The position numbers and the translations under genes were made by a program. Of a stretch of 64,000 nucleotides of DNA, positions 1 through 64,000 are shown in pieces (position 1 is the stretch's first letter; each line of letters begins with the position of its first letter). The notes below the pieces were generated by a model. The model saw only the letters and a list, made by a program, of their open reading frames with translations, was not told where the DNA came from and ran no database searches. This stretch comes from Pseudomonas laurylsulfatiphila (GTDB lineage: Bacteria; Pseudomonadota; Gammaproteobacteria; Pseudomonadales; Pseudomonadaceae). The DNA is taken from the NCBI RefSeq assembly GCF_002934665.1, contig NZ_NIRS01000001.1, positions 372,001 through 436,000 of the forward strand, given 5' to 3'.

Positions 1-365
1 ACGACGTGTGGATGCGGGTCAACGGCACCAGCGGCGGCACCCTGGCCAACGACAGCTACAACTCCAGCTATGACAACGCCCGGGAGAAATCCTGGCAGGT
101 GCGCCACGACTACAACTTCGTCGCCCTCGGCATTCCCGGCCTGACCCTGATGAACCGCTACATCAGTGGTGACAACGTGCACACCGGCGCGATCACCGAC
201 GGCAAGGAATGGGGCCGCGAATCCGAACTGGCCTACACGGTGCAGAGCGGTGCCCTGAAAAACCTCAACGTGAAATGGCGTAACGCGAGTATCCGCAAGA
301 GTTTCAGCACCAACGAATTCGATGAAAACCGCATTTTCATCAGCTACCCGATTTCGTTGTTGTAA
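1..365 (+). CDS. OprD-family outer-membrane porin, C-terminal part (5' end outside window)
   Basis: The reading frame is open from the window edge and ends at TAA 363-365, giving about 120 C-terminal residues. The text LGIPGLTLMNRYISGDNV followed by alternating aromatic/polar strands, a late DENRIFISYPI strand and a short hydrophobic C-terminus is typical of the last beta-strands of OprD-type specific porins. Such porins take small carboxylates or amino acids across the outer membrane. It lies just upstream of udh and a sugar-acid lactonase on the same strand, so uptake of hexuronates or aldarates is a reasonable inference. Substrate cannot be read from this fragment, and the N-terminal signal peptide is not in view. 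Confidence 0.85.
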   Translation, partial: DVWMRVNGTSGGTLANDSYNSSYDNAREKSWQVRHDYNFVALGIPGLTLMNRYISGDNVHTGAITDGKEWGRESELAYTVQSGALKNLNVKWRNASIRKSFSTNEFDENRIFISYPISLL

Positions 366-387
366 ATCGTACGCATCAACACCAGCC

Positions 388-491
388 CCTGTAGGAGCGA
401 GCTTGCTCGCGATGAACCCGAGAACGCCACGGGGTATCAGGTTTCCAGCGTTATCGTTGACGACCATCGCGAGCAAGCTCGCTCCTACAGG
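388..491. repeat. REPIN: two inverted REP units (GTAGGAGCGAGC type)
   Basis: A 26-nt arm at 388-413 is exactly complementary to 466-491, with a 52-nt spacer. The spacer is nearly identical to that of the repeat at 12881-12982. It lies between the porin and udh and may act as a transcript end. Confidence 0.93.
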
Positions 492-570
492 ACAGAACAG
501 GACGACCCTCCGTCAATTTCCACCCATGCCGCGTTGACAACAGCCGGAAAGCCTAACGATACTTCACCCA

Positions 571-584
571 AGTCATACGACAAC
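571..584. promoter_or_regulatory. Possible operator upstream of udh
   Basis: AGTCATACGACAAC contains the near-palindrome GTCATACGAC about 45 bp before the udh start. The size and symmetry would suit a GntR/FadR-type regulator, the class that often controls hexuronate genes. No regulator is encoded nearby, so this is only a candidate. Confidence 0.3.
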
Positions 585-626
585 CTACAACAAATCAATA
601 ACAACAACCGCGCACCCAGGATTCCC

Positions 627-1451
627 ATGACGACCACAGCAACCGCCCGCCCCCCTTTCAACCGCCTGCTGCTGACCGGCGCCGCCGGTGGCCTCGGCAA
701 AGTCCTGCGCGAAAGCCTGCGCCCTTACGCCAATGTCATTCGCCTGTCGGACATCGCCGACATCGCGCCCGCCATCGATGATCGCGAAGAAGTGATGCCG
801 TGCGACCTCGCCGACAAGCAAGCGGTACATCAACTGGTCGAAGGCGTGGACGCGATCCTGCACTTCGGCGGCGTGTCGACCGAGCACTCGTTCGAAGAGA
901 TCCTCGGCGCCAACATCTGCGGCGTGTTCCACATCTACGAAGCCGCGCGCCGCCACGGGGTGAAGCGGGTGATCTTCGCCAGTTCCAACCATGTGATCGG
1001 CTTCTACCGGCAGGACGAAGTCATCGACGCCCACTCCCCTCGCCGCCCCGACAGCTACTACGGCCTGTCCAAGTCCTACGGCGAAGACATGGCCACGTTC
1101 TACTTCGACCGCTATGGCATCGAGACCGTCAGCGTGCGCATCGGCTCCTCGTTCCCCGAGCCGCACAACCGGCGGATGATGAGCACCTGGCTGAGTTTCG
1201 GCGACCTGACGCAACTGCTCGAACGCGCCTTGTACACCCCGAACGTCGGCCACACCGTGGTCTACGGCGTGTCCGACAACAAGGACGTCTGGTGGGACAA
1301 CCGCTACGCTACGGCCCTGGGTTTTGTCGCGCAGGACAGCTCCGAACAGTTCCGCGAAAAAATCGAAGCCCAGCCGATGCCTGCCGCCGATGACCCGGCG
1401 CGGCTGTACCAGGGCGGCGCCTTTTGCGTAGCCGGCCCGTTCGGTGACTGA
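627..1451 (+). CDS. udh: Uronate dehydrogenase (NAD-dependent)
   Basis: A 274-aa short-chain (extended) dehydrogenase. It has a Rossmann glycine motif TGAAGGLG at residues 17-24, an FASSNH strand near 118-122 and the catalytic pair Y145-xxx-K149 within SYYGLSK. The sequence matches the characterised P. putida and P. syringae uronate dehydrogenases closely over the whole length. Known family reaction: oxidation of glucuronate or galacturonate by NAD+ to the aldaro-lactone, in the cytoplasm. I start at 627 (MTTTATARPP), with CCAGG 7 nt upstream; the frame is open further upstream but without a comparable start. The next gene is a lactonase on the same strand, which would open the product lactone. 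Confidence 0.93.
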   Translation: MTTTATARPPFNRLLLTGAAGGLGKVLRESLRPYANVIRLSDIADIAPAIDDREEVMPCDLADKQAVHQLVEGVDAILHFGGVSTEHSFEEILGANICGVFHIYEAARRHGVKRVIFASSNHVIGFYRQDEVIDAHSPRRPDSYYGLSKSYGEDMATFYFDRYGIETVSVRIGSSFPEPHNRRMMSTWLSFGDLTQLLERALYTPNVGHTVVYGVSDNKDVWWDNRYATALGFVAQDSSEQFREKIEAQPMPAADDPARLYQGGAFCVAGPFGD

Positions 1452-1503
1452 ACCTTCGCGCCCCACTTGATCCCCACAACAAAAGCCAAGGGAATGAGTT
1501 GCC

Positions 1504-2391
1504 ATGCAAGCCGAATTGATTGTCGACGCCCGTAACGCAGTCGGTGAAAGCCCGGTCTGGGTGCCCGAGGAAAGCGCTCTGTACTGGGTCGATATTCCCG
1601 TCGGTGGTTTACAGCGCTGGAGTGCCGACACCGGGCAGGTGGAAACCTGGAAAACCCCAGAGATGCTCGCTTGCATCGCGCGTCATGCCGACGGCGGCTG
1701 GGTCGCCGGCATGGAAAGCGGGTTCTTCCGCCTGCATCCGCGCAACGACGGCAGTCTCGACAGTGAACCCTTGGCCCACGTCGACCATGCCCGCGCCGAC
1801 ATGCGCCTGAACGACGGCCGCTGCGATCGCCAAGGACGCTTATGGGCCGGCAGCATGGTGCTGAACATGGGCGCCAACGCCGCCAACGGCACGTTGTACC
1901 GCTACAGCGCCGGGCAACGCGGGCCACTCGATTCCCGGCTGAGCGGGTTCATCGTGCCCAACGGGCTGGGCTTCAGCCCGGACGGGCGCACGATGTACCT
2001 GTCCGACTCCCATCCGCAGGTCCAGCAGATCTGGGCCTTCGACTACGACATCGAAACCGGCACCCCTTCCAACCGCCGCGTGTTCGTTGACATGAACCGG
2101 CACGAAGGTCGACCCGACGGTGCGGCGGTCGACGCCGATGGCTGCTACTGGATTTGCGCCAACGACGCCGGCTTGATCCACCGTTTTACCCCCGACGGCC
2201 GACTTGACCGCTCCCTCGCGGTACCGGTGAAAAAACCCACCATGTGCGCCTTCGGTGGCCCTCGACTGGACACGCTGTTCGTGACCTCGATCCGCCCCGG
2301 CGACGACCAGGACCTTCAGTCGCTGGCCGGTGGCGTGTTTGCCCTTGATCCCGGGGTGAAGGGATTGCCTGAGCCTTTGTTCAAGTCCTGA
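1504..2391 (+). CDS. SMP-30/gluconolactonase-family lactonase, probably aldaro-lactonase
   Basis: A 295-aa six-bladed beta-propeller of the SMP-30/regucalcin/gluconolactonase family. The metal ligands expected for the family are present as E15 (in GESPVW), N153 (in VPNGLGF) and D205 (in RPDGAAVD), with substrate-contacting N103 (RLNDGRCD). It lies 52 bp after udh on the same strand, so the likely substrate is the galactaro- or glucaro-lactone released by uronate dehydrogenase. That makes it functionally comparable to the UxuL-type lactonases of proteobacterial hexuronate pathways. Length is normal. Exact lactone specificity is inferred from context only. Confidence 0.85.
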   Translation: MQAELIVDARNAVGESPVWVPEESALYWVDIPVGGLQRWSADTGQVETWKTPEMLACIARHADGGWVAGMESGFFRLHPRNDGSLDSEPLAHVDHARADMRLNDGRCDRQGRLWAGSMVLNMGANAANGTLYRYSAGQRGPLDSRLSGFIVPNGLGFSPDGRTMYLSDSHPQVQQIWAFDYDIETGTPSNRRVFVDMNRHEGRPDGAAVDADGCYWICANDAGLIHRFTPDGRLDRSLAVPVKKPTMCAFGGPRLDTLFVTSIRPGDDQDLQSLAGGVFALDPGVKGLPEPLFKS

Positions 2392-2393
2392 CG

Positions 2394-2476
2394 GATCGCA
2401 GCCTCGTTGCACTCGACAGCTCCTACAGGGGGATGCCGTCAAGGTAGGAGCTGTCGAGTGCAACGAGGCTGCGATC
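2394..2476. repeat. 33-bp perfect inverted repeat
   Basis: Arms 2394-2426 and 2444-2476 are exact reverse complements separated by 17 nt. The core reads GCTGTCGAGTGCAACGAGGC, a palindromic family different from the GGGAGCGAGC REPs. It sits 2 nt after the lactonase stop, so the RNA would fold into a very stable 3' hairpin. Confidence 0.9.
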
Positions 2477-2508
2477 TTTCCCGCCATTCCAACGCAGAAC
2501 GAAAAACA

Positions 2509-3393
2509 ATGAATCTGCTCGAACTCGAAGACGACCTCACCCGCCTCACCCTCGCCCCCGACATTGGCGCCAGCATCGTCAACTGGACCGTGCGCAGCAG
2601 CGGCCAGCCCTTGTTGCGCCACGCCGATGAGCACGCCCTGAACACCGGCCTGCCCGGCAAGCTCGGCTGCTTTCCCTTGATCCCCTGGTCCAACCGCATC
2701 GCCGAAGGCGGTTTCGATTGCCCCGATGGCTGGCTGGCATTGGCGCCCAACAGCCTCACCGATCCCCTGCCGATTCACGGCAGCGCCTGGCAGCAATCGT
2801 GGGAAGTGGTTTCCCGGTCGGAAAATGAAGTGGTCCTGCAACTCGACAGCACAACCCCCTTCGCTTATCGCGCCCGGCAACGTTTCCATTTGAACGCGGG
2901 CAAGATGAGCATCGAATTGAGCGTTACGCATCTGGCCGAACACGCGGCCTGGCATGGACTGGGCCTGCATCCGTATCTGCCGCGCACCGCCAACACCCGA
3001 CTGCAGGCCGCGGCCCGCGAGGTATGGTTGTGCAATGAGAAAAAACTACCGACGCAACTCAGCGCGTTGCCGCTCGAGTGGGATTTTCAGCAGCTCCAGC
3101 CATTGCCCGAATCGCTCGTGGACAACGGCTTCTGCGAATGGAACGGCCATTGCCTGATCCGCCAGCCCGACCTCGGATACGAGCTGGACTGTCAGGCCTC
3201 CGGCAGCGACTACTACCTGCTCTACTGCCCCGTGGGCCTGGAATTTTTCTGCATCGAACCGGTGAGTCACCCGGTCAACGCGCACCACCTGCCCGGTCGG
3301 CCGGGGTTGCGTTTGCTGGAGCAAGGTCAAGCCATCGAACTGGGCTTGACCCTGCAGTATCGGCCGTTTCAGGCAGATGCCCCCAACAGTTGA
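2509..3393 (+). CDS. Aldose 1-epimerase-like (galactose mutarotase fold) protein
   Basis: A 294-aa protein of the aldose-1-epimerase superfamily. Visible family features are an N-terminal segment ending GCFPLIPWSNRI, a central HGLGLHPYLPR with the expected catalytic-type histidine, and a late FFCIEPVSHPVN segment carrying the acidic residue before the C-terminus. The start at 2509 (MNLLELEDD) lies just after the inverted repeat; a longer frame starting at 2407 would translate through that repeat and is unlikely. Known family role: interconversion of sugar anomers. Downstream of uronate oxidation genes it may supply the anomer used by Udh, which is inference. Its last 25 nt overlap the convergent ercS gene. 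Confidence 0.8.
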   Translation: MNLLELEDDLTRLTLAPDIGASIVNWTVRSSGQPLLRHADEHALNTGLPGKLGCFPLIPWSNRIAEGGFDCPDGWLALAPNSLTDPLPIHGSAWQQSWEVVSRSENEVVLQLDSTTPFAYRARQRFHLNAGKMSIELSVTHLAEHAAWHGLGLHPYLPRTANTRLQAAAREVWLCNEKKLPTQLSALPLEWDFQQLQPLPESLVDNGFCEWNGHCLIRQPDLGYELDCQASGSDYYLLYCPVGLEFFCIEPVSHPVNAHHLPGRPGLRLLEQGQAIELGLTLQYRPFQADAPNS

Positions 3394-5105
3394 CTCAACA
3401 CCGCTCGCAACTTGCCGGGCTTCACCGGTTTGTTCAGCAAGGGCGCGTTGAGCCGCTGCAACGCACGCCGACAATGGTCAGTGCGGTCGGCAGTAATGAT
3501 CACCGCGGGAATGTCCTGGTGGAAATGCTCACGCAAATGTCGCACCACATCACAGCCGACCACCCCGTGATCGAGGTGGTAGTCCGCGAGAATCAGTTCC
3601 GGCGCCTGCCCGCCTAAAACCGCCAGCGCAGCCGCTTCATCTGTGGCGACCAGAACCTCGCAGCCCCACTGCCCGAGCAACGCGCCCATGCTCTGGAGAA
3701 TGCTCACTTCGTTGTCGATCACCAGTAAACGGCGTCCCGGCAACGGGTTGCCGGTGCCCGGCTGTGGCACCGCCTGGCTCACGGGCAATGGAACCTCATC
3801 AGATAACGGCACCTCGATGCTGAACATCGAACCCCGCCCCGGCAACGAGTGAACGCCAATCCTGTAGCCAAGGATCTTGGCGATGCGCTCGACAATCGCC
3901 AACCCCAGGCCCACGCCCTTGCGGTCGGCGGCGCGGCCGACGTCCAGTTGGTTGAACTCGAGGAAGATCGAATCGAGCCGGTCGGCGGCGATGCCACGCC
4001 CGGTGTCCCAGACCTCCAGGCGCAACATCTCGCCCCGACGCCTTGCCGCCAGCAGGATGCTGCCGTCATCGGTGTAGCGGCAGGCATTGCTGAGGAAGTT
4101 GCGCAGGATCCGCGTCATCAGGCGCAAGTCGGTGCTGATGGCGTAATCGGCCATGTGCACCCGCAGATTCAAGCCGGCTGCCTGGGCGACGGACTGGAAC
4201 TCCGACACCAGAGGCCCCAGCAGTTCGTCGAGGCGGTATGACGCAATGTCCGGCTTGACCGCGGCCTGATCGAGCCGGGAAATGTCCAGCAGATCCGTCA
4301 GCAGGTCTTCGGCCCCTTCCAGGGCCTGGTGAGTGCGTTCCACCAGCACCTGTTCGGCTTCCGGCAACTTGCGTTCGCGCAAGGTCGAAATCAGCAACCG
4401 CGCGGCGTTCAGCGGTTGCAGCAGGTCGTGGCTGGCGGCGGCGAGGTATTTGTCCTTGCTGTGGTTGGCGGCCTCGGCGGCATCGCGGGCATCGCGCAAG
4501 GCCTTGGCAATCTGTTTACGCTGGGTGATCTGCTGCTGAAGGTTACGGTTGGCTTCGAGCAATTCATCGGTGCGCGCGACGACGCGCTGCTCCAGTTCGT
4601 CATTGAGTTGCTGCAGGCGTCGCTGGGCCAGCTTGCGCTCGGTGATATCGGAGACGAACCCTTCCACCAGGCCTTCCTGGCCGGGCTTGAGCAGCAGGTT
4701 CATCAACACATCCAGGTGACTGCCGTCCTTGCGCCGCAAGCGGGTTTCATAGCCGTGCAGGCTACGCTGGTGCCTGAGGATTTCGCCGATGGCTTCCAGT
4801 TCCTGCGCGCCGTCCACGAACAGGGTGCTGCCCAGGTCGGTCAGGGAGAACAGCACCTCCTGCGGGTCCTGGTAGCCGAGCATGTGTGCCAGCGCCGGGT
4901 TGGCGGCGCGCATGCCATCGTGCAGGCTGGCCTGGAAGATCCCGTGCACCGCGTTTTCGAACAGCCACTTGTAGCGGTTGCGCTCGGCTTCCAGATCATC
5001 CAGGCGCGCGGCCAGTTCCGGGTAATGACTCTTGCGCGCCGAATGGCTGCCCAGCCCCAGCAGCCCGGTCAAGGCCCGTTGTTGCTCGTCAGAGGGCTTC
5101 GCCAT
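3369..5105 (-). CDS. ercS: PAS hybrid sensor histidine kinase ErcS
   Basis: A 578-aa soluble hybrid kinase. Domains in order: PAS around residues 45-160 (YKWLFENAVHGIF), coiled coil about 160-215, HisKA with phospho-acceptor H226 in SHDLLQPLNAARLL, HATPase with N, G1 and G2 boxes (FLSNACRY, DTGRGIA, GVGLGLAIV) near 340-435, and a C-terminal receiver with D508 and K559. No membrane segment is visible. The start at 5105 has GAGG 6 nt upstream and overlaps the ercA end by 17 nt, so ercA-ercS are translationally coupled, as in the P. aeruginosa ethanol-oxidation regulon where ErcS belongs to the regulatory network. The signal is unknown. A GTG at 5123 is a less likely start. Confidence 0.85.
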   Translation of the reverse strand: MAKPSDEQQRALTGLLGLGSHSARKSHYPELAARLDDLEAERNRYKWLFENAVHGIFQASLHDGMRAANPALAHMLGYQDPQEVLFSLTDLGSTLFVDGAQELEAIGEILRHQRSLHGYETRLRRKDGSHLDVLMNLLLKPGQEGLVEGFVSDITERKLAQRRLQQLNDELEQRVVARTDELLEANRNLQQQITQRKQIAKALRDARDAAEAANHSKDKYLAAASHDLLQPLNAARLLISTLRERKLPEAEQVLVERTHQALEGAEDLLTDLLDISRLDQAAVKPDIASYRLDELLGPLVSEFQSVAQAAGLNLRVHMADYAISTDLRLMTRILRNFLSNACRYTDDGSILLAARRRGEMLRLEVWDTGRGIAADRLDSIFLEFNQLDVGRAADRKGVGLGLAIVERIAKILGYRIGVHSLPGRGSMFSIEVPLSDEVPLPVSQAVPQPGTGNPLPGRRLLVIDNEVSILQSMGALLGQWGCEVLVATDEAAALAVLGGQAPELILADYHLDHGVVGCDVVRHLREHFHQDIPAVIITADRTDHCRRALQRLNAPLLNKPVKPGKLRAVLSQLLGASA

Positions 5106-6252
5106 AGACGACCTCGACATCACGCTGGCTGGATTCGCGCGGGTTGGTCAGGATGCACGGATCGTGCATCGCATGCTGCGACAGGAACGGAATGTCCGAG
5201 GTCCTGACGCCATGCAAACCGAGGGTTTCGTGAAAGCCGATGGCGTGCTTGAGGGCGATCAGGTGTTCGACCAGGCGCCCGCAGATCTGCCGGTGATTCA
5301 GGCCCCGGCAGTCGATGCCGAACGTCTCGGCAATTACCTTGAAACGCTCTGGTGCCGAGTTGTAATTGAAGGCCACCACATGCTCGACGAGCACCGCGTT
5401 GCACAGACCGTGGGGCAGGTCGAGAAAGCCGCCGAGGCTGTGGGACATGGCATGCACGGCGCCCAGGATGGCGTTGGAAAACGCCAGCCCGGCCTGCATG
5501 CTGCCGAGCATGATCTTCTCGCGCAGGGCAATGTCGCTCGGGTTGGCGATCATCTGCACCAGGTTGCCATTGATCAGGCGCATCGCCTCCAGCGCATGAG
5601 GATCGGTCAGCGGCCCGTGGCCGGTGGACACGAAGGCTTCGATGGCATGCACCAAGGCGTCGATGCCGGTGCAGGCTGACAGGAACGGATCCATGCTCAG
5701 GGTGGTTTCCGGATCGATCAGCGAAACGTCCGGCACCACGGCCTTGCTGACGATGGAGAACTTCATGCGCTCCTGCTGATTGGAAATGATCACGAATTGC
5801 GAGACATCGGCCGAGGTGCCGGCGGTGGTCGGAATCAGGATCAGTGGCGGGCTGGGCACGCGGATGGTGTCCACGCCCTCGAAATCGAGAATGCTGCGGC
5901 CATGGGCGACGACAATGCCGATGCCCTTGCCGCAGTCCATCGGGCTGCCGCCACCCACGGCGACGATCACGTCGCAGTGGTTTTCCCGGTACATCTCGGC
6001 ACCGAGCATCACCTCTTCAACCCGAGGGTTCGGCGAGACATCGCTGTACAGGCAGTACTCGATGCCCAGCGCCTGCAGGCTGGCCTCGACATCGGCGACC
6101 CAACCGGCGGCGATCACGCCGGGATCACTGACCACCAGGACCTTGCGTGCGCCAAAGGTCTTGGCGTAATTGCCGACACTGTGGCGGCTGCCGGCACCGA
6201 AAATGATTTCAGGGGAAACGAACTTGCGCAGCTGGTTGAGACTCTGGCTCAT
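5089..6252 (-). CDS. ercA: Iron-containing alcohol dehydrogenase ErcA
   Basis: A 387-aa group III (iron-type) alcohol dehydrogenase, the family's usual length. The NAD site GGGSPMDCGKG is at 101-110. The metal ligands expected from FucO-like enzymes are D198, H202 (GIDALVHAIEAF), H267 and H281 (DLPHGLCNA). P. aeruginosa and P. putida carry the orthologue at the same place beside pqq/ped genes, where it has been assigned a regulatory role in ethanol oxidation rather than bulk catabolism. I start at MSQSLNQLRK (6252); upstream extension would enter the promoter region. It is first gene of an ercA-ercS unit, and a site resembling the other operators in this locus lies 70 bp upstream. Confidence 0.9.
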   Translation of the reverse strand: MSQSLNQLRKFVSPEIIFGAGSRHSVGNYAKTFGARKVLVVSDPGVIAAGWVADVEASLQALGIEYCLYSDVSPNPRVEEVMLGAEMYRENHCDVIVAVGGGSPMDCGKGIGIVVAHGRSILDFEGVDTIRVPSPPLILIPTTAGTSADVSQFVIISNQQERMKFSIVSKAVVPDVSLIDPETTLSMDPFLSACTGIDALVHAIEAFVSTGHGPLTDPHALEAMRLINGNLVQMIANPSDIALREKIMLGSMQAGLAFSNAILGAVHAMSHSLGGFLDLPHGLCNAVLVEHVVAFNYNSAPERFKVIAETFGIDCRGLNHRQICGRLVEHLIALKHAIGFHETLGLHGVRTSDIPFLSQHAMHDPCILTNPRESSQRDVEVVYGEAL

Positions 6253-6321
6253 TGGAAAGCCTGTTTTTATTGTTTTGGAAGGTAGAAACCACACTAAACC
6301 ATCCTGCTGTGAATGCAATCA

Positions 6322-6334
6322 GACCAATGGGTAG
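6322..6334. promoter_or_regulatory. Candidate alcohol-regulon operator upstream of ercA
   Basis: On the minus strand the site reads CTACCCATTGGTC, one deletion away from the CTACTCCCTTGGTC site before pedF. It lies 70 bp upstream of the ercA start, inside the 66-107 bp window seen for the other copies. Confidence 0.5.
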
Positions 6335-6376
6335 CACGGCCCGGAGTGTACTCACATTCGAATTCACCGCAGCCCC

Positions 6377-6470
6377 CCTGTGGGAGCGGGCTTGCCCGCG
6401 ATAGCTGCCTCACAGTCGACATCAATGTTGAATGTGCCGCCCTCATCGCGAGCAAGCTCGCTCCCACAGG
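6377..6470. repeat. REPIN doublet
   Basis: Left unit GTGGGAGCGGGCTTGCCCGC and right unit GCGAGCAAGCTCGCTCCCAC face each other between pqqE and ercA. The left arm has G-C variants (GGGC/GCCC) of the common unit, so the two arms are not fully complementary to each other. Confidence 0.9.
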
Positions 6471-6486
6471 GATCTGTGTCGCCAGA

Positions 6487-7629
6487 CTAACCGCGATAGA
6501 TCAGCTGCGAAGCCTTCGCGTTGCGCAGCGTCAGGTGTTCGATCCCCAACCCCGGCGCCTCGGCTTCCTCGCGGGCCTTGAGGATCACTCCGTGGTGCGG
6601 CGACTTGCTGCACACCGGGTCGGCATTGGCGGCATCGCCGGTCAGCATGAAGGCCTGGCAGCGGCACCCGCCCAGGTCCTTGTGCTTTTCGTCGCAGGAG
6701 CGGCACGGCTCCTTCATCCAGTCGTCGCCGCGAAAACGATTGAAGCCGAACGAGTCGTTCCAGATGTGCGAGAGACTGTGCTCACGCACGTTGGGAAACG
6801 CTACCGGCAACTGCCGGGCGCTGTGACAAGGCAAGGCCGTGCCGTCGGGGGTGATATCGAGAAACAGGTTGGCCCAACCGTTCATGCAGGTCTTGGGGCG
6901 TTCCTCGTAGTAGTCCGGGGTGACGAAGATCAACTTGCACGGGTGACCCTGGGCTTCAAGGCATTCGCGGTATTGGTTAGTGATGCGCTCGGCGCGCTGC
7001 AATTGTTCACGGGTGGGCAGCAGGCCGACGCGGTTGAGTTCAGCCCAGCCATAGAACTGGCAGGTGGCCAATTCGACAAAGTCCGCCTCCAGCTCCAGGC
7101 ACAGCTCGATGATCTGCGCGATGCGGTCGATGTTGTGTCGATGGGTGACGAAGTTCAGCACCATCGGATAACCCTGGGCTTTCACCGCACGGGCCATGGC
7201 GAGTTTCTGGGCAAAGGCCTTGCGCGAGCCAGCGAGCATGTTGTTCACCGCTTCGTCGGCGGCCTGGAAGCTGATCTGGATATGGTCCAGACCGGCCACC
7301 TTGAAGTCGCGCACCTTCTGCTCGGTCAGGCCGATGCCGGAGGTGATCAGATTGGTGTAGTAGCCCATGTCCCGGGCAGCCTTGATCAGTTCGGCGAGGT
7401 CCTGGCGCACCAGCGGCTCACCACCGGAAAAGCCCAATTGCACGGCGCCCATGTCCCGCGCCTCGCGGAATACGCGAATCCATTCTTGCGTGCTCAGTTC
7501 CTCGCCGTGCCGGGCAAAGTCCAACGGATTGGAGCAATAGGGGCACTGCAACGGGCAGCGGTAAGTCAGCTCGGCGAGCAGCCACAACGGCGGTCCGGGC
7601 AGTGTCTCACTCGATCCAGAATTGCGCAT
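6487..7629 (-). CDS. pqqE: PQQ biosynthesis radical SAM protein PqqE
   Basis: A 380-aa radical-SAM enzyme. The [4Fe-4S] motif C25-xxx-C29-xx-C32 ([10 protein letters not shown]) is intact, and the C-terminal SPASM-type cysteines are present ([29 protein letters not shown]). Known role: it makes the first carbon-carbon bond between the glutamate and tyrosine of PqqA, with PqqD as peptide chaperone. The start at 7629 has GGAGG 7 nt upstream and overlaps the pqqD 3' end by 23 nt. Last gene of the pqqABCDE unit. Confidence 0.97.
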
Positions 7630-7879
7630 GGGCCACCTCCAGAAACGCCAGCACATCTTCGTCGATCCCGGGTACGCCGGGAAAATTCGCGCTCAATCGC
7701 TCAATGATCGCTGCCACACTGCGCTGACCATCCACCAGGTCGAGAATCTGCCCGGCACTGGCGTTGAGCTTGATCATGCCTTCGGGGTACAGCAGCACGT
7801 GGCAGTCCTGACGGGGTTCCCATTGCAGACGAAAACCGCGACGCAAGGCCGGTGACTGCTGACGATCGATCAGACTCAC
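7607..7879 (-). CDS. pqqD: PQQ biosynthesis peptide chaperone PqqD
   Basis: A 90-aa PqqD with the family's [21 protein letters not shown] core. Known role: it binds the PqqA peptide and presents it to PqqE. Start: GTG at 7879, whose last two bases are the first two of the pqqC stop (GTGA overlap, 7876-7879), so translation is coupled to pqqC. A longer ATG-started frame would run deep inside pqqC and is not needed. P. putida keeps only a lone second pqqD at this position of its ped cluster, whereas here it sits inside a full pqqABCDE set. Confidence 0.93.
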
Positions 7880-8628
7880 AGGGCGATCCCCCGATGCCAG
7901 ACGTTGTCGCCGGTGACCGTGTGATACGGCGCACGTGCAAGTTCGTAGGCCATGCTCATGGCATCGAGCATGCTCCACAGCACGTCGAGCTTGAATTGCA
8001 GGATCTCCAGCATGCGTTGTTGCCCCTCGGCCGTCACGTAGTGCGCCAGGGTGATGCGCAATCCATGCTCGACATCGCGCCGCGCCTGGCTCAGGCGCGT
8101 GCGGAAATAGTCATAGCCGGCGACGTCTATCCACGGGTAATGGGTCGGCCAGGCGTCGAGTCGAGACTGATGGATCTGTGGGGCAAAGAGTTCGGTCAGC
8201 GAACTGCTGGCCGCTTCCTGCCAGCAGGCGCGACGGGCGAAATTGACGTAGGCGTCCACCGCGAAACGCACGCCGGGCAGCACCAGCTCCTGGGAGAGGA
8301 TCTGCTCGCGATCCAGGCCCACGGCTTCGCCCAGGCGCAGCCAGGCTTCGATTCCGCCCTCGCTGCCGGGGACGCCGTCGTGGTCGAGAATCCGTTGCAG
8401 CCACTCGCGGCGCACGTCGCGGTCCGGGCAGTTGGCGAGAATCGCGGCGTCCTTCAGGGGAATGTTGATCTGATAGTAGAAGCGATTGGCGACCCAGCCC
8501 TGGATCTGCTCGCGGCTGGCGCGGCCGGCGTACATGGCTTGATGGAAAGGATGGTGGATGTGGTAGTAGGCGCCCTTGGCGCGCAGGGCGGCTTCGAATT
8601 CGCTGGGGGTCATTGCGTTGTCAGTCAT
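7876..8628 (-). CDS. pqqC: Pyrroloquinoline-quinone synthase PqqC
   Basis: A 250-aa all-helical PqqC of normal length. Recognisable family text includes [27 protein letters not shown] and [18 protein letters not shown]. Known reaction: the final ring closure and eight-electron oxidation of AHQQ to PQQ using O2, without metal. The start at 8628 has GGAG 8 nt upstream. A REPIN in the 144-bp gap to pqqB could dampen or stabilise the distal part of the transcript. Confidence 0.97.
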
Positions 8629-8669
8629 TGCGGTTCTCCGGGAAGCTCGGCGGCGTCTGGTCAGGCCTC

Positions 8670-8762
8670 TTCGCGAGCAGGCTCGCTCCCACAGGTGTTC
8701 GGTGTGAACACAAATTTCATGTACAGCAGAAATCCATTGTGGGAGCGAGCCTGCTCGCGAAG
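8670..8762. repeat. REPIN doublet inside the pqq operon
   Basis: TTCGCGAGCAGGCTCGCTCCCACA at 8670 and its complement ending GCTCGCGAA near 8762 face outward, in the opposite order to most copies in the window. It separates pqqB from pqqC. Confidence 0.92.
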
Positions 8763-8772
8763 GGGCCAGCCG

Positions 8773-9687
8773 CTACAGCTCAATACTCATGCCGTCATAA
8801 GCCACTTCGATCCCCCGCCGCTCCAGCAAGGCCCGCTCGGCCGAGTCTTCATCGAGAATGGGATTGGTGTTGTTGATGTGGATCAGCACCTTACGCTGGC
8901 GGTTGAAACCCTCCAGCACGTCCAGCATCCCGCCGGGGCCGCTTTGTGGGAGGTGCCCCATTTCGCTGCCCAGGCTCTGGCCGACTTCGCAAATACGCAT
9001 CTCGTCGTCGCGCCACAGGGTGCCGTCCAGCAGCAGGCAATCGGCACGCTGCATCCAGCCCAGCACTTCATCGTCGATTCGGCCAAGGCCCGGCGCATAG
9101 AACAGCGACGCGCCGCTGCGCAGGTCTTCAACGAACAGGCCAATGGTGTCGCCCGGTTGCGGGTTGCCGCGATTGGGCGAATACGGCGGCGCGTTGCTCA
9201 CCAGGGGAATCGCGCGAAACTGCAAATGCTCGCAGGCCGCTATGCCGAACGGCTGACGATCGAGGCCGACCGGTTGCCAGTGCAGCCCGCCGTTCCAGTG
9301 TCCGAGCATGGTGAACAGCGGGAAACCGCTGCTCAGGTCCTGATGCACACGCTCGGTGCACCAGACGTCATGGGGGCAGCCTTCGCGCAGGCTGAGCAAA
9401 CCGGTGCAGTGGTCGATCTGGCTGTCCAGCAGCACGATGCCGGCGATGGCGCTGTCACGCAGGCGCCGCGCCGGTTGCAGTGGTGCAAAACTCTCGAGTT
9501 GCGCGCGAATGTCCGGTGACGCGTTGCACAGCACCCACTCCACACCGTTGTCACTCAAGGCAATCGACGACTGCGTACGACGCTGGGCCCGCAGGCTGCC
9601 ATTGCGCACACCGGCGCACTGGCGGCAGTTGCAGTTCCACTGCGGGAAACCACCGCCAGCGGCGGAACCGAGAACGCGGATGTGCAT
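8773..9687 (-). CDS. pqqB: PQQ biosynthesis protein PqqB
   Basis: A 304-aa metallo-beta-lactamase-fold protein beginning [19 protein letters not shown], the conserved PqqB N-terminus with a CxCxxC cluster (NCNCRQC). Known role in the pathway: hydroxylation of the tyrosine-derived part of the cross-linked intermediate. The start at 9687 is chosen because it gives this conserved N-terminus and has GGAG upstream; the frame is open a little further. It follows pqqA after 55 bp. Confidence 0.95.
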
Positions 9688-9742
9688 GGCGGATGCTCCA
9701 GGAGGCAGGTCCGGCCAACCCATCGGCTGGCCGGGTGATCAT

Positions 9743-9814
9743 TCAACGGTTGGCGAAATACATCGTCACTTCGAAGCCAATGCGCAGATCGGTAAACGCG
9801 GGTTTAGTCCACAT
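9743..9814 (-). CDS. pqqA: PQQ precursor peptide PqqA
   Basis: A 23-codon gene. The peptide begins MWTKPAFTDLRIG and contains the obligatory E15-VTM-Y19 pair that becomes the PQQ skeleton. ATG at 9814, TGA 9743-9745. It is first gene of pqqABCDE. No pqqF protease gene adjoins it; the upstream neighbour is an IS110 element. A dyad shared with other alcohol-regulon promoters is 67 bp upstream. Confidence 0.95.
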   Translation of the reverse strand: MWTKPAFTDLRIGFEVTMYFANR

Positions 9815-9880
9815 GGGTCATTCCTCTTCTTGTGCCGGGTGATTCCGGTAGAGCCATTAATGCACGGGGCGTTGAGTGCC

Positions 9881-9897
9881 CGAATGCTACTTTCGAA
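9881..9897. promoter_or_regulatory. Candidate operator upstream of pqqA
   Basis: CGAATGCTACTTTCGAA. The first 12 bases are identical to those of the site upstream of nosP (27572-27583). It is 67 bp from the pqqA start, the same distance as the related sites upstream of other units in the locus. Confidence 0.55.
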
Positions 9898-9957
9898 GGA
9901 GTTGGCGGGGTGATTTGGTAGGGGGTGTTGCAGGACTTACAAAACACACATAACCAA

Positions 9958-9966
9958 TGTGGGAGC
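9958..9966. repeat. Left half of a REP split by the IS110 element
   Basis: TGTGGGAGC is the first nine bases of a REP. Joined to 11117 onward through the shared GC, it rebuilds TGTGGGAGCGGGCTTGCTCGCGAA, an ordinary REP unit of this genome. Confidence 0.85.
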
Positions 9967-9989
9967 AACTGTCTTCCCCCTGCCACTCG

Positions 9990-10907
9990 TCACCGCCACT
10001 CGGTGCCGTCCCGCAACATGGCATTCAGCCTGATCAGTAGGATCCGCATGCAGGCGATGAGCGCGACTTTCGCGCTCTTGCCTCGCTCCCGAAGAGCGTC
10101 ATAACGTGCCTTGAAGTCTGGCTGATGACGGATCACGACCCAGCAAGACAGGTAAAGCGCACGTCTGACGCGGGCTCTGCCTCCGTAGATTTGACGTTTT
10201 CCGCTGTGATTGCCACTGTCGTCGTTGTACGGCGCAATTCCCGCCAAGGCCGCCACTTCACGACGATCAAGCGCTCCCAATTCGGGCAGATAAACCAGCA
10301 AGCTGGCTGTGGCCACCGTACCGATGCCTTTAACGGAAATGAGTCGCTCGGCTTTTTCGGCATCCAGCTCATGCATGCTCTGATGGATGGTTTTATCGAG
10401 CTGCTTGATCTGCACTTGCAGGTAGTGAACAAGACCTTTGATCGCCACGGTAACAGCGGGTAGTTGAACTTGCTGAAGCCGGCGCTTGTTGTCGTCTCGT
10501 TGCTGAACAAACTGCTCGCGCAACTGGATCAGCTCGCGCAGCGCTTCACGTTCCGGCGAAATGATCTTGTCGCGGGATGCATGCAGCACTTCAGCGAAGT
10601 CCGCCAGCACGGCCGCGTCGATGGGGTCGGTCTTGGCATTCTTGCCCATGGCCACGGCGAAGGCTCTGGCCCGGCGGGGATTGATTCTAAGCACTTTGAA
10701 GTTGGCGCCTTGCAGCGCCGCCATGACCTTGCATTCGTACCCACCGGTGGCCTCCAGCAGAACCCGGTCAACCTCGTACTGGCTCAGGCGCTCAATCAGC
10801 TCAACAAAGCCTTCTGACGTATTGGGAAGGTCAAAACCTTCACCTTGAGGTTGAACCCATACAACCAGGTTTGATTTGGAGATATCGATGCCGACCCAGG
10901 AAATCAT
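9990..10907 (-). CDS. IS110-family recombinase (transposase)
   Basis: A 305-aa intact IS110 recombinase. The RuvC-like domain (about 1-150) carries the DEDD residues D8 (VGIDISK), E52 (LLEATGGYE), D94 and D97 (KTDPIDA). A coiled-coil stretch runs about 120-185. The C-terminal Tnp domain has LISVKGIGTVAT, AALAGIAPYN and the candidate catalytic S231 in DDSGNHSGKR. The start at 10907 has AAGAGGG 8 nt upstream. No frameshift or missing catalytic residue is seen, so the enzyme looks functional. Known family behaviour: RNA-guided recombination between target and donor using a non-coding RNA from the element's own leader. Confidence 0.95.
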   Translation of the reverse strand: MISWVGIDISKSNLVVWVQPQGEGFDLPNTSEGFVELIERLSQYEVDRVLLEATGGYECKVMAALQGANFKVLRINPRRARAFAVAMGKNAKTDPIDAAVLADFAEVLHASRDKIISPEREALRELIQLREQFVQQRDDNKRRLQQVQLPAVTVAIKGLVHYLQVQIKQLDKTIHQSMHELDAEKAERLISVKGIGTVATASLLVYLPELGALDRREVAALAGIAPYNDDSGNHSGKRQIYGGRARVRRALYLSCWVVIRHQPDFKARYDALRERGKSAKVALIACMRILLIRLNAMLRDGTEWR

Positions 10908-10924
10908 GGCAAAACCCTCTTACA

Positions 10925-11095
10925 CTCAGGAGTGAGAGTGCTCTGGCTTTGCCCACGCTTGTGATTCGAGTGGCGCTCGTCCAACTGTTCGGGCTTATGG
11001 GCCAGAGTGGAAAGGTGGATGGCAGCTTGGCTCCCACACGTGCTTTTAGCACCGCGGACTCACAGCTTGCCATTCACCTCTCTCACCCCAGAGTT
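10925..11095 (-). ncRNA. Predicted bridge RNA of the IS110 element
   Basis: The minus-strand leader of the recombinase folds by eye into a short 5' hairpin plus two loops. Target loop: an outer stem (11063-11071 with 11021-11030, one bulge) encloses left guide AGTCCGC (11060-11054), a 5-bp hairpin (11052-11040) and right guide TGTGGGAGC (11038-11030). Donor loop: a 7-bp outer stem (11001-11007 with 10941-10947) encloses ACAGTTG (10988-10982), hairpin CGAG-CGCCA-CTCG (10979-10967) and CACAAGC (10963-10957). The guides pair with the interrupted REP and with the element's own ends. This is the architecture known for IS110 bridge RNAs. RNA boundaries are approximate. Confidence 0.85.
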
Positions 11096-11116
11096 TATCC
11101 CTAGATCTAGACACAA

Positions 11117-11199
11117 GCGGGCTTGCTCGCGAAAGCGGTGTGCCAGTCAACATTTCTGCTGAATGGGACTCCGTATTCGCGAGCAAGCCCGCTCCCACA
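11117..11199. repeat. Right part of the split REPIN
   Basis: GCGGGCTTGCTCGCGAA at 11117-11133 is the rest of the interrupted REP. Its inverted partner TTCGCGAGCAAGCCCGCTCC and following bases are intact at 11176-11199. Confidence 0.88.
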
Positions 11200-11224
11200 T
11201 TTTGGTTTGTGGTGTTTTTGCGGG

Positions 11225-12745
11225 TTAGAAGAACCCCAGCGGATTGATGTCGTAGCTCACCAGCAGGTTCTTGGTCTGCTGATAATGATCGAGCATCATC
11301 TTGTGGTTTTCCCGGCCGACGCCGGACTTCTTGTAGCCGCCGAACGCCGCATGCGCCGGGTACAGGTGGTAGCAGTTGGTCCACACCCGCCCGGCCTTGA
11401 TCGCCCGGCCCATGCGATAGGCGCGGTTGATGTCGCGGGTCCACAGGCCGGCGCCGAGGCCGAACTCGCTGTCATTGGCAATCGCCAGGGCTTCGGCTTC
11501 GTCCTTGAAGGTGGTGACACCCACCACCGGGCCGAAGATTTCTTCCTGGAACACGCGCATCTTGTTGTGGCCCTTGAGCAGGGTCGGCTGGATGTAGTAA
11601 CCGCTGGACAGGTCGCCCTCCAGACGCTCGGCCGCGCCGCCGGTGAGCAGTTCGGCGCCCTCCTCCTGGGCAATGGTCAGGTACGAGAGGATTTTGTCGT
11701 ACTGCTGCTCGGACGCCTGGGCGCCGACCATGGTCTCGGTGTCCAGCGGGTTGCCGCGCTTGATCCTGGCGATCTTCTTCATCACCTCGGCCATGAACGG
11801 CTCGTAGATCGACTCCTGCACCAGCGCCCGGGACGGGCAGGTGCAGACTTCGCCCTGGTTGAAGAACGCCAGCACCAGGCCTTCGGCGGCTTTTTCGATG
11901 AACGCCGGTTCCGCGTTCATGATGTCCTCGAAGAAGATGTTCGGCGACTTGCCGCCCAGTTCGACGGTGCTCGGGATGATGTTCTCGGCGGCGCAATGCA
12001 TGATGTGCGCGCCCACCGGGGTCGAACCGGTGAAGGCGATCTTGGTGATGCGCTTGCTGGTGGCCAGGGCCTCGCCGGCTTCGCGACCGAAGCCCTGGAC
12101 GATGTTCAGCACGCCCGCTGGCAGCAGGTCAGCGATCAGCTCGGCGAACACCATGATCGACAACGGCGTTTGCTCGGCAGGCTTGAGCACGATGCAGTTG
12201 CCGGCGGCGAGCGCCGGGGCGAGTTTCCAGGCGGCCATCAGCAGCGGGAAGTTCCACGGAATGATCTGTCCGACCACGCCCAGGGGCTCATGGAAGTGAT
12301 AGGCCGTGGTCAGCTCGTTGATCTCGGCAGCCCCGCCTTCCTGGGCACGGATGCAGCCGGCGAAGTAACGGAAGTGGTCGGCTGCCAGCGGTACGTCGGC
12401 GTTCAGGGTTTCGCGCACGGCCTTGCCGTTGTCCCAGGTTTCGGTGACGGCCAGGACCTCAAGGTTCTGCTCGATGCGGTCGGCGATTTTCAGCAGCACC
12501 AGGGAGCGGTCCTGGGCCGAGGTCTTGCCCCAGGCGTCGGCAGCGGCATGGGCGGCGTCGAGGGCCTTGTCGATGTCGGCGGCGCTGGAGCGCGGGAACT
12601 CGGCGATCACTTCACCATTGACCGGCGAGGTGTTGGTGAAGTACTCGCCATTGATCGGGGCAACGAACTCGCCACCGATAAAGTTGCCGTAGCGCGGTTT
12701 GAAAGTAATGACGGCGCCTGGGGTTCCGGGTTGTGCGTAGATCAT
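11225..12745 (-). CDS. NAD-dependent aldehyde dehydrogenase of the quinoprotein alcohol pathway (ExaC/PedI type)
   Basis: A 506-aa class I/II-like aldehyde dehydrogenase of normal length. Expected residues are present: the PWNF motif near 163-166, general base E262 (VELGGKSPN) and nucleophile C301 in [10 protein letters not shown]. Known role of the orthologues beside exaA/pedH: oxidation of acetaldehyde and other aldehydes produced by the periplasmic quinoprotein dehydrogenase, in the cytoplasm. The start at 12745 ([10 protein letters not shown]) fits the family N-terminus. Upstream lie a long hairpin (12803-12850) and a TAGTAT -10-like box on the minus strand. Confidence 0.93.
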
Positions 12746-12768
12746 GGTGGGCCTCTGTCTGGGTCGAT

Positions 12769-12787
12769 GCCTGTCGTATTGACAGGC
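12769..12787. repeat. 7-bp perfect hairpin in the aldehyde dehydrogenase leader
   Basis: GCCTGTC-GTATT-GACAGGC, 24 bp before the ATG. It would fold in the 5' untranslated RNA close to the ribosome site. No known riboswitch class is recognised. Confidence 0.6.
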
Positions 12788-12802
12788 GATGAGCCGATAC
12801 TA

Positions 12803-12850
12803 GAGAGCCCCGCGTGCCAGACGAATGCGTCGTTGGCAGGAGGGGCTCTC
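12803..12850. promoter_or_regulatory. 48-nt near-perfect palindrome upstream of aldehyde dehydrogenase
   Basis: Outer arms GAGAGCCCC / GGGGCTCTC and inner arms TGCCA..TGGCA flank the segment CGAATGCGTCGTTGG (12822-12836). That segment resembles the CGAATGCTACTTGGG operator before nosP. It lies 58-105 bp upstream of the start. There is no T-run on either strand, so an operator fits better than a terminator. Confidence 0.45.
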
Positions 12851-12880
12851 GTTATTTGGTCGTAGGTTTCACACCGATCA

Positions 12881-12982
12881 CTGTAGGAGCGAGCCTGCTC
12901 GCGATGAACCCGAGAACGCCGCGGGGTATCAGGTTTCCAGCGTGATCGTTGACGACCATCGCGAGCAGGCTCGCTCCTACAG
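12881..12982. repeat. REPIN doublet (GTAGGAGCGAGC type)
   Basis: Its spacer is nearly the same as in the copy at 388-491, including GATGAACCCGAGAACGCC. The repeat ends 2 bp from the pedH stop codon. Confidence 0.93.
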
Positions 12983-12984
12983 GT

Positions 12985-14760
12985 TTAATGCTTGGCTACA
13001 AGATCCTTGGGCAGCTTGAAGGTCCAGAGCATGCCGCCCTGGTTGAAGTCCTTCACCCGCTTGGCCACTTCGCCGCCCCACAGCGGTACCGCGCCGCCCC
13101 AGCCGGAGAGCACCGAGACGTACTGTTCGCCGTCCATTTCCCAGGTGATGGGCGAGCCGAGCACGCCGGAGCCGGTCTGGAACTCCCAGACCTTTTCGCC
13201 AGTCTTGGCGTTGAACGCCTGCAGGAAACCTTCAGGCGTGCCGGTGAACACCAGGTTGCCCTTGGTGGTCAGCACTCCGCCCCACAGCGGCGCGTAGTTC
13301 TTGTGACGCCAGACTTCCTTGCCGGTTTTCGGATCGATGGCCCGCAGCACGCCGATGTAGTCTTCGTTCAACGGTTTGATGGTGAAGCCGGCGCCGAGGA
13401 ACGCCGCGCCTTTCTTGTAGGCGATGCCTTCGTTCCAGATGTCCATGCCCCATTCGTTGGACGGCACATAGAACAACCCGGTGTCCCGGTTGTAGGCCAT
13501 CGGCATCCAGTTTTTCGCGCCGAGGAACGCCGGTGCCACGAACACCGAGCTGCCCTTGACTTCCGAACCCGGGGCGCCGGGACGGCTGGCTTCGTTGTAG
13601 ATCGGCCGGCCGTCCTTATCCAGGCCGGTGGCCCAGGTGATCTTGTCCACGAACGGGAAGCCACGGATGAATTTGCCGTTGGTACGATCCAGCACGTAGA
13701 AGAAACCGTTACGGTCGGCGGTGGCCGCCGCCTTGATTTCCTTGCCGCCTTCGCTGTAGTTGAACGACACCAGCTCGTTCACGCCGTCGTAGTCCCAACC
13801 GTCGTGGGGCGTGCTCTGGAAGTGCCATTTGATGGTGCCGTCGTCCGGGTTGAGCGCCAGGCGCGACGAGGAGTAGAGGTTGTCGCCAGGGCGCAGGTGC
13901 GAGTTCCACGGCGCCGGGTTGCCGGTACCGAACAGCAGCAGGTTGGTTTCCGGGTCGTAATAACCGCCAAGCCAAGGAGCCGCACCGCCGGTTTTCCACA
14001 GATCGCCCGGCCAGGTCTTGCCCGCCTCGCCGCCGGAGATGCCGTTCTCCACCGCTTTGCCGTCCTTGTAGACGTAGCCCATATGGCCTTCGACCGTCGG
14101 CCGGGTCCACAGCAGATCACCGTTTTTCGGGTCATAGGCTTCGATCTTGCCCACCACGCCGAACTCGCCACCGGCCACGCCGGTAATCAGCTTGCCGTTG
14201 ATCACCAGCGGCGCGGCGCTGATCGAGTAGCCTTCCTTGTGGTCGGCGACTTTCTTGCTCCACACCACCTTGCCGGTGTCCTTGTTCAGCGCCACGAGCT
14301 TGGCGTCGAGGGTGCCGAAGATCACCAGGTCGCCATACAGCGCGACGCCACGGTTGATCACGTCGCAGCAAGGGCGGATGTCATCGGGCAGGCGCGCATC
14401 GTATTGCCAGAGTTTCTTGCCGGTGCGCGCATCCACGGCGAAGACCCGGGAGTAGGAACCGGTCATGTACATCACGCCGTCCTTGACCATCGGCTGCGCT
14501 TGCTGGCCACGCTGTTTTTCACCGCCGAAGGAAAACGCCCAGGCCGGGCGCAGTTCCTTGACGTTGTCGACGTTGAGAATATCCAGCGGGCTGTAGCGCT
14601 GCCCTTGAACGCCGAGGCCGTTGGTCACGACCTGTTCCGGGTTCTTCGGATCCTGGAGAATGTCCTGGTCGGAAACCCCGGCCAATGCCTGGCCGGACAA
14701 CAGCATGGCACTGAGCAGCAGGCTCAAGACGAAGGGCTGGCGACGTGCGGGTTGAGTCAT
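12985..14760 (-). CDS. pedH: PQQ-dependent alcohol dehydrogenase, lanthanide type (PedH-like)
   Basis: A 591-aa periplasmic quinoprotein with a signal peptide (about 1-27, ending SGQALA). Residues expected for the family are the vicinal disulfide C131-C132 (DDIRPCCDV), metal ligands E199 (GGEFGVVG) and N281 (GTGNPAPWN), catalytic base D323 and a second acid D325 in [11 protein letters not shown]. The D-x-D pair is the established mark of lanthanide-dependent enzymes; calcium-type ExaA/PedE have Ser, Thr or Ala at the second site. The sequence follows PedH of P. putida rather than ExaA. Known reaction: oxidation of primary alcohols and aldehydes, with electrons to cytochrome c550. It has its own 286-bp upstream region with a candidate operator. 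Confidence 0.93.
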
Positions 14761-14866
14761 GACGGCTTCCTCTGCGGATTTTTGTTATGTCCGGAAATTT
14801 TCCCGGTCTGGTGCAGATTCTTGGGCGCCGCCGCCCTGGCAACAATTGCCCGCAATGAGGAGATTG

Positions 14867-14881
14867 CTAGTTCCTTGGTAC
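14867..14881. promoter_or_regulatory. Candidate operator upstream of pedH
   Basis: CTAGTTCCTTGGTAC, 107 bp from the pedH start. It shares CCTTGGTAC with the site at 18396-18410 before the substrate-binding protein gene. Confidence 0.55.
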
Positions 14882-14930
14882 AGGGTGGGTGGAGATGGAC
14901 ACGAAACTTTGTGAACGGCACCGGCCTCTT

Positions 14931-15030
14931 TGTAGGAGCGAGCCTGCTCGCGATGGACTCAAGGACACCGCTGGGTGTCAGGCTGCCAGCGTTATCGTTA
15001 ACGTCCATCGCGAGCAGGCTCGCTCCTACA
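14931..15030. repeat. REPIN doublet (GTAGGAGCGAGC type)
   Basis: Arms TGTAGGAGCGAGCCTGCTCG and complement. The spacer is a diverged version of that in the copies at 388 and 12881. It lies between pedH and the metallohydrolase gene. Confidence 0.92.
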
Positions 15031-15046
15031 GAGGATTTGTGGTCGC

Positions 15047-15982
15047 CTATTTGCTGGCAGAATCCACCCGCATCATCCGCTCGCGCTCGTAGCGCGGGTA
15101 CAGATGACTGACGCTGCGGATCAGTTCATAACGGCTCAGGTTGATCCCGGCGAAGCGTTCGGGGATGGGGCTGCGGATCATCTCCGCCATATCACTGCCA
15201 TTGGCCGCGCCGTCGCGCATGAGCTGATCGAGCCAGGTCAGGTAATCGCGCATCTGCTCGAAGGGTTGTCGATCGCCGGCCACCGGCCCATGGCCCGGCA
15301 CAACCTGCGTCCAGGGCAAAGCTTGCAGGGTCGCGATGTCCGCCAGCCACACTGACAGCCCCGGACTGTTGGGCGTGGTCAACGCCCGCTGATAAAACAC
15401 CAGGTCCCCGGCATACAGCACGCCGGTTTGCTGGTCGAGAATAGCCAGATCCGCGCCCGTATGCCCACCCAGGCTCAGCAGACGCAAATCGTGATTCCCA
15501 AAACTTTTCACGCCGGGTGTCAGCGTCTGCGTCGGCAACACTACTTCGGTGCCGCGCATCCAGTCGCCGACCATTCGGTACATATTCTCGGCCATGGCAT
15601 CGCCTTGCCGGTGCAACAGCTCGGTGGTGCCGGCCAGGGCGCCGATCGGCACGTCGGTGAAGGCTTGATTGCCCAGTACATGGTCCGGGTGGTGATGGGT
15701 CAACAAGACCTCGATCACCGGCTTGTCGGTGGTGGCGGCAATGGCCTTGCGCATTGCTTCGCCGTAACGCCGGGACGGCCCGGTGTCGATCACCACCACA
15801 CCGCGTTCAGTGACGATAAATGCGGTGTTGACGATGTTGCCGCCGTTGGCCTTGGCGAAATTATCGGTGCTGCCTTCCAGCAGCCAGGTGTCCCGGGCGA
15901 TCTGCCGGGGCTTGAGTGAGTAGTCGAGATCGGCCAGGGCCGGCAGACTGACGCTTAACACCATCAACAGGATCCAGCGCAT
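15047..15982 (-). CDS. Quinoprotein relay system zinc metallohydrolase
   Basis: A 311-aa metallo-beta-lactamase-fold protein with an N-terminal signal peptide (MRWILLMVLSVSLPALA). The metal motif H96-x-H98-x-D100-H101 lies in LLTHHHPDHVLGN, followed by the later ligands in LGGHTGADLAI and VVPGHGPVAG. This family is found only beside PQQ-dependent alcohol dehydrogenases and is named for that association; its substrate is not established. It follows the SoxYZ-like gene after 15 bp, so the two are probably co-transcribed with pedG and pedF. Periplasmic location is inferred. Confidence 0.88.
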   Translation of the reverse strand: MRWILLMVLSVSLPALADLDYSLKPRQIARDTWLLEGSTDNFAKANGGNIVNTAFIVTERGVVVIDTGPSRRYGEAMRKAIAATTDKPVIEVLLTHHHPDHVLGNQAFTDVPIGALAGTTELLHRQGDAMAENMYRMVGDWMRGTEVVLPTQTLTPGVKSFGNHDLRLLSLGGHTGADLAILDQQTGVLYAGDLVFYQRALTTPNSPGLSVWLADIATLQALPWTQVVPGHGPVAGDRQPFEQMRDYLTWLDQLMRDGAANGSDMAEMIRSPIPERFAGINLSRYELIRSVSHLYPRYERERMMRVDSASK

Positions 15983-15997
15983 GCCACGCTCCTTGGG

Positions 15998-16759
15998 TCA
16001 GGGGATCGACGCATCGAACTCATTGCCACTGTTGTCCCGTAGCAACAGACGTGTTTGCCCTGCCCCCTCGATGTCAAAGGCCAGGTTGGGGTTTTCGCTG
16101 ACTGCGGGGAACAGCTCCAGCCGGGCCAGCACGTGCTCGTTGTGGTCGCGCAGCTCGGCATGGTTGATGAAGAATTCCGGAATGCCGCTGACCATGCCGT
16201 TGTCCATGGGATGGGCCACCTGCATACGCACACGGCTGAATCCGTCCCGGGGATAGCGCCCGCCGAGCACTTCGCCGATGTGTTCCTCCCAGCCCGGCTG
16301 GGTGCGCACCACACTCGGCGCGGTGCAACCGCCACCTGCGGCGTCAATCAGGGTCGAGCCGACATGCCACACGCCGTCGCGGGTCAACACCGCCGCGCGC
16401 AGGGGTGTGGCCTGTTCGATGCGAATGCGCAACGACAGCCAGGGCAAAACCGAATCCAGCGGCTGGAAGTCGACGATTTTCGGCAACGGATTCAGTTCTG
16501 CCCAGGCGAGGATTCTCACCACCTCGCCCTTGAGCGCCCGGGCGTCGATTTCCAGCGGCACCTGCCGGGCGTCTTCGGCAAACGGCGGTGCCAGCAGCTT
16601 GACCCGCTCATCGAAAACGAACGGCGCATTGCCCAGAAACTGCTGTTGATAAAAGGCCCACATCACCGATGGCACCGGGTCTTTGCCGGGATCGATCGCG
16701 CCAGCCTGTGCCGCCAGGCTCAACCAGCAGGCCAACAGACAACTCCCTCGCCATTTCAT
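15998..16759 (-). CDS. Quinoprotein-associated SoxYZ-like carrier protein
   Basis: A 253-aa secreted protein (signal peptide about 1-21) combining a SoxY-like N-terminal domain with a SoxZ-like C-terminal domain. In sulfur oxidation SoxY carries the substrate on a cysteine in a GGCGG tail. Here the corresponding cysteine is C145 in AAGGGCTAPSV, at the junction of the two halves. Seen: a single conserved-looking cysteine near mid-protein and the SoxZ-type repeat MQVAHPMDNGMVSG in the second half. Inference: a covalent thio-carrier working with the adjacent hydrolase. The cargo is unknown. Confidence 0.85.
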   Translation of the reverse strand: MKWRGSCLLACWLSLAAQAGAIDPGKDPVPSVMWAFYQQQFLGNAPFVFDERVKLLAPPFAEDARQVPLEIDARALKGEVVRILAWAELNPLPKIVDFQPLDSVLPWLSLRIRIEQATPLRAAVLTRDGVWHVGSTLIDAAGGGCTAPSVVRTQPGWEEHIGEVLGGRYPRDGFSRVRMQVAHPMDNGMVSGIPEFFINHAELRDHNEHVLARLELFPAVSENPNLAFDIEGAGQTRLLLRDNSGNEFDASIP

Positions 16760-16769
16760 CGCCTGCTCC

Positions 16770-17645
16770 TTATTGATACATCTCGGGCACGTCGTACTGC
16801 AGGCCGTAATGGCCGTAGATGGTCTTCACCGCGCCCTCGCGGATCAGGCCTTCGAGCGCCTCTTCCACGGCATAGGCCAGTTGCCGGTTGCTTTCGTGCA
16901 CCGCCATGCCGATTTCCCAGAGCTGCTTGCCCATGTTCGGGTAGGCGTTTTCTGCCAGCGCCAGCTGCGGGTCGGCCGCTTCGTGCACTTGCCAGTCGAT
17001 TTCGCCGCGCATGGCCATCACCGCGTCGACCTCGCCGGCCTTCATCGCGGCAAACGCCTGGGGCACGCCCGGATAGTGATGGGTCTTGCCGGCGAGCACG
17101 CCGTTGAACACCGAGGTCAGGTAGAACGACGGCACGCTGTCGACTTCGACACCAATCGGGTGCTGCTCGAACACCGCGACGCTGGCGACCTTGTCCAGCC
17201 TTCGGCGGTCATAGGCCACCTGCCATTGTTCGTTCTGGTAGGGACCGAACATCACCACATGGCCGTTGACCAGCTCACCGAGCTCGTTGCGCTTCTGCGC
17301 GTAGTCGTGGTCGTAGGGCACGCGCATCATCAGGTCGGCCAGTTGCTGGTTGTGCAAGGCACTGGCACGCCAGATGTAATCGCGCAGGTCGTCGTCGAGC
17401 TTTTCCCCGGCCGGCGCCCAGATCAGCGTAAGGCGCACGCCGAGCGCCTTGGCCAGGGCTTCGGCCAGCTCGACATCGACACCCTGGGGTTTGCCGGCAC
17501 GTTCAAAACTGTAGGGGGCGAAGTCCTTATAGACCGCCACCTTCAGCTCCCCGGCGGCGATCATTTCGTCGTAGTTGCGAACCTGCGCCTGCGCCGCCTG
17601 GCAGCACAGCCACAGAGCGCTGATCAACACCGCGAACAGGCGCAT
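16770..17645 (-). CDS. pedG: Periplasmic solute-binding protein PedG
   Basis: A 291-aa family 3 solute-binding protein with signal peptide ending CQAAQA. Typical text includes LKVAVYKDFAPYSFERAGKPQGVDVELAEALAK, given here only as a landmark at residues 35-67. It starts 3 bp after the pedF stop and has no ABC permease beside it. In the P. putida ped cluster the same gene sits in the same place. A role in binding PQQ, lanthanide complex or a redox partner has been proposed for such proteins, but nothing in the sequence decides it. Confidence 0.85.
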   Translation of the reverse strand: MRLFAVLISALWLCCQAAQAQVRNYDEMIAAGELKVAVYKDFAPYSFERAGKPQGVDVELAEALAKALGVRLTLIWAPAGEKLDDDLRDYIWRASALHNQQLADLMMRVPYDHDYAQKRNELGELVNGHVVMFGPYQNEQWQVAYDRRRLDKVASVAVFEQHPIGVEVDSVPSFYLTSVFNGVLAGKTHHYPGVPQAFAAMKAGEVDAVMAMRGEIDWQVHEAADPQLALAENAYPNMGKQLWEIGMAVHESNRQLAYAVEEALEGLIREGAVKTIYGHYGLQYDVPEMYQ

Positions 17646-17648
17646 GGG

Positions 17649-18110
17649 TCACTCCTCGACGTGCACAGTGTCCAGATAAGTGCGCACCGCCCACAGGGCT
17701 TCCTGGCTCAGGTAGTCGGCCATCTTCGGCATGTACACGCGACCGTCGCGTACCGCACCATGGCGCACCCGTTCGGCGAACCATTCATCGCCCGCCTCGC
17801 CGACATCGAGCATGCGCAAATCAGGGGCGATACCGCCGGACTTGGCCTCCAGGCCATGGCAGGCCGCGCAGTTCTGGGTGTAGGCCGAGGCACCGATTTC
17901 CACTGCCTTGTCGTGTTCCGGGGCGGTGCGATACGGGTTCACCGCGGCCCAGCCATCGGCATCGAGTTGCACACCGGCTTCCTTGATCGGGGTCAGCCCC
18001 GGGGTGGCCACGGCTTGTGGGACCACGTTGCCGTGGGCCCAGACGGAACCTGCGCTGATCAAACTGGCCAATAGCCCGGTCACGAGCAAGGCGTTGCATT
18101 TTGTTGTCAT
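17649..18110 (-). CDS. pedF: Cytochrome c550, electron acceptor of the quinoprotein dehydrogenase
   Basis: A 153-aa secreted monoheme cytochrome c. A signal peptide precedes AHGNVV, the heme site is C81-AA-C84-H85, and a methionine ligand is likely in VYMPKM. Known role of ExaB/PedF: one-electron acceptor from the PQQ dehydrogenase, passing electrons to the terminal oxidase. I prefer ATG 18110 because AGAGG is 8 nt upstream of it; ATG 18116 would leave almost no spacing. It is the first gene of a pedF-pedG-SoxYZ-hydrolase unit. Confidence 0.92.
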   Translation of the reverse strand: MTTKCNALLVTGLLASLISAGSVWAHGNVVPQAVATPGLTPIKEAGVQLDADGWAAVNPYRTAPEHDKAVEIGASAYTQNCAACHGLEAKSGGIAPDLRMLDVGEAGDEWFAERVRHGAVRDGRVYMPKMADYLSQEALWAVRTYLDTVHVEE

Positions 18111-18166
18111 TGTCATGCCCTCTGGATTGCACGCAAAACCTCTTGGCAGAGGCTATGGCAGCCATC

Positions 18167-18331
18167 TTAGAAAGCCCTGCGCCCAGACCCCATGCTGCTT
18201 TGGTGGTCGCCACCTACTCCCTTGGTCGTAAGGCGATCGTTGGACACCGGACGCGGGCCCTGGAGCCGGTCGACGCCGATCAGGGTCAGGATCAGCAGAA
18301 ACGGCAGGAGCAGTGCTTTGACGATACGCAT
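18167..18331 (-). CDS. Small putative membrane-anchored protein, 54 codons
   Basis: I do not recognise this gene. It would encode about 54 residues: a single hydrophobic segment (KALLLPFLLILTLIGV) at the N-terminus, then a basic/polar tail ending GSGRRAF. The translation signal is strong: GGAGGGG 7 nt before ATG 18331. Against it, the second half overlaps a candidate operator (18214-18228) and the pedF promoter. P. putida has pedE and pedS2/pedR2 around this position, so it could be a leftover from gene loss or a real leader peptide. Confidence 0.4.
   Translation of the reverse strand: MRIVKALLLPFLLILTLIGVDRLQGPRPVSNDRLTTKGVGGDHQSSMGSGRRAF
18214..18228. promoter_or_regulatory. Candidate operator upstream of pedF
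   Basis: CTACTCCCTTGGTCG, 104 bp from the pedF start. It differs at only three of fifteen positions from CTACTACCTTGGTAC at 18396-18410, which faces the divergent unit. Confidence 0.55.
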
Positions 18332-18395
18332 GGTCAATCCCCTCCAGATCAATGGCCGTGGTTGCCCATGCTAGGACCGCGCCGTGTGTGGCGGG

Positions 18396-18410
18396 CTACT
18401 ACCTTGGTAC
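18396..18410. promoter_or_regulatory. Candidate operator upstream of the substrate-binding protein operon
   Basis: CTACTACCTTGGTAC contains the clean dyad TACC-TT-GGTA. It is 79 bp upstream of the start at 18489 and is the best copy of the repeated motif in the locus. Confidence 0.6.
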
Positions 18411-18488
18411 TGGCCCTTCGGTACTTTCTGCATATTTTCACTGCACCAAAGGCTTCCTATGCTGGCGCTAACGGTCATGGAGAGCCTT

Positions 18489-19673
18489 ATGCGCCAGCTT
18501 GCCCCTTACGCCCTGATCTACCTGCTGGCGATTGCCTGCGCCGCCGGCCTGGCCACCCAAAGCCAGGCCGCCGATGCGCCCTTGCAGGTGCGGATCGGCT
18601 ACCTGGGCTATCGCCCCGACCCCGGCCCGTTGCTGTCCAACGTCATCCCCGAGCCCATCGATGCCGGGCTGCGCGGCGCCGAACTGGCGATCACCGACAG
18701 CAACAGCACCGGGCGTTTTCTCAACCACGGCTACAGCCTGGTCAGCGCCAGCGTCGACAGCCCCGAAGCCTTGCTCGAAGCGGCGAAGGCTCAGCACGAA
18801 CAAGGCCTGCGCCTGTTTGTGGTGAATGCCCCCGCGGCCAGCCTGCGCCAATTGAGTGCGGCACTGCCCGACAGTTTGCTTTTCAACGCCGGCAGTGCCG
18901 ATGACAGCCTGCGCACCACCGCTTGCCTGCCGAACGTGCTGCACACCTTGCCGAGCCGGGCGATGCTCGCCGATGCACTGGCGCAGTTTCTGGTGTTGCG
19001 CAAATGGCAGCGGGCGCTGCTGATTGTCGGCCCGACGCCGGACGATCAAGCCTATGCCGCCGCCCTGCGCCGCGGGGCCAAGCGTTTCGGCTTGCAACTG
19101 GTGGCGGAAAAAACCTGGAGCTTCGATAACGACCAACGCCGCAGCGCCCAGGCCGACATGCCGCTGTTCACCCAGACCGCCGAGTACGACGTGGTACTGG
19201 TGGCCGATGAACGCGGCGACTTCGGTGAATACGTGCCCTACCAGACCTGGTACCCGCGCCCGGTCGCCGGCACCCAGGGCCTGACCCCGGTGGGCTGGCA
19301 CAAGACCGTGGAAACCTACGGCGCCGCGCAGCTGCAAAAACGCTTTGAAGCCCTGACCGGGCGCTGGATGAATGACCGCGATTTCGCCGCCTGGATGGCC
19401 GTGCGCAGCATCGCCAGCGCCGTGAGCAAGTTGCGCCAGGCCGAGCCGATGGCGATCCGTGCACTTGAAATCAGCGACCAGTTGCCCCTCGACGGTTTCA
19501 AGGGTCGCAAGCTCAGCTACCGCCCGTGGAACGGCCAGTTGCGCCAGCCGATTCCCATCGTCCAGCCCAGGGCGCTGGTCAGCACTTCACCCCAGGAGGG
19601 CTTTCTGCACCCGTTCAACGAGATGGACAGCCTGGGCTACGACAAACCCGAAGTCAGCTGCCGCTTTCCCTGA
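18489..19673 (+). CDS. ABC-type substrate-binding protein of the PQQ alcohol dehydrogenase system
   Basis: A 394-aa periplasmic-binding-protein fold with signal peptide (MRQLAPYALIYLLAIACAAG, cleaved after SQAA). The body resembles branched-chain amino-acid-type binding proteins (RIGYLGYRPDPGPLL, LLIVGPTPDDQAYAAALRRG). The family is known only next to PQQ-dependent alcohol dehydrogenases, but its ligand is unknown. The start at 18489 has GGAGA 5 nt upstream; upstream in-frame ATGs lack a ribosome site. It heads a five-gene block: binding protein, beta-propeller, ATPase, permease, then the CxxxCW protein. Confidence 0.87.
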   Translation: MRQLAPYALIYLLAIACAAGLATQSQAADAPLQVRIGYLGYRPDPGPLLSNVIPEPIDAGLRGAELAITDSNSTGRFLNHGYSLVSASVDSPEALLEAAKAQHEQGLRLFVVNAPAASLRQLSAALPDSLLFNAGSADDSLRTTACLPNVLHTLPSRAMLADALAQFLVLRKWQRALLIVGPTPDDQAYAAALRRGAKRFGLQLVAEKTWSFDNDQRRSAQADMPLFTQTAEYDVVLVADERGDFGEYVPYQTWYPRPVAGTQGLTPVGWHKTVETYGAAQLQKRFEALTGRWMNDRDFAAWMAVRSIASAVSKLRQAEPMAIRALEISDQLPLDGFKGRKLSYRPWNGQLRQPIPIVQPRALVSTSPQEGFLHPFNEMDSLGYDKPEVSCRFP

Positions 19674-19703
19674 TCCGAACATCACAACAACAAGGAATCC
19701 GCC

Positions 19704-20663
19704 ATGCGCCGCACCCTGCTCTCGTGCACCTTGCTGCTCGCCGCTGGCCATGCCGTTGCCAGCACTGCCTGGGTCTCCAACGAAAAGGACAACAGCCTGA
19801 GCCTGATCGACCTGCAGACCCTGCAAGTCACCGACACCCTGCCCGTCGGCCAGCGCCCTCGCGGCCTGCTGCTGTCCCATGACAACAAGCTGTTGTACAT
19901 CTGCGCCAGCGACTCGGACCGGGTCCAGGTGATGGACGTGGCCACACGCAAGATCATCAAGGAACTGCCCTCGGGCAAAGACCCCGAGCAATTCGCCCTG
20001 CACCCGAACAACCGCTGGCTGTACGTCTCCAACGAAGACGATGCGCTGGTGACGGTGATCGACACCGAGACCTCCAAGGTACTCGGCCAGATCGATGTCG
20101 GCGTCGAGCCCGAGGGCATGGCCGTCAGCCCTGACGGACAGTGGGCGGTCAACACCAGCGAAACCACCAACATGCTGCACTGGATCGACACCAGTACCCA
20201 GACCCTGGCCGACAGCACCCTGGTGGACCAGCGTCCGCGCTTTGTCGAGTTCTCCCCCGATGGCGCCAAGCTCTGGGCCTCGGCGGAAATCGGCGGCACC
20301 GTGACCATTCTCGATGTGGCCAGCCGCACCGTGCTCAAGACCCTGAACTTCCAGATCAAGGGCGTGCACCCGGACAAGGTCCAGCCGGTCGGCATCAAGC
20401 TCAGCGCCGATGGCAAGTACGGCTTCGTCGCCCTCGGCCCGGCCAATCATGTGGCAGTGATCGATGCCAAGACTTACGAGATACTCGATTACCTGCTGGT
20501 GGGTCGACGGGTCTGGCAGATGGCGTTCACCCCGGATCAGAAGCAGTTGCTGGCCACCAACGGCGTCAGCGGCGATGTCTCGGTGATCGATGTCGACAGC
20601 CTCAAGGTCAGCAAATCGGTGAAGGTCGGGCGCTATCCCTGGGGCGTGGTGGTGACACCATGA
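19704..20663 (+). CDS. PQQ-dependent catabolism-associated beta-propeller protein
   Basis: A 319-aa secreted protein (signal peptide ending AGHAVA). It is built of YVTN-type repeats, recognisable as WVSNEKDNSLSLIDLQT, LYVSNEDDALVTVIDTET and similar units about 42 residues apart, giving a seven-bladed propeller. It has no catalytic motif. Known only by association with quinoprotein dehydrogenase loci. The start has AAGGA 8 nt upstream, and its TGA overlaps the next ATG (ATGA at 20660-20663). Confidence 0.88.
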   Translation: MRRTLLSCTLLLAAGHAVASTAWVSNEKDNSLSLIDLQTLQVTDTLPVGQRPRGLLLSHDNKLLYICASDSDRVQVMDVATRKIIKELPSGKDPEQFALHPNNRWLYVSNEDDALVTVIDTETSKVLGQIDVGVEPEGMAVSPDGQWAVNTSETTNMLHWIDTSTQTLADSTLVDQRPRFVEFSPDGAKLWASAEIGGTVTILDVASRTVLKTLNFQIKGVHPDKVQPVGIKLSADGKYGFVALGPANHVAVIDAKTYEILDYLLVGRRVWQMAFTPDQKQLLATNGVSGDVSVIDVDSLKVSKSVKVGRYPWGVVVTP

Positions 20664-21391
20664 ACGCCCTTGAAGTCAGTGACCTGAGCTTTGCCTACGG
20701 CGCCCGGGAGGCCTTGCGCAAGGTAAGTTTCAGCCTGGAACCCGGGCGTTTCGCCGCGCTGCTGGGACCCAACGGTGCCGGCAAGTCGACCCTGATTGCC
20801 CTGCTGACCCGGCTCTATGATCTGCAGCACGGCGAGATCCGCGTCGGTGGCTGTTCATTGCGCAGCGCGGCACGCCCGGCGCTCAGGCAATTGGGCGTGG
20901 TGTTCCAGCAGAGCACCCTGGACCTGGACCTCAGCGTCGAGCAGAACCTGCGTTATCACGCGGCATTGCATGGCCTGTCCCGGCGCCAGACCGACCTTCG
21001 GGTCAACGCCGAACTGGCCCGCCAGGCCCTGACCGAGCGCCGCCGCGAACGGGTGCGTGAACTCAATGGCGGCCATCGTCGCCGGGTGGAAATTGCCCGC
21101 GCCCTGTTGCATGAGCCGCGCCTGCTGCTGCTCGATGAAGCCAGTGTCGGCCTCGACCCGGCGAGTCGCCTGGCGCTCAACCAGCACATCCGCAGCCTGT
21201 GTCGCGAGGAGCACATCAGCGTGCTCTGGACCACCCACCTGCTCGACGAAGTGCAACCCAGCGATGACCTGCTGATCCTGCATCAAGGCCGGCTGGTGGC
21301 CAGCGGGCAGGCCGATGCCCTGAGTCTGGAACACGGCGGTGACCTCGGTTCGGCCTTCACCCGCCTGACTACATCGGGAGCTGCCCAATGA
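20660..21391 (+). CDS. ABC transporter ATP-binding protein of the PQQ alcohol system
   Basis: A 243-aa ABC ATPase. Walker A GPNGAGKST, Q-loop FQQST, a modified signature LNGGHRRRVEIARALL (Asn and His replacing the usual LSGGQ), Walker B RLLLLDEAS, and the H-loop in WTTHLLDE. It overlaps both neighbours by 4 bp (ATGA junctions), showing tight coupling to the propeller and permease genes. The permease resembles ABC-2 exporters, so the complex probably exports or extracts something across the inner membrane. Confidence 0.92.
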   Translation: MNALEVSDLSFAYGAREALRKVSFSLEPGRFAALLGPNGAGKSTLIALLTRLYDLQHGEIRVGGCSLRSAARPALRQLGVVFQQSTLDLDLSVEQNLRYHAALHGLSRRQTDLRVNAELARQALTERRRERVRELNGGHRRRVEIARALLHEPRLLLLDEASVGLDPASRLALNQHIRSLCREEHISVLWTTHLLDEVQPSDDLLILHQGRLVASGQADALSLEHGGDLGSAFTRLTTSGAAQ

Positions 21392-22179
21392 ACGCTTACT
21401 GGCAATGTTTCAGCGGTATCGTGCTGCGCGAGTGGCTGCGCTTTGTGCTGCAACGCACGCGGTTTCTCAGCGCCCTGGTGCGGCCGTTGCTGTGGTTGCT
21501 GGTGTTCGCCGCCGGTTTTCGCGCAGCGCTGGGGATAGCGATCATCGAACCCTACGACACCTATATCCCCTACGAGGTCTACATCATCCCCGGTCTGGCC
21601 TGCATGATCCTGCTGTTCAATGGCATGCAGGGGTCTCTGTCGATGGTCTACGACCGCGAGATGGGCAGCATGCGCGTGCTGCTGACCAGCCCTCTGCCGC
21701 GTACCTTCCTGCTGTGCAGCAAGCTGCTGGCCACCTCACTGATTTCGTTGTTGCAGGTGTATGCGTTCCTGGCGATTGCCTGGGTCTACGGCGTGCGGCC
21801 ACCGGCCATGGGCCTGTTACTGGCGTTGCCGGCGCTGCTGCTGGTGGCGTTGATGCTCAGCGCACTGGGCCTGTTGCTGTCGAACGCGATCCGCCAGCTG
21901 GAGAACTTTGCCGGGGTGATGAATTTCGTGATCTTCCCGCTGTTTTTCCTGTCATCGGCGCTGTATCCGCTGTGGAAGATGCGCGAGGCCAGCGAATGGT
22001 TGTACTGGCTATGCGCGGTGAATCCGTTCACCCATGCGGTGGAGCTGGTGCGTTTTGCCCTGTATGAACACTTCAATCCGCTGGCGCTGGCAGTGTGCAT
22101 GGGGCTGACGCTGCTGTTTGCATTGCTCGCCGTACTGACCTTCAACCCGCAGCATGCAGCCTTGCGTAAGGCTGGGTAA
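21388..22179 (+). CDS. ABC-2 type permease of the PQQ alcohol system
   Basis: A 263-aa polytopic protein with about six membrane segments (for example PLLWLLVFAAGFRAALG and VMNFVIFPLFFLSSALYPL). It contains the ABC-2 permease signature region NFVIFPLFFLSSALYPLWKM. The start overlaps the ATPase stop by 4 bp. Pairing with the upstream ATPase is secure. Substrate is not known; the neighbours suggest a component or product of periplasmic alcohol oxidation. Confidence 0.9.
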   Translation: MNAYWQCFSGIVLREWLRFVLQRTRFLSALVRPLLWLLVFAAGFRAALGIAIIEPYDTYIPYEVYIIPGLACMILLFNGMQGSLSMVYDREMGSMRVLLTSPLPRTFLLCSKLLATSLISLLQVYAFLAIAWVYGVRPPAMGLLLALPALLLVALMLSALGLLLSNAIRQLENFAGVMNFVIFPLFFLSSALYPLWKMREASEWLYWLCAVNPFTHAVELVRFALYEHFNPLALAVCMGLTLLFALLAVLTFNPQHAALRKAG

Positions 22180-22187
22180 ATACATTC

Positions 22188-22281
22188 CCTGTGGGAGCGA
22201 GCTTGCTCGCGATAGCGGCGGCACATTCAATAAATGAATTGACTGACATAACGCTATCGCGAGCAAGCTCGCTCCCACAGG
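22188..22281. repeat. REPIN doublet
   Basis: GTGGGAGCGAGCTTGCTCGC and its complement, 9 bp after the permease stop. Confidence 0.92.
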
Positions 22282-22305
22282 GGTTCTTCATTAAGCAGGG
22301 TGAAA

Positions 22306-22320
22306 TTACTACTTTAGTAC
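22306..22320. promoter_or_regulatory. Candidate operator upstream of the CxxxCW protein / agmR unit
   Basis: TTACTACTTTAGTAC with dyad TACT-TT-AGTA, 80 bp before the start at 22400. It would place agmR under the same control as its likely targets. Confidence 0.55.
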
Positions 22321-22399
22321 TGGTTTCCCTGTCTATCGTCGCATTCCCAACGTCCCCCGACTGGCATGTAATAGGTCCATAACTATAAGGACTGAACCC

Positions 22400-22957
22400 A
22401 TGCCGCGTGCCCGACGTTGCCTGTTGCGCCCTACTCTCGCCGTCCTGTCGCTGGGCCTGCTGCTGAGCACCGCGCAGGCCGACACCGCGCTGTTCTCCAG
22501 CGACGGCTATCGCATCGGCCTGTACCGCAGCCCGACGCCCGACCAGCTGCAAGGCGCAACCATCGTCGATACCCACACCCTGCAAGCCCTGCTCGGCCAA
22601 ACCCCGCGCCCGCTGCTGATCGATGTCTACCGCCGTCAGTGGCTGCAAGGGCAATTCATCGAAGACCAGCCCCATGAAAACCTGCCCGGCAGCCATTGGC
22701 TGGCCAATACCGGTGACGGTGAGCTGACGCCGCAATGGCAGGACTATTTCGCCGCCAACCTGAAAAAGCTGACCGCCGGCGACCCGACGCAACCGCTGGT
22801 CTTCTATTGCCGCTCCGACTGCTGGTTGAGCTGGAATGCGGTCAAGCGCGCAGCCACCATGGGCTATAAGACCCTGTATTGGTATCGCGATGGCCTGGAC
22901 GCCTGGCAAGCGGCCAATCTGCCGGTTTCGCCAGCCCGGCCCGAACCCTTTCCCTGA
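22400..22957 (+). CDS. Rhodanese-like CxxxCW protein associated with PQQ catabolism
   Basis: A 185-aa secreted rhodanese-fold protein (signal peptide ending STAQA). The active-loop equivalent is VFYCRSDCWLSWN with C137 and C141-W142. The family is described from PQQ-dependent catabolic loci and is named for this cysteine/tryptophan motif. A periplasmic sulfur-transfer or thiol-redox role alongside the SoxYZ-like carrier is possible but unproven. It precedes agmR by 56 bp, so the two are probably co-transcribed. Confidence 0.87.
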   Translation: MPRARRCLLRPTLAVLSLGLLLSTAQADTALFSSDGYRIGLYRSPTPDQLQGATIVDTHTLQALLGQTPRPLLIDVYRRQWLQGQFIEDQPHENLPGSHWLANTGDGELTPQWQDYFAANLKKLTAGDPTQPLVFYCRSDCWLSWNAVKRAATMGYKTLYWYRDGLDAWQAANLPVSPARPEPFP

Positions 22958-23013
22958 GCTTTACGCGTGCGTGTTGTTGCCACACCATAATCAAAATAAT
23001 GAGGTGAAAGGCC

Positions 23014-23679
23014 ATGTACAAAATTCTGATTGCCGACGATCACCCGCTGTTTCGCGAAGCCATCCACAACGTCATCAGCGACGGATTTGCCGGCAGCGAA
23101 GTGATGGAAACCGCCGACCTGGACAGCGCCCTGGCCCTGACCCAGGAACACGATGACCTGGATCTGATCCTGCTCGACCTGAACATGCCCGGCATGCACG
23201 GGCTCAACGGCCTGATCAACCTGCGTAACGAAGCGCCGACCATTCCGGTGGTGATTGTCTCCGCCGAACAGGACAAGCAGATCGTGCTGCAGGCCATTAC
23301 CTATGGCGCGGTGGGTTTCATCACCAAATCTTCACCCCGCGCCCAGATGACCGATGCCATCCAGCAGATTCTCAATGGCAATGTCTACCTGCCCCCGGAC
23401 ATCATCCGCACCGCCAAAAGCAGCACCCACCGGCGGATGAACGACACCCCGAGCTTCCCGCCCGAACTGCTCCAGGCCCTGACCCGCAAGCAACTGCAGG
23501 TGCTGGAACGCATGACCAAGGGCGAATCTAACAAGCAGATCGCCTACACCCTGGAAATCGCCGAGACCACGGTCAAGGCCCATGTCTCGGCGATCCTGCG
23601 CAAGCTCAACGTGCACAACCGGGTGCAGGCGATCCTGAGTGCCGGGGATATTGATTTCGGGTCTTATCTGCGGCGTTGA
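23014..23679 (+). CDS. agmR: LuxR/NarL-type response regulator AgmR (ErbR)
   Basis: A 221-aa response regulator. The receiver has D8-D9 and phospho-acceptor D55 ([10 protein letters not shown]), the switch lysine in GFITKSSP, and a C-terminal LuxR helix-turn-helix ([20 protein letters not shown] then [16 protein letters not shown]). It is almost the same as P. aeruginosa AgmR/ErbR, which controls the ethanol-oxidation genes, and as the P. putida PedR1 gene at the same place. It is the obvious candidate to bind the repeated dyad found upstream of the units of this locus. No cognate kinase is adjacent on the same strand; nahK and ercS are nearby. Confidence 0.93.
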
Positions 23680-23700
23680 GTCAGCAAGACCGTGTCGCCC

Positions 23701-23768
23701 CCTTCGCGAGCAGGCTCGCTCCCACAGGTACGGTGCTGTCTCTGTGGGAGCGAGCCTGCTCGCGAAGG
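23701..23768. repeat. REP doublet with short spacer
   Basis: CTTCGCGAGCAGGCTCGCTC and complement with a spacer of about 20 bp, outward-facing, between the convergent agmR and nahK genes. Confidence 0.9.
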
Positions 23769-23790
23769 GGACTCACAAGCAGTAAAAAAT

Positions 23791-26424
23791 TCAAGGTCGG
23801 CCAAGCAAATGACTCATCGCCGTCTTCAGCTTCATCGGCCGCACCGGCTTGTGCATCAGGGTGTGGCCCAGTTCGCGGATCTGCTGTTTAAGTTCATTGC
23901 TGTAGTTGGCCGTGATCATCATCGCCGGCACCGGTGACGCGCGCCGGGCATTGATGCGCGCCACGGCGTCGACACCGTTGCGATCGTTGTCCAGGTGGTA
24001 ATCGGCAATCAGCAGGTCGGCCTCGGCGTGGAAATTGTCCACTTGCCGCGCCAGGTCCTCCTCCGACAACGCCGTCACCACCCGACACCCCCACCCCTCC
24101 AGCAAGGTGCGCATGCCGGCACAAATGGTCGCGTCGTTGTCCAGCACCCATATGCGCGCCCCCCGCAGGCGCTCGAGCATCGGCTCGCTCATCTGCAACG
24201 CAGGCTGCGGCTTCGGCGCAGTGGCGCTCAACGGCACTTCGACCGAGAACATCGACCCCCGGCCCGGCCATGAACGCACATGAATGGGATGCCCAAGGAT
24301 GCCGGCAATCTTCTCTACGATCGCCAGGCCCAGACCCAGACCGCGATCCTGATCGGGTCGCTGCACATCGCCGCGTTTGAATTCCTGGAAAATCTCCTCC
24401 AGACGATGCTCGGCAATGCCCATGCCGCTGTCCCAGACTTCGATCGTCAGGCACTGATGATGCCGCCGGCAACCGAGCACCACGCGGCCACTGTAGGTAT
24501 AGCGAATCGCATTGCTCAGCAGGTTGCGCAGGATCCGCGCCAGCAGCTGGATGTCACTGCGCACCAGCGCCGAACAGCCGATGAAGTGCAATTGCAGGCC
24601 TTCACTGCGCGCCACCTGGGTGTATTCGGCGGCCAGGTTGTCCAGCAGTTCACTGAGGGCGAACGGCGCAATGTCGGCCTTGATCACCCCCGCATCGAGC
24701 TTGGAAATATCCACCAGGGTGCCGAGCAGGTTCTCCACATCTTCCAGGGAATTGCTCACGTTGCGCACCAGCGTCTCGCTGGACATCGGCTCGCGCCGTT
24801 CCAGCAAGGCACTGGTAAACAGGCGCGCGGCATTCAACGGTTGCAGCAGGTCATGGCTGACGGCGGCGAGGAACTTGGTCTTCGACAGGTTGGCCTGCTC
24901 GGCCTCCTGCTTGGCCTCGCGCAAGCGTGACTCGACCAGGCGACGCTCATCGATCTCACGCAGCAGTTGGTCGTTGAGGGTGGTCAATTCCGCCGTGCGC
25001 TCGCGTACCCGCAGCTCCAGGTTCTGATACGCCTGATGCAGCGCCTCGGCAGTGCGGCGGCGTTCGGTGATGTCGCGGATCAGCACGAAGATTCCCACCA
25101 CCTCGCCACTGGCCAGACGGTTGGGCACATAAGAGCGCAGCATGTAGCGCTCCTGGTTGTTGACGTTGGTTTCGGCGAACTCGAACGTTACGCTCTCACC
25201 GGCCAGTGCCCTGGCCACGTAGGGCTCCAGCCGCTGGTAATGCTGTTCGCTGTGCACTTCGCGCAGGCTCTGGCCGAGCATCACGCCGCGGGGCCAGCAG
25301 TACCACTCTTCGTAGACCTTGTTGGTGAACTCGTAGACCAGGTCGGCATTGAGGTAGGCAATCAATGCCGGTACGTGATCGGTGATCAGGCGAATCCAGT
25401 GTTCGCTTTCACTCAGCGCCTCGGCGTGCTGGTAGCGCTCGGTAATGTCGGTGAAGGTGTTGACGAAACCGCCGGTGGGCAACGGATGGGTGCGGATTTC
25501 CAGGACCCGGCCATCGTACAGGCGCTGCTCGCATTCACGCACCGGTCGTCCGTTGCCATCGCGGCTGGCCGGGGTCAGCAGGTTCAGCTCGCTGTCGGCG
25601 ATCACTTCGGCAAACGGGCGATGGGCCGCCACCGGCGCCAGGCCACTCAACTCCAGGAAGCGCCGGTTCCACAACTCCAGGATGCCCTCGGCGCTGACCA
25701 TCGCCACCCCTTGGGACAGGTTGTCGACGGCCCGTTGCAACAGATGCGACTTCTGCGCCACCGCCTGCTCACGGCGTACGGTTTCGCTGAGTTTGACGTC
25801 GGTAATGTCGGTGAACAGGATCACCCGCCCCCCTTCCTGGGTCGGCCGCTCGCTGACTTGCAGCCAGCGCCCGTTCTGCAGGCGGTAAAGCAGGTTTTCG
25901 TCGGCATGCCCGCGCGGCTCTTCGGTGAACAGGGCGTTGTTCATCATCAGCCGCTTGACCTCGGTCAGGCGCATGCCGGCGTTGATCCGCACCCGGCTGT
26001 TGCTCCAGAACGCCTTGAAGCGACTGTTGAACAGCACGATGCGCTGGTCGGCGTCGAACAGCACGAAGGCGTCGGAAATGCTTTCGATGGCATCGATCAG
26101 GTGTTGGTGCGCCGTTTCCGCGCGCAGGCGGGCTTCGCTGAGCAAATGATTGCCGGCCTTGAGTTCGGCCATGGCCTGGTTCAGGGCATCGGTGCGTTCG
26201 CGGACTTGCTCGGCCAGCACCACCGAATGCTGGAATGCCGCATACGGATCGTTGCCGCGGGTTCCCCCGGACTCGACCCGTTCGATCAGCGCGGCGTTGA
26301 TGCGCTGCAGTTTATGGTTGTCCAGGCGCAGCCCGGCCAGTTCGGCCTGCAGCTCAGCGATGTCCTGGGGCACGGCCACGGGCAATGGCAACGCCGGTGA
26401 AGGTCTGGTTGATGTGCATGCCAT
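23791..26424 (-). CDS. nahK: Multi-PAS hybrid histidine kinase NahK
   Basis: An 877-aa soluble hybrid kinase. A coiled coil at about 20-105 is followed by three PAS domains (about 110-210, 228-330, 340-455), coiled coil, HisKA with H524 (AVSHDLLQPLNAARLF), HATPase (LLSNAIRY, DSGMGIA, GLGLGLAIV), then a receiver with D808 (LLIADYHLD). It matches P. aeruginosa PA1976 (NahK, also called ErcS'), known to work with NosP and to phosphorylate HptB, affecting biofilm dispersal. The start at 26424 has GGAGA 8 nt upstream and overlaps nosP by 71 bp, so the pair is co-translated. Confidence 0.9.
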   Translation of the reverse strand: MACTSTRPSPALPLPVAVPQDIAELQAELAGLRLDNHKLQRINAALIERVESGGTRGNDPYAAFQHSVVLAEQVRERTDALNQAMAELKAGNHLLSEARLRAETAHQHLIDAIESISDAFVLFDADQRIVLFNSRFKAFWSNSRVRINAGMRLTEVKRLMMNNALFTEEPRGHADENLLYRLQNGRWLQVSERPTQEGGRVILFTDITDVKLSETVRREQAVAQKSHLLQRAVDNLSQGVAMVSAEGILELWNRRFLELSGLAPVAAHRPFAEVIADSELNLLTPASRDGNGRPVRECEQRLYDGRVLEIRTHPLPTGGFVNTFTDITERYQHAEALSESEHWIRLITDHVPALIAYLNADLVYEFTNKVYEEWYCWPRGVMLGQSLREVHSEQHYQRLEPYVARALAGESVTFEFAETNVNNQERYMLRSYVPNRLASGEVVGIFVLIRDITERRRTAEALHQAYQNLELRVRERTAELTTLNDQLLREIDERRLVESRLREAKQEAEQANLSKTKFLAAVSHDLLQPLNAARLFTSALLERREPMSSETLVRNVSNSLEDVENLLGTLVDISKLDAGVIKADIAPFALSELLDNLAAEYTQVARSEGLQLHFIGCSALVRSDIQLLARILRNLLSNAIRYTYSGRVVLGCRRHHQCLTIEVWDSGMGIAEHRLEEIFQEFKRGDVQRPDQDRGLGLGLAIVEKIAGILGHPIHVRSWPGRGSMFSVEVPLSATAPKPQPALQMSEPMLERLRGARIWVLDNDATICAGMRTLLEGWGCRVVTALSEEDLARQVDNFHAEADLLIADYHLDNDRNGVDAVARINARRASPVPAMMITANYSNELKQQIRELGHTLMHKPVRPMKLKTAMSHLLGRP

Positions 26425-27511
26425 TGAACTGTTCTCCGTAGGTGTTGAAACCCATCACCCGTTGCTCGCGCAAAAAACCGCCGATCTGATCAAGGCTGCC
26501 GTCGTCTTCGAGTTCCAGACGCCGCAGGAAACAGTCGCAACCGATGGTCAGCAGCAAATCGCCCAGGCGCTCCTGCAACCCCTCGAACAGGCGCTGCAGG
26601 TTCGGCAGCATCGGCCCCGGGGTCATGGCGGTGAGGACGATGCCGTTTTCCACGGCGCAGTAGAAACTCAGGCTCAGGTCCGGATGCACCTGCTGGATGG
26701 CCCGCACGTAGTACTGCTGGTTGATCCGCACCGCCAACGGGTGCGCGGCGAAGACCCGGTGATCGAGCTGCGCCACCGGCGCGCCGATGTGCCGGGCGTA
26801 CTCCTCGGCAGCCGGCTCGGCATTGAGCTCGAAGACCCGGCGCAAGGTGCTGTCGGCCCCGGTGACCACCAGTTTTTCGGCGCGGGGCAGCACGTGGTGG
26901 GTGGTGAACACTTCGAAATCCAGCCAGGTATTGACCAGCACCACCACGGCTGCCCCGCTGTGGAACTCGCCATCGAAGTACACATGGGTATGGGTCAGGT
27001 AGTTATCGTCGCCGGCCGAGCCGCCGAAATGCGGAATGTCGCCCAAGGCCGCACTCAAGGCCGCCAGGACCATTTCTTCGCGGCTGGACAGACCATCGAG
27101 CAGGGTCAGGGCAAAGCTGTTGCCCTTGATCGGGGCCAGGGTGTTGCTGCGACAGCCACTGACCAGGCGCTCGACCATTTGCTGGGCGTCGATCAGGCTG
27201 AAGTGCTCCATCTGGTCGATCAGCTCGATCGAGATGGAAAAGTGCCGGTGGTCGAAACCCACCGCCGTCACGCAATTGCGTCCATAGCCCAGCGGGGTGA
27301 TTTCCCCGGCGCTGGTGCAGCCCGCCAGGCGAATGCCGCCGAAGCTTTGCTGCAAGGCCTGGCCCAGCACCTGCAAGTCGTATTCGGCGGAACAGAAGAA
27401 CAGCACGAACCCCAGGTGCGGATGCAACAACTGTCGTGCCAGTTCCTGCGCGACCTGCCGGGCATCGGTGGCCTGGGACATTGCACTGACGACGCCTTCG
27501 CTCTGCTGCAT
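26354..27511 (-). CDS. nosP: FIST-domain nitric-oxide sensing protein NosP
   Basis: A 385-aa soluble protein made of FIST_N (about 30-215, LGFVLFFCSAEYDLQVLGQA to GGSAGDDNYL) and FIST_C (about 220-365, ending LLTIGCDCFLRRLELE). The Pseudomonas orthologue encoded immediately before nahK is a heme protein that senses NO and controls NahK activity. The start at 27511 has GGGAGG 5 nt upstream. Here it is linked to the alcohol-oxidation locus and shares a 12-bp upstream sequence with pqqA. Confidence 0.9.
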   Translation of the reverse strand: MQQSEGVVSAMSQATDARQVAQELARQLLHPHLGFVLFFCSAEYDLQVLGQALQQSFGGIRLAGCTSAGEITPLGYGRNCVTAVGFDHRHFSISIELIDQMEHFSLIDAQQMVERLVSGCRSNTLAPIKGNSFALTLLDGLSSREEMVLAALSAALGDIPHFGGSAGDDNYLTHTHVYFDGEFHSGAAVVVLVNTWLDFEVFTTHHVLPRAEKLVVTGADSTLRRVFELNAEPAAEEYARHIGAPVAQLDHRVFAAHPLAVRINQQYYVRAIQQVHPDLSLSFYCAVENGIVLTAMTPGPMLPNLQRLFEGLQERLGDLLLTIGCDCFLRRLELEDDGSLDQIGGFLREQRVMGFNTYGEQFNGMHINQTFTGVAIARGRAPGHR

Positions 27512-27576
27512 CCTTACCTCCCGCAGGTGCGTGTATATGAGGCACGAGTGTACGAAGTCTGTGGGGGGCGACGAAT

Positions 27577-27590
27577 GCTACTTGGGTAGC
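27577..27590. promoter_or_regulatory. Candidate operator upstream of nosP-nahK
   Basis: GCTACTTGGGTAGC is a palindrome with 5-bp arms, 66 bp before the nosP start. CGAATGCTACTT (27572-27583) is shared exactly with the pqqA upstream site. Confidence 0.55.
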
Positions 27591-27673
27591 GGGTAGCCGC
27601 TTCGATGGGATGAGACAGATAAAGCTCCCACACTAGTGTTGGTTATCCGCAGGTGTTGCGTACACCCGGTAAC

Positions 27674-27766
27674 CCTGTGGGAGCGAGCTTGCTCGCGATG
27701 GGGCCATCACAGCCAACATCCATGTCGCCTGACACTCAGCCATCGCGAGCAAGCTCGCTCCCACAA
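27674..27766. repeat. REPIN doublet
   Basis: GTGGGAGCGAGCTTGCTCGC and complement between the porin 3' end and the nosP promoter. Confidence 0.92.
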
Positions 27767-27785
27767 TTATTTGTATTCCAGCCTG

Positions 27786-28970
27786 CTACCAGGTCAGCAC
27801 CGCGCCCACGGCAAAGGTGTCGGTGTCTTCGTTCTGCTCATCGGTGTCGTGGCCGTTGATTTCGAACTGGTTGTACTCGGCCACCAGCTTGAGGTTGTCG
27901 TTCACGTCATGGAACAACGCGATGCCGCGGGTCTCATAGTCCGCACCGCTGCCGACCACGCCGTTGCCGTCGTCATTGGTCTTGCCGTAGGACAAGGCCA
28001 GGCGGTTCTTGCCCAGTTTGTAGGAGCCCTGCATCAGGTAGCCGTCGCTGTCGACGTTGCGCAGGGTCGGCTCGCCGGCATTGTTGGTGAAAAACGGGTT
28101 GATGCCCTTGGCCTGGAAGCCGGACCCGGTGAGGGACAAGCCACCCATCTTCGCCTGCACGCCATAACCGACGCCCTTGGAGGTAACGGTCTCGACTGTC
28201 GAGTCGGTGTTGTCCGAGGTCTGGTAGCTGCCGTTGACCCAGCTGTAGATCTTGGCCCCCGCCAGGTCGAACTGATAGGTGACTTCGCTCTCGGTACGCG
28301 GGTTTTCCTGATAGGCCTTGCCCGTCGGGCTGCTGTCGTTGGTGTCCACCGGGTCCATGATGCCGACCGCCACGCGCAGGCCGTCCATCACCGGGGTGCG
28401 ATAGGTGATCTGCGAAGTGGGGAACGGATACGGGTAGCCGGTGCCGATGTTGCCAAACGACACCCCGCCGCCATCCACCAGCCCCAGCGTATCGCTGACC
28501 TGGCCGTAACCGGCGAGCATTTCGTCGAGCAGGATATTGGAACGGGCGAACAAGCCGAAGTCCTTGCCGATCAGCACCTCGCCCCACTCCGGGTTGGCCA
28601 CGGTGCCGAAGAACTGCCGCACATCGATGGCAGTGTCGGTGCCGTTGGCTTGGCTGTCGTTGATGGTGACCCAGAACGAGGCACGGGCGCCGAGCTTGAG
28701 ATCGTCTACCTGCTTGCCCATGTTGAACCCCAGGTAGTTGGGCAAAAAGCCCATCTTGACCCGCGACTGCCGACGGTCGTACTGATCGCCGGCGCGGTCG
28801 ACATCGCTGTTCACGTAGAAGGCGTTGATGTAGCCGTCGGTGGAGAACGTGGTCTGGTCCTTGTCGTACAGCATGATATCCGCCTCAGCCACCTGGCTCA
28901 GGCCCAGGGCAGACAGGCTGGCGATAAAGGCTGGCAGAAAACGATGCGTGACGTTCTTATTGTTGTGCAT
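27786..28970 (-). CDS. Gram-negative outer-membrane porin
   Basis: A 394-aa porin. Signal peptide ending QVAEA, then DIMLYDKDQTTFSTDGYINA, about sixteen amphipathic strands with acidic turns, and a C-terminal strand TFAVGAVLTW ending in an aromatic residue as needed for BAM insertion. The start at 28970 has GGAG 7 nt upstream. It is a separate unit from nosP and from the sulfide genes. Its place next to the ped locus suggests uptake of an alcohol or other small substrate, but specificity cannot be read from the sequence. Confidence 0.85.
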   Translation of the reverse strand: MHNNKNVTHRFLPAFIASLSALGLSQVAEADIMLYDKDQTTFSTDGYINAFYVNSDVDRAGDQYDRRQSRVKMGFLPNYLGFNMGKQVDDLKLGARASFWVTINDSQANGTDTAIDVRQFFGTVANPEWGEVLIGKDFGLFARSNILLDEMLAGYGQVSDTLGLVDGGGVSFGNIGTGYPYPFPTSQITYRTPVMDGLRVAVGIMDPVDTNDSSPTGKAYQENPRTESEVTYQFDLAGAKIYSWVNGSYQTSDNTDSTVETVTSKGVGYGVQAKMGGLSLTGSGFQAKGINPFFTNNAGEPTLRNVDSDGYLMQGSYKLGKNRLALSYGKTNDDGNGVVGSGADYETRGIALFHDVNDNLKLVAEYNQFEINGHDTDEQNEDTDTFAVGAVLTW

Positions 28971-29179
28971 GGCGCGCTCCGAAACGGGGGACTGAGTGTC
29001 GGAGGCGATTATCGAAACCTGACGGGCGGCGCCATACGCTGCCTTGGGGCTGGTTTTGAGGTGCTTTGGATTGGTTGGCGGCGCGTGACCGCTATGGCGT
29101 AAGACCGCTCGTCGGCGAGGCTCGCCACTTAGGGCGTAGGCCTGTGGACCCGACTGGCATCCACAGGAACCGCTACCGG

Positions 29180-29986
29180 CTAGGCGTTAGCCTTGAGCAA
29201 CATGTAGGCGGCGACCACTACGCAGATGCTGGCGAACCCGACCTGCAACGCCCGCGCCGGCACCCGGGCGCACAGCTTGCGGCCGATGATCATGCCGATA
29301 ATGCTCGCGCCAATGAAGGTGGCACCCACACTGTCGATGCGCACGCCGGCATGGAACGCGCCGATCACGCCGATGGCCGAAATCAGGCTGATCACCATCA
29401 GCGAGGTGGCAATGATCCCGCGCATCTGCACATCGGTCAGTTGCTTGAACGCCGGGACGATCAGAAAGCCGCCGCCCACCCCCAGCAACCCCGAGACCAC
29501 ACCCGTGACCGCTCCGAGCGCGGCGAGGGTCGCGGTGCATTTGGCGGTCCAGGAAAAGCGCCCGGTCTGTTGATCGAGCATGCAGTTTTTCTGGCCCCAG
29601 TTCGCGTGCCCGTGGTCGCTCGGGCCTTCGTCCTTGCGTTCACGGCGCAACATCCGCCAGGCCACCATGACCATCAGCAGGCTGAACAGGATCATCAGGA
29701 TTTTTTCCGGCAACTGATGGGCGAAATAGATGCCCACCGGCGAAAACACCGCACCGAGCGCGGCGATCAGCAACGCCGCGCGATACCGCACCAGGCCATG
29801 ACGCAATCCATCGATGGCGCCGACCGCTGCCGCACTGCCCACCGCAAACAACGCCACCGGTGCGGCCTGGGTCATGCTCCAGCCCAATCCCAATACCAGG
29901 GCCGGCACCGCGAGAATCCCGCCGCCTGCTCCAGTCAACCCCAATACCAACCCCATCACCACGCCAAATAGACTTGCCAGCAACAT
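29180..29986 (-). CDS. TauE/SafE-family sulfite exporter-like permease
   Basis: A 268-aa membrane protein of the TauE/SafE (DUF81) family, with two related halves. The first half begins LVLGLTGAGGGILAVPALVL and the second repeats this as VVSGLLGVGGGFLIVPAF. About eight membrane segments with a His-containing cytoplasmic loop near 115-135. The gene is 9 bp downstream of the sulfide:quinone oxidoreductase, so it probably exports sulfite or another anion made during sulfide oxidation. Confidence 0.9.
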   Translation of the reverse strand: MLLASLFGVVMGLVLGLTGAGGGILAVPALVLGLGWSMTQAAPVALFAVGSAAAVGAIDGLRHGLVRYRAALLIAALGAVFSPVGIYFAHQLPEKILMILFSLLMVMVAWRMLRRERKDEGPSDHGHANWGQKNCMLDQQTGRFSWTAKCTATLAALGAVTGVVSGLLGVGGGFLIVPAFKQLTDVQMRGIIATSLMVISLISAIGVIGAFHAGVRIDSVGATFIGASIIGMIIGRKLCARVPARALQVGFASICVVVAAYMLLKANA

Positions 29987-29995
29987 AGGGAGTTC

Positions 29996-31240
29996 TCAGT
30001 CGACTCTGGACAAACGCGTCAGCCACTCGCGACCCTTGAGCATACCGTTCCAATAGAACCACGGTAGCAGTGTTGCCTTGAGCCACCACGCCGAGCGGCG
30101 CGGCGTCGTCGGGTCAAGGGGAAAGGTCGGCAGCAATTTGCCCGCATAACCGAACTCGGCAAGGATCACCTTGCCCTTCTCCACCGTCAGCGGACAGGAA
30201 CCATAGCCGTCGTACTGCAGCGGCAGTGGTTGTTGCTTGCGCAAGGCCAGCAGGTTTTCGGCCACCACCACGATCTGCTTGCGTACTGCCGCGGCGGTTT
30301 TTGCATTGCTGGTGCCGCAGATATCCCCCAGCGCGAAGACGCCTGGATAACGCGGATGTTGCAGGCTGTGGGGATCGACCTCGCACCAGCCGGCGGCGTC
30401 GGCCAGCGGACTCTGGGCGACGAAATCCGGGGCCACCTGAGGCGGTACGACATGCAGCAGGTCAAAGGTTTTTGCCTGTCGGGAAACTTTGCCGTCGGCG
30501 TCCTTGACCTCGAACCACGCGGTTTTCGCCGGGCCGTCGACCTTGACCAGATTCGAATTGAATGCCAGCCGGGCGTTGTACTTTTCGATGTACTTCATCA
30601 GTGGCGGGACAAAGGTCGCCACGCCGAACAACGCAGCGCCTGCGAGATTGAACTCGACATCGATGTTGTTCAGCACACCGCTCCTGTTCCAGTGATCACA
30701 GGACAGGTACAGCGCTTTTTGAGGCGCCCCCGCACATTTGATCGGCATGGCCGGCTGGGTGAACAGCACCTTGCCGCCGCGCAGTTTCTGCACCTGGTCC
30801 CAGGTGTAGGTCGCGTGCCGGTAGCTGTAGTTGGAGGTCACGCCGTGCTGGCCGAGGGTCTCCTCCAGGCCTTCGATTTTCTCCCAGGCCAGGCGCAGGC
30901 CGGGGCAGACCACCAGGTTCTGATAGCTGACCGTGCGTGCGTCACTGAGGATGAGCCGGCAATGGTCGGGGTCGATGCCGGTCACGGCAGCCTGCACCCA
31001 CTTGACCCCGCGCGGCATCACCGACGCCATCGGCCGCACGGTGTTTTCCACGTTGTAGGCACCACCGCCGACCAGCGTCCAGGCCGGTTGATAGAAGTGC
31101 CGGGAGTCGGGCTCGATCACGGTGATATTCAGCTGCGGGCTACGCTTGAGCAGGCTGGCGACAAGGCCTATGCCCGCCGTGCCGCCGCCGATCACCACGA
31201 TATCTGCACTGATGGATGGGCCCCAGTGTTGATCGTTCAT
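29996..31240 (-). CDS. Sulfide:quinone oxidoreductase-like flavoprotein
   Basis: A 414-aa FAD-dependent pyridine-nucleotide-disulfide-type oxidoreductase. FAD motif IVVIGGGTAGIG near 14-25, HFYQPAWTLVGGG near 48-60, and the redox cysteines C169 (MPIKCAGAPQKA) and C349 (GYGSCPLTVEKGKV). The AGAPQKALYLSCDHW text is typical of the SQR type found with persulfide dioxygenases in Pseudomonas. Known reaction: H2S oxidised to sulfane sulfur with electrons to ubiquinone at the inner membrane. The start at 31240 has AAGGA 7 nt upstream. It is cotranscribed with the TauE-like gene. Confidence 0.9.
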   Translation of the reverse strand: MNDQHWGPSISADIVVIGGGTAGIGLVASLLKRSPQLNITVIEPDSRHFYQPAWTLVGGGAYNVENTVRPMASVMPRGVKWVQAAVTGIDPDHCRLILSDARTVSYQNLVVCPGLRLAWEKIEGLEETLGQHGVTSNYSYRHATYTWDQVQKLRGGKVLFTQPAMPIKCAGAPQKALYLSCDHWNRSGVLNNIDVEFNLAGAALFGVATFVPPLMKYIEKYNARLAFNSNLVKVDGPAKTAWFEVKDADGKVSRQAKTFDLLHVVPPQVAPDFVAQSPLADAAGWCEVDPHSLQHPRYPGVFALGDICGTSNAKTAAAVRKQIVVVAENLLALRKQQPLPLQYDGYGSCPLTVEKGKVILAEFGYAGKLLPTFPLDPTTPRRSAWWLKATLLPWFYWNGMLKGREWLTRLSRVD

Positions 31241-31295
31241 TGCTTGTTCCTTTTGCTGCACGCAAGGATTGTTACGGGTCAAACCACAAAACCAA

Positions 31296-31385
31296 TGTGG
31301 GAGCGAGCCTGCTCGCGAAGGTGGCGGGTCAGTCGATAAAGACGTCGACTGACACTACGCTTTCGCGAGCAGGCTCGCTCCCACA
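31296..31385. repeat. REPIN doublet
   Basis: GTGGGAGCGAGCCTGCTCGC and complement between the SQR gene and the ArsR-type regulator. Confidence 0.92.
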
Positions 31386-31407
31386 GGTTTTGCACTTTGA
31401 TTGGCAT

Positions 31408-31749
31408 TCAAGGTTGAACCCAGCTTTTAAGCACCGCCCCGCAATACAGCCCGGAGAGGGTTTTCATCACCTGGATCACCTCGTGACTGGCGAGACCGTA
31501 AAAAATGTACTTGCCTTCACGACGGGTCGCGACCAGTCCTTCATCGCGCAGGATCCCCAGTTGCTGGGACAGGGTCGGTTGGCGCACGCCGGTCATTTTT
31601 TCCAGCGCGCCTACGTTGCGCTCGCCCTGGGTCAACTGGCACAGGATCAACAGGCGATCCTCATTGGCCAGGGCCTTGAGCAGCGCGCAAGCCTTGGAAG
31701 CCGAGGCGCGCAGTTGGGCGACTTCACATTCGGTCAGACTGGATTGCAT
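31408..31749 (-). CDS. ArsR-family sulfide/persulfide-responsive repressor (BigR/SqrR type)
   Basis: A 113-aa winged-helix ArsR regulator. The recognition helix region is GVRQPTLSQQLGILRDEGLV. It has C37 (LLILCQLT) and C103 (GLYCGAVL), 66 residues apart, the same spacing as the thiol pair that forms a (poly)sulfide link in BigR and SqrR; C8 and C21 are extra. It is divergent from the persulfide dioxygenase gene, with a 16-bp palindrome between them. Expected behaviour: repression released when the cysteines react with sulfane sulfur. Confidence 0.88.
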   Translation of the reverse strand: MQSSLTECEVAQLRASASKACALLKALANEDRLLILCQLTQGERNVGALEKMTGVRQPTLSQQLGILRDEGLVATRREGKYIFYGLASHEVIQVMKTLSGLYCGAVLKSWVQP

Positions 31750-31786
31750 TTGCAGGATGCCTTCAACGTCACTTAAGCTGCGAACA

Positions 31787-31802
31787 TTATGTTTTTACAT
31801 AA
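31787..31802. promoter_or_regulatory. Palindromic operator between repressor and persulfide dioxygenase
   Basis: TTATGT-TTTT-ACATAA, a perfect 6-bp dyad with 4-bp spacer, 38 bp from the repressor start and 44 bp from the dioxygenase start. Its AT-rich symmetry matches operators of BigR-like repressors. Confidence 0.7.
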
Positions 31803-31845
31803 AGTGTTGCAACTGACTTTTCCACTCCTGCACAGGTTCGTGTCC

Positions 31846-32709
31846 ATGCCCGCACTGATTGAAGCTTTCCTCGACCCCGCCTCCTCGACCTACAGCTACG
31901 TGGTCTACGAGGCTGATGGCGGGCACTGTGCGATTGTCGACCCCGTGCTCGACTACGACGGTGCGGCCGGGCGTACCGCGACTACCCAGGCTGACAAAAT
32001 CATCGCCTTCGTCCGTGCCCACACACTGCAAGTGCAATGGCTGCTGGAAACCCACGCCCACGCCGATCACCTGTCCGCCGCGCCCTATCTGCGCGGACAA
32101 CTGGGCGGCAAAATCGCCATCGGCGAGTCGATCAGAAAGGTCCAGGACGTGTTCAAGGCGCTGTTCAATCTGGAGCCATCATTTCGCGTCGACGGTTCGC
32201 AGTTCGATCACCTCTTCGCCCCCGACGAGTCGTTCATGATCGGCAATCTCAAGGCGACCGCCCTGCACGTGCCCGGCCATACGCCGGCGGACATGGCCTA
32301 CCTGATCGACGGTGATGTGATTCTGGTGGGCGATACGATGTTCATGCCCGATGTCGGCTCTGCCCGCTGCGATTTCCCCGGTGGCAATGCTCACCAGTTG
32401 TTTGCCTCAATTCGAAAATTGCTGGCCTTCCCTGCCAGCGTGAAGCTCTACGTCTGTCACGACTACCCGCCGGCCGACCGGTCGGCCCACTGCCAGACCA
32501 CGGTCGGCGAACAACGCAAGAACAACATTCATGTGCATGACGGGATCGATGAGGCCGCATTCGTCGAGATGCGTACACGGCGTGACGCGGGGCTGGGCAT
32601 GCCGACGCTGTTGCTGCCGGCGATCCAGGTAAACGTGCGGGCAGGGAATTTGCCGCCGGCCGAGGGCAATGGCGTGACCTACCTGAAAATCCCCGTCAAT
32701 CAGCTCTGA
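31846..32709 (+). CDS. Persulfide dioxygenase-like metallo-beta-lactamase (Blh/ETHE1 type)
   Basis: A 287-aa MBL-fold enzyme. The first metal motif is H70-x-H72-x-D74-H75 (LLETHAHADHLSAA), with later ligands in ALHVPGHTPADM and DVILVGDTMFMPD, and KLYVCHDYPP near the end. This pattern matches the ETHE1/Blh persulfide dioxygenases that turn glutathione persulfide into sulfite. I start at MPALIEAFLD (31846) to match the family N-terminus; the 19-residue upstream extension crosses the operator. Confidence 0.88.
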   Translation: MPALIEAFLDPASSTYSYVVYEADGGHCAIVDPVLDYDGAAGRTATTQADKIIAFVRAHTLQVQWLLETHAHADHLSAAPYLRGQLGGKIAIGESIRKVQDVFKALFNLEPSFRVDGSQFDHLFAPDESFMIGNLKATALHVPGHTPADMAYLIDGDVILVGDTMFMPDVGSARCDFPGGNAHQLFASIRKLLAFPASVKLYVCHDYPPADRSAHCQTTVGEQRKNNIHVHDGIDEAAFVEMRTRRDAGLGMPTLLLPAIQVNVRAGNLPPAEGNGVTYLKIPVNQL

Positions 32710-32715
32710 CCCCTC

Positions 32716-32790
32716 TGCGATCTTTTGATTCTGGCGACCGATGGCTCCCTGAAGATCAAAAGATCGCAGCCTTCGGCAGCTCCTACAGAA
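32716..32790. repeat. Inverted repeat of the GATCAAAAGATCGCAG type
   Basis: GCGATCTTTTGAT (32717-32729) is complementary to ATCAAAAGATCGC (32755-32767), followed by AGCCTTCGGCAGCTCCTACA. It is a second palindromic family of this genome, placed between the convergent persulfide dioxygenase and bkdR genes. Confidence 0.85.
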
Positions 32791-32804
32791 CGCGATCCTT
32801 GATT

Positions 32805-33293
32805 TCAGTTGCCCAACGTCAGGCCATTGGCCGGCAACGGCAGCGCGGTTTTGTACCGCACCTGCTTGAGCGCAAAGCTCGAACGTATGTTCGCCACCCC
32901 GGGCACCTTGGTCAGAAAATCCATCATGAAACGCTCCAGCGACTGGATGGTCGGCACCAGCACCCGGATCAGGTAATCCGGGTCGCCGGCCATCAGGTAG
33001 CACTCCATCACCTCGGGGCGGTCGGAAATCGCCTCTTCGAAATGCTGCAACGCCTCCTCCACCTGCTTCTCCAGGCTGACGTGAATGAACACGTTCACAT
33101 GCAACCCCAGCAGGTCGGCATCGAGCAGTGTCACTTGCTCGCGGATTACCCCCAGTTCTTCCATGGCCTTGACCCGGTTGAAACACGGGGTCGGCGAGAG
33201 GTTCACCGAGCGTGCGAGGTCGGCGTTGGTGATGCGCGCATTCTCCTGAAGGCTGTTGAGAATGCCGATGTCGGTACGGTCCAGTTTGCGCAT
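32805..33293 (-). CDS. bkdR: Lrp/AsnC-family activator BkdR
   Basis: A 162-aa Lrp-type regulator: N-terminal helix-turn-helix ([22 protein letters not shown]) listed here as residues 21-42, linker, and RAM effector domain ending [14 protein letters not shown]. It is very close to P. putida BkdR, which activates the bkd operon in response to branched-chain amino acids, chiefly L-leucine and L-valine. It is divergent from bkdA1 with a 185-bp AT-rich intergenic region, the same layout as in P. putida. Confidence 0.95.
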
Positions 33294-34714
<1,421 letters not shown>

Positions 34715-34715
34715 C

Positions 34716-35774
34716 ATGAACGATCACAACAACAATATCGAGCTGGAAACCGCCATGACCACGACCACCATGACCATGATCCAGGCCCTGCGCTCGGCCA
34801 TGGATGTGATGCTTGAACGTGACGACAACGTCGTGGTCTTCGGCCAGGACGTGGGCTACTTCGGCGGCGTGTTCCGCTGCACCGAAGGCCTGCAGAACAA
34901 ATACGGCACCTCCCGGGTGTTCGACGCGCCGATCTCCGAAAGCGGCATCGTCGGTGTCGCCGTGGGCATGGGCGCCTACGGTCTGCGCCCGGTGGCCGAG
35001 ATCCAGTTCGCCGACTATGTCTACCCGGCCTCCGACCAGATCATTTCCGAAGCCGCCCGCCTGCGTTATCGCTCGGCAGGCGAGTTCACCGCACCGATGA
35101 CCCTGCGCATGCCGTGCGGCGGTGGCATCTACGGCGGCCAGACCCACAGCCAGAGCATCGAAGCGATGTTCACCCAGGTCTGCGGTTTGCGCACGGTGAT
35201 GCCGTCCAACCCGTACGACGCCAAGGGCCTGTTGATTGCCTCCATCGAAAACGATGACCCGGTGATCTTCCTCGAGCCCAAACGCCTGTACAACGGCCCG
35301 TTCGACGGTCACCACGACCGCCCGGTAACCCCGTGGTCGAAACACCCTGCCGCGCAAGTGCCGGACGGTTACTACACCGTGCCGCTGGACGTCGCTGCGA
35401 TCACCCGTCCGGGCAAGGACGTCACCGTGCTGACCTACGGCACCACCGTGTACGTCTCGCAAGTCGCTGCTGAAGAAAGCGGCGTTGACGCCGAAGTCAT
35501 CGACCTGCGCAGCCTGTGGCCGCTGGACCTGGAAACCATCGTCAAATCGGTGAAAAAGACCGGCCGTTGCGTGGTCGTGCACGAAGCGACCCGTACCTGC
35601 GGTTTCGGTGCCGAACTGGTGTCGCTGGTGCAAGAGCATTGCTTCCACCACCTGGAAGCGCCGATCGAACGCGTCACCGGTTGGGACACCCCTTACCCGC
35701 ACGCGCAAGAGTGGGCGTATTTCCCAGGGCCGTCCCGAGTGGGCGCGGCGTTGAAACGGGTCATGGAGGTCTGA
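34716..35774 (+). CDS. bkdA2: Branched-chain 2-oxoacid dehydrogenase E1 beta subunit
   Basis: A 352-aa transketolase-like E1 beta. Landmarks are GQDVGYFGGVFRCTEGL, the GGIYGGQTHSQSIEA loop and the C-terminal domain ending EWAYFPGPSRVGAALKR. It begins 1 bp after the bkdA1 stop. The start MNDHNNNIELETAM is kept because the P. putida protein begins in the same way. It forms the alpha2-beta2 heterotetramer with BkdA1. Confidence 0.97.
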   Translation: MNDHNNNIELETAMTTTTMTMIQALRSAMDVMLERDDNVVVFGQDVGYFGGVFRCTEGLQNKYGTSRVFDAPISESGIVGVAVGMGAYGLRPVAEIQFADYVYPASDQIISEAARLRYRSAGEFTAPMTLRMPCGGGIYGGQTHSQSIEAMFTQVCGLRTVMPSNPYDAKGLLIASIENDDPVIFLEPKRLYNGPFDGHHDRPVTPWSKHPAAQVPDGYYTVPLDVAAITRPGKDVTVLTYGTTVYVSQVAAEESGVDAEVIDLRSLWPLDLETIVKSVKKTGRCVVVHEATRTCGFGAELVSLVQEHCFHHLEAPIERVTGWDTPYPHAQEWAYFPGPSRVGAALKRVMEV

Positions 35775-37046
35775 ATGGGCACGCACGTCATTAAAATGCC
35801 GGACATTGGTGAAGGCATTGCAGAAGTTGAATTGTCGGTCTGGCACGTCAAGGTCGGCGACATGGTCGTCGAAGATCAGGTGCTGGCCGATGTCATGACC
35901 GACAAGGCGATGGTCGATATCCCGTCGCCGGTGCATGGCAAGGTGATTGCCCTCGGTGGCCAGCCGGGCGAAGTCATGGCGGTTGGCAGTGTGCTGATCA
36001 GCATTGAAGTCGAAGGCGCGGGCAACGTTAAGGAGTCGGCGCAACCGGCTCCTTTGAAAGAAGCGCCAGTCGCAGTACCGAAAGTCGAAGCCGTGGTTGA
36101 AAGCAAACCGGTCGCTGCCCCAGCGCCGAAAGTTGCTGTCTGCCAGGGCCCGATGGTTGCTCGCGCGGCCGATGAACGTCCGCTGGCCTCCCCGGCCGTG
36201 CGCAAGCATGCGCTGGACCTCGGCATTCAGCTGCGCCTGGTGCGTGGCAGCGGCCCGGCCGGCCGCGTGCTGCATGAAGACCTGGACGCCTACCTGGCTC
36301 AGGGTCAGTCGAATGCATCGACGGTCAGCAGCGCTTACATCCAGCGCACCGATGAACAGCAGATCCCGGTGATCGGCATGCGCCGCAAGATCGCCCAGCG
36401 CATGCAGGACGCCACCCAGCGCGCCGCCCACTTCAGCTACGTCGAGGAAATCGACGTCACCGCCGTGGAAGAGCTGCGCGCGCACCTCAACGAAAAACAC
36501 GGTGCGACTCGCGGCAAGCTGACCTTGCTGCCGTTCCTGGTCCGCGCCATGGTCGTCGCCCTGCGCGACTTCCCGCAGATCAACGCCCGTTATGACGATG
36601 AGGCCCAGGTCATCACCCGCCTCGGCGCCGTGCATGTCGGTATTGCCACACAAGCCGATATTGGCCTGATGGTACCAGTGGTACGTCACGCCGAAGCCCG
36701 CAGCCTGTGGGACAGCGCAGCGGAAATCTCGCGTTTGGCCACTGCCGCTCGCAACGGCAAGGCCAGCCGCGATGAGCTGTCCGGCTCAAGCATCACCCTG
36801 ACCAGCCTCGGCGCCCTGGGCGGCATCGTCAGCACGCCGGTGCTGAACCTGCCGGAAGTGGCGATTGTCGGCGTGAACAAGATCGTCGAACGGCCGATGG
36901 TGATCAAAGGCCAGATCGTGGTCCGCAAGATGATGAACCTCTCCAGCTCCTTCGATCACCGCGTGGTCGACGGCATGGACGCGGCGCTCTTCATCCAGGC
37001 CATTCGTGGCCTGCTCGAACAACCCGCCACGCTCTTTGTCGATTAA
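35775..37046 (+). CDS. bkdB: Branched-chain 2-oxoacid dehydrogenase E2 (lipoyl acyltransferase)
   Basis: A 423-aa E2 with one lipoyl domain (lipoyl-lysine K44 in DVMTDKAMVDIP), an Ala/Pro-rich linker about 85-135, a peripheral subunit-binding domain (ASPAVRKHALDLGIQL to GRVLHEDLDAYL) and the catalytic domain ending with the HxxxDG motif in SSFDHRVVDGMD. It directly abuts bkdA2. Confidence 0.97.
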   Translation: MGTHVIKMPDIGEGIAEVELSVWHVKVGDMVVEDQVLADVMTDKAMVDIPSPVHGKVIALGGQPGEVMAVGSVLISIEVEGAGNVKESAQPAPLKEAPVAVPKVEAVVESKPVAAPAPKVAVCQGPMVARAADERPLASPAVRKHALDLGIQLRLVRGSGPAGRVLHEDLDAYLAQGQSNASTVSSAYIQRTDEQQIPVIGMRRKIAQRMQDATQRAAHFSYVEEIDVTAVEELRAHLNEKHGATRGKLTLLPFLVRAMVVALRDFPQINARYDDEAQVITRLGAVHVGIATQADIGLMVPVVRHAEARSLWDSAAEISRLATAARNGKASRDELSGSSITLTSLGALGGIVSTPVLNLPEVAIVGVNKIVERPMVIKGQIVVRKMMNLSSSFDHRVVDGMDAALFIQAIRGLLEQPATLFVD

Positions 37047-37064
37047 GCATTTGTGGAGAAAGTC

Positions 37065-38447
37065 ATGCAGACACTGAACACCACGCTGCTGATCATCGGC
37101 GGCGGTCCCGGCGGTTATGTGACGGCGATCCGTGCCGGCCAGCTGGGCATCCCGACAATCCTGGTGGAAGGCCAATCCCTGGGCGGCACCTGCCTGAACA
37201 TCGGCTGCATTCCGTCCAAGGCACTGATTCACGTCGCTGAGCAGTTTCACCAGACGCAGCAGCACCACCAGCTGTCGGCCCTGGGCATCAGCGTTTCGGC
37301 GCCGACCCTGGACATCACCAAGAGCGTCGAATGGAAAGACGGCATCGTCGATCGCCTGACCACCGGCGTTGCCGCGCTGCTGAAAAAGAACAAGGTCCAG
37401 GTCGTTCAAGGCTGGGCCAAAGTGGTTGACGGTAAAACCGTCGAGGTCGGCGACACACGCATCCAGTGCGAGCACCTGGTGCTGGCCACCGGTTCGAAAA
37501 GCGTGAACTTGCCGATGTTGCCGATTGGCGGGCCGATCATCTCGTCCACTGAAGCCCTGGCGCCGACATCCGTGCCCAAGCGCTTGATTGTGGTCGGCGG
37601 GGGCTACATCGGTCTGGAACTGGGCATTGCCTATCGCAAGCTCGGTGTCGAAGTCAGCGTGGTGGAAGCGCAGGAGCGCATCCTGCCGGCCTACGACGCC
37701 GAACTGACCCAGCCTGTGCACGACGAACTGAGAAAACTCGGCGTGAAGCTTTACTTGAAACATAGCGTGCAAGGCTTTGATTCAAAAGAAAATACATTGC
37801 AGGTATTGGCCCCGAACGGCGCGATCCTGAACCTGGAAACCGACCAGGTGCTGGTGGCCGTCGGTCGCAAGCCGAACACCCAGGGCTGGAACCTCGAAGC
37901 GCTGAACCTGGACATGAACGGTTCGTCGATCAAGATCGACAACCGTTGCCAGACCAGCATGCGCAACGTCTATGCCATCGGCGACCTGAGCGGCGAACCG
38001 ATGCTTGCGCACCGGGCCATGGCCCAGGGCGAGATGGTCGCCGAGCTGATCAGCGGTAAATCCCGCGAGTTCAACCCGACCGCCATCGCCGCCGTGTGCT
38101 TCACCGACCCGGAACTGGTGGTGGTCGGCAAGACCCCGGACGAGGCCAGGACAGCAGGCCTGGACTGCATCGTGTCGAGCTTCCCGTTCGCCGCCAATGG
38201 CCGGGCGATGACGCTGGAATCGAAAAGCGGCTTCGTGCGCGTGGTCGCCCGTCGGGACAATCATGTGATTGTCGGTTGGCAGGCGGTGGGCGTCGGCGTG
38301 TCCGAATTGTCCACGGCGTTTGCGCAAAGCCTGGAGATGGGCGCGCGGCTGGAAGACATCGGCGGCACCATCCATGCGCATCCGACACTCGGCGAGGCGG
38401 TGCAGGAAGCGGCGTTGCGGGCTCTGGGCCACGCGTTGCATCTGTAA
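37065..38447 (+). CDS. lpdV: Lipoamide dehydrogenase of the branched-chain complex (LPD-Val)
   Basis: A 460-aa FAD/NAD disulfide oxidoreductase. FAD motif [10 protein letters not shown], redox pair C43-C48 ([13 protein letters not shown]), NAD motif [12 protein letters not shown], and active-site H439-E444 (HPTLGE). The start at 37065 ([10 protein letters not shown]) has GGAG 8 nt upstream. It is the E3 dedicated to this complex in Pseudomonas. Confidence 0.97.
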
Positions 38448-38462
38448 ACACTCTACGCACAT

Positions 38463-38544
38463 CCTGTAGGAGCCGGCTTGCTGGCGATCAATGCAACGCG
38501 GTGGATCAGGTTCGCCGCCATCGCCGGCAAGCCGGCTCCTACAG
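38463..38544. repeat. REP doublet (GTAGGAGCCGGCTTGC type)
   Basis: TGTAGGAGCCGGCTTGCTGG and complement. It is a different sequence class from the GGGAGCGAGC units, placed after lpdV. Confidence 0.9.
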
Positions 38545-38694
38545 GGATGTAATCGTTACGAGGCAAAGCGGGAACGATCAAAGGAATACATTGCGGGCTG
38601 CGAAATTGGCCCGGAATGAAGTATTGTTGTCCCCATCCAAAAAACGTCAGAAGCCTTGAACCGTTTCGGCGGTTGTTAAGTGATAGAGGGTGTC

Positions 38695-39714
38695 ATGGGT
38701 AACGAAAGCATCAATTGGGACAAGCTGGGTTTTGACTACATCAAGACCGACAAGCGCTATCTGTCGTACTTTCGCAATGGCGAATGGGACAAGGGCACCC
38801 TGACCGAAGATAACGTGCTGCACATCAGCGAAGGCTCCACAGCCCTTCACTATGGCCAGCAATGCTTCGAAGGCATGAAGGCCTATCGTTGCAAGGACGG
38901 CTCGATCAACCTGTTCCGCCCGGACCAGAACGCCCTGCGCATGCAGCGCAGCTGCGCCCGTCTGCTGATGCCGCAAGTCGACACCGAGCAATTCATCGAA
39001 GCCTGCAAGGCCGTGGTCCGCGCCAACGAGCGTTTCATTCCGCCGTACGGCACCGGCGGCGCGCTGTACCTGCGCCCGTTCGTGATCGGCGTGGGTGACA
39101 ACATCGGCGTGCGTACCGCCCCCGAGTTCATCTTCTCGATTTTCTGCATCCCGGTTGGCGCCTACTTCAAGGGTGGCCTGACCCCGCACAACTTCCAGAT
39201 CTCCAGCTACGACCGCGCTGCGCCACAAGGTACCGGTGCGGCCAAGGTCGGTGGCAACTACGCCGCCAGCCTGATGCCGGGCTCCAAGGCCAAGAAAGCC
39301 CACTTTGCCGACGCCATCTACCTCGATCCGATGACCCACACCAAGATCGAGGAAGTCGGTTCGGCCAACTTCTTCGGGATCACCCACGACAACAAGTTCG
39401 TGACCCCGAACTCGCCATCGGTACTGCCGGGCATCACCCGTCTGTCGCTGATCGAGCTGGCCAGGACCCGTCTGGGCCTGGAAGTGGTTGAAGGCGACGT
39501 GTTCATCGACAAGCTCTCCGACTTCAAGGAAGCCGGTGCTTGCGGTACTGCGGCGGTGATCACGCCGATTGGCGGCATCGACTACAACGACCACCTGCAC
39601 GTGTTCCACAGCGAAACCGAAGTCGGCCCGGTCACCCAGAAGCTCTACAAAGAGCTGACCGGCGTGCAAACCGGCGACATCGAAGCGCCAGCGGGCTGGA
39701 TCGTCAAGGTCTGA
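38695..39714 (+). CDS. ilvE: Branched-chain amino acid aminotransferase
   Basis: A 339-aa fold-type IV PLP enzyme, the longer BCAT type rather than the 307-residue IlvE. PLP lysine K184 lies in GAAKVGGNYAAS, with the downstream KIEEVGSANFFGI and GACGTAAVITPIGG phosphate-binding segments. Known reaction: reversible transamination of leucine, isoleucine and valine with 2-oxoglutarate, supplying the BKD substrates. The start at 38695 has AGAGGG upstream. It is separated from lpdV by a REP and its own promoter-sized gap, and followed by a strong terminator. Confidence 0.93.
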   Translation: MGNESINWDKLGFDYIKTDKRYLSYFRNGEWDKGTLTEDNVLHISEGSTALHYGQQCFEGMKAYRCKDGSINLFRPDQNALRMQRSCARLLMPQVDTEQFIEACKAVVRANERFIPPYGTGGALYLRPFVIGVGDNIGVRTAPEFIFSIFCIPVGAYFKGGLTPHNFQISSYDRAAPQGTGAAKVGGNYAASLMPGSKAKKAHFADAIYLDPMTHTKIEEVGSANFFGITHDNKFVTPNSPSVLPGITRLSLIELARTRLGLEVVEGDVFIDKLSDFKEAGACGTAAVITPIGGIDYNDHLHVFHSETEVGPVTQKLYKELTGVQTGDIEAPAGWIVKV

Positions 39715-39731
39715 CCTGACGCCTGAGACAC

Positions 39732-39768
39732 AAAAGCCCCCCATCGAGTGACCGACGGGGGGCTTTTT
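39732..39768 (+). terminator. Rho-independent terminator of ilvE
   Basis: AAAAGCCCCCC...GGGGGGCTTTTT, an 11-bp stem with 14-nt loop and terminal T-run, 17 bp after the ilvE stop. The A-run on the other side would let it work in both directions. Confidence 0.93.
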
Positions 39769-39800
39769 CATGGCACCGAATTCAAAAACTACCACCCGCC

Positions 39801-39885
39801 CCTGTAGGAGCCGGCTTGCCGGCGATGGCGTCCTCACATACACCGCCATGCTTGAAGGCCCAATCGCTGGCAAGCAGGCTCCTAC
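39801..39885. repeat. REP doublet overlapping a gene end
   Basis: TGTAGGAGCCGGCTTGCCGG and a partly diverged complement. The last bases (CTAC) cover the stop codon of the regulator at 39882. Confidence 0.85.
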
Positions 39886-40643
39886 TGGTTCGGGTTGAGC
39901 AATGCCCCCCGGGCCGCCGCAGACTGCGATCGGCTGCCTTCAGTTTCCGTGGGCAACTCGACACCAAAACGGACGCCCATCTCCCTGCGCCCCAACGCCG
40001 TCAACGCCAACGCCCGACTGTCCAGATCCTGGGTCACCCACTGGCGCTTGAGCGCCGTTTGCAGCAACGCCGCGCCCAGCGACCCGCCCAGATGCGGCCG
40101 GCGCATGCTCCAGTCCAGGCACGGGCACGCAAAACGGCGGCGCAAGGTGCTCAAGTCCTGTACCTCGATCCCGAGCCCCTGAAACATTGCCGAACCACTG
40201 TCACTCAAGCGATAGGCCTGTTCGTCGGTTTCCTCCAGCCAGCCCGCTTCGAGCATCCGGTCATGCAACAGTACCGCGAGGGTACCCGCCATGTGGTCGT
40301 AGCAGGTGCGGGCGAACTGCAGGCGATCCGGGGTCCGCGGCTGGAAGCGCGGCGCCGGGTTCTGGCCGATCACCATCAACGCTTCCAGGGCCTGGGCGAC
40401 ACGTTTGTCCGCCAGGCTGTAATAGCGGTGACGTCCCTGGACGTGCAGCCGCACCAGCGCCAGCTCCTTGAGCCTGGCCAGGTGGGCACTGGCGGTCGAC
40501 GCGCTGACTTCGGCCACCGCCGCCAGCTCGGTGCTGGTGCGGGCATGGCCGTCCATCAGCGAACAGAGGATTTTCGTCCGCGCCGGCTCGGCGATGGCCG
40601 CTGCCACCTGCGAGACGCCCATGTCGTGTTGTTCTGCACTCAT
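39882..40643 (-). CDS. ArsR-type transcriptional regulator with long C-terminal domain
   Basis: A 253-aa regulator. The first 95 residues are an ArsR winged helix (ILCSLMDGHARTSTELAAVA, SASTASAHLARLKELALVRL). The remaining 150 residues, with RFQPRTPDRLQFARTCYDHM and a CPCLDWS motif, form the extended domain seen in a subgroup of these regulators and may bind a metal or organic ligand. The start at 40643 has GGGAG 6 nt upstream. It is divergent from the P450 gene by 79 bp and is its likely regulator. Confidence 0.85.
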   Translation of the reverse strand: MSAEQHDMGVSQVAAAIAEPARTKILCSLMDGHARTSTELAAVAEVSASTASAHLARLKELALVRLHVQGRHRYYSLADKRVAQALEALMVIGQNPAPRFQPRTPDRLQFARTCYDHMAGTLAVLLHDRMLEAGWLEETDEQAYRLSDSGSAMFQGLGIEVQDLSTLRRRFACPCLDWSMRRPHLGGSLGAALLQTALKRQWVTQDLDSRALALTALGRREMGVRFGVELPTETEGSRSQSAAARGALLNPNQ

Positions 40644-40722
40644 ATTTCGCTCCCGGACGAATCAACGCCCTTTCGGACTGGAGATAGTAGCAACACTTTC
40701 CAACAACAAAAGGCTGTGACCC

Positions 40723-41844
40723 ATGGACCCGATCATCGCTGCGACCCATGCCGATCCTTATCCCTACTACGCACAACTGCGTGCCGAGGGCGGGCTGGCT
40801 TTTCATCCGGAGCTGAACATGTGGGTGGCCAGCAGCGCCCGGGCGGTGGCCGCCGTGCTCGCGCATGCCGATTGCCATGTTCGCCCCGCGCAGGAGCCAG
40901 TCCCCAGGGCGATTGCCGATGGCCTGGCCGGCCGGGTGTTCGGCCAGTTGATGCGCATGAATGAAGGTGAGCGCCAGCAATGCCCTCGGTCGGCGATTGC
41001 GCCGGGGCTGGAGTTGATCGATATGCGGGAAGTCGAGAGCCTGGTCAGCGCCCGGTTGATCAGCGCCGACGCCGTCGGCCTGTACAACGCCATGTTCCGT
41101 GGGCCGGTGTGCGTGGTGGCAGCGTTGCTGGGATTCACCCCGGCTCAGGGCCGAATCATCAGCGAACTGACGGCGGACTTCGCGGCTTGCCTGTCGCCCT
41201 TGAGCACCTCGGCACAGCTGTCCGCCGCCCATGCCGCCGCTGAACAACTGAGCGGTTACTGTGTCGAGCTGTTGGCCGACCCGGACAACCACAGCCGTCT
41301 GCTTGAAGGCATCCGCCAACGCTTCACCTGCGGCGCACCGCAAATGCTGATCGCCAACCTGATCGGCCTGTTTTCCCAGACGTTCGACGCCACGGCCGGG
41401 CTGATCGGCAACACTGTGCTGGCATTGAAACAACACCCGTCGTTACTCAGCGAATCACCCCATGTCGACGATCTGCTGGCCGAAGTGCAGCGCCTGGACC
41501 CGCCGGTACAGAACACCCGCCGCTTCGTCGCCGCCCCCTGCGAGATTGACGGCACAAGGCTGAATGCCGGGGACGTGATCCTGGTGCTGCTGGCCTCGGC
41601 CAATCGCGACCCACAGCTCAACGACAACCCCGACGCACTCCTGCTCGACCGCCCGAACCGGCGCAGCTTCACCTTTGGTGCGGGACGCCATCAATGTCCG
41701 GGGCAGACACTGGCGTTGAGCATCGCTGGCGCTACCGTCCGGCACATTCTGGCGATGAAGCCGGGACTGGACCGCCTGACCTGGGATTACCGCCCGTCCG
41801 CCAATGGACGAGTTCCGTTGTTCAGGGATCGGCCGGTCGCTTGA
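40723..41844 (+). CDS. Cytochrome P450
   Basis: A 373-aa soluble P450, at the short end of the bacterial range. Heme-binding loop FTFGAGRHQCPGQTLA with C325 and the ExxR pair E254-R257 are intact. The I-helix is unusual: the position of the normal AGxET/AGxDT reads S218-Q-T-F-D222-A-T, so the conserved acid is D222 but the following threonine is alanine. That suggests altered oxygen activation or a non-monooxygenase reaction. No ferredoxin or reductase gene is adjacent. Substrate unknown; start at 40723 has AAGG 9 nt upstream. Confidence 0.88.
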   Translation: MDPIIAATHADPYPYYAQLRAEGGLAFHPELNMWVASSARAVAAVLAHADCHVRPAQEPVPRAIADGLAGRVFGQLMRMNEGERQQCPRSAIAPGLELIDMREVESLVSARLISADAVGLYNAMFRGPVCVVAALLGFTPAQGRIISELTADFAACLSPLSTSAQLSAAHAAAEQLSGYCVELLADPDNHSRLLEGIRQRFTCGAPQMLIANLIGLFSQTFDATAGLIGNTVLALKQHPSLLSESPHVDDLLAEVQRLDPPVQNTRRFVAAPCEIDGTRLNAGDVILVLLASANRDPQLNDNPDALLLDRPNRRSFTFGAGRHQCPGQTLALSIAGATVRHILAMKPGLDRLTWDYRPSANGRVPLFRDRPVA

Positions 41845-41851
41845 TCGACGC

Positions 41852-42325
41852 TCAGTCCAACTGCCCAACCCGGGCAGCATCCGGCCAGAACAACGCCGCC
41901 TGCCCCAAACGCACACCCTGCTGATCAACCAGCGTCCACACCTTGCCTTCATGAATCATGAAGGCATTGCCCTGGCGATCCACCCGATAGCCACTGTAGC
42001 CATGAGCAATGCCATGGGCCGTGACTTGCTCCAGAAGCCTCTGGCGCATGTCCCGGTCCAGCGGCGAGGCGCTGAAGCGTGAGGGCATGCCCAGAAACTC
42101 CGGGCGCGGGTACTTGAAGCACGCCAGCGCCTGTTCATTGGCGTAGAAGAAAAGTGGGTCGTCTTCAGTACCGTGAGCCAGCAAACTGTAGGGCGCGTGG
42201 GCGTGCAGCCAGTGCAGGCGCTCCCATCCTGCCAGGGACTGCGGCGCTGGCAGGTGTTCGCCGGTCCAGTGCCGATAAGACTCGTCCAGCAGTTCGATCG
42301 CCATGGCGTATTCGTTGATTGGCAA
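41852..42325 (-). CDS. MEKHLA-domain (PAS-like) protein
   Basis: A 157-aa protein of the MEKHLA family, a PAS-like fold, here standing alone with no output domain. Text such as LLAHGTEDDPLFFYANEQAL and SASPLDRDMRQRLLEQV is typical. I start at TTG 42325 because AGGAGAGGG lies just upstream; ATG 42304 has no ribosome site. Function is not established in bacteria, though light, redox or small-molecule sensing is suggested by the fold. It is convergent with the P450 gene (7-bp gap). Confidence 0.8.
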   Translation of the reverse strand: MPINEYAMAIELLDESYRHWTGEHLPAPQSLAGWERLHWLHAHAPYSLLAHGTEDDPLFFYANEQALACFKYPRPEFLGMPSRFSASPLDRDMRQRLLEQVTAHGIAHGYSGYRVDRQGNAFMIHEGKVWTLVDQQGVRLGQAALFWPDAARVGQLD

Positions 42326-42511
42326 CCCGCCCTCTCCTCTTCAGATCCTGGTTTCAAACCCGGCCCAGCCTATCCAAAGCCGCCTGAAAAGTCCTGCTGC
42401 CCGGTTGATTGGTTACACCGGGTTAAAACAGTCATGACGGGAAGTGCGTTTATCCCGCAGGCCTTTCTCCATAAAGTCACCTGGATCATGGTGAACAACG
42501 AGGCTCGATTG

Positions 42512-43543
42512 ATGCAGACCCCACTGGACAAGTCACTGAGTGTTTTTGCGCGGGCCGACCTGCTGCAAGGTCCCACGCCCATTCAGCGGGCTGCGCGACT
42601 CGAACAACGGCTGGGCCTGGACAAACAGGGGATCGGCCTGTTTCTCAAACGCGATGACCACATGTTGATCGGCGCGGGCGGCAACAAGCTGCGCAAGCTT
42701 GAATTCCACATCGGCGCGGCGCAGCAAGCCGGGATCGATACGATCATTACCGTGGGCGGCATCCAGTCCAATCATGCTCGTTTGACCGCCGCGGTGTGCG
42801 CTCGGCTGGGTATCGCCTGCGAACTGTTCCTGACCCGGGCCGTGGCCAAAGCCGAGGTGGATTACGAACTCAATGGCAACGTGCTGCTCGACCAGTTGTT
42901 CGGCGCGCAGATGCAGGTGTTTGCCGGCGGTACCGACTCACTGGCCAAAGCCGAGGCCAGGGCGGCGCAGCTTCGGGATTGCGGACGCAAGGTGATGGTG
43001 CTGCCGACCGGTGGTTCAACGCCCCTGGGTAGCCTGGGTTATGCCCGCTGCGCAGCGGAAATCGCCCGGCAAGAGGCCGAACTGCAACTCACGTTCAATC
43101 AAGTGGTGGTCCCCAATGGCAGCGCCGGGACGCATGCCGGGCTCGCGGCGGGCTTCCAGTTGCTGGGCCGGGGTACATCCGTGGTCAAATCGTTCTCGGT
43201 GTTGTCCGACCAGGACTCGTCAGCAGCGAGAACCCTGCAACTGACCCGCGAGACATTGGCGCTATTGGGCAGTGACGCCGAGGTGCAGACGGCCGGGATG
43301 GTGATCGACGGCAGCCAGTTGGGTGCGGGCTATGGCCTGCCAACCGCCGCCATGCAGGACGCGGTACGCTTGATGGCGCGTGCCGAAGGCCTGCTGGTCG
43401 ACCCGGTGTACTCCGGCAAGGCCTTTGCGGGAGTACTGGCCGACCTGCAGCAGGGGCGTTTTGGCCCCGGGGACAATGTACTGTTCGTCATGACCGGTGG
43501 AACACCCGGCCTGTATGCCTACCGGGAAACCTTTCAGGTCTGA
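42512..43543 (+). CDS. PLP-dependent D-cysteine desulfhydrase-like enzyme (ACC deaminase family)
   Basis: A 343-aa fold-type II PLP enzyme. The Schiff-base lysine is K59 in GAGGNKLRKLEF. Two positions separate true ACC deaminases from desulfhydrases: where ACC deaminase has Glu (YEGKS) and Leu (HLGGAP), this protein has YSGKAF and VMTGGTP. It therefore fits D-cysteine desulfhydrase, which releases H2S, pyruvate and ammonia. The start at 42512 has GAGG 8 nt upstream; the frame is open much further but overlaps the MEKHLA gene. Confidence 0.85.
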   Translation: MQTPLDKSLSVFARADLLQGPTPIQRAARLEQRLGLDKQGIGLFLKRDDHMLIGAGGNKLRKLEFHIGAAQQAGIDTIITVGGIQSNHARLTAAVCARLGIACELFLTRAVAKAEVDYELNGNVLLDQLFGAQMQVFAGGTDSLAKAEARAAQLRDCGRKVMVLPTGGSTPLGSLGYARCAAEIARQEAELQLTFNQVVVPNGSAGTHAGLAAGFQLLGRGTSVVKSFSVLSDQDSSAARTLQLTRETLALLGSDAEVQTAGMVIDGSQLGAGYGLPTAAMQDAVRLMARAEGLLVDPVYSGKAFAGVLADLQQGRFGPGDNVLFVMTGGTPGLYAYRETFQV

Positions 43544-43546
43544 CGG

Positions 43547-43885
43547 TCAATCATCCCGCGTCAGCACTTCCAGCAATTCAATTTCGAAGATCAGGTTCGA
43601 ATTCGGCGTGATCTTGCCCATGGTGCGTTCGCCATAGGCCAGGTGCGCCGGCACCAGCAACTTGCGCTTGCCACCGACCTGCATGCCCATGATGCCCTGG
43701 TCCCAGCCCTTGATGACCCGCCCGGTGCCGATCACGCACTGGAAGGGTTTGCCCCGGCTGTAGGAAGAATCGAATTCGGTCCCGTCCTCCAGCCAGCCAC
43801 GGTACTGGGTGGTGATCAGCGCGCCTTTTACCGCGGCTTTTCCGTCACCCAACTGCAGATCGATTACCTGAAGCTCGTCATTCAT
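43547..43885 (-). CDS. FKBP-type peptidyl-prolyl cis-trans isomerase
   Basis: A 112-aa single-domain cytoplasmic FKBP. Typical text includes GWLEDGTEFDSSYSRGKPF, IGTGRVIKGWDQGIMGMQVG and PNSNLIFEIELLEV. There is no signal peptide or dimerisation domain. Start at ATG 43885 (MNDELQVIDL); a GTG at 43906 with GAGGG in front of it would add seven residues and cannot be excluded. It ends 3 bp from the convergent desulfhydrase gene. Confidence 0.92.
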   Translation of the reverse strand: MNDELQVIDLQLGDGKAAVKGALITTQYRGWLEDGTEFDSSYSRGKPFQCVIGTGRVIKGWDQGIMGMQVGGKRKLLVPAHLAYGERTMGKITPNSNLIFEIELLEVLTRDD

Positions 43886-44058
43886 TGAATTCACTCGTAT
43901 GCTCACTCGCCCTCAAGGGCCTGATGGGCGCCGTTTTCCCAGAATTGCCCGCGATTGGCAACCATTGCCGTCTCCGCGCGCGGCGTTCAAAGCTGTTGGC
44001 TGAACTAAAATAATCAACTATTACCCGTACGGTTCAACGCCCTGATGGCCATGCCCGA

Positions 44059-45132
44059 ATGATCCTGCTCTGGACCAGCGTCATCCTTGGTTCAATGACG
44101 CTTACCCTGATCGTCGCGCTGGTCTGGCGCGAACACTCGCTGCACAAGCAACTGGCGCAGTACCGCGCGATCATCAACAGCCTGTCCGAAGGCCGGAACA
44201 TCCACCAGGATGGCGACGTCGAGCGCTTCAAGCGCAGCCAGTACTTCGCTCGCATCGGCACCTGGGATTGGGATGTCGACACCGACCGCCTGTACTGGTC
44301 CGACGCGATTTTCGGCATGTTCGGGTTCAAGATCGGCGAAGTGACGCCCTCCTACGCCCTGTTCTGCTCCTGCGTGCATCCTGACGACCGGCTGAGGGTC
44401 CGGGCCGGTGAACTGCGTTGCCTGGAAACCGGCGAAAACCATGATGAGGAATACCGCGTGGTCTGGCCCGACGGCACGATCCGCTGGCTGCGGGAAACCG
44501 GCAACGTGGTCAAGAATGACCACGACGAAACCATCAAGATGATGGGCGTGGTACGCGACATCACCGAAGAAAAGGCCTCGGCCAACTACCTCAAGCACCT
44601 GGCCCACTACGACCCGCTGACCGGCCTGCCCAATCGCCTGGTGCTCGAAGAGCGCCTGTCCGAAGCACTGGAGCAGGCGCGCGCCAGCGCAACGCGGGTA
44701 GCGCTGGTGTTTGTCGATCTCAATGGATTCAAGGCCATCAATGACCGCTATGGCCATGCGGCCGGTGACCACGTGTTGGTCACTACCGCCACACGGCTCA
44801 AGCGCATCCTGCGCGGCACCGACACCGTCGCGCGGATCGGTGGCGACGAATTCGTGGTCATCCTCCAGGGCTTGCCCCAAGGCGAAAACCTGCAAGACGA
44901 AGCGCGCAGCATCTGCCAGACAATCTTCGTCGAACTCTCCCCGCCCATCACCATCGGCAACGACCAGCGCCACATCGGCACCAGCCTGGGCGTCGCCATG
45001 TTCCCCGATCATGCGCCGAGCATCGACCGCTTGCTGCACATTGCCGACCTGGCGATGTACGAGGCCAAGCGCAGCGGGAACAATCAGTATCGGCTGGGCA
45101 CCGAGAGCGTGGTGCGGGCGCACAGCGAATAG
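44059..45132 (+). CDS. PAS-GGDEF diguanylate cyclase
   Basis: A 357-aa protein: one N-terminal membrane segment (about 2-23), a PAS domain with PAC motif (about 60-170), then GGDEF. The active site GGDEF is intact at 261-265, and the inhibitory site RxxD (R252-D255) stands at the canonical five residues before it. It should therefore make c-di-GMP with product inhibition. No EAL domain. The ribosome site is poor, so the start is less certain than the domains. Confidence 0.92.
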   Translation: MILLWTSVILGSMTLTLIVALVWREHSLHKQLAQYRAIINSLSEGRNIHQDGDVERFKRSQYFARIGTWDWDVDTDRLYWSDAIFGMFGFKIGEVTPSYALFCSCVHPDDRLRVRAGELRCLETGENHDEEYRVVWPDGTIRWLRETGNVVKNDHDETIKMMGVVRDITEEKASANYLKHLAHYDPLTGLPNRLVLEERLSEALEQARASATRVALVFVDLNGFKAINDRYGHAAGDHVLVTTATRLKRILRGTDTVARIGGDEFVVILQGLPQGENLQDEARSICQTIFVELSPPITIGNDQRHIGTSLGVAMFPDHAPSIDRLLHIADLAMYEAKRSGNNQYRLGTESVVRAHSE

Positions 45133-45143
45133 CGTTTCCTCCT

Positions 45144-45180
45144 GGCATGCATTGATCCGCTTTGCACATCAATGCATGCC
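45144..45180. promoter_or_regulatory. 13-bp perfect palindrome upstream of the MFS transporter
   Basis: GGCATGCATTGAT (45144-45156) and ATCAATGCATGCC (45168-45180) with an 11-bp spacer, 108 bp before the MFS start. There is no T-run, so an operator is more likely than a terminator. The LysR gene at the end of the cluster is one possible binder. Confidence 0.5.
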
Positions 45181-45287
45181 AACAATGCAATTAACATATC
45201 GATGCCCCTGCTCCACTATCCGCCCTAATAAGAACCGTGTGCCGCGTCCAGCCGGCGCACGTCATAAAAGCGGTGGAGTACAGATCA

Positions 45288-46592
45288 ATGACAGCATCAA
45301 TCCAACGGCCCGCGACTGCCGGTCGCTCCCGGGCCAGTGCAATCTTCCGGGTTACCTCGGGCAACTTCCTCGAACAGTTCGACTTCTTCCTTTTTGGTTT
45401 CTATGCCACGCAGATCGCTGCCGTGTTCTTTCCGGCCAGCAGCGAATTCGCCTCGCTGATGATGACCTTTGCCGTGTTCGGCGCAGGCTTTCTGATGCGT
45501 CCGTTGGGCGCCGTGGTGCTGGGTGCCTATATCGATGACGTGGGTCGACGCAAAGGGTTGATCGTGACCCTGTCGATCATGGCCAGCGGTACGGTGCTGA
45601 TTGTGCTGGTGCCCGGTTACGAAACCATCGGTTTGTTCGCCCCGGCCCTGGTGCTGATCGGGCGGCTGTTGCAGGGCTTTTCCGCCGGTGCGGAACTGGG
45701 TGGCGTGTCGGTGTATCTCGCGGAAATCGCCACACCCGGCCACAAGGGCTTTTTCACCAGTTGGCAGTCGGGCAGCCAGCAAGTGGCGATCATCGTCGCC
45801 GCCGCACTGGGTTACGCCTTGAACCAGTGGATGGCGCCGAGTGTGATTACCGACTGGGGCTGGCGGATTCCGTTCTTCGTCGGCTGCATGATCGTGCCCT
45901 TCATCTTCCTGCTACGCCGCAACCTGGAAGAAACCGAAGAGTTCGCCACCCGTAAACACCGCCCGAGCATGGGTGAGGTGTTCCGCACCCTGGGACAAAA
46001 CTGGCTGATCGTGTTCGCCGGCATGATGATGGTCGCCCTGACCACCACCGCTTTCTACCTGATCACGGTGTACGCACCGACCTTCGGTAAAACCGTCCTG
46101 CACCTGAGCACGTCCGATGCGCTGCTGGTGACATTGCTGGTGGGTGTTTCGAACTTCATCTGGCTACCGATTGGCGGTGCACTTTCGGACCGTATCGGTC
46201 GACGCCCGGTGTTGATCACCATGGCCTTGCTGGCCATCGCCACCACTTACCCGGTGCTGACCTACCTGGTGAACGCGCCCAGCTTCATCCACATGCTGCT
46301 GGTGCTGTTGTGGCTGTCGTTCATCTACGGCCTGTACAACGGCGCGATGATCCCGGCGCTGACGGAGATCATGCCCGTGGAAGTCCGGGTGGCCGGTTTC
46401 TCCCTCGCCTATAGCCTGGCCACGGCCGTGTTCGGCGGGTTCACTCCAGCGATGTCGACCTTGCTGATCCAGTACACCGGCGACAAGGCGGCGCCAGGCT
46501 ACTGGATGAGCTTTGCAGCACTGTGCGCGCTGTGCGCGACGCTCATGCTCTATCGCCGCGCCTCGAATCATCTGCAACCGGTGGCGTCGTGA
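45288..46592 (+). CDS. MFS transporter of the metabolite:H+ symporter type (citrate/tricarballylate-like)
   Basis: A 434-aa twelve-helix MFS protein with MHS-family landmarks: [16 protein letters not shown] at the N-terminus, [13 protein letters not shown] in loop 2-3, and [12 protein letters not shown] in loop 8-9. The pattern is closest to citrate and tricarballylate carriers such as TcuC/CitA. The start at 45288 has GGAG 10 nt upstream. It is followed after 26 bp by a binding protein on the same strand and then by a convergent LysR regulator. Confidence 0.87.
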
Positions 46593-46618
46593 ACCTGCCC
46601 TTGATCGAGAACACAATC

Positions 46619-47395
46619 ATGAAAAAACAGTTCGGTTTTGCCGCCATCGCGTTGGTGGCAAGCCTTGGATTGAGCGGCATTGCCCAGGCTGAAGAGATCC
46701 GTGTGATAACCTCAGGCGGCTTCACGGCGGCCTACAAGATCCTCGGCCCGAAGTTCGCCGCCGCCACCGGCAACACCCTCGACACCGCGCTCGGTCCCTC
46801 CATGGGCAAGGCCCCGGAAGCGATTCCCAATCGCCTGGCCCGGGGTGAGCAAGCCGACGTGGTGATCATGGTCGGCTACGCACTGGACGACCTGATCAAA
46901 CAAGGCAAGGTCGACCCTGCTTCACGGGTCGAACTGGCGGATTCGCGCATTGGCCTGGTGGTGCGCGAAGGTGCACCGAAGCCGGACATCAGCAATGTCG
47001 AGGGCCTGAAAAAGACATTGCTCGAGGCGAAATCGGTGGCCTACTCCGACAGTGCCAGCGGCGTGTACATCGAGCAGCAGCTGTTCAAGCGCCTGGGGAT
47101 CGAAGACCAGCTCAAGCGCAAATCGACGATGGTGCCGAAAATCCCCGTGGGCTCCGTGGTTGCCACCGGCGACTATCAATTGGGCTTTCAGCAGGTCAGC
47201 GAATTGTTGCCGGTGCCGGGGGTCAGTTTCGTGGCGAAGATTCCGGAGTCCGTACAATCGGTGACCCGGTTTGCCGCCGGCATCCCGGTAGGGGCACAGC
47301 ACCCGGCCGAAGCCAAGGCCTTGCTGGAATACCTGGCCTCGACCCAGGCTCAACCGGATGTGAAAGCGACCGGACTGGACTCGGTCAGTCGCTGA
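46619..47395 (+). CDS. ModA-like periplasmic substrate-binding protein
   Basis: A 258-aa secreted protein (signal peptide ending SGIAQA). It has a ModA/SBP_bac-type fold: IRVITSGGFTAAYKILGPKF, GEQADVVIMVGYALDDLIKQ and VAYSDSASGVYIEQ are typical. There is no ABC permease or ATPase nearby; the partner gene is an MFS carrier 26 bp upstream. The protein may scavenge an organic acid for that carrier or have another periplasmic role. Its last 11 bp overlap the convergent LysR gene. Confidence 0.82.
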   Translation: MKKQFGFAAIALVASLGLSGIAQAEEIRVITSGGFTAAYKILGPKFAAATGNTLDTALGPSMGKAPEAIPNRLARGEQADVVIMVGYALDDLIKQGKVDPASRVELADSRIGLVVREGAPKPDISNVEGLKKTLLEAKSVAYSDSASGVYIEQQLFKRLGIEDQLKRKSTMVPKIPVGSVVATGDYQLGFQQVSELLPVPGVSFVAKIPESVQSVTRFAAGIPVGAQHPAEAKALLEYLASTQAQPDVKATGLDSVSR

Positions 47396-48299
47396 CCGAC
47401 GGCTGCAGGACTTTCATCTCCACCACCAGCCGTTCCAGTTCCAATGCGGCCGGGGTCAGGGTTCGACCCCGGCGCTTGATCAGACCGACGCTGCGCATCA
47501 CTTGCGGATCGGTCAGCGGCACCCGCGTCAGGATCGGATGATCCGCCGCCGGCATCGCCATCAACGGCACCGCCGCCACGCCCAACCCGGCCTCCACCAG
47601 ACCGATCATGGTGGTCACATGACGGGTTTCACAAATACTCGACCGCTGCGGCACCACGCCGGTCAACGCCTGATCCAGCAGAAAACGGTTGCCCGAGGTT
47701 TTATCCAGCGAGATGTAATCCTGCCGATAGAACTCGTCCCAGGTGACACTGCTTCGCCCCGCCAGCGGATGATCGCGCCGGCACGCTACGACATACCCTT
47801 CCTGCACCAGGGGCTCGAAATCCACTTCGGCCTCCAGCGTACCCATGAAGCTCAGGCCGAAATCCGCTTCGCCATTGACCACCGCGCTCAAGACGTCGTG
47901 GGCGCTGGAGTCCAGCACCTTGACCTTGATCCGCGGAAACTGCCGGTGATAGTGCGCGATCACCCGCGGCATGAAGTAGTAAGCCGCCGAGGGTACACAG
48001 GCGACCGTGACATGGCCGAGCCGGGTCGAAGCGACTTCGCTGATGCCCAGCAATGCGACGTCCAGATCGTCCAGCAGGCGCTCGACGCTGGGCATGAAAC
48101 CCCGTCCGGCCTGGGTCAGGCTGACCTTGCGCGTGGTGCGCTCGAACAGGCGCACGCCAAGGGCATCTTCGAGTTTTTCGATCCGCCGGCTCAACGCGGG
48201 CTGGGAAATGCGCACCGTATCGGCGGCCTTGCGAAAGCTGCCCTGCTCGACCACCGCACGGAAGGCCTGCAGGTCATTGAGGTCGAAGTTGATCGCCAT
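47385..48299 (-). CDS. LysR-family transcriptional regulator
   Basis: A 304-aa LysR protein: helix-turn-helix in AVVEQGSFRKAADTVRISQP near 15-35, linker helix, then an effector domain of two alpha/beta lobes (VTVACVPSAAYYFMP, GEADFGLSFMG). The gene is convergent with the MFS-binding protein pair and probably controls it. It starts with its back to the Kef antiporter gene. Effector unknown. Confidence 0.88.
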   Translation of the reverse strand: MAINFDLNDLQAFRAVVEQGSFRKAADTVRISQPALSRRIEKLEDALGVRLFERTTRKVSLTQAGRGFMPSVERLLDDLDVALLGISEVASTRLGHVTVACVPSAAYYFMPRVIAHYHRQFPRIKVKVLDSSAHDVLSAVVNGEADFGLSFMGTLEAEVDFEPLVQEGYVVACRRDHPLAGRSSVTWDEFYRQDYISLDKTSGNRFLLDQALTGVVPQRSSICETRHVTTMIGLVEAGLGVAAVPLMAMPAADHPILTRVPLTDPQVMRSVGLIKRRGRTLTPAALELERLVVEMKVLQPSVSD

Positions 48300-48455
48300 G
48301 GGGTTACTCGCAAGCGACGCTGATTGATCAGCTAATCCTATAAATGTAACTAACTAATGCAAATTGTAACATCTGTGGCCGAGCGCGTTGCTGACGCCGA
48401 AGGGCTCAGCCTTTATTCTTGTCACCCCCGCTGTACCGAGTCCTGGAGTTTTCCA

Positions 48456-50264
48456 ATGCCCCATGAAGGCAACCTGCTACAAGCCGCTGTCGTGTTTCTG
48501 ATGGCGGCCGTGCTCATCGTTCCATTGGCCAAGCGCCTGCAACTGGGGGCGGTCCTGGGTTATCTGTTCGCCGGGGTGATCATCGGCCCGTCGGTGCTGG
48601 GCCTGATCGACAACCCGCAAAGCGTCGCGAACATTTCCGAACTTGGCGTGGTGTTGCTGCTGTTCATCATCGGTCTGGAGCTGTCGCCGCGACGCTTGTG
48701 GGTGATGCGCAAATCAGTGTTCGGCGTGGGCCTGGCGCAAGTGCTGTTGACCGGCACGGTGATTGGCGTGGTGGCTTTGTGGTTGTTTGGCCAGCCGTTG
48801 AACACCGCGATCGTCCTCGGCCTGGGCCTGGCGCTGTCGTCCACGGCGTTCGGCCTGCAAAGCCTGGCTGAACGCAAGGAGCTGACCAGCCCCCACGGGC
48901 GATTGGCGTTCGCAATCCTGTTGTTCCAGGACATCGCTGCAATACCCTTGATTGCCATGGTGCCGTTGCTGGCCGGTGGCGATCACAGCACCAGCGCCAG
49001 CGAAAACCTGAACCACGGCCTGCAAGTGCTGGCCAGCATCGCCGTGGTGGTGATCGGCGGGCGTTACCTGCTGCGGCCGGTGTTCCGCGTGGTGGCCAAG
49101 ACCGCATTGCCGGAGGTCTCCACCGCCACGGCGTTGCTGGTGGTGATCGGCACGGCCTGGTTGATGGAGCTGGTCGGTATTTCCATGGCCCTTGGCGCCT
49201 TCCTCGCCGGCCTGCTGCTGGCAGACTCCGAGTATCGCCATGAACTGGAAGCTCAGATCGAACCGTTCAAGGGCCTGTTGCTGGGGCTGTTTTTCATCAG
49301 CGTCGGCATGGGCGCGAACCTGAGCCTGTTGCTGAGCACGCCGGTCGCGGTGCTGGGCCTGACCCTGCTGCTGATCGCGATCAAACTGCCGCTACTGTTT
49401 ATTGTCGGTCGCCTGGCCGGAGGGTTGAAGAACGTCAGTGCGATCCGCCTGGGTATCGTGTTGGCGGCCGGTGGTGAATTTGCCTTTGTGGTGTTCAAGA
49501 TCGGTCGCGACCATGGGCTGTTCGCCGCCGGGCTGTATGACTTGCTGGTGTTGACCATCACCCTGTCCATGGCCGTGACGCCGCTATTGCTGCTGGTTTG
49601 CGCACGCCTGGTCAGCCCGAAGGTGCAACCTGTGGAAGTGCCGGAGAAGTTCCGCGAAATCGACGCCGACGCGCCGCGGGTGGTGATCGCCGGCATGGGC
49701 CGCATGGGCCAGATCGTTGCGCGGATTCTGCGCGCGCAGAACATCAAGTTCGTGGCCCTCGACACCTCGGTGGAAACCATCGAACTGTCCCGCAGCTTCG
49801 GTGGCGTGCCGGTGTTCTACGGCGACCCGATGCGCCCGGAAATCCTCAGCGCGGCCAAGGTCGGCGAAGCCGAGTTTTTTGTGATCGCCACAGACGACCC
49901 GGACACCAACATCAAGACCGCCGAGCTGGTGCGCAAGCTCTATCCGCATATGAAAATCATCGCCCGCGCGCGTAACCGTCAGCATGTGCACCGGCTGATG
50001 GACGTCGGTGCTCACGCCGTGCGCGAGACCTTTTTTTCGAGCCTGGAAATGAGCCGGCAAACCTTGATCGGCTTGGGATTGACCCAGGCCCAGGCCGATG
50101 CACGGATCAAGCGTTTCAAGCAGCACGACGAAGAGGTGCTGGAAGCCCAGCACGCGGTGTATGACGACGCGGTGAAAGTGATGCAGACAGCGCAGGAAGC
50201 GCGGGTGGAACTGGCCAGGTTGTTCGAGTCGGATCAATTGCAGGAGCAGGCGGGCAAGAAATGA
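48456..50264 (+). CDS. CPA2-family K+/H+ antiporter of the KefB/KefC type
   Basis: A 602-aa protein. The first 385 residues form about twelve membrane helices with Kef landmarks (LGAVLGYLFAGVIIGPSVLG, LLFQDIAAIPLIAMVPLLAG). Then comes a TrkA-N/RCK domain with the nucleotide motif VVIAGMGRMGQIVARI near 410 and RETFFSSLEMSRQTL further on. Length equals E. coli KefB (601). Known role: glutathione-adduct-gated K+ efflux. No KefF/KefG ancillary gene is adjacent. The start at 48456 has TGGAG upstream. Confidence 0.9.
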   Translation: MPHEGNLLQAAVVFLMAAVLIVPLAKRLQLGAVLGYLFAGVIIGPSVLGLIDNPQSVANISELGVVLLLFIIGLELSPRRLWVMRKSVFGVGLAQVLLTGTVIGVVALWLFGQPLNTAIVLGLGLALSSTAFGLQSLAERKELTSPHGRLAFAILLFQDIAAIPLIAMVPLLAGGDHSTSASENLNHGLQVLASIAVVVIGGRYLLRPVFRVVAKTALPEVSTATALLVVIGTAWLMELVGISMALGAFLAGLLLADSEYRHELEAQIEPFKGLLLGLFFISVGMGANLSLLLSTPVAVLGLTLLLIAIKLPLLFIVGRLAGGLKNVSAIRLGIVLAAGGEFAFVVFKIGRDHGLFAAGLYDLLVLTITLSMAVTPLLLLVCARLVSPKVQPVEVPEKFREIDADAPRVVIAGMGRMGQIVARILRAQNIKFVALDTSVETIELSRSFGGVPVFYGDPMRPEILSAAKVGEAEFFVIATDDPDTNIKTAELVRKLYPHMKIIARARNRQHVHRLMDVGAHAVRETFFSSLEMSRQTLIGLGLTQAQADARIKRFKQHDEEVLEAQHAVYDDAVKVMQTAQEARVELARLFESDQLQEQAGKK

Positions 50265-50281
50265 GGTGATTATTCGGGCCT

Positions 50282-50359
50282 CATCGCGAGCAGGCTCGCT
50301 CCCACATTGGATCTATGTCGCTCATACGCTCTTCTGTGGGAGCGAGCCTGCTCGCGAAG
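50282..50359. repeat. REP doublet
   Basis: CATCGCGAGCAGGCTCGCTC and complement, outward-facing, between the antiporter and alkC. Confidence 0.92.
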
Positions 50360-50404
50360 AACGATAACGCGGTGTGACGGATCAACAACTACCAAGGAAC
50401 CACC

Positions 50405-51502
50405 ATGGCTGACCAACCTGCCCCCGCCCTCAAGGAAATCTTCAACGCCGAGCGCCTCAAGCACATCGCCACAGAGATGACGGCGGTGTATCCCGATTTT
50501 GACGGCCAGAAATTCCTGAAGCTGGCCCAATCCGGCCTGGCAGACCTCAGCGTCATGCAGCGCATGGCCCGGGTCAGCGAATGCCTGCACGCGGTACTGC
50601 CGCTTGACTATGAAGCATCGCTGCAGGTGCTGCGCGCCCTCGCCCCGCGCCTGAACAGCGGTTTCGTCAGCATGTGCCTGCCGCAGTACGTCGCCCGCTA
50701 CGGCGCCCATGCATTCGAGCAGTCGATGGACGCGCTGAAGTACTTCACCGCTTTCGGCTCTTCGGAATTCGCGATCCGCCACTTTCTGCGCAGCGACCTC
50801 GAGCGTTCGCTCGAGCTGATGCACGGCTGGTCACTGGATGACAACGAGCACGTACGACGCTTGGCCAGTGAAGGTTGCCGACCACGCCTGCCCTGGTCAT
50901 TCCGCCTGGAACCCGTCCAGGCCGACCCGACACTCGCCGCGAAAATCCTCGACAACCTCAAGGCCGACACCAGCCTGTACGTGCGCAAATCCGTGGCCAA
51001 CCACCTCAACGACATCACCAAGGACCACCCCGGCTGGGTGCTGGACCTGATCGAAGGCTGGTCGCTGGACAACAGGCACACCGCATGGATCGCCAGGCAC
51101 GCCCTGCGCAGCCTGATCAAACAGGGCAACCAGCGGGCACTGGCAATCATCGGCGCGGGCGGCAAGCCTGAAGTCGAGATCGTCGATGTGAAAGTCGAAC
51201 CGCCGGTGATTGGCCTGGGAGAAAAGATCACCCTGTCGTTTGCCATCAGATCCACCGTTGAAAGCAGCCAGCGCCTGGTGATCGACTACGCCATCGATTA
51301 CGTCAAGGCCAACGGCAGCACCTCGGCGAAAGTCTTCAAGCTCAAGGCGCTGACGCTGCCCGGCAACGCCAGCGAAGCCGTCAGCCGTGGGCAGCAGATC
51401 AAGGAACTCACCACCCGCCGGCATTATGCGGGGCGCCATGCGGTGCATGTCATGGTCAATGGCGAAAGGCTGGCCAGCACGGCGTTCGAGATTGTTGCTT
51501 AA
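50405..51502 (+). CDS. alkC: DNA-3-methyladenine glycosylase AlkC (HEAT-like repeats plus Ig-like domain)
   Basis: A 365-aa protein. Residues about 1-260 are helical HEAT-like repeats typical of AlkC/AlkD glycosylases (FTAFGSSEFAIRHFL, DDNEHVRRLASEGCRPRLPW, YVRKSVANHLNDITKDHP). From about 265 a beta-rich domain begins (VKVEPPVIGLGEKITLSF) and ends in a VHVMVNGERLASTAFEI strand. This Ig-like module is the feature described for P. fluorescens AlkC. Known role: removes 3-methyladenine and 3-methylcytosine without base flipping. The start has AAGGA 8 nt upstream. Confidence 0.88.
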   Translation: MADQPAPALKEIFNAERLKHIATEMTAVYPDFDGQKFLKLAQSGLADLSVMQRMARVSECLHAVLPLDYEASLQVLRALAPRLNSGFVSMCLPQYVARYGAHAFEQSMDALKYFTAFGSSEFAIRHFLRSDLERSLELMHGWSLDDNEHVRRLASEGCRPRLPWSFRLEPVQADPTLAAKILDNLKADTSLYVRKSVANHLNDITKDHPGWVLDLIEGWSLDNRHTAWIARHALRSLIKQGNQRALAIIGAGGKPEVEIVDVKVEPPVIGLGEKITLSFAIRSTVESSQRLVIDYAIDYVKANGSTSAKVFKLKALTLPGNASEAVSRGQQIKELTTRRHYAGRHAVHVMVNGERLASTAFEIVA

Positions 51503-51530
51503 GCCTCAAGATGGATATCGTATGTGCCAC

Positions 51531-51624
51531 CTTCGCGAGCAGGCTCGCTCCCACAGGGGGCAGTGTTGCCACATGTTTTGCGAACGACGCTAAACCAGTG
51601 TGGGAGCGAGCCTGCTCGCGAAGG
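51531..51624. repeat. REPIN doublet
   Basis: CTTCGCGAGCAGGCTCGCTC and complement, outward-facing, between the convergent alkC and LysR genes. Confidence 0.92.
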
Positions 51625-51631
51625 CGGCAGT

Positions 51632-52522
51632 TCAGGCACCGCCTAACAACAACCCCTGCTCCCGCTCACACAACTCCACCACATAATCCCAAAGCACCCG
51701 CAACCGCACCGACTTGTGCAACTCCCGGCGAGTGCTGATCCAGTAACTGCGCTGGATGCTTTCGTCCGGCAATAGCGGCACCAACCCCGGATCGGCACTG
51801 GCCATGTAACACGGCAGCACCGCGATCCCCAGGCCCGAGCGCGCAGCCTGTTGCTGGGCGATCACGCTGGTGCTGTGAAACACCACCTGCGGGTTGCGGC
51901 AGAAGCTGTTGAGGAACATCAATTCCTGGCTGAACAGCAGGTCGTCGACATAGCCGATCCAGGCGTGACGCCCCAGGTCCTCGCGACTGCGCAACGGCGG
52001 TGAACGATCGAGGTACTCCTGGCTGGCGTAGAGCGCCAGGCGATAGTCGGTGAGTTTGCGGGTGACCAGCATGTCGGCGGCCGGACGTTCGAGGTGGATG
52101 CTGATTTCTGCCTCGCGGTTGAGGATGCTGACAAACCGTGGCACCGCCACCAGTTCCACTTCCAGCCCCGGATAGCGTTCGAACAAGCCGTTCATGCGGC
52201 TGGCGAGGAACATGATGCCCAGGCCTTCGGTCACCCCGACGCGAATCTTGCCCAGCGGCGCGGTGGATTGGGTGATTTCCTCCTGGGCCAGCAACGCCAC
52301 GTTCTCCATCGCCTCGGCGTGTTTAAGCAACGCCTCGCCCGCCGGGGTCATCTCGTAACCCTGGGCATGCTGGACGAACAATGCCGTACCGAGGCTCTTT
52401 TCAATGGCCTCGATGTGCCGCGCCACGGTGGCATGGGTGGTGTTCAAGCGCCGGGCAGCCGTGAGCAAACGCCCGCTGCGCTGCAATTCGAGAAAAAACC
52501 GCAGGTCATTCCAGTCGAACAT
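51632..52522 (-). CDS. LysR-family transcriptional regulator
   Basis: A 296-aa LysR protein. The HTH lies in RLLTAARRLNTTHATVARHI, and the effector domain includes GVTEGLGIMFLASRM and SGLGIAVLPCYMA. I choose MFDWNDLRFF (52522), the usual LysR N-terminus; the frame continues upstream for 20 codons without support. It is divergent from the GMC oxidoreductase by 132 bp and is its probable regulator. Confidence 0.88.
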   Translation of the reverse strand: MFDWNDLRFFLELQRSGRLLTAARRLNTTHATVARHIEAIEKSLGTALFVQHAQGYEMTPAGEALLKHAEAMENVALLAQEEITQSTAPLGKIRVGVTEGLGIMFLASRMNGLFERYPGLEVELVAVPRFVSILNREAEISIHLERPAADMLVTRKLTDYRLALYASQEYLDRSPPLRSREDLGRHAWIGYVDDLLFSQELMFLNSFCRNPQVVFHSTSVIAQQQAARSGLGIAVLPCYMASADPGLVPLLPDESIQRSYWISTRRELHKSVRLRVLWDYVVELCEREQGLLLGGA

Positions 52523-52654
52523 GAAGCGTCCTTGTTCGTTGCCGTTCGGGATGCTGTTTAAAAACGCACAGCGGCTGCGCAAAAACTAACATTCTTTTGA
52601 CGAAAGCTAACAACTAGGATGACGGACAACAAGAACAACAAAACGAGGTCAGGG

Positions 52655-54313
52655 ATGCAGGCTTCCCTTGATGAATACGATTACATCGTGGTCGGAGCCG
52701 GGCCGGCCGGGTGTCTGCTGGCCAATCGACTGTCGGCCAACCCTCGACATCGCGTGTTGCTGCTCGAGGCCGGCGGCCGCGACAACTATGCGTGGATTCA
52801 CATCCCCGTGGGTTACCTGTACTGCATCGGCAACCCGCGCACCGACTGGTGCTTCAAGACCGAAGCGCAACCCGGCCTGCAAGGTCGCGCCCTGACCTAT
52901 CCGCGCGGCAAGGTACTGGGCGGCTGCTCATCCATCAACGGCATGATCTACATGCGCGGCCAGGCCGGTGACTACGACCGCTGGGCCGCCGACGGCAACC
53001 CCGGCTGGAGCTGGCAAGACGTGTTGCCGCTGTTCAAGCAAAGTGAAAACCACTTCGCCGGCGCCGCCGAATTTCACGGCGACGCGGGTGAATGGCGAGT
53101 CGAACGCCAGCGCCTGTCGTGGCCGATTCTCGACGCCTTCCGCAGTGCCGCCGAACAAAGCGGCATCGCCAGCATCGATGACTTCAACCAGGGTGACAAC
53201 GAAGGTTGCGGCTATTTCCAGGTCAATCAGAAAGCCGGCATCCGCTGGAACGCGGCCAAGGCGTTTCTCAAGCCGATTCGCCAACGCTCCAATCTCACTG
53301 TGCTGACCGGTGTCGAAGTCGACCGCGTGCTGCTGGACAATGGCCGCGCCTCTGCCGTCAGCGCCCGCTGGCAAGGCGCGGTGAAGACCTTCAAGGCGCG
53401 CAAGGAAATCGTCCTCTGTGCCGGCTCGGTCGGGTCGCCAGGCATCCTGCAACGCTCCGGCATCGGCCCGCGTCCACTGCTGGAACGGCTGGGCATTGGC
53501 GTCGCCCATGAACTGCCCGGTGTCGGCGGCAATCTGCAGGATCACCTGCAACTGCGGCTGATCTACAAGCTGGAAAATGCCCGCACCCTGAACCAGATTG
53601 CCGGCAGTCTGTGGGGCAAGCTGGGCATGGGCCTGCGCTACCTGTATGACCGCAGCGGCCCGCTGTCCATGGCGCCGAGCCAGTTGGGCGCCTTTGCCCG
53701 CTCGGGGCCGGAACAGACGTCAGCCAACCTTGAATACCACGTGCAACCGCTGTCGCTGGAGCGCTTTGGCGAACCGCTGCATACCTTCCCGGCGTTCACC
53801 GCATCGGTCTGCGATCTACGCCCGCAAAGCCGTGGCCGGGTCGATATCCGCTCGGCTGATCCGCAACAAGCACCACTGATCCAACCCAATTATCTGAGCC
53901 ACCCGGAAGACCTGCGGGTCGCCGCCGACGCCATTCGCCTGACCCGGCGCATCGTCGCCGCGCCGGCCCTGCACGCCTTCAATCCGGTGGAATACCTGCC
54001 CGGCGCCAGCCTGCAAAGCGAGGAACAACTGCACGAAGCCGCCGCGCGCATCGGCACCACGATTTTCCACCCCGTGGGCACCTGCCGCATGGGCAATGAC
54101 GCCGACGCCGTGGTCGATGCGCAACTCAAGGTCCATGGCATCCCCGGCCTGCGCATCGCCGATGCCTCGATCATGCCGCGCATCACCTCGGGCAACACCT
54201 GCTCGCCGACGCTGATGATTGCAGAGAAAGCTGCGCAGATGATCCTGGCCACGCCAGAACCGCTTTCTGTGGGAGCGAGCCTGCTCGCGAAAGCGGTGGA
54301 TCATTCACATTGA
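52655..54313 (+). CDS. GMC-family FAD oxidoreductase (alcohol/choline dehydrogenase-like)
   Basis: A 552-aa GMC flavoprotein. FAD motif VVGAGPAGC near 12-20, GMC signature 1 around [20 protein letters not shown], signature 2 around [16 protein letters not shown], and active-site His in [13 protein letters not shown] with the late Asn in [11 protein letters not shown]. It resembles alcohol dehydrogenases such as AlkJ that feed electrons to the respiratory chain. Start at 52655 ([10 protein letters not shown]) with GAGG 7 nt upstream; ATG 52619 has no spaced site. The last 14 codons (54269 on) are translated from a REP, giving an odd tail [15 protein letters not shown]. Confidence 0.9.
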
Positions 54314-54356
54314 CGTTGAATGACACGACGCCTTCGCGAGCAGGCTCGCTCCCACA
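54269..54356. repeat. REPIN doublet overlapping the GMC gene 3' end
   Basis: The left unit TGTGGGAGCGAGCCTGCTCG is inside the coding region; the right complementary unit follows the stop codon. Confidence 0.92.
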
Positions 54357-54454
54357 AGGATCACATTAGATTCACGGACACTGAGCATTACCCCTGAAAT
54401 GGAACACGCAACACCAGTGGAACAACAAAAACAATCACTGTGAGGGATACCGGT

Positions 54455-56077
54455 ATGTCAGAACACGTTCAGCCCCTGGAAGCCGTGCGCAGCGCGGGCA
54501 CCAGCCAGGAAACCCAGAAAGTCATCTTCGCGTCGTCCCTCGGGACCGTCTTCGAGTGGTACGACTTTTTCCTCTATGGCGCCCTCGCGGCGGTCATCAG
54601 CAAACAGTTTTTCGCCGGGGTCAACGACACTACGGCGTTCATCTTTGCGCTGATGGCCTTCGCCGCCGGCTTCATCGTCCGGCCGTTCGGCGCGTTGGTG
54701 TTCGGTCGGTTGGGGGACATGATCGGGCGCAAGTACACCTTCCTCGCCACCATCATCCTCATGGGCCTGGCGACGTTCTGTGTCGGGCTGCTGCCGACCT
54801 ACGCCAGCATCGGAATCGCCGCGCCGATCATCCTGGTGGTGCTGCGCATGCTCCAGGGCCTGGCCCTGGGCGGTGAATACGGCGGCGCCGCGACCTATGT
54901 CGCCGAGCACGCGCCCATGGGCAAGCGCGGCTTCCACACCAGCTGGATTCAATCCACCGCGACCCTGGGCCTGCTGCTGTCGCTGCTGGTGGTGCTGGGC
55001 TGCCGCTACTTCACCGGCGACCAGTTCGAGGTCTGGGGCTGGCGCATTCCGTTCCTGTTTTCCATCGTGCTGCTGGGCATCTCAACCTGGATTCGCCTGA
55101 GCCTGCACGAGTCGCCGGCCTTCGTGAAAATGAAAGAGGAAGGCAAGCTGTGCAAACAGCCGATTCGCGACTCCTTCGGCAAGTGGGAAAACCTCAAGGT
55201 GGTGTTGATCGCGCTGTTCAGCATCAATGCCGGGCAAGCGGTGACCTTCTACGCCGCGCAATTCTATGTGCTGTTCTTCCTCACCCAGTTCCTGAAAATG
55301 GACCCGGCGGTGGCCAACGGCTTGCTGATCGTCAGCGTGACCATTGGCGCCCCCTTCTTCATTTTCTTTGGCTGGCTGTCGGACAAGGTCGGGCGCAAAC
55401 CGGTGCTGATGATCGGCCTGCTGCTGGCCACCGCGCTGTACTTCCCGATCTTCAAGACCCTGGCCCACTACGCCAACCCGGCCATTGACCAGGCCAGCCG
55501 CCAGGCACCGATCACAGTGATGGCCGACCCGGCCACCTGCACCTTCCAGTTCGACCCGGTGGGCAAAGCGAAATTCGACAGCCCCTGCGACAAGGTCAAG
55601 ACCTTCCTGGTCAAGCAGGGCCTGCCGTACCAGAGCGCAGCGGCCCCGGCCGGCAGTGGCGTGCAGGTGAGCGTCGGTGACGTGAAGATCGATGGTTTCG
55701 ACGAAGCCGCCCTGCGCGGTGCCGTGACCCTCGCCGGTTACCCGCAACAGGCGGACATGCAACAGATCAACAAACCGATGATCGTGGCGCTGATTGTCGC
55801 GCTGATCATCATCTCGGCGATGTGCTACGGCCCGTTGGCGGCGTTGATGGTCGAACTGTTCCCGACCCGCATCCGCTATACCTCGATGTCCCTGCCCTAC
55901 CACATCGGCAACGGCTGGTTCGGCGGTTTCCTGCCGACGGTGTCGTTCGCGCTGGTGGTGTACACCGGGGATATCTTCTACGGGCTGTGGTATCCAGTGG
56001 TGATCACCGGGGTGAGCCTGGTGGTGGGGATGATATGCCTGCGTGAGACGCGTAACGTGGACCTCGACAAGAACTGA
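54455..56077 (+). CDS. MHS-family MFS transporter with a large extra loop
   Basis: A 540-aa carrier of the metabolite:H+ symporter family: SSLGTVFEWYDFFLYGALAA, FGRLGDMIGRKYTFL, GGEYGGAATYVAEHAP and LSDKVGRKPVLMI are typical. Between helices 9 and 10 there is a hydrophilic stretch of about 100 residues (335-438) with two cysteines (DPATCTFQF, DSPCDKVK), making the protein longer than the usual 430. Start at 54455, GAGGG upstream. It follows the GMC gene on the same strand after 141 bp, so it probably imports that pathway's substrate. Confidence 0.88.
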   Translation: MSEHVQPLEAVRSAGTSQETQKVIFASSLGTVFEWYDFFLYGALAAVISKQFFAGVNDTTAFIFALMAFAAGFIVRPFGALVFGRLGDMIGRKYTFLATIILMGLATFCVGLLPTYASIGIAAPIILVVLRMLQGLALGGEYGGAATYVAEHAPMGKRGFHTSWIQSTATLGLLLSLLVVLGCRYFTGDQFEVWGWRIPFLFSIVLLGISTWIRLSLHESPAFVKMKEEGKLCKQPIRDSFGKWENLKVVLIALFSINAGQAVTFYAAQFYVLFFLTQFLKMDPAVANGLLIVSVTIGAPFFIFFGWLSDKVGRKPVLMIGLLLATALYFPIFKTLAHYANPAIDQASRQAPITVMADPATCTFQFDPVGKAKFDSPCDKVKTFLVKQGLPYQSAAAPAGSGVQVSVGDVKIDGFDEAALRGAVTLAGYPQQADMQQINKPMIVALIVALIIISAMCYGPLAALMVELFPTRIRYTSMSLPYHIGNGWFGGFLPTVSFALVVYTGDIFYGLWYPVVITGVSLVVGMICLRETRNVDLDKN

Positions 56078-56090
56078 GGTTATGCCTGCC

Positions 56091-56114
56091 GACGAGGGAG
56101 CTGGCTCCCTCGTC
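56091..56114. terminator. Hairpin between convergent MFS and DUF427 genes
   Basis: GACGAGGGAGC-TG-GCTCCCTCGTC, an 11-bp perfect stem 14 bp after the MFS stop. There is no T-run, so it may stabilise the 3' end rather than terminate by itself. Confidence 0.55.
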
Positions 56115-56133
56115 GCGGCGATCCCCCCCCCGA

Positions 56134-56502
56134 TCAGACCTCGGAGTCAAGCAACTCGAACTTCACCTGATCCGGGTAGAACGCCACGTATTCGCGTATC
56201 TGCTGCACCGATATCTTGGGGTTCTCATAACTCCACACGGCATTGGCACTCTCATGCCCCGGCACCTGCAAACTGAAATAACTCGCATCGCCCTTGTACG
56301 GGCAATAGCTGGTGTGGTCGGTGCGGGCGAAATATTTCTCGTCAATATCCTCTCGCGGCACGTAGTACACCGGTGGGTAGTTGGCCTCCAGCAAGACCAG
56401 GGCCCGCGCCGAAGCGGCCACTTGTATGCCGTGAAACTTTACCAGCAGACAGCCAGGCTGCTCGGCGATGGTGATGACAGGGCTAGGACCGGAGCTTTTC
56501 AT
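56134..56502 (-). CDS. DUF427 domain protein
   Basis: A 122-aa protein covering one DUF427 domain: VKFHGIQVAASARALVLLEA, VYYVPREDIDEKYF, CPYKGDASYFSL and NAVWSYENP are the conserved blocks. The start at 56502 has GAGGAAGG 7 nt upstream. The family is widespread but without a proven biochemical function. Single gene, convergent with the MFS carrier; a run of nine C at 56123-56131 lies just after the stop. Confidence 0.88.
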   Translation of the reverse strand: MKSSGPSPVITIAEQPGCLLVKFHGIQVAASARALVLLEANYPPVYYVPREDIDEKYFARTDHTSYCPYKGDASYFSLQVPGHESANAVWSYENPKISVQQIREYVAFYPDQVKFELLDSEV

Positions 56503-56545
56503 GGAAAACCTTCCTCATGACGGTAATGGACCTGCAACTCGATGA

Positions 56546-56570
56546 TGTGGGAGCGTGGCTTGCCCGCGAT
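56546..56570. repeat. Single REP unit
   Basis: GTGGGAGCGTGGCTTGCCCG, a lone diverged unit in the 258-bp gap between DUF427 and topB. No inverted partner is seen. Confidence 0.75.
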
Positions 56571-56760
56571 GGGCTGCGCAGCCGCCCCAAAACCTGAAAC
56601 CACGATTTATCAGGTATAACCCAAGTTTTACCCTCGCGACCGCTTCGCAGCCGAACGGGAGCGACACACAAAGCTGTACATCCATACAGATAAAGATTGC
56701 TCCATCGTCCATCAAGCGCCATTCTGTGCACCCCTGACACATAGATCGACGATGGTGGTT

Positions 56761-58707
56761 ATGCGGCTGTACCTCTGTGAAAAACCTTCCCAGGCCAAAG
56801 ACATTGCGGCCGTCCTCGGCGCCCGGCGCCGGGGCGATGGCTGTTGGTTGGGAACAGACGTCACGGTGACCTGGTGCATCGGCCACCTGCTGGAAACCGC
56901 ACCGCCGGATGCCTATGACGCGCGCTACAAGCGCTGGGTACTGGCCGACCTGCCGATCATTCCCGAAAAGTGGAAAATGACCGTCAAGCCACGCACCGCC
57001 AGCCAATACAAGGCAGTCAAGCGCCTGCTCGGTGAAGCATCCGAACTGATCATTGCCACGGACGCCGACCGTGAGGGCGAGATGATCGCCCGGGAACTGG
57101 TGGAGCATTGCCGCTATCGCGGGCCGATCCGCCGCCTCTGGTTGTCGGCCCTGGATGATGCGTCCATCCGCAAGGCCCTCGCGGCACTCAAACCGGGCAA
57201 CGAGACGTTCAGCCTCTATCACTCGGCCCTCGGGCGTTCCCGGGCCGACTGGTTGATCGGCATGAACATGAGCCGGCTGTTCACCTTGCTGGGGCGCCAG
57301 TCCGGCTATCAAGGCGTGCTGCCGGTGGGCCGGGTGCAAACGCCGACCTTGCGCCTGGTGGTGGATCGCGATCGCAACATCGCCGACTTTGTGCCCGTCC
57401 CCTATTGGGCCATCGATGTGCAACTGCTGCACAACGGCACCCCGTTCACCGCGCAATGGCGCGCGGCATCCGAGGTTTGCGACGATCAGGACCGCTGCCT
57501 GAATCAGGCGCTGGCACGACAAGCGGCAGACGCCATGCGCGGCGCGGCCAGTGCGCGGGTGATCAAGTTGCGCACCGAACGGATGCGCGAAGTGGCCCCG
57601 CTGCCGTTCGATCTGGGCACCCTGCAGGAGGTCTGCTCAAAGAAACTCGGCCTCGGCGCCCAGGAAACCCTGGACATCGCCCAAGCGCTGTACGAAACCT
57701 ACAAGGTCATCACCTATCCGCGCAGTGATTGCGGCTACTTGCCCCTCAGCCAGCACAGCGAGGCACCGGCCATTCTGGCGGCGCTGCGCCAGGCCGACCC
57801 GGCGTTGAACGCCTTGCACGATCACCTTGATCCGCAACGGCGCTCACGGGCCTGGAACGATGCCAAGGTCAGCGCTCACCACGGCATCATCCCCACCGCT
57901 GCGGCGAAGAACCTCGACAAGCTGGCAGGCAAGCAGCGCGCGGTCTACACGCTGATCCGCGCGCGGTATCTGGCGCAGTTCCTGCCCAATCACGAATACG
58001 ACCGCACCCAGGCCGACTTCGATTGCGCAGGCGAAGCCTTGCGCGCTGTCGGCAAGCAGATCATCGAACCGGGCTGGAAACGCGCCCTGCCCGAGGCATT
58101 GGCTGCGACCAGGGGACGCGAAGCTCCAGCGCCACAGACACTGCCCAACCTGGCCGAAGGCATCGATTGCGCAGTGGCCGGCGTGCAACTCAAGGACCTC
58201 TGGACGCAACCGCCAAAGCCGTTCACCGAAGGCGATCTGATCAAGGCCATGAAGAACGTCGCCAAACTGGTGGAAGACCCGCTGCTCAAGCAAAAACTCA
58301 AGGACACCACCGGCATCGGCACCGAAGCGACCCGTGCGTCGATCATCCAGGGCCTGCTCGACCGTGGTTATCTGGTCAAGAACGGCAAAGCCCTGGCCGC
58401 CACGCCGGCCGCGTTCAGCCTGATCGACGCCGTACCACGGGCCATCGCCGACCCGGGGACTACAGCGATCTGGGAACAGGCCCTGGATATGGTGCAAAGC
58501 GGGGAAATGAGCCTTGAGGAGTTCGTCACCAAACAGGCGGCGTGGATGAGCAAGCAGGTCAGCCGTTGCGCCGGACTGAGCCTGACCATCAGCGGTCCGC
58601 CGCCCAGCGGATCCGCCGCAGCCCCCTGGAAGAAAAAGCGCAAGAGCGCTCCGCGCAAGCCAGCGAGCGGCACCAAGCGCAGGGCAAAACCGGCAAGCAA
58701 AACGTAG
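56761..58707 (+). CDS. topB: DNA topoisomerase III
   Basis: A 648-aa type IA topoisomerase. Toprim acidic residues D101 and D103 (IIATDADREGEMIA) with the N-terminal EKPSQAKDIA glutamate, active-site tyrosine Y319 (VITYPRSDCG), and a lysine/alanine-rich C-terminal tail (APWKKKRKSAPRKP). No zinc fingers. Known role: decatenation and resolution of recombination intermediates with RecQ. I start at MRLYLCEKPS (56761) as in other Pseudomonas; ATG 56752 is nine bases upstream in frame. Confidence 0.95.
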   Translation: MRLYLCEKPSQAKDIAAVLGARRRGDGCWLGTDVTVTWCIGHLLETAPPDAYDARYKRWVLADLPIIPEKWKMTVKPRTASQYKAVKRLLGEASELIIATDADREGEMIARELVEHCRYRGPIRRLWLSALDDASIRKALAALKPGNETFSLYHSALGRSRADWLIGMNMSRLFTLLGRQSGYQGVLPVGRVQTPTLRLVVDRDRNIADFVPVPYWAIDVQLLHNGTPFTAQWRAASEVCDDQDRCLNQALARQAADAMRGAASARVIKLRTERMREVAPLPFDLGTLQEVCSKKLGLGAQETLDIAQALYETYKVITYPRSDCGYLPLSQHSEAPAILAALRQADPALNALHDHLDPQRRSRAWNDAKVSAHHGIIPTAAAKNLDKLAGKQRAVYTLIRARYLAQFLPNHEYDRTQADFDCAGEALRAVGKQIIEPGWKRALPEALAATRGREAPAPQTLPNLAEGIDCAVAGVQLKDLWTQPPKPFTEGDLIKAMKNVAKLVEDPLLKQKLKDTTGIGTEATRASIIQGLLDRGYLVKNGKALAATPAAFSLIDAVPRAIADPGTTAIWEQALDMVQSGEMSLEEFVTKQAAWMSKQVSRCAGLSLTISGPPPSGSAAAPWKKKRKSAPRKPASGTKRRAKPASKT

Positions 58708-58724
58708 ACCTGACACTGAGCCTT

Positions 58725-58842
58725 TGTGGCGAGGGAGCTTGCTCCCGTTGGGCCGCAGAGCGGCCCCACTCCCTAACAAAATGAATGGGCCTGCTGCGCC
58801 CGAACGCGGACCGGTCCAGCGGGAGCAAGCTCCCTCGCCACG
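58725..58842. repeat. Inverted repeat of the GTGGCGAGGGAGCTTGC type
   Basis: TGTGGCGAGGGAGCTTGCTC at 58725 and GAGCAAGCTCCCTCGCCAC ending near 58842, with a second small hairpin in between. It is another palindromic class of this genome, after topB. Confidence 0.88.
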
Positions 58843-58903
58843 GATCGTGCGACGCCGACCATAATCTATGGTGTCCCTTGACCGATCAGGAGCCACCCCC
58901 CGT

Positions 58904-59407
58904 ATGTCTTCAATAGAACTGCACGCCGCCCAACGCGACGAACTGGAAACCATCGAAAACCTGATGCAGTTCTACACCTACGACTTCAGCGAATGGCTGC
59001 CGCTAAAGCTGGGTGAATCCGGATTCTTCAACATCCTGCCCATGCCGGAGTACTGGCGACACCCGGCCACCCGACCTTTCCTGATCAAGGTCGACGGGGA
59101 ACTGGCCGGGTTCGTGACCGTCGATAACCGGATTCATCTCCCCGGCGCCGACTACAACATCGGCTATCTGTTTGTCAGTCGACGCTTCCGTGGCCGGGGT
59201 GTCGCGCGATTTGTCGTTTCCACCCTCTTGAGCCAATTACCCGGTCAATGGCAGATTTTCCATCTCGAGGCGAATCAGCCGGCACGACTGTTCTGGGCCA
59301 CCGTGATGCCGGGGCTCGGCGTTGGCGCGTTCACCTTGCATCAGCAGGTGGTAGACGGTCATCCCTGCACTTTTTACCGCTTTGCGTGTCCGCCTTTGTC
59401 GTCCTGA
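58904..59407 (+). CDS. GNAT-family N-acetyltransferase
   Basis: A 167-aa GNAT. The acetyl-CoA motif A appears as YLFVSRRFRGRGVARFVV (V/I-x-x-x-x-R-G-x-G pattern R-G-R-G-V-A), preceded by the beta strand AGFVTVDNRIHLPG. Start at 58904 (MSSIELHAAQ) with AGGAG upstream. Substrate unknown. No operon partner. Confidence 0.87.
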   Translation: MSSIELHAAQRDELETIENLMQFYTYDFSEWLPLKLGESGFFNILPMPEYWRHPATRPFLIKVDGELAGFVTVDNRIHLPGADYNIGYLFVSRRFRGRGVARFVVSTLLSQLPGQWQIFHLEANQPARLFWATVMPGLGVGAFTLHQQVVDGHPCTFYRFACPPLSS

Positions 59408-59930
59408 TCGACACGCCCTCGTCTCCCCTCGCTAATTCCGAACAGCTTTGTCCGACAATATGTAGTGACTGAAAATAATCACTACAAAACCGTTGACGCC
59501 TCCGTTTTGCCCTTGCATGATGCAGACGTCTCCCCGATCGGGAGTACAGGCAACACGTTTGAGCAAGCTCGTCTGACCGCCGAGCTGTTTTTCCCGGATA
59601 CACGCTGCCCACAAGGCAGATTGAAGAAGCTGACCTGGCCTGAACGTCCAGTACAAGGGCGAGAAGTCTTGGCGAGCAATCCTCATGATGCTTGTGGCCG
59701 ACCCTGAAAATGTCGGCAGTGGCCTTAAGGTTTTCGCCGCTTCTCTTCGTTGTGACGCTTTTGCGTAGCAGTTATTCAACACGACTACATGCAACAGACG
59801 CAGGACCCCGCCCGATAAGGCGGTCGAACGCTGACGTCCTGGTTTCGGTGCCAGGGATCAACTAACCGATGGGCTACCTGTATTAGCGAATCAACTTTGA
59901 AAGATCACCAATTGGTCAAGGGGCTTTATG
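59408..59930. other. 523-bp intergenic region with palindrome and structured leader, no convincing gene
   Basis: No reading frame here has family resemblance or a good ribosome site. Lower G+C than its surroundings. Two structures: a perfect 8-bp dyad TGTAGTGA-N10-TCACTACA at 59461-59486, and a nested fold at 59801-59841 (CAGGAC..GTCCTG enclosing CCGCC..GGCGG) that would lie in the 5' leader of the gene at 59931. An unannotated small RNA is possible. Confidence 0.5.
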
Positions 59931-60260
59931 ATGAATCTGAACAATCAACCAACTATCGATGAACTGGCTCGTATGTTCGCTGCAAAGAAAGACAGCCACG
60001 ACAGCCATATTCTCTGGATCAGCAAGTGTGGCCAGGTTCATATCGACTGCCTGTCGCCGCACGCCCACGAAGCAGAGTTCGACCAGAACAACCAGAACCT
60101 GCTCGCCCGACTGAAGATGTACCGTCGCGGCCAGGGCTATGTCGGCAAGAAGGCAGCGGCCGACAAGGACTTCATCGGTAATGTTCTGCAAACCCTGAAA
60201 CAGGCCTGGGCCTCGATGCAGAATCAGAACGAAGTTCGGGTGATTGACCGGTTCTACTAA
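59931..60260 (+). CDS. Conserved Pseudomonas protein of unknown function
   Basis: A 109-aa protein beginning MNLNNQPTIDELARMFAAKK and ending NEVRVIDRFY. I recognise it as a conserved Pseudomonas hypothetical but not a named family. It is hydrophilic, without signal peptide or membrane segment. ISKCGQVHIDCLSP suggests a small beta hairpin, and LLARLKMYRRGQGYVGKKAA a basic helix that could bind nucleic acid (speculative). AAGGGG lies 7 nt before ATG 59931; ATG 59928 is the alternative. It has its own terminator. Confidence 0.8.
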   Translation: MNLNNQPTIDELARMFAAKKDSHDSHILWISKCGQVHIDCLSPHAHEAEFDQNNQNLLARLKMYRRGQGYVGKKAAADKDFIGNVLQTLKQAWASMQNQNEVRVIDRFY

Positions 60261-60294
60261 TTGAATGAGTCGTCACTGACTGATTGAAAAACAG

Positions 60295-60327
60295 GGCCTG
60301 CTCCCAATAAGGAGCAGGCCTTTTTTT
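60295..60327 (+). terminator. Rho-independent terminator
   Basis: GGCCTGCTCC-CAATAA-GGAGCAGGCC followed by seven T, 34 bp after the stop of the small conserved gene. Confidence 0.95.
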
Positions 60328-60348
60328 ATGCCTGAACGAAGATCAACT

Positions 60349-60376
60349 GTGGGAGCGAGCCTGCTCGCTCCCACAA
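60349..60376. repeat. Collapsed REP palindrome
   Basis: TGTGGGAGCGAG-CCTG-CTCGCTCCCACA: the two outer REP ends are joined directly, without the usual inner arms and spacer. It forms a 12-bp stem with 4-nt loop just beyond the cynR stop. Confidence 0.88.
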
Positions 60377-60389
60377 GGGTTCGCGGTGA

Positions 60390-61271
60390 TCAGAAAAGAT
60401 CAGACCCCAACACCAGATCCACAAACGCCACCGACGCCGCACTGTGGTAGTTGTTCTTGCGCCGCAGCAACGCGGCCCCGCGTTCAGGCGCCTCCCCCTG
60501 CATGGAAAGCTTGCGCAGTGCCCGATCCTGAGTGGCGATGGGTTCCGGCAGGATGGTGGCGATGGTGGAGTGCCGGATGACTTCCAGCAGCGTGTTGACC
60601 GAGTTCACTTCAATCACCACTTTGGGCGTGATCTGCGCCTCAGCGAAAAACTCATCGATGCATGTGCGAGTGATGTAATCCGGGGTCAGCAGCGCAAACT
60701 CAAGTTGAGCCACCTCTTGCGCGGACAACGCGTCCTGATGCTCGTAAAGCGGATGATCGCGCCCGACCATCAACCCCAAGGTCTCGGTAAACGCCGGGAT
60801 CGATTCGATGTCGGCGCTGCGCACCTGATCAAACGCAATCGCGATATCCAACGAATCATCCGCCAGCCCGGCTTCGATCCCGTCCATCGACAACTCGAAA
60901 ATCTCCAGGTGGATGTTCGGGTAGCGCGCCACGTAGTCGCGCACCAGCGGCCCTACCAGATAAGCCATGAAAGTTGGCGTCATGGCCAGGCGCAAGGTGC
61001 CGCGGGACAAATCCTTCACATCATGCAACGCACGCTTGCCCGCCTCCAGTTCCACCAGTACCCGCCGCGCGCATTCAATGTAAGCCTGGCCGGCATCGGT
61101 GGGCCTGACCGTGCGCGAGGTGCGGTCGAACAGGCTCACCCCCAGTGATTCTTCCAGTTGGCGGATCTGCTGCGACAAGGTCGGCTGGGACACATGCAGC
61201 ACTTCGGCGGCGCGCGTGAAACCACCCTGGTCGGCTACCGCCAGCAGGTAACGCAAATGGCGAAGCAACAT
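60390..61271 (-). CDS. cynR: LysR-family regulator of the cyanate genes (CynR)
   Basis: A 293-aa LysR protein: HTH in AVADQGGFTRAAEVLHVSQP, then effector domain with LRLAMTPTFMAYLVGPL and TILPEPIATQDRAL. It is divergent from cynS by 123 bp, the classical cyn arrangement, and resembles CynR. In E. coli CynR activates cynTS when cyanate is present. The start at 61271 has GGAGAGA upstream; ATG 61283 is weaker. Confidence 0.9.
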   Translation of the reverse strand: MLLRHLRYLLAVADQGGFTRAAEVLHVSQPTLSQQIRQLEESLGVSLFDRTSRTVRPTDAGQAYIECARRVLVELEAGKRALHDVKDLSRGTLRLAMTPTFMAYLVGPLVRDYVARYPNIHLEIFELSMDGIEAGLADDSLDIAIAFDQVRSADIESIPAFTETLGLMVGRDHPLYEHQDALSAQEVAQLEFALLTPDYITRTCIDEFFAEAQITPKVVIEVNSVNTLLEVIRHSTIATILPEPIATQDRALRKLSMQGEAPERGAALLRRKNNYHSAASVAFVDLVLGSDLF

Positions 61272-61394
61272 CGGTCTCTCCATCTATAGGCAGCGCTTAT
61301 GCTTTGCATTGTATATCGGTCTTGGACGCTATGGATGGATCGGCAGAAGATGGCCCCACACCCAAGCAACGCCACTCCCGATAGGAGAATCACC
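61272..61394. promoter_or_regulatory. cynR-cynS divergent control region
   Basis: 123 bp holding the start-proximal signals of both genes. CTATAGGCAGCGCTTATG (61285-61302) contains a T-N11-A-like LysR site with partial dyad. AGGAG (61383-61387) is the cynS ribosome site. Confidence 0.5.
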
Positions 61395-61862
61395 ATGCAA
61401 CAGTCCCACGCCCACAACGACCCAAGCCTGGCCCTGACCACTTCTGTCCTTGATGCCAAGGCGCGCAAGAACCTGTCGTGGCAGGACCTCGCCGATGGCA
61501 CCGGCTTGAGCCTGGCCTACGTCACCGCCGCCCTGCTCGGTCAACACCCGCTGCCGGAAAGCGCCGCCAAAGTGGTCGGCGACAAACTCGAACTGGACGC
61601 CGATGCCGTGACCCGGTTGCAGATCATCCCGCTGCGCGGCAGCCTCTCGGGTGTGCCGACCGACCCGACCATCTACCGCTTCTACGAAATGATCCAGATC
61701 TATGGCACCACCCTCAAAGCCCTGGTTCATGAGCAGTTCGGCGACGGCATCATCAGCGCGATCAACTTCAAGCTCGACATGAAGAAAGTCGAAGATCCGG
61801 AAGGCGGCTCCCGCGCCGTCATCACCCTCGACGGCAAGTTCCTGCCGCTGCGTCCTTTCTAA
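61395..61862 (+). CDS. cynS: Cyanate hydratase (cyanase)
   Basis: A 155-aa cyanase. N-terminal helix-turn-helix-like domain, then the catalytic domain with R95 and E98 ([12 protein letters not shown]) and S121 ([10 protein letters not shown]), the three residues known to be essential. Known reaction: cyanate plus bicarbonate gives ammonia and two CO2 (via carbamate); the enzyme is a decamer. AGGAG is 7 nt before ATG 61395. Followed after 61 bp by cynT. Confidence 0.97.
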
Positions 61863-61923
61863 GTTGCTACCGGCCCGCACGCCCCGTGCGGGCCGAAACC
61901 TGCTCACCCATGAGGACTCGATC

Positions 61924-62583
61924 ATGAAAGCGCTCATCGACGGTTTCCTGAAGTTCCAGAAAGAAGCCTTTCCGCAACGCACCGACCTGTTCAAGCACCT
62001 GGCCACCACCCAGCATCCGGGCACGCTGTTCATCACCTGCTCCGACAGTCGTGTCGTGCCGGAACTGTTGACCCAGCAAGAGCCCGGTGAACTGTTCGTG
62101 ATCCGCAACGCCGGCAACATCGTGCCGTCCTACAGCCCGCATCCGGGTGGCGTATCAGCCACGGTCGAATACGCCGTCGCGGTGCTCGGCGTCACCGACA
62201 TCGTGATCTGCGGCCATTCGGACTGCGGCGCCATGACCGCGGTGGCCAAGTGCACCTGCATGGATCACCTGCCCGCCGTCAGCGGCTGGCTGCAACACGC
62301 CGAGTCGGCGAAAGTGATCAACGAAGCCCGGCCACACGCCAGTGAAGCGGCCAAGGTCAGTTCGATGGTGCGGGAGAACGTCATCGCCCAACTGGCCAAC
62401 ATCCAGACGCACCCGAGCGTGCGACTGGCCCAGGAAAAAGGCCTGTTGAACCTGCATGGCTGGGTGTACGACATCGAGACCGGCTCGATCGACGCGCTGG
62501 ATGCCGACAGTCGCAGCTTTGTGTCGCTGGTCGAGCATCCGGGCACTTGTGCGGTATCGGCCAAGGCGATCAAAGCCGCTTGA
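61924..62583 (+). CDS. cynT: Beta-class carbonic anhydrase CynT
   Basis: A 219-aa beta carbonic anhydrase. Zinc ligands C39, H97 and C100 ([18 protein letters not shown]) with the D41-R43 dyad. Known role in the cyn operon: it rehydrates CO2 so that bicarbonate is not depleted during cyanate breakdown. Gene order here is S then T, with no cynX transporter, whereas E. coli has T-S-X. The start at 61924 has GAGG 8 nt upstream. Confidence 0.93.
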
Positions 62584-62602
62584 CCGGAACCACCGGTTGT
62601 TG

Positions 62603-62631
62603 AAAAAAGTGACCGCCCTTGCAGCGGTCAC
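62603..62631 (-). terminator. Rho-independent terminator of the ProA-like gene
   Basis: On the minus strand GTGACCGC-TGCAAGG-GCGGTCAC is followed by six T, 14 bp after the stop of the gene at 62645. It lies between two convergent genes. Confidence 0.9.
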
Positions 62632-62644
62632 TGGTTCCGCTGCC

Positions 62645-64000
62645 TCAGCGTTTGACGCCCAGATCGATCTGGGTCATGCGGCTACGAATGGTGAACACGC
62701 CATCACCCGAGAGAATCGCGCTGCGCGCAAACAGGCGCCCGCTCTCCCAGTTCGAAAGGCCCAGTTCCGGCTTGTTCAACGCGTACTGGCCGTCGACCCA
62801 ACGGGTGATGCCATTGCCGACAAAAGGCGCGTTGACCGCGTTGTAGAAACGCTCCTGGGCCTCGGCACTTTCACTGATCAAGGACACGGTGAACTGCGGG
62901 CTGTAGCGATTGAACAAGGCAATGGCACTGTCCAGGTCGTCGACGATTTTCAGGCTGACTTCCGGGGTTTCTTCCCACTCCCATTCGCGGCCCAATTGAT
63001 CTTCCGGCAACGGCTCGGCCTGGGCTTCGGTCTGATAGCCTTCAGCGCGGTACACCTCCACCGTTGCGGTCAACCAGTCTTGCGCCAGGTTCGACTCGCT
63101 GCCTTCAACGATGTGCAGCTTGCAGCCCTGCCCCCGCGCAGTACCGGCCTGCTTGAGTGCATCGAGGAACAGCGGCACCAGTTCAGCGGCGCGGTCGCGG
63201 TGGATCAGGCAGACGTTCAGGGTGTTGCAGACTTTGCGGTCCAGGGAGTTGCGCACCACGGCGGCAAAGCGCTGGGCGTCGGCATCGGCGTTGGCGATCA
63301 GCCAGGCGCCACCGGTGCCGTGCAGGCTGACCGCCGTGCCGGCCTGCTGCGCGATGCTGCCCAACTGGCTGACGGCGCGACCCGAACCACGGGCTACCGC
63401 CAATGACAGGCGCCGGTCAGCGAACATCGCCCAACCGGCGGCGTGGTTGACGCTTTCCACCAGCGACACCGCACCGGCCGGCAAGCCGGCGTCGCTCAGT
63501 GCAGGGTTCAGTGCATGGGTAACGATCGCCTGGGCCGTGCCCAACGCATCGCTGCCGATGCGCAGTACGGCGGTGTTGCCAGTGCGCAACACACCGGCCG
63601 CATCGGCAAACACATTCGGCCGGCCTTCGAAGACGAACGCGACAATGCCCAACGGCGAGACCACTTGCTCGACTTTCCAGCCATCGTGTTCGACGCAGCT
63701 GATCACCTTGCCACGACTGGCCGCTGCATCACGCCACGCGCGCAGGCCGGCGATCATGTCGCGACGCATGCGCTCATCGGCCAGCAACCGGGTGGTCGAG
63801 CGACCGCGCGCCTTGGCCCGTTCAATGTCGGCCAGGTTGGCGGCCTCGATCAAGGTCCAGCATTCCGGGGTTTCCAGGCGCTGGGCAAACAGGTCGAAGA
63901 AGGCGCTGATCGCTTGATCGGACACCGCCGACAGCGCGGTAAACGCCGCCTGGGCGCGCTCGATCGCGACATTGGCCGCTTGCTGGTCCGCCACGGGGAT
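62645..64000 (-). CDS. ProA-like glutamate-5-semialdehyde dehydrogenase homologue (5' end outside window)
   Basis: At least 451 residues, open at the window edge. It has the gamma-glutamyl-phosphate reductase pattern: VVSPLGIVAFVFEGRPNV, GNTAVLRIGSDA, the nucleophile in LDRKVCNTLNVCLI, and a C-terminal FARSAILSGDGVFTIRSRM. Canonical ProA is about 420 residues. The extra length falls partly in an acidic segment (EPLPEDQLGREWEWEETPEV) not seen in the housekeeping enzyme. It is therefore probably a paralogue with a related aldehyde substrate. GTG 63994 is one possible start, but the frame stays open to the edge. Confidence 0.78.
   Translation of the reverse strand: MPVADQQAANVAIERAQAAFTALSAVSDQAISAFFDLFAQRLETPECWTLIEAANLADIERAKARGRSTTRLLADERMRRDMIAGLRAWRDAAASRGKVISCVEHDGWKVEQVVSPLGIVAFVFEGRPNVFADAAGVLRTGNTAVLRIGSDALGTAQAIVTHALNPALSDAGLPAGAVSLVESVNHAAGWAMFADRRLSLAVARGSGRAVSQLGSIAQQAGTAVSLHGTGGAWLIANADADAQRFAAVVRNSLDRKVCNTLNVCLIHRDRAAELVPLFLDALKQAGTARGQGCKLHIVEGSESNLAQDWLTATVEVYRAEGYQTEAQAEPLPEDQLGREWEWEETPEVSLKIVDDLDSAIALFNRYSPQFTVSLISESAEAQERFYNAVNAPFVGNGITRWVDGQYALNKPELGLSNWESGRLFARSAILSGDGVFTIRSRMTQIDLGVKR

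Follow-up and report, generated by a model that had tools for sequence, protein, structure and literature searches.

The question that this locus raises is how an insertion sequence finds the one position at which it enters a REP. The window, by which we mean the whole 64,000-nucleotide stretch analyzed here (Pseudomonas laurylsulfatiphila, contig NZ_NIRS01000001.1, positions 372,001 to 436,000), contains an IS110-group element inserted in such a repeat. Each half of the interrupted REP is matched by a stretch of the element's leader, and among relatives these stretches change with the target, so that the RNA predicted from the leader likely directs insertion. On sequence evidence, it is very probable that the leader encodes a bridge RNA whose target loop corresponds to both REP halves and steers the recombinase to REPs. 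The element and its gene occupy the following positions:

9966-11115, minus strand: IS110-group insertion sequence of 1150 bp, with 8 genomic copies
9990-10907, minus strand: IS110 transposase (recombinase) of 305 amino acids, with DEDD domain PF01548 and Transposase_20 domain PF02371

The transposase is the sole gene of the element. Both of its domains score above the Pfam cut-offs, and the protein also falls above cut-off into NCBIfam NF033542, "IS110 family RNA-guided transposase". Over residues 3-301 it is homologous to the recombinases of IS621 (8wt6, E=1.5e-27) and ISCro4 (9t56, E=3e-28). The motif D230-S231-G232 is invariant among five aligned transposase proteins, and S231 is taken by its position as the catalytic serine; a DEDD RuvC-like domain joined to a Transposase_20 domain with a conserved serine is the architecture of the IS110 group. 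The leader is 208 nt long and the right end, from stop codon to element end, comprises 24 bp. The predicted RNA lies upstream of the gene, in contrast to the IS1111 group, where it lies downstream and is accompanied by subterminal inverted repeats. The eight copies in the genome are 99-100% identical, and the six that were measured are all 1150 bp long with 0-4 differences from the window copy. The closest named relative found belongs to Pseudomonas sp. TH10 (97%), and a plasmid search returned no close relative, with weak matches in five Shinella records. Of the two neighbors in the window, the one at 8773-9723 is presumably a PqqB-like gene and the one at 11225-12745 an aldehyde-dehydrogenase-like gene. 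Three further loci (L009, L010, and L011; G000:C6:337827-338021 and C2:70351-70389) hold right-end fragments, matched over 39-60 bp and fused to a REP head, with neither left end nor gene; we read them as relics of insertion or abortive events.

At the insertion site, the two halves of the REP and the two copies of the core are arranged as follows:

9958-9963, plus strand: right-target half of the interrupted REP, TGTGGG (CCCACA on the element strand), matched by the right target guide
9964-9965, plus strand: core dinucleotide copy 1, AG (CT on the element strand), placed by relatives with other REP letters and by an empty-site alignment showing a 2-bp repeat
11116-11117, plus strand: core dinucleotide copy 2, AG, placed by the same relatives and the empty-site alignment
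11118-11138, plus strand: left-target half of the interrupted REP, CGGGCTTGCTCGCGAAAGCGG, from sequence and the empty-site alignment

The insertion point is AGCCCG-CT-CCCAC in 8/8 copies, with differing surroundings. All eight copies have the left junction GCAAGCCCG-CT-TGTGTC and the right junction GACAGTTG-CT-CCCAC, with A as the next base in seven. A preliminary description of this DNA had taken the dinucleotide flanking the element to be GC. Three bases (AGC on the plus strand) are common to both junctions in all eight copies, which for this reason are unable to place the core. The junctions of three relatives located in REPs with a different base beside the core (L066, L068, and L070) read ...CCCC-CT-TGTG on the left and ...GTTG-CT-CCCACA on the right. 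It follows that the core is CT on the element strand (AG on the plus strand), and that the G beside CT at the right junction is the element's own; GC was rejected on this evidence.

It might be supposed that the copies owe their position to homologous recombination between REP clusters, with the REP as a passive site. REPs are indeed repeated and could recombine. Against this, the outer flanks of the eight copies differ, and their outer REP stems are of two kinds (GCGAGCAAG and GCGGGCAAG). It is these differing flanks, as judged by eye, that lead us to treat the copies as separate insertions. Furthermore, the loci of six relatives (G002, G004, G005, G006, G009, and G010) were compared for empty sites. 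An uninterrupted GTGGGAGCGGGCTTGC occupies the same place in G002 and is 2 bases shorter than the joined flanks, while G005 and G010 carry at the empty locus a REP of the GAGC subtype described below. The locus in G004 has a different REP and aligns poorly, and in G006 and G009 the alignment fails across the junction. An empty site with its flanks in place, along with an insertion point that is base-exact in other genera with other REPs, leaves passive recombination with next to no probability.

Our preferred reading, that an RNA specifies the site, rests on the following parts of the leader:

10934-11087, minus strand: predicted bridge RNA body, 143.6 bits against a covariance model from 15 other elements
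11054-11060, minus strand: predicted left target guide AGTCCGC, pairing with the bottom strand of AGCCCGC with one U.G
11030-11038, minus strand: predicted right target guide TGTGGGAGC, pairing with the top strand of GCTCCCACA
10982-10988, minus strand: predicted left donor guide ACAGTTG, identical to letters in the right end GACAGTTG (sequence comparison)
10957-10963, minus strand: predicted right donor guide CACAAGC, complementary to GCTTGTG at the core and left end (sequence comparison)

The preliminary description had located TGTGGGAGC at 11038-11030 and AGTCCGC at 11060-11054 on the minus strand, opposite REP halves at 9958-9966 and 11117-11123 and with a single U.G in the left guide, and we recovered the same letters and coordinates. 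An exact 9-mer on either strand of the 209-nt leader is expected 0.0015 times. Both target guides lie, as had been claimed, within one closed internal loop, where they flank a GTGC/GCAC hairpin. The leader also has a donor loop, which was absent from the earlier account. The element has in its long non-coding left end a structured RNA with two internal loops, one of them corresponding to the target and the other to the element's own ends, with one core common to both, as is characteristic of the IS110 group.

Comparison among relatives points to a conserved fold. An alignment of 18 leaders, hand-picked from the loci of relatives plus the window, yielded a consensus with target-loop and donor-loop stem-loops, with compensatory changes in 19 of 40 pairs. 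The window's leader is more stable than 200 of 200 shuffles (z -4.1), and a 176-nt piece of it was equaled by a single shuffle in 200 (z -3.8). From 15 of the 18 leaders we built a covariance model; the window element, L017, and L052 fell outside it and so served as held-out tests. This model, made entirely from other elements, recognized the window leader on the transposase strand with E=5e-28, and the best match on the other strand reached 16.8 bits (E 0.13). The donor-guide letters ACAGTTG and ACAAGC are invariant across the 18 leaders, which indicates conservation and is no test of covariation. Taken together, the site shared by eight copies, the covariation described below, the donor loop, and the covariance model support the original proposal that this IS110 leader is a bridge RNA aimed at the interrupted REP. 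One relative, L071, has a repeated piece of leader.

The distribution of REPs in the genome also bears on the left guide. There are 161 intact GTGGGAGCGGGCNTGC sites (GGGC subtype), in keeping with the earlier statement that the target occurs many times in this genome, and 762 intact GTGGGAGCGAGCNTGC sites (GAGC subtype); the reversed-pattern control gave 0. The GAGC subtype is almost five times commoner and has the same right half, yet it is unoccupied, and all eight copies are in GGGC sites. If both subtypes were equal targets and the insertions separate, the chance of such an outcome would be about 1e-6. The subtypes differ at a base that the left guide would read, with a guide C opposite A in GAGC. 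This is a genome in which the left guide appears to separate some 160 matching repeats from some 760 similar ones. If the guide reading is true, a donor junction would recombine with GTGGGAGCGGGCTTGC and not with GTGGGAGCGAGCTTGC.

An alternative is that the transposase itself reads the REP as DNA, by its sequence or its hairpin, and that the likeness of the leader is a captured or selected regulatory copy. REPs are palindromic, and they are also targets of elements outside the IS110 group, such as ISPsy8 (IS3) and ISRm22 (IS4) (PMC1525189). A protein of this kind would not explain why copies are found in GGGC and not in the commoner GAGC, which mismatches the left guide. Nor would it explain why guides covary with targets among relatives in Pseudomonas and Xanthomonadaceae, across different REP stems, an inserted base, and integron attC-like sites. 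We therefore consider this alternative very unlikely.

The covariation was scored for each guide separately. For the left guide (16 entries, 7 positions, wobbles allowed), cognate pairs matched at 5.71 of 7 positions compared with 4.40 for non-cognate pairs, and none of 200,000 permutations was as high; without wobbles the values were 5.29 and 3.58, again with 0/200,000. For the right guide (19 entries), the corresponding values were 5.54 of 6 and 4.26, with one permutation in 200,000 as high, though all of these permutation counts overstate the evidence because related elements are not independent. Two of the 16 left-guide entries differ only in an unscored eighth base. That set omits L021/L077 (at a contig edge with 4 flank bases), the L154/L155 type, L152, and the attC type, whose register is off by two bases. 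The right-guide set has one entry per element type, several with the same guide, and omits same-guide loci, L071, L081, and L152. At guide positions -7 and -6 the match barely exceeds chance. Poor left-guide fits were kept in, namely L022/L083 (4/7, transposase truncated) and L082 (4/7), wobbles included; L069, L073, and L081 fit at 5/7, likewise with wobbles.

Individual elements illustrate the pattern. The guide AAGCCAG of L080 has the target AAGCCAG, and L072 has AAGCCG. In all six copies of the L020 type, the guide ATTCG accompanies an ATTCG target, and in one of them, L041, ATTCGC is all that is left of the REP on the left side. The left-flank context beyond the guide match can thus be lost, which argues further against a protein that reads the REP. 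In L079, an extra base is found in the right guide and in the right target alike. In the sister pairs L020/L072 and L054/L021, a difference in the guide is accompanied by one in the target. A transposase tree (24 of 25 rows, L078 having been dropped since no open frame was found) requires 5 changes among the three target classes, at least 3 of them forced by well-supported branches. The preliminary description had named the same guides at unrelated sites as the finding that would speak against it, and had looked to an alignment of all copies with their flanks. What emerged from that alignment is a set of identical guides and junctions in 8/8 copies, all in the specified REP, and guides that covary with targets in diverged relatives. 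Together the relatives form a natural series in which a single bridge-RNA scaffold has been re-aimed, at several REP stems, at an attC-like site, and with one base inserted in guide and target, and such a series shows which guide positions are used in nature.

Hosts of relatives contain repeats of their own. Sites of a REP-like pattern, GTRGGAGC-10-GCGA, were counted in four hosts with the reversed pattern as control: 367 in G018, 79 in G149 (Luteimonas granuli), 47 in G151 (Arenimonas caeni), and 408 in G211, against 2-5 in the controls. The elements of G018 and G151 are located in these repeats, although in the G151 element, L082, only 4 of 7 left-guide positions fit. Counts with an 11-base spacer, which is the wrong spacer for most hosts, were 17, 8, and 44 in G150, G152, and G153 (controls 6, 1, and 3). 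L081, from a metagenome-assembled genome labeled Rhizobium, is a close relative and tree sister of the Arenimonas element L082, and its contig is probably misassigned. Five elements (L154, L155, L160, L164, and L166) have the right end GACAGTTGA and, after the right guide, GAGTC where most others have GAGC; in this type, the guide base beyond the core seems to track the element's own end rather than the target.

How the RNA would be expressed is suggested by the element's ends once they are joined. Two features are involved:

9966-9968, minus strand: right-end TTG, first half of a predicted -35 box TTGCTT that spans the core in the circle (joined-end pattern)
11092-11097, minus strand: TAAACT, predicted as the -10 box of the promoter for the bridge RNA; in the circle, the -35 box is 17 nt away (joined-end pattern)

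When right and left ends were joined through the core, TAnnnT followed the -35 hexamer at exactly 17 nt in 33 of 33 resolved loci; 35 were tried, L149 and L152 were unresolved, and 3 of the 33 repeat an already counted left end. The spacer is still 17 in L020, L072, L154, and L155, whose right end has one extra base. In the integrated state, genomic bases (CCG in the window's own copies) replace the TTG. TTGCTT has 3 of 6 consensus positions, and its TTG is itself fixed by the motif used to recognize right ends. As a sequence pattern, the promoter at the junction of right end, core, and left end that marks the IS110 group is present, and it agrees with the circle-junction promoter of IS621 (PMC11208160).

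By analogy with IS621, the element would be excised as a circle. Rejoining of the right and left ends would restore the promoter (TTG, then TAnnnT at a spacer of 17) that is split upon integration, and the bridge RNA transcribed from it would bind the recombinase. Its first loop would pair with a REP, left guide to bottom strand and right guide to top strand, and its second loop with the circle junction, allowing strand exchange at the common CT core.

This account assumes that the sense strand is the guide. The opposite view, in which the antisense strand is the guide and the sense RNA is only a transposase leader, draws on the fact that complementarity to DNA is equal for both strands, and on Rfam, which matched the antisense strand only. 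In addition, the antisense RNA Asr9 of ISPpu9 is described as very stable and 4.6x more abundant than Ssr9 (PMC8450116). The bridge RNA of IS621, however, runs from the left-end junction promoter toward the recombinase gene (PMC11208160), and in the sense promoter formed by rejoining of the ends the spacer is invariably 17 nt. ISEc21 has its seekRNA upstream of tnp (PMC11187229). Singly, 15 of 18 leaders fold more stably in the sense orientation, which also argues against an antisense guide. Both strands fold with similar pair counts, the consensus reaching -50.6 kcal/mol in sense and -45.2 in antisense, and folding energy alone was not decisive as a basis for choosing the strand. We place very little credence in an antisense guide. 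The earlier assignment of the left guide to the bottom strand and the right guide to the top strand stands in its letters; the strand of the RNA is drawn from the IS621 bridge RNA and the rejoined-end promoter, complementarity being strand-neutral.

With the sense RNA as the predicted guide, the antisense strand may have a different role. Two features lie on it:

10931-11092, plus strand: antisense to the leader, a hit to Rfam RF02234 (sX15) at 48.9 bits, under the gathering cut-off of 55
10921-10926, plus strand: candidate antisense -10 box TACACT, adjoining the transposase ribosome-binding site (sequence pattern)

The sX15 family represents a Xanthomonadaceae sRNA. All eight of the window element's copies match it at 48.9-50.9 bits, short of the gathering cut-off of 55 that defines the family, and 15 of 18 relatives scanned have an antisense match (E up to 0.1), with L079, L081, and L082 above cut-off. 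Among 99 genomes from the family of Luteimonas granuli (Xanthomonadaceae), sX15 matched in 16, in 10 of them above cut-off. The 35 sX15 loci, some of which overlap, include 29 with an IS110 gene like the window's at E 1e-5 and six with none. In 28 of the 29 the gene is opposite in strand to sX15; the one departure, L161, matches weakly and on the reverse side of the L145 leader. Conversely, the bridge-RNA model matches sX15 stretches on their opposite strand (E 3e-9 to 2e-13 in L142-L149). Of 28 leaders, 27 (all but L150) have a TAnnnT box whose end lies 3-8 nt upstream of the first base of the sX15 match, at 6 nt in eight, and the -35 boxes there are only weak. Among the literature matches listed, with their partial text, none ties sX15 as an RNA to IS110, and sX15 figures as an entry in a table of RNA names.

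The best sX15 matches are in elements at attC-like sites. The strongest of these elements (L142-L147) share the left junction CTAACGC-CT-TATGTC. In L143, L144, and L147 the right junction is GACAGTTG-CT-GAATTA or GAGTTA, then a palindrome, and the right flank ends in GTTAGGC or GTTAGGT in L143, L147, L157, and L162, but not in L144. With CTAAC or GCCTAAC in the left flank, these motifs have the look of an integron attC site. Sequences that fit the attC-like site, ATAACGCCT and TAATTCAGC, are present in the leaders of L142-L145 and L147; L146 shares the right guide but differs at the left, where it reads AAAACGCGT. Intact TAACGCCTGAATTAAG was found in 6 of 9 genomes tested, with 36 occurrences in G235 that lie a few hundred bases apart. 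Targeting of attC has been described for elements of the IS1111 group (PMC11187229, PMC12444791), unlike the attC-aimed sX15 elements, which belong to the IS110 group. The antisense RNA and this attC-aimed sister group are the less expected parts of our analysis, and at the RNA level both are predictions.

An RNA of the sX15/Asr9 type likely runs antisense across the bridge RNA. In this less certain step of the model, it would start from a promoter beside the transposase start, cover the whole leader, and pair with the transposase leader as well as with the bridge RNA. On its way out of the element, antisense transcription would meet the stretch at 11118-11200, where the leftover REP half faces a second, inverted REP, so that a long hairpin is possible, followed by T-rich sequence; transcription might terminate there. 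Matches to miRNA families at 11116-11193, below cut-offs, coincide with this inverted REP pair and were taken as chance matches to a long hairpin. A longer right end with an inverted copy (GTGGGAG...GGCTGTCTT or similar) is seen in L019, L061, L062, L053, L063, L068, and, less exactly, L018. The inverted copy in this subgroup takes in the element's own end and the right half of the target (AAGACAGTTG-CTCCCAC), which would allow a hairpin across the junction of element and REP.

The core of IS621 is CT, as in the window element. IS621, an IS110-group element of E. coli, also resembles it in a homologous recombinase, a leader RNA with target loop then donor loop, a REP target, and a promoter restored at the circle junction (PMC11208160). 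Its natural target, ATCAGGCCTAC, is a different REP, which accounts for different guides (PMC11208160). In P. putida KT2440, ISPpu10 and ISPpu9 are described as having 7 copies each, which all occupy a single position in the REP and have a 2-bp repeat (PMC1525189). For ISPpu9 the repeat is AG, as at the window element (PMC8450116), and a bridge RNA of ISPpu10 has already been predicted (PMC11208160). Similarly, the targets of ISPa11 (REP) and of ISKpn4 and ISPst6 (attC), of the IS1111 group, are chosen by an element-encoded RNA (PMC11187229). The window element joins IS621, ISPpu10, and their kin as a REP-aimed bridge-RNA element.

Gomez-Garcia et al. described Asr9 as antisense to the ISPpu9 transposase leader and Ssr9 as a sense RNA behind joined B-AG-A ends, complementary to Asr9 and acting as a sponge for it (PMC8450116). 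We infer that B-AG-A would be a junction of right end, core, and left end, and Ssr9 a second bridge RNA. Among the literature matches listed since 2024 for bridge RNA, antisense, and IS110, none concerns, by title or opening of the abstract, pairing of an antisense with a bridge RNA. A broader proposal, evenly balanced in our judgment, is that this lineage encodes one RNA on each strand of the leader: a bridge RNA, made from the rejoined circle ends, and a conserved "anti-bridge" RNA (sX15, Asr9). The latter would lie over the two guide loops, mask the guide or recycle it, and regulate the transposase, with Ssr9 as a bridge RNA gene and the scaffold re-aimed repeatedly among REP classes and integron attC-like sites. 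These connections suggest that an orphan Rfam sRNA family and two sRNAs of ISPpu9 belong to bridge-RNA biology, which would make IS110 control of a guide RNA directly testable in a laboratory strain of Pseudomonas putida. Finally, one locus (L148/L158, G200:C73) has two bridge-RNA-like leaders about 730 bp apart, an arrangement that recalls asr9 and ssr9 of ISPpu9.
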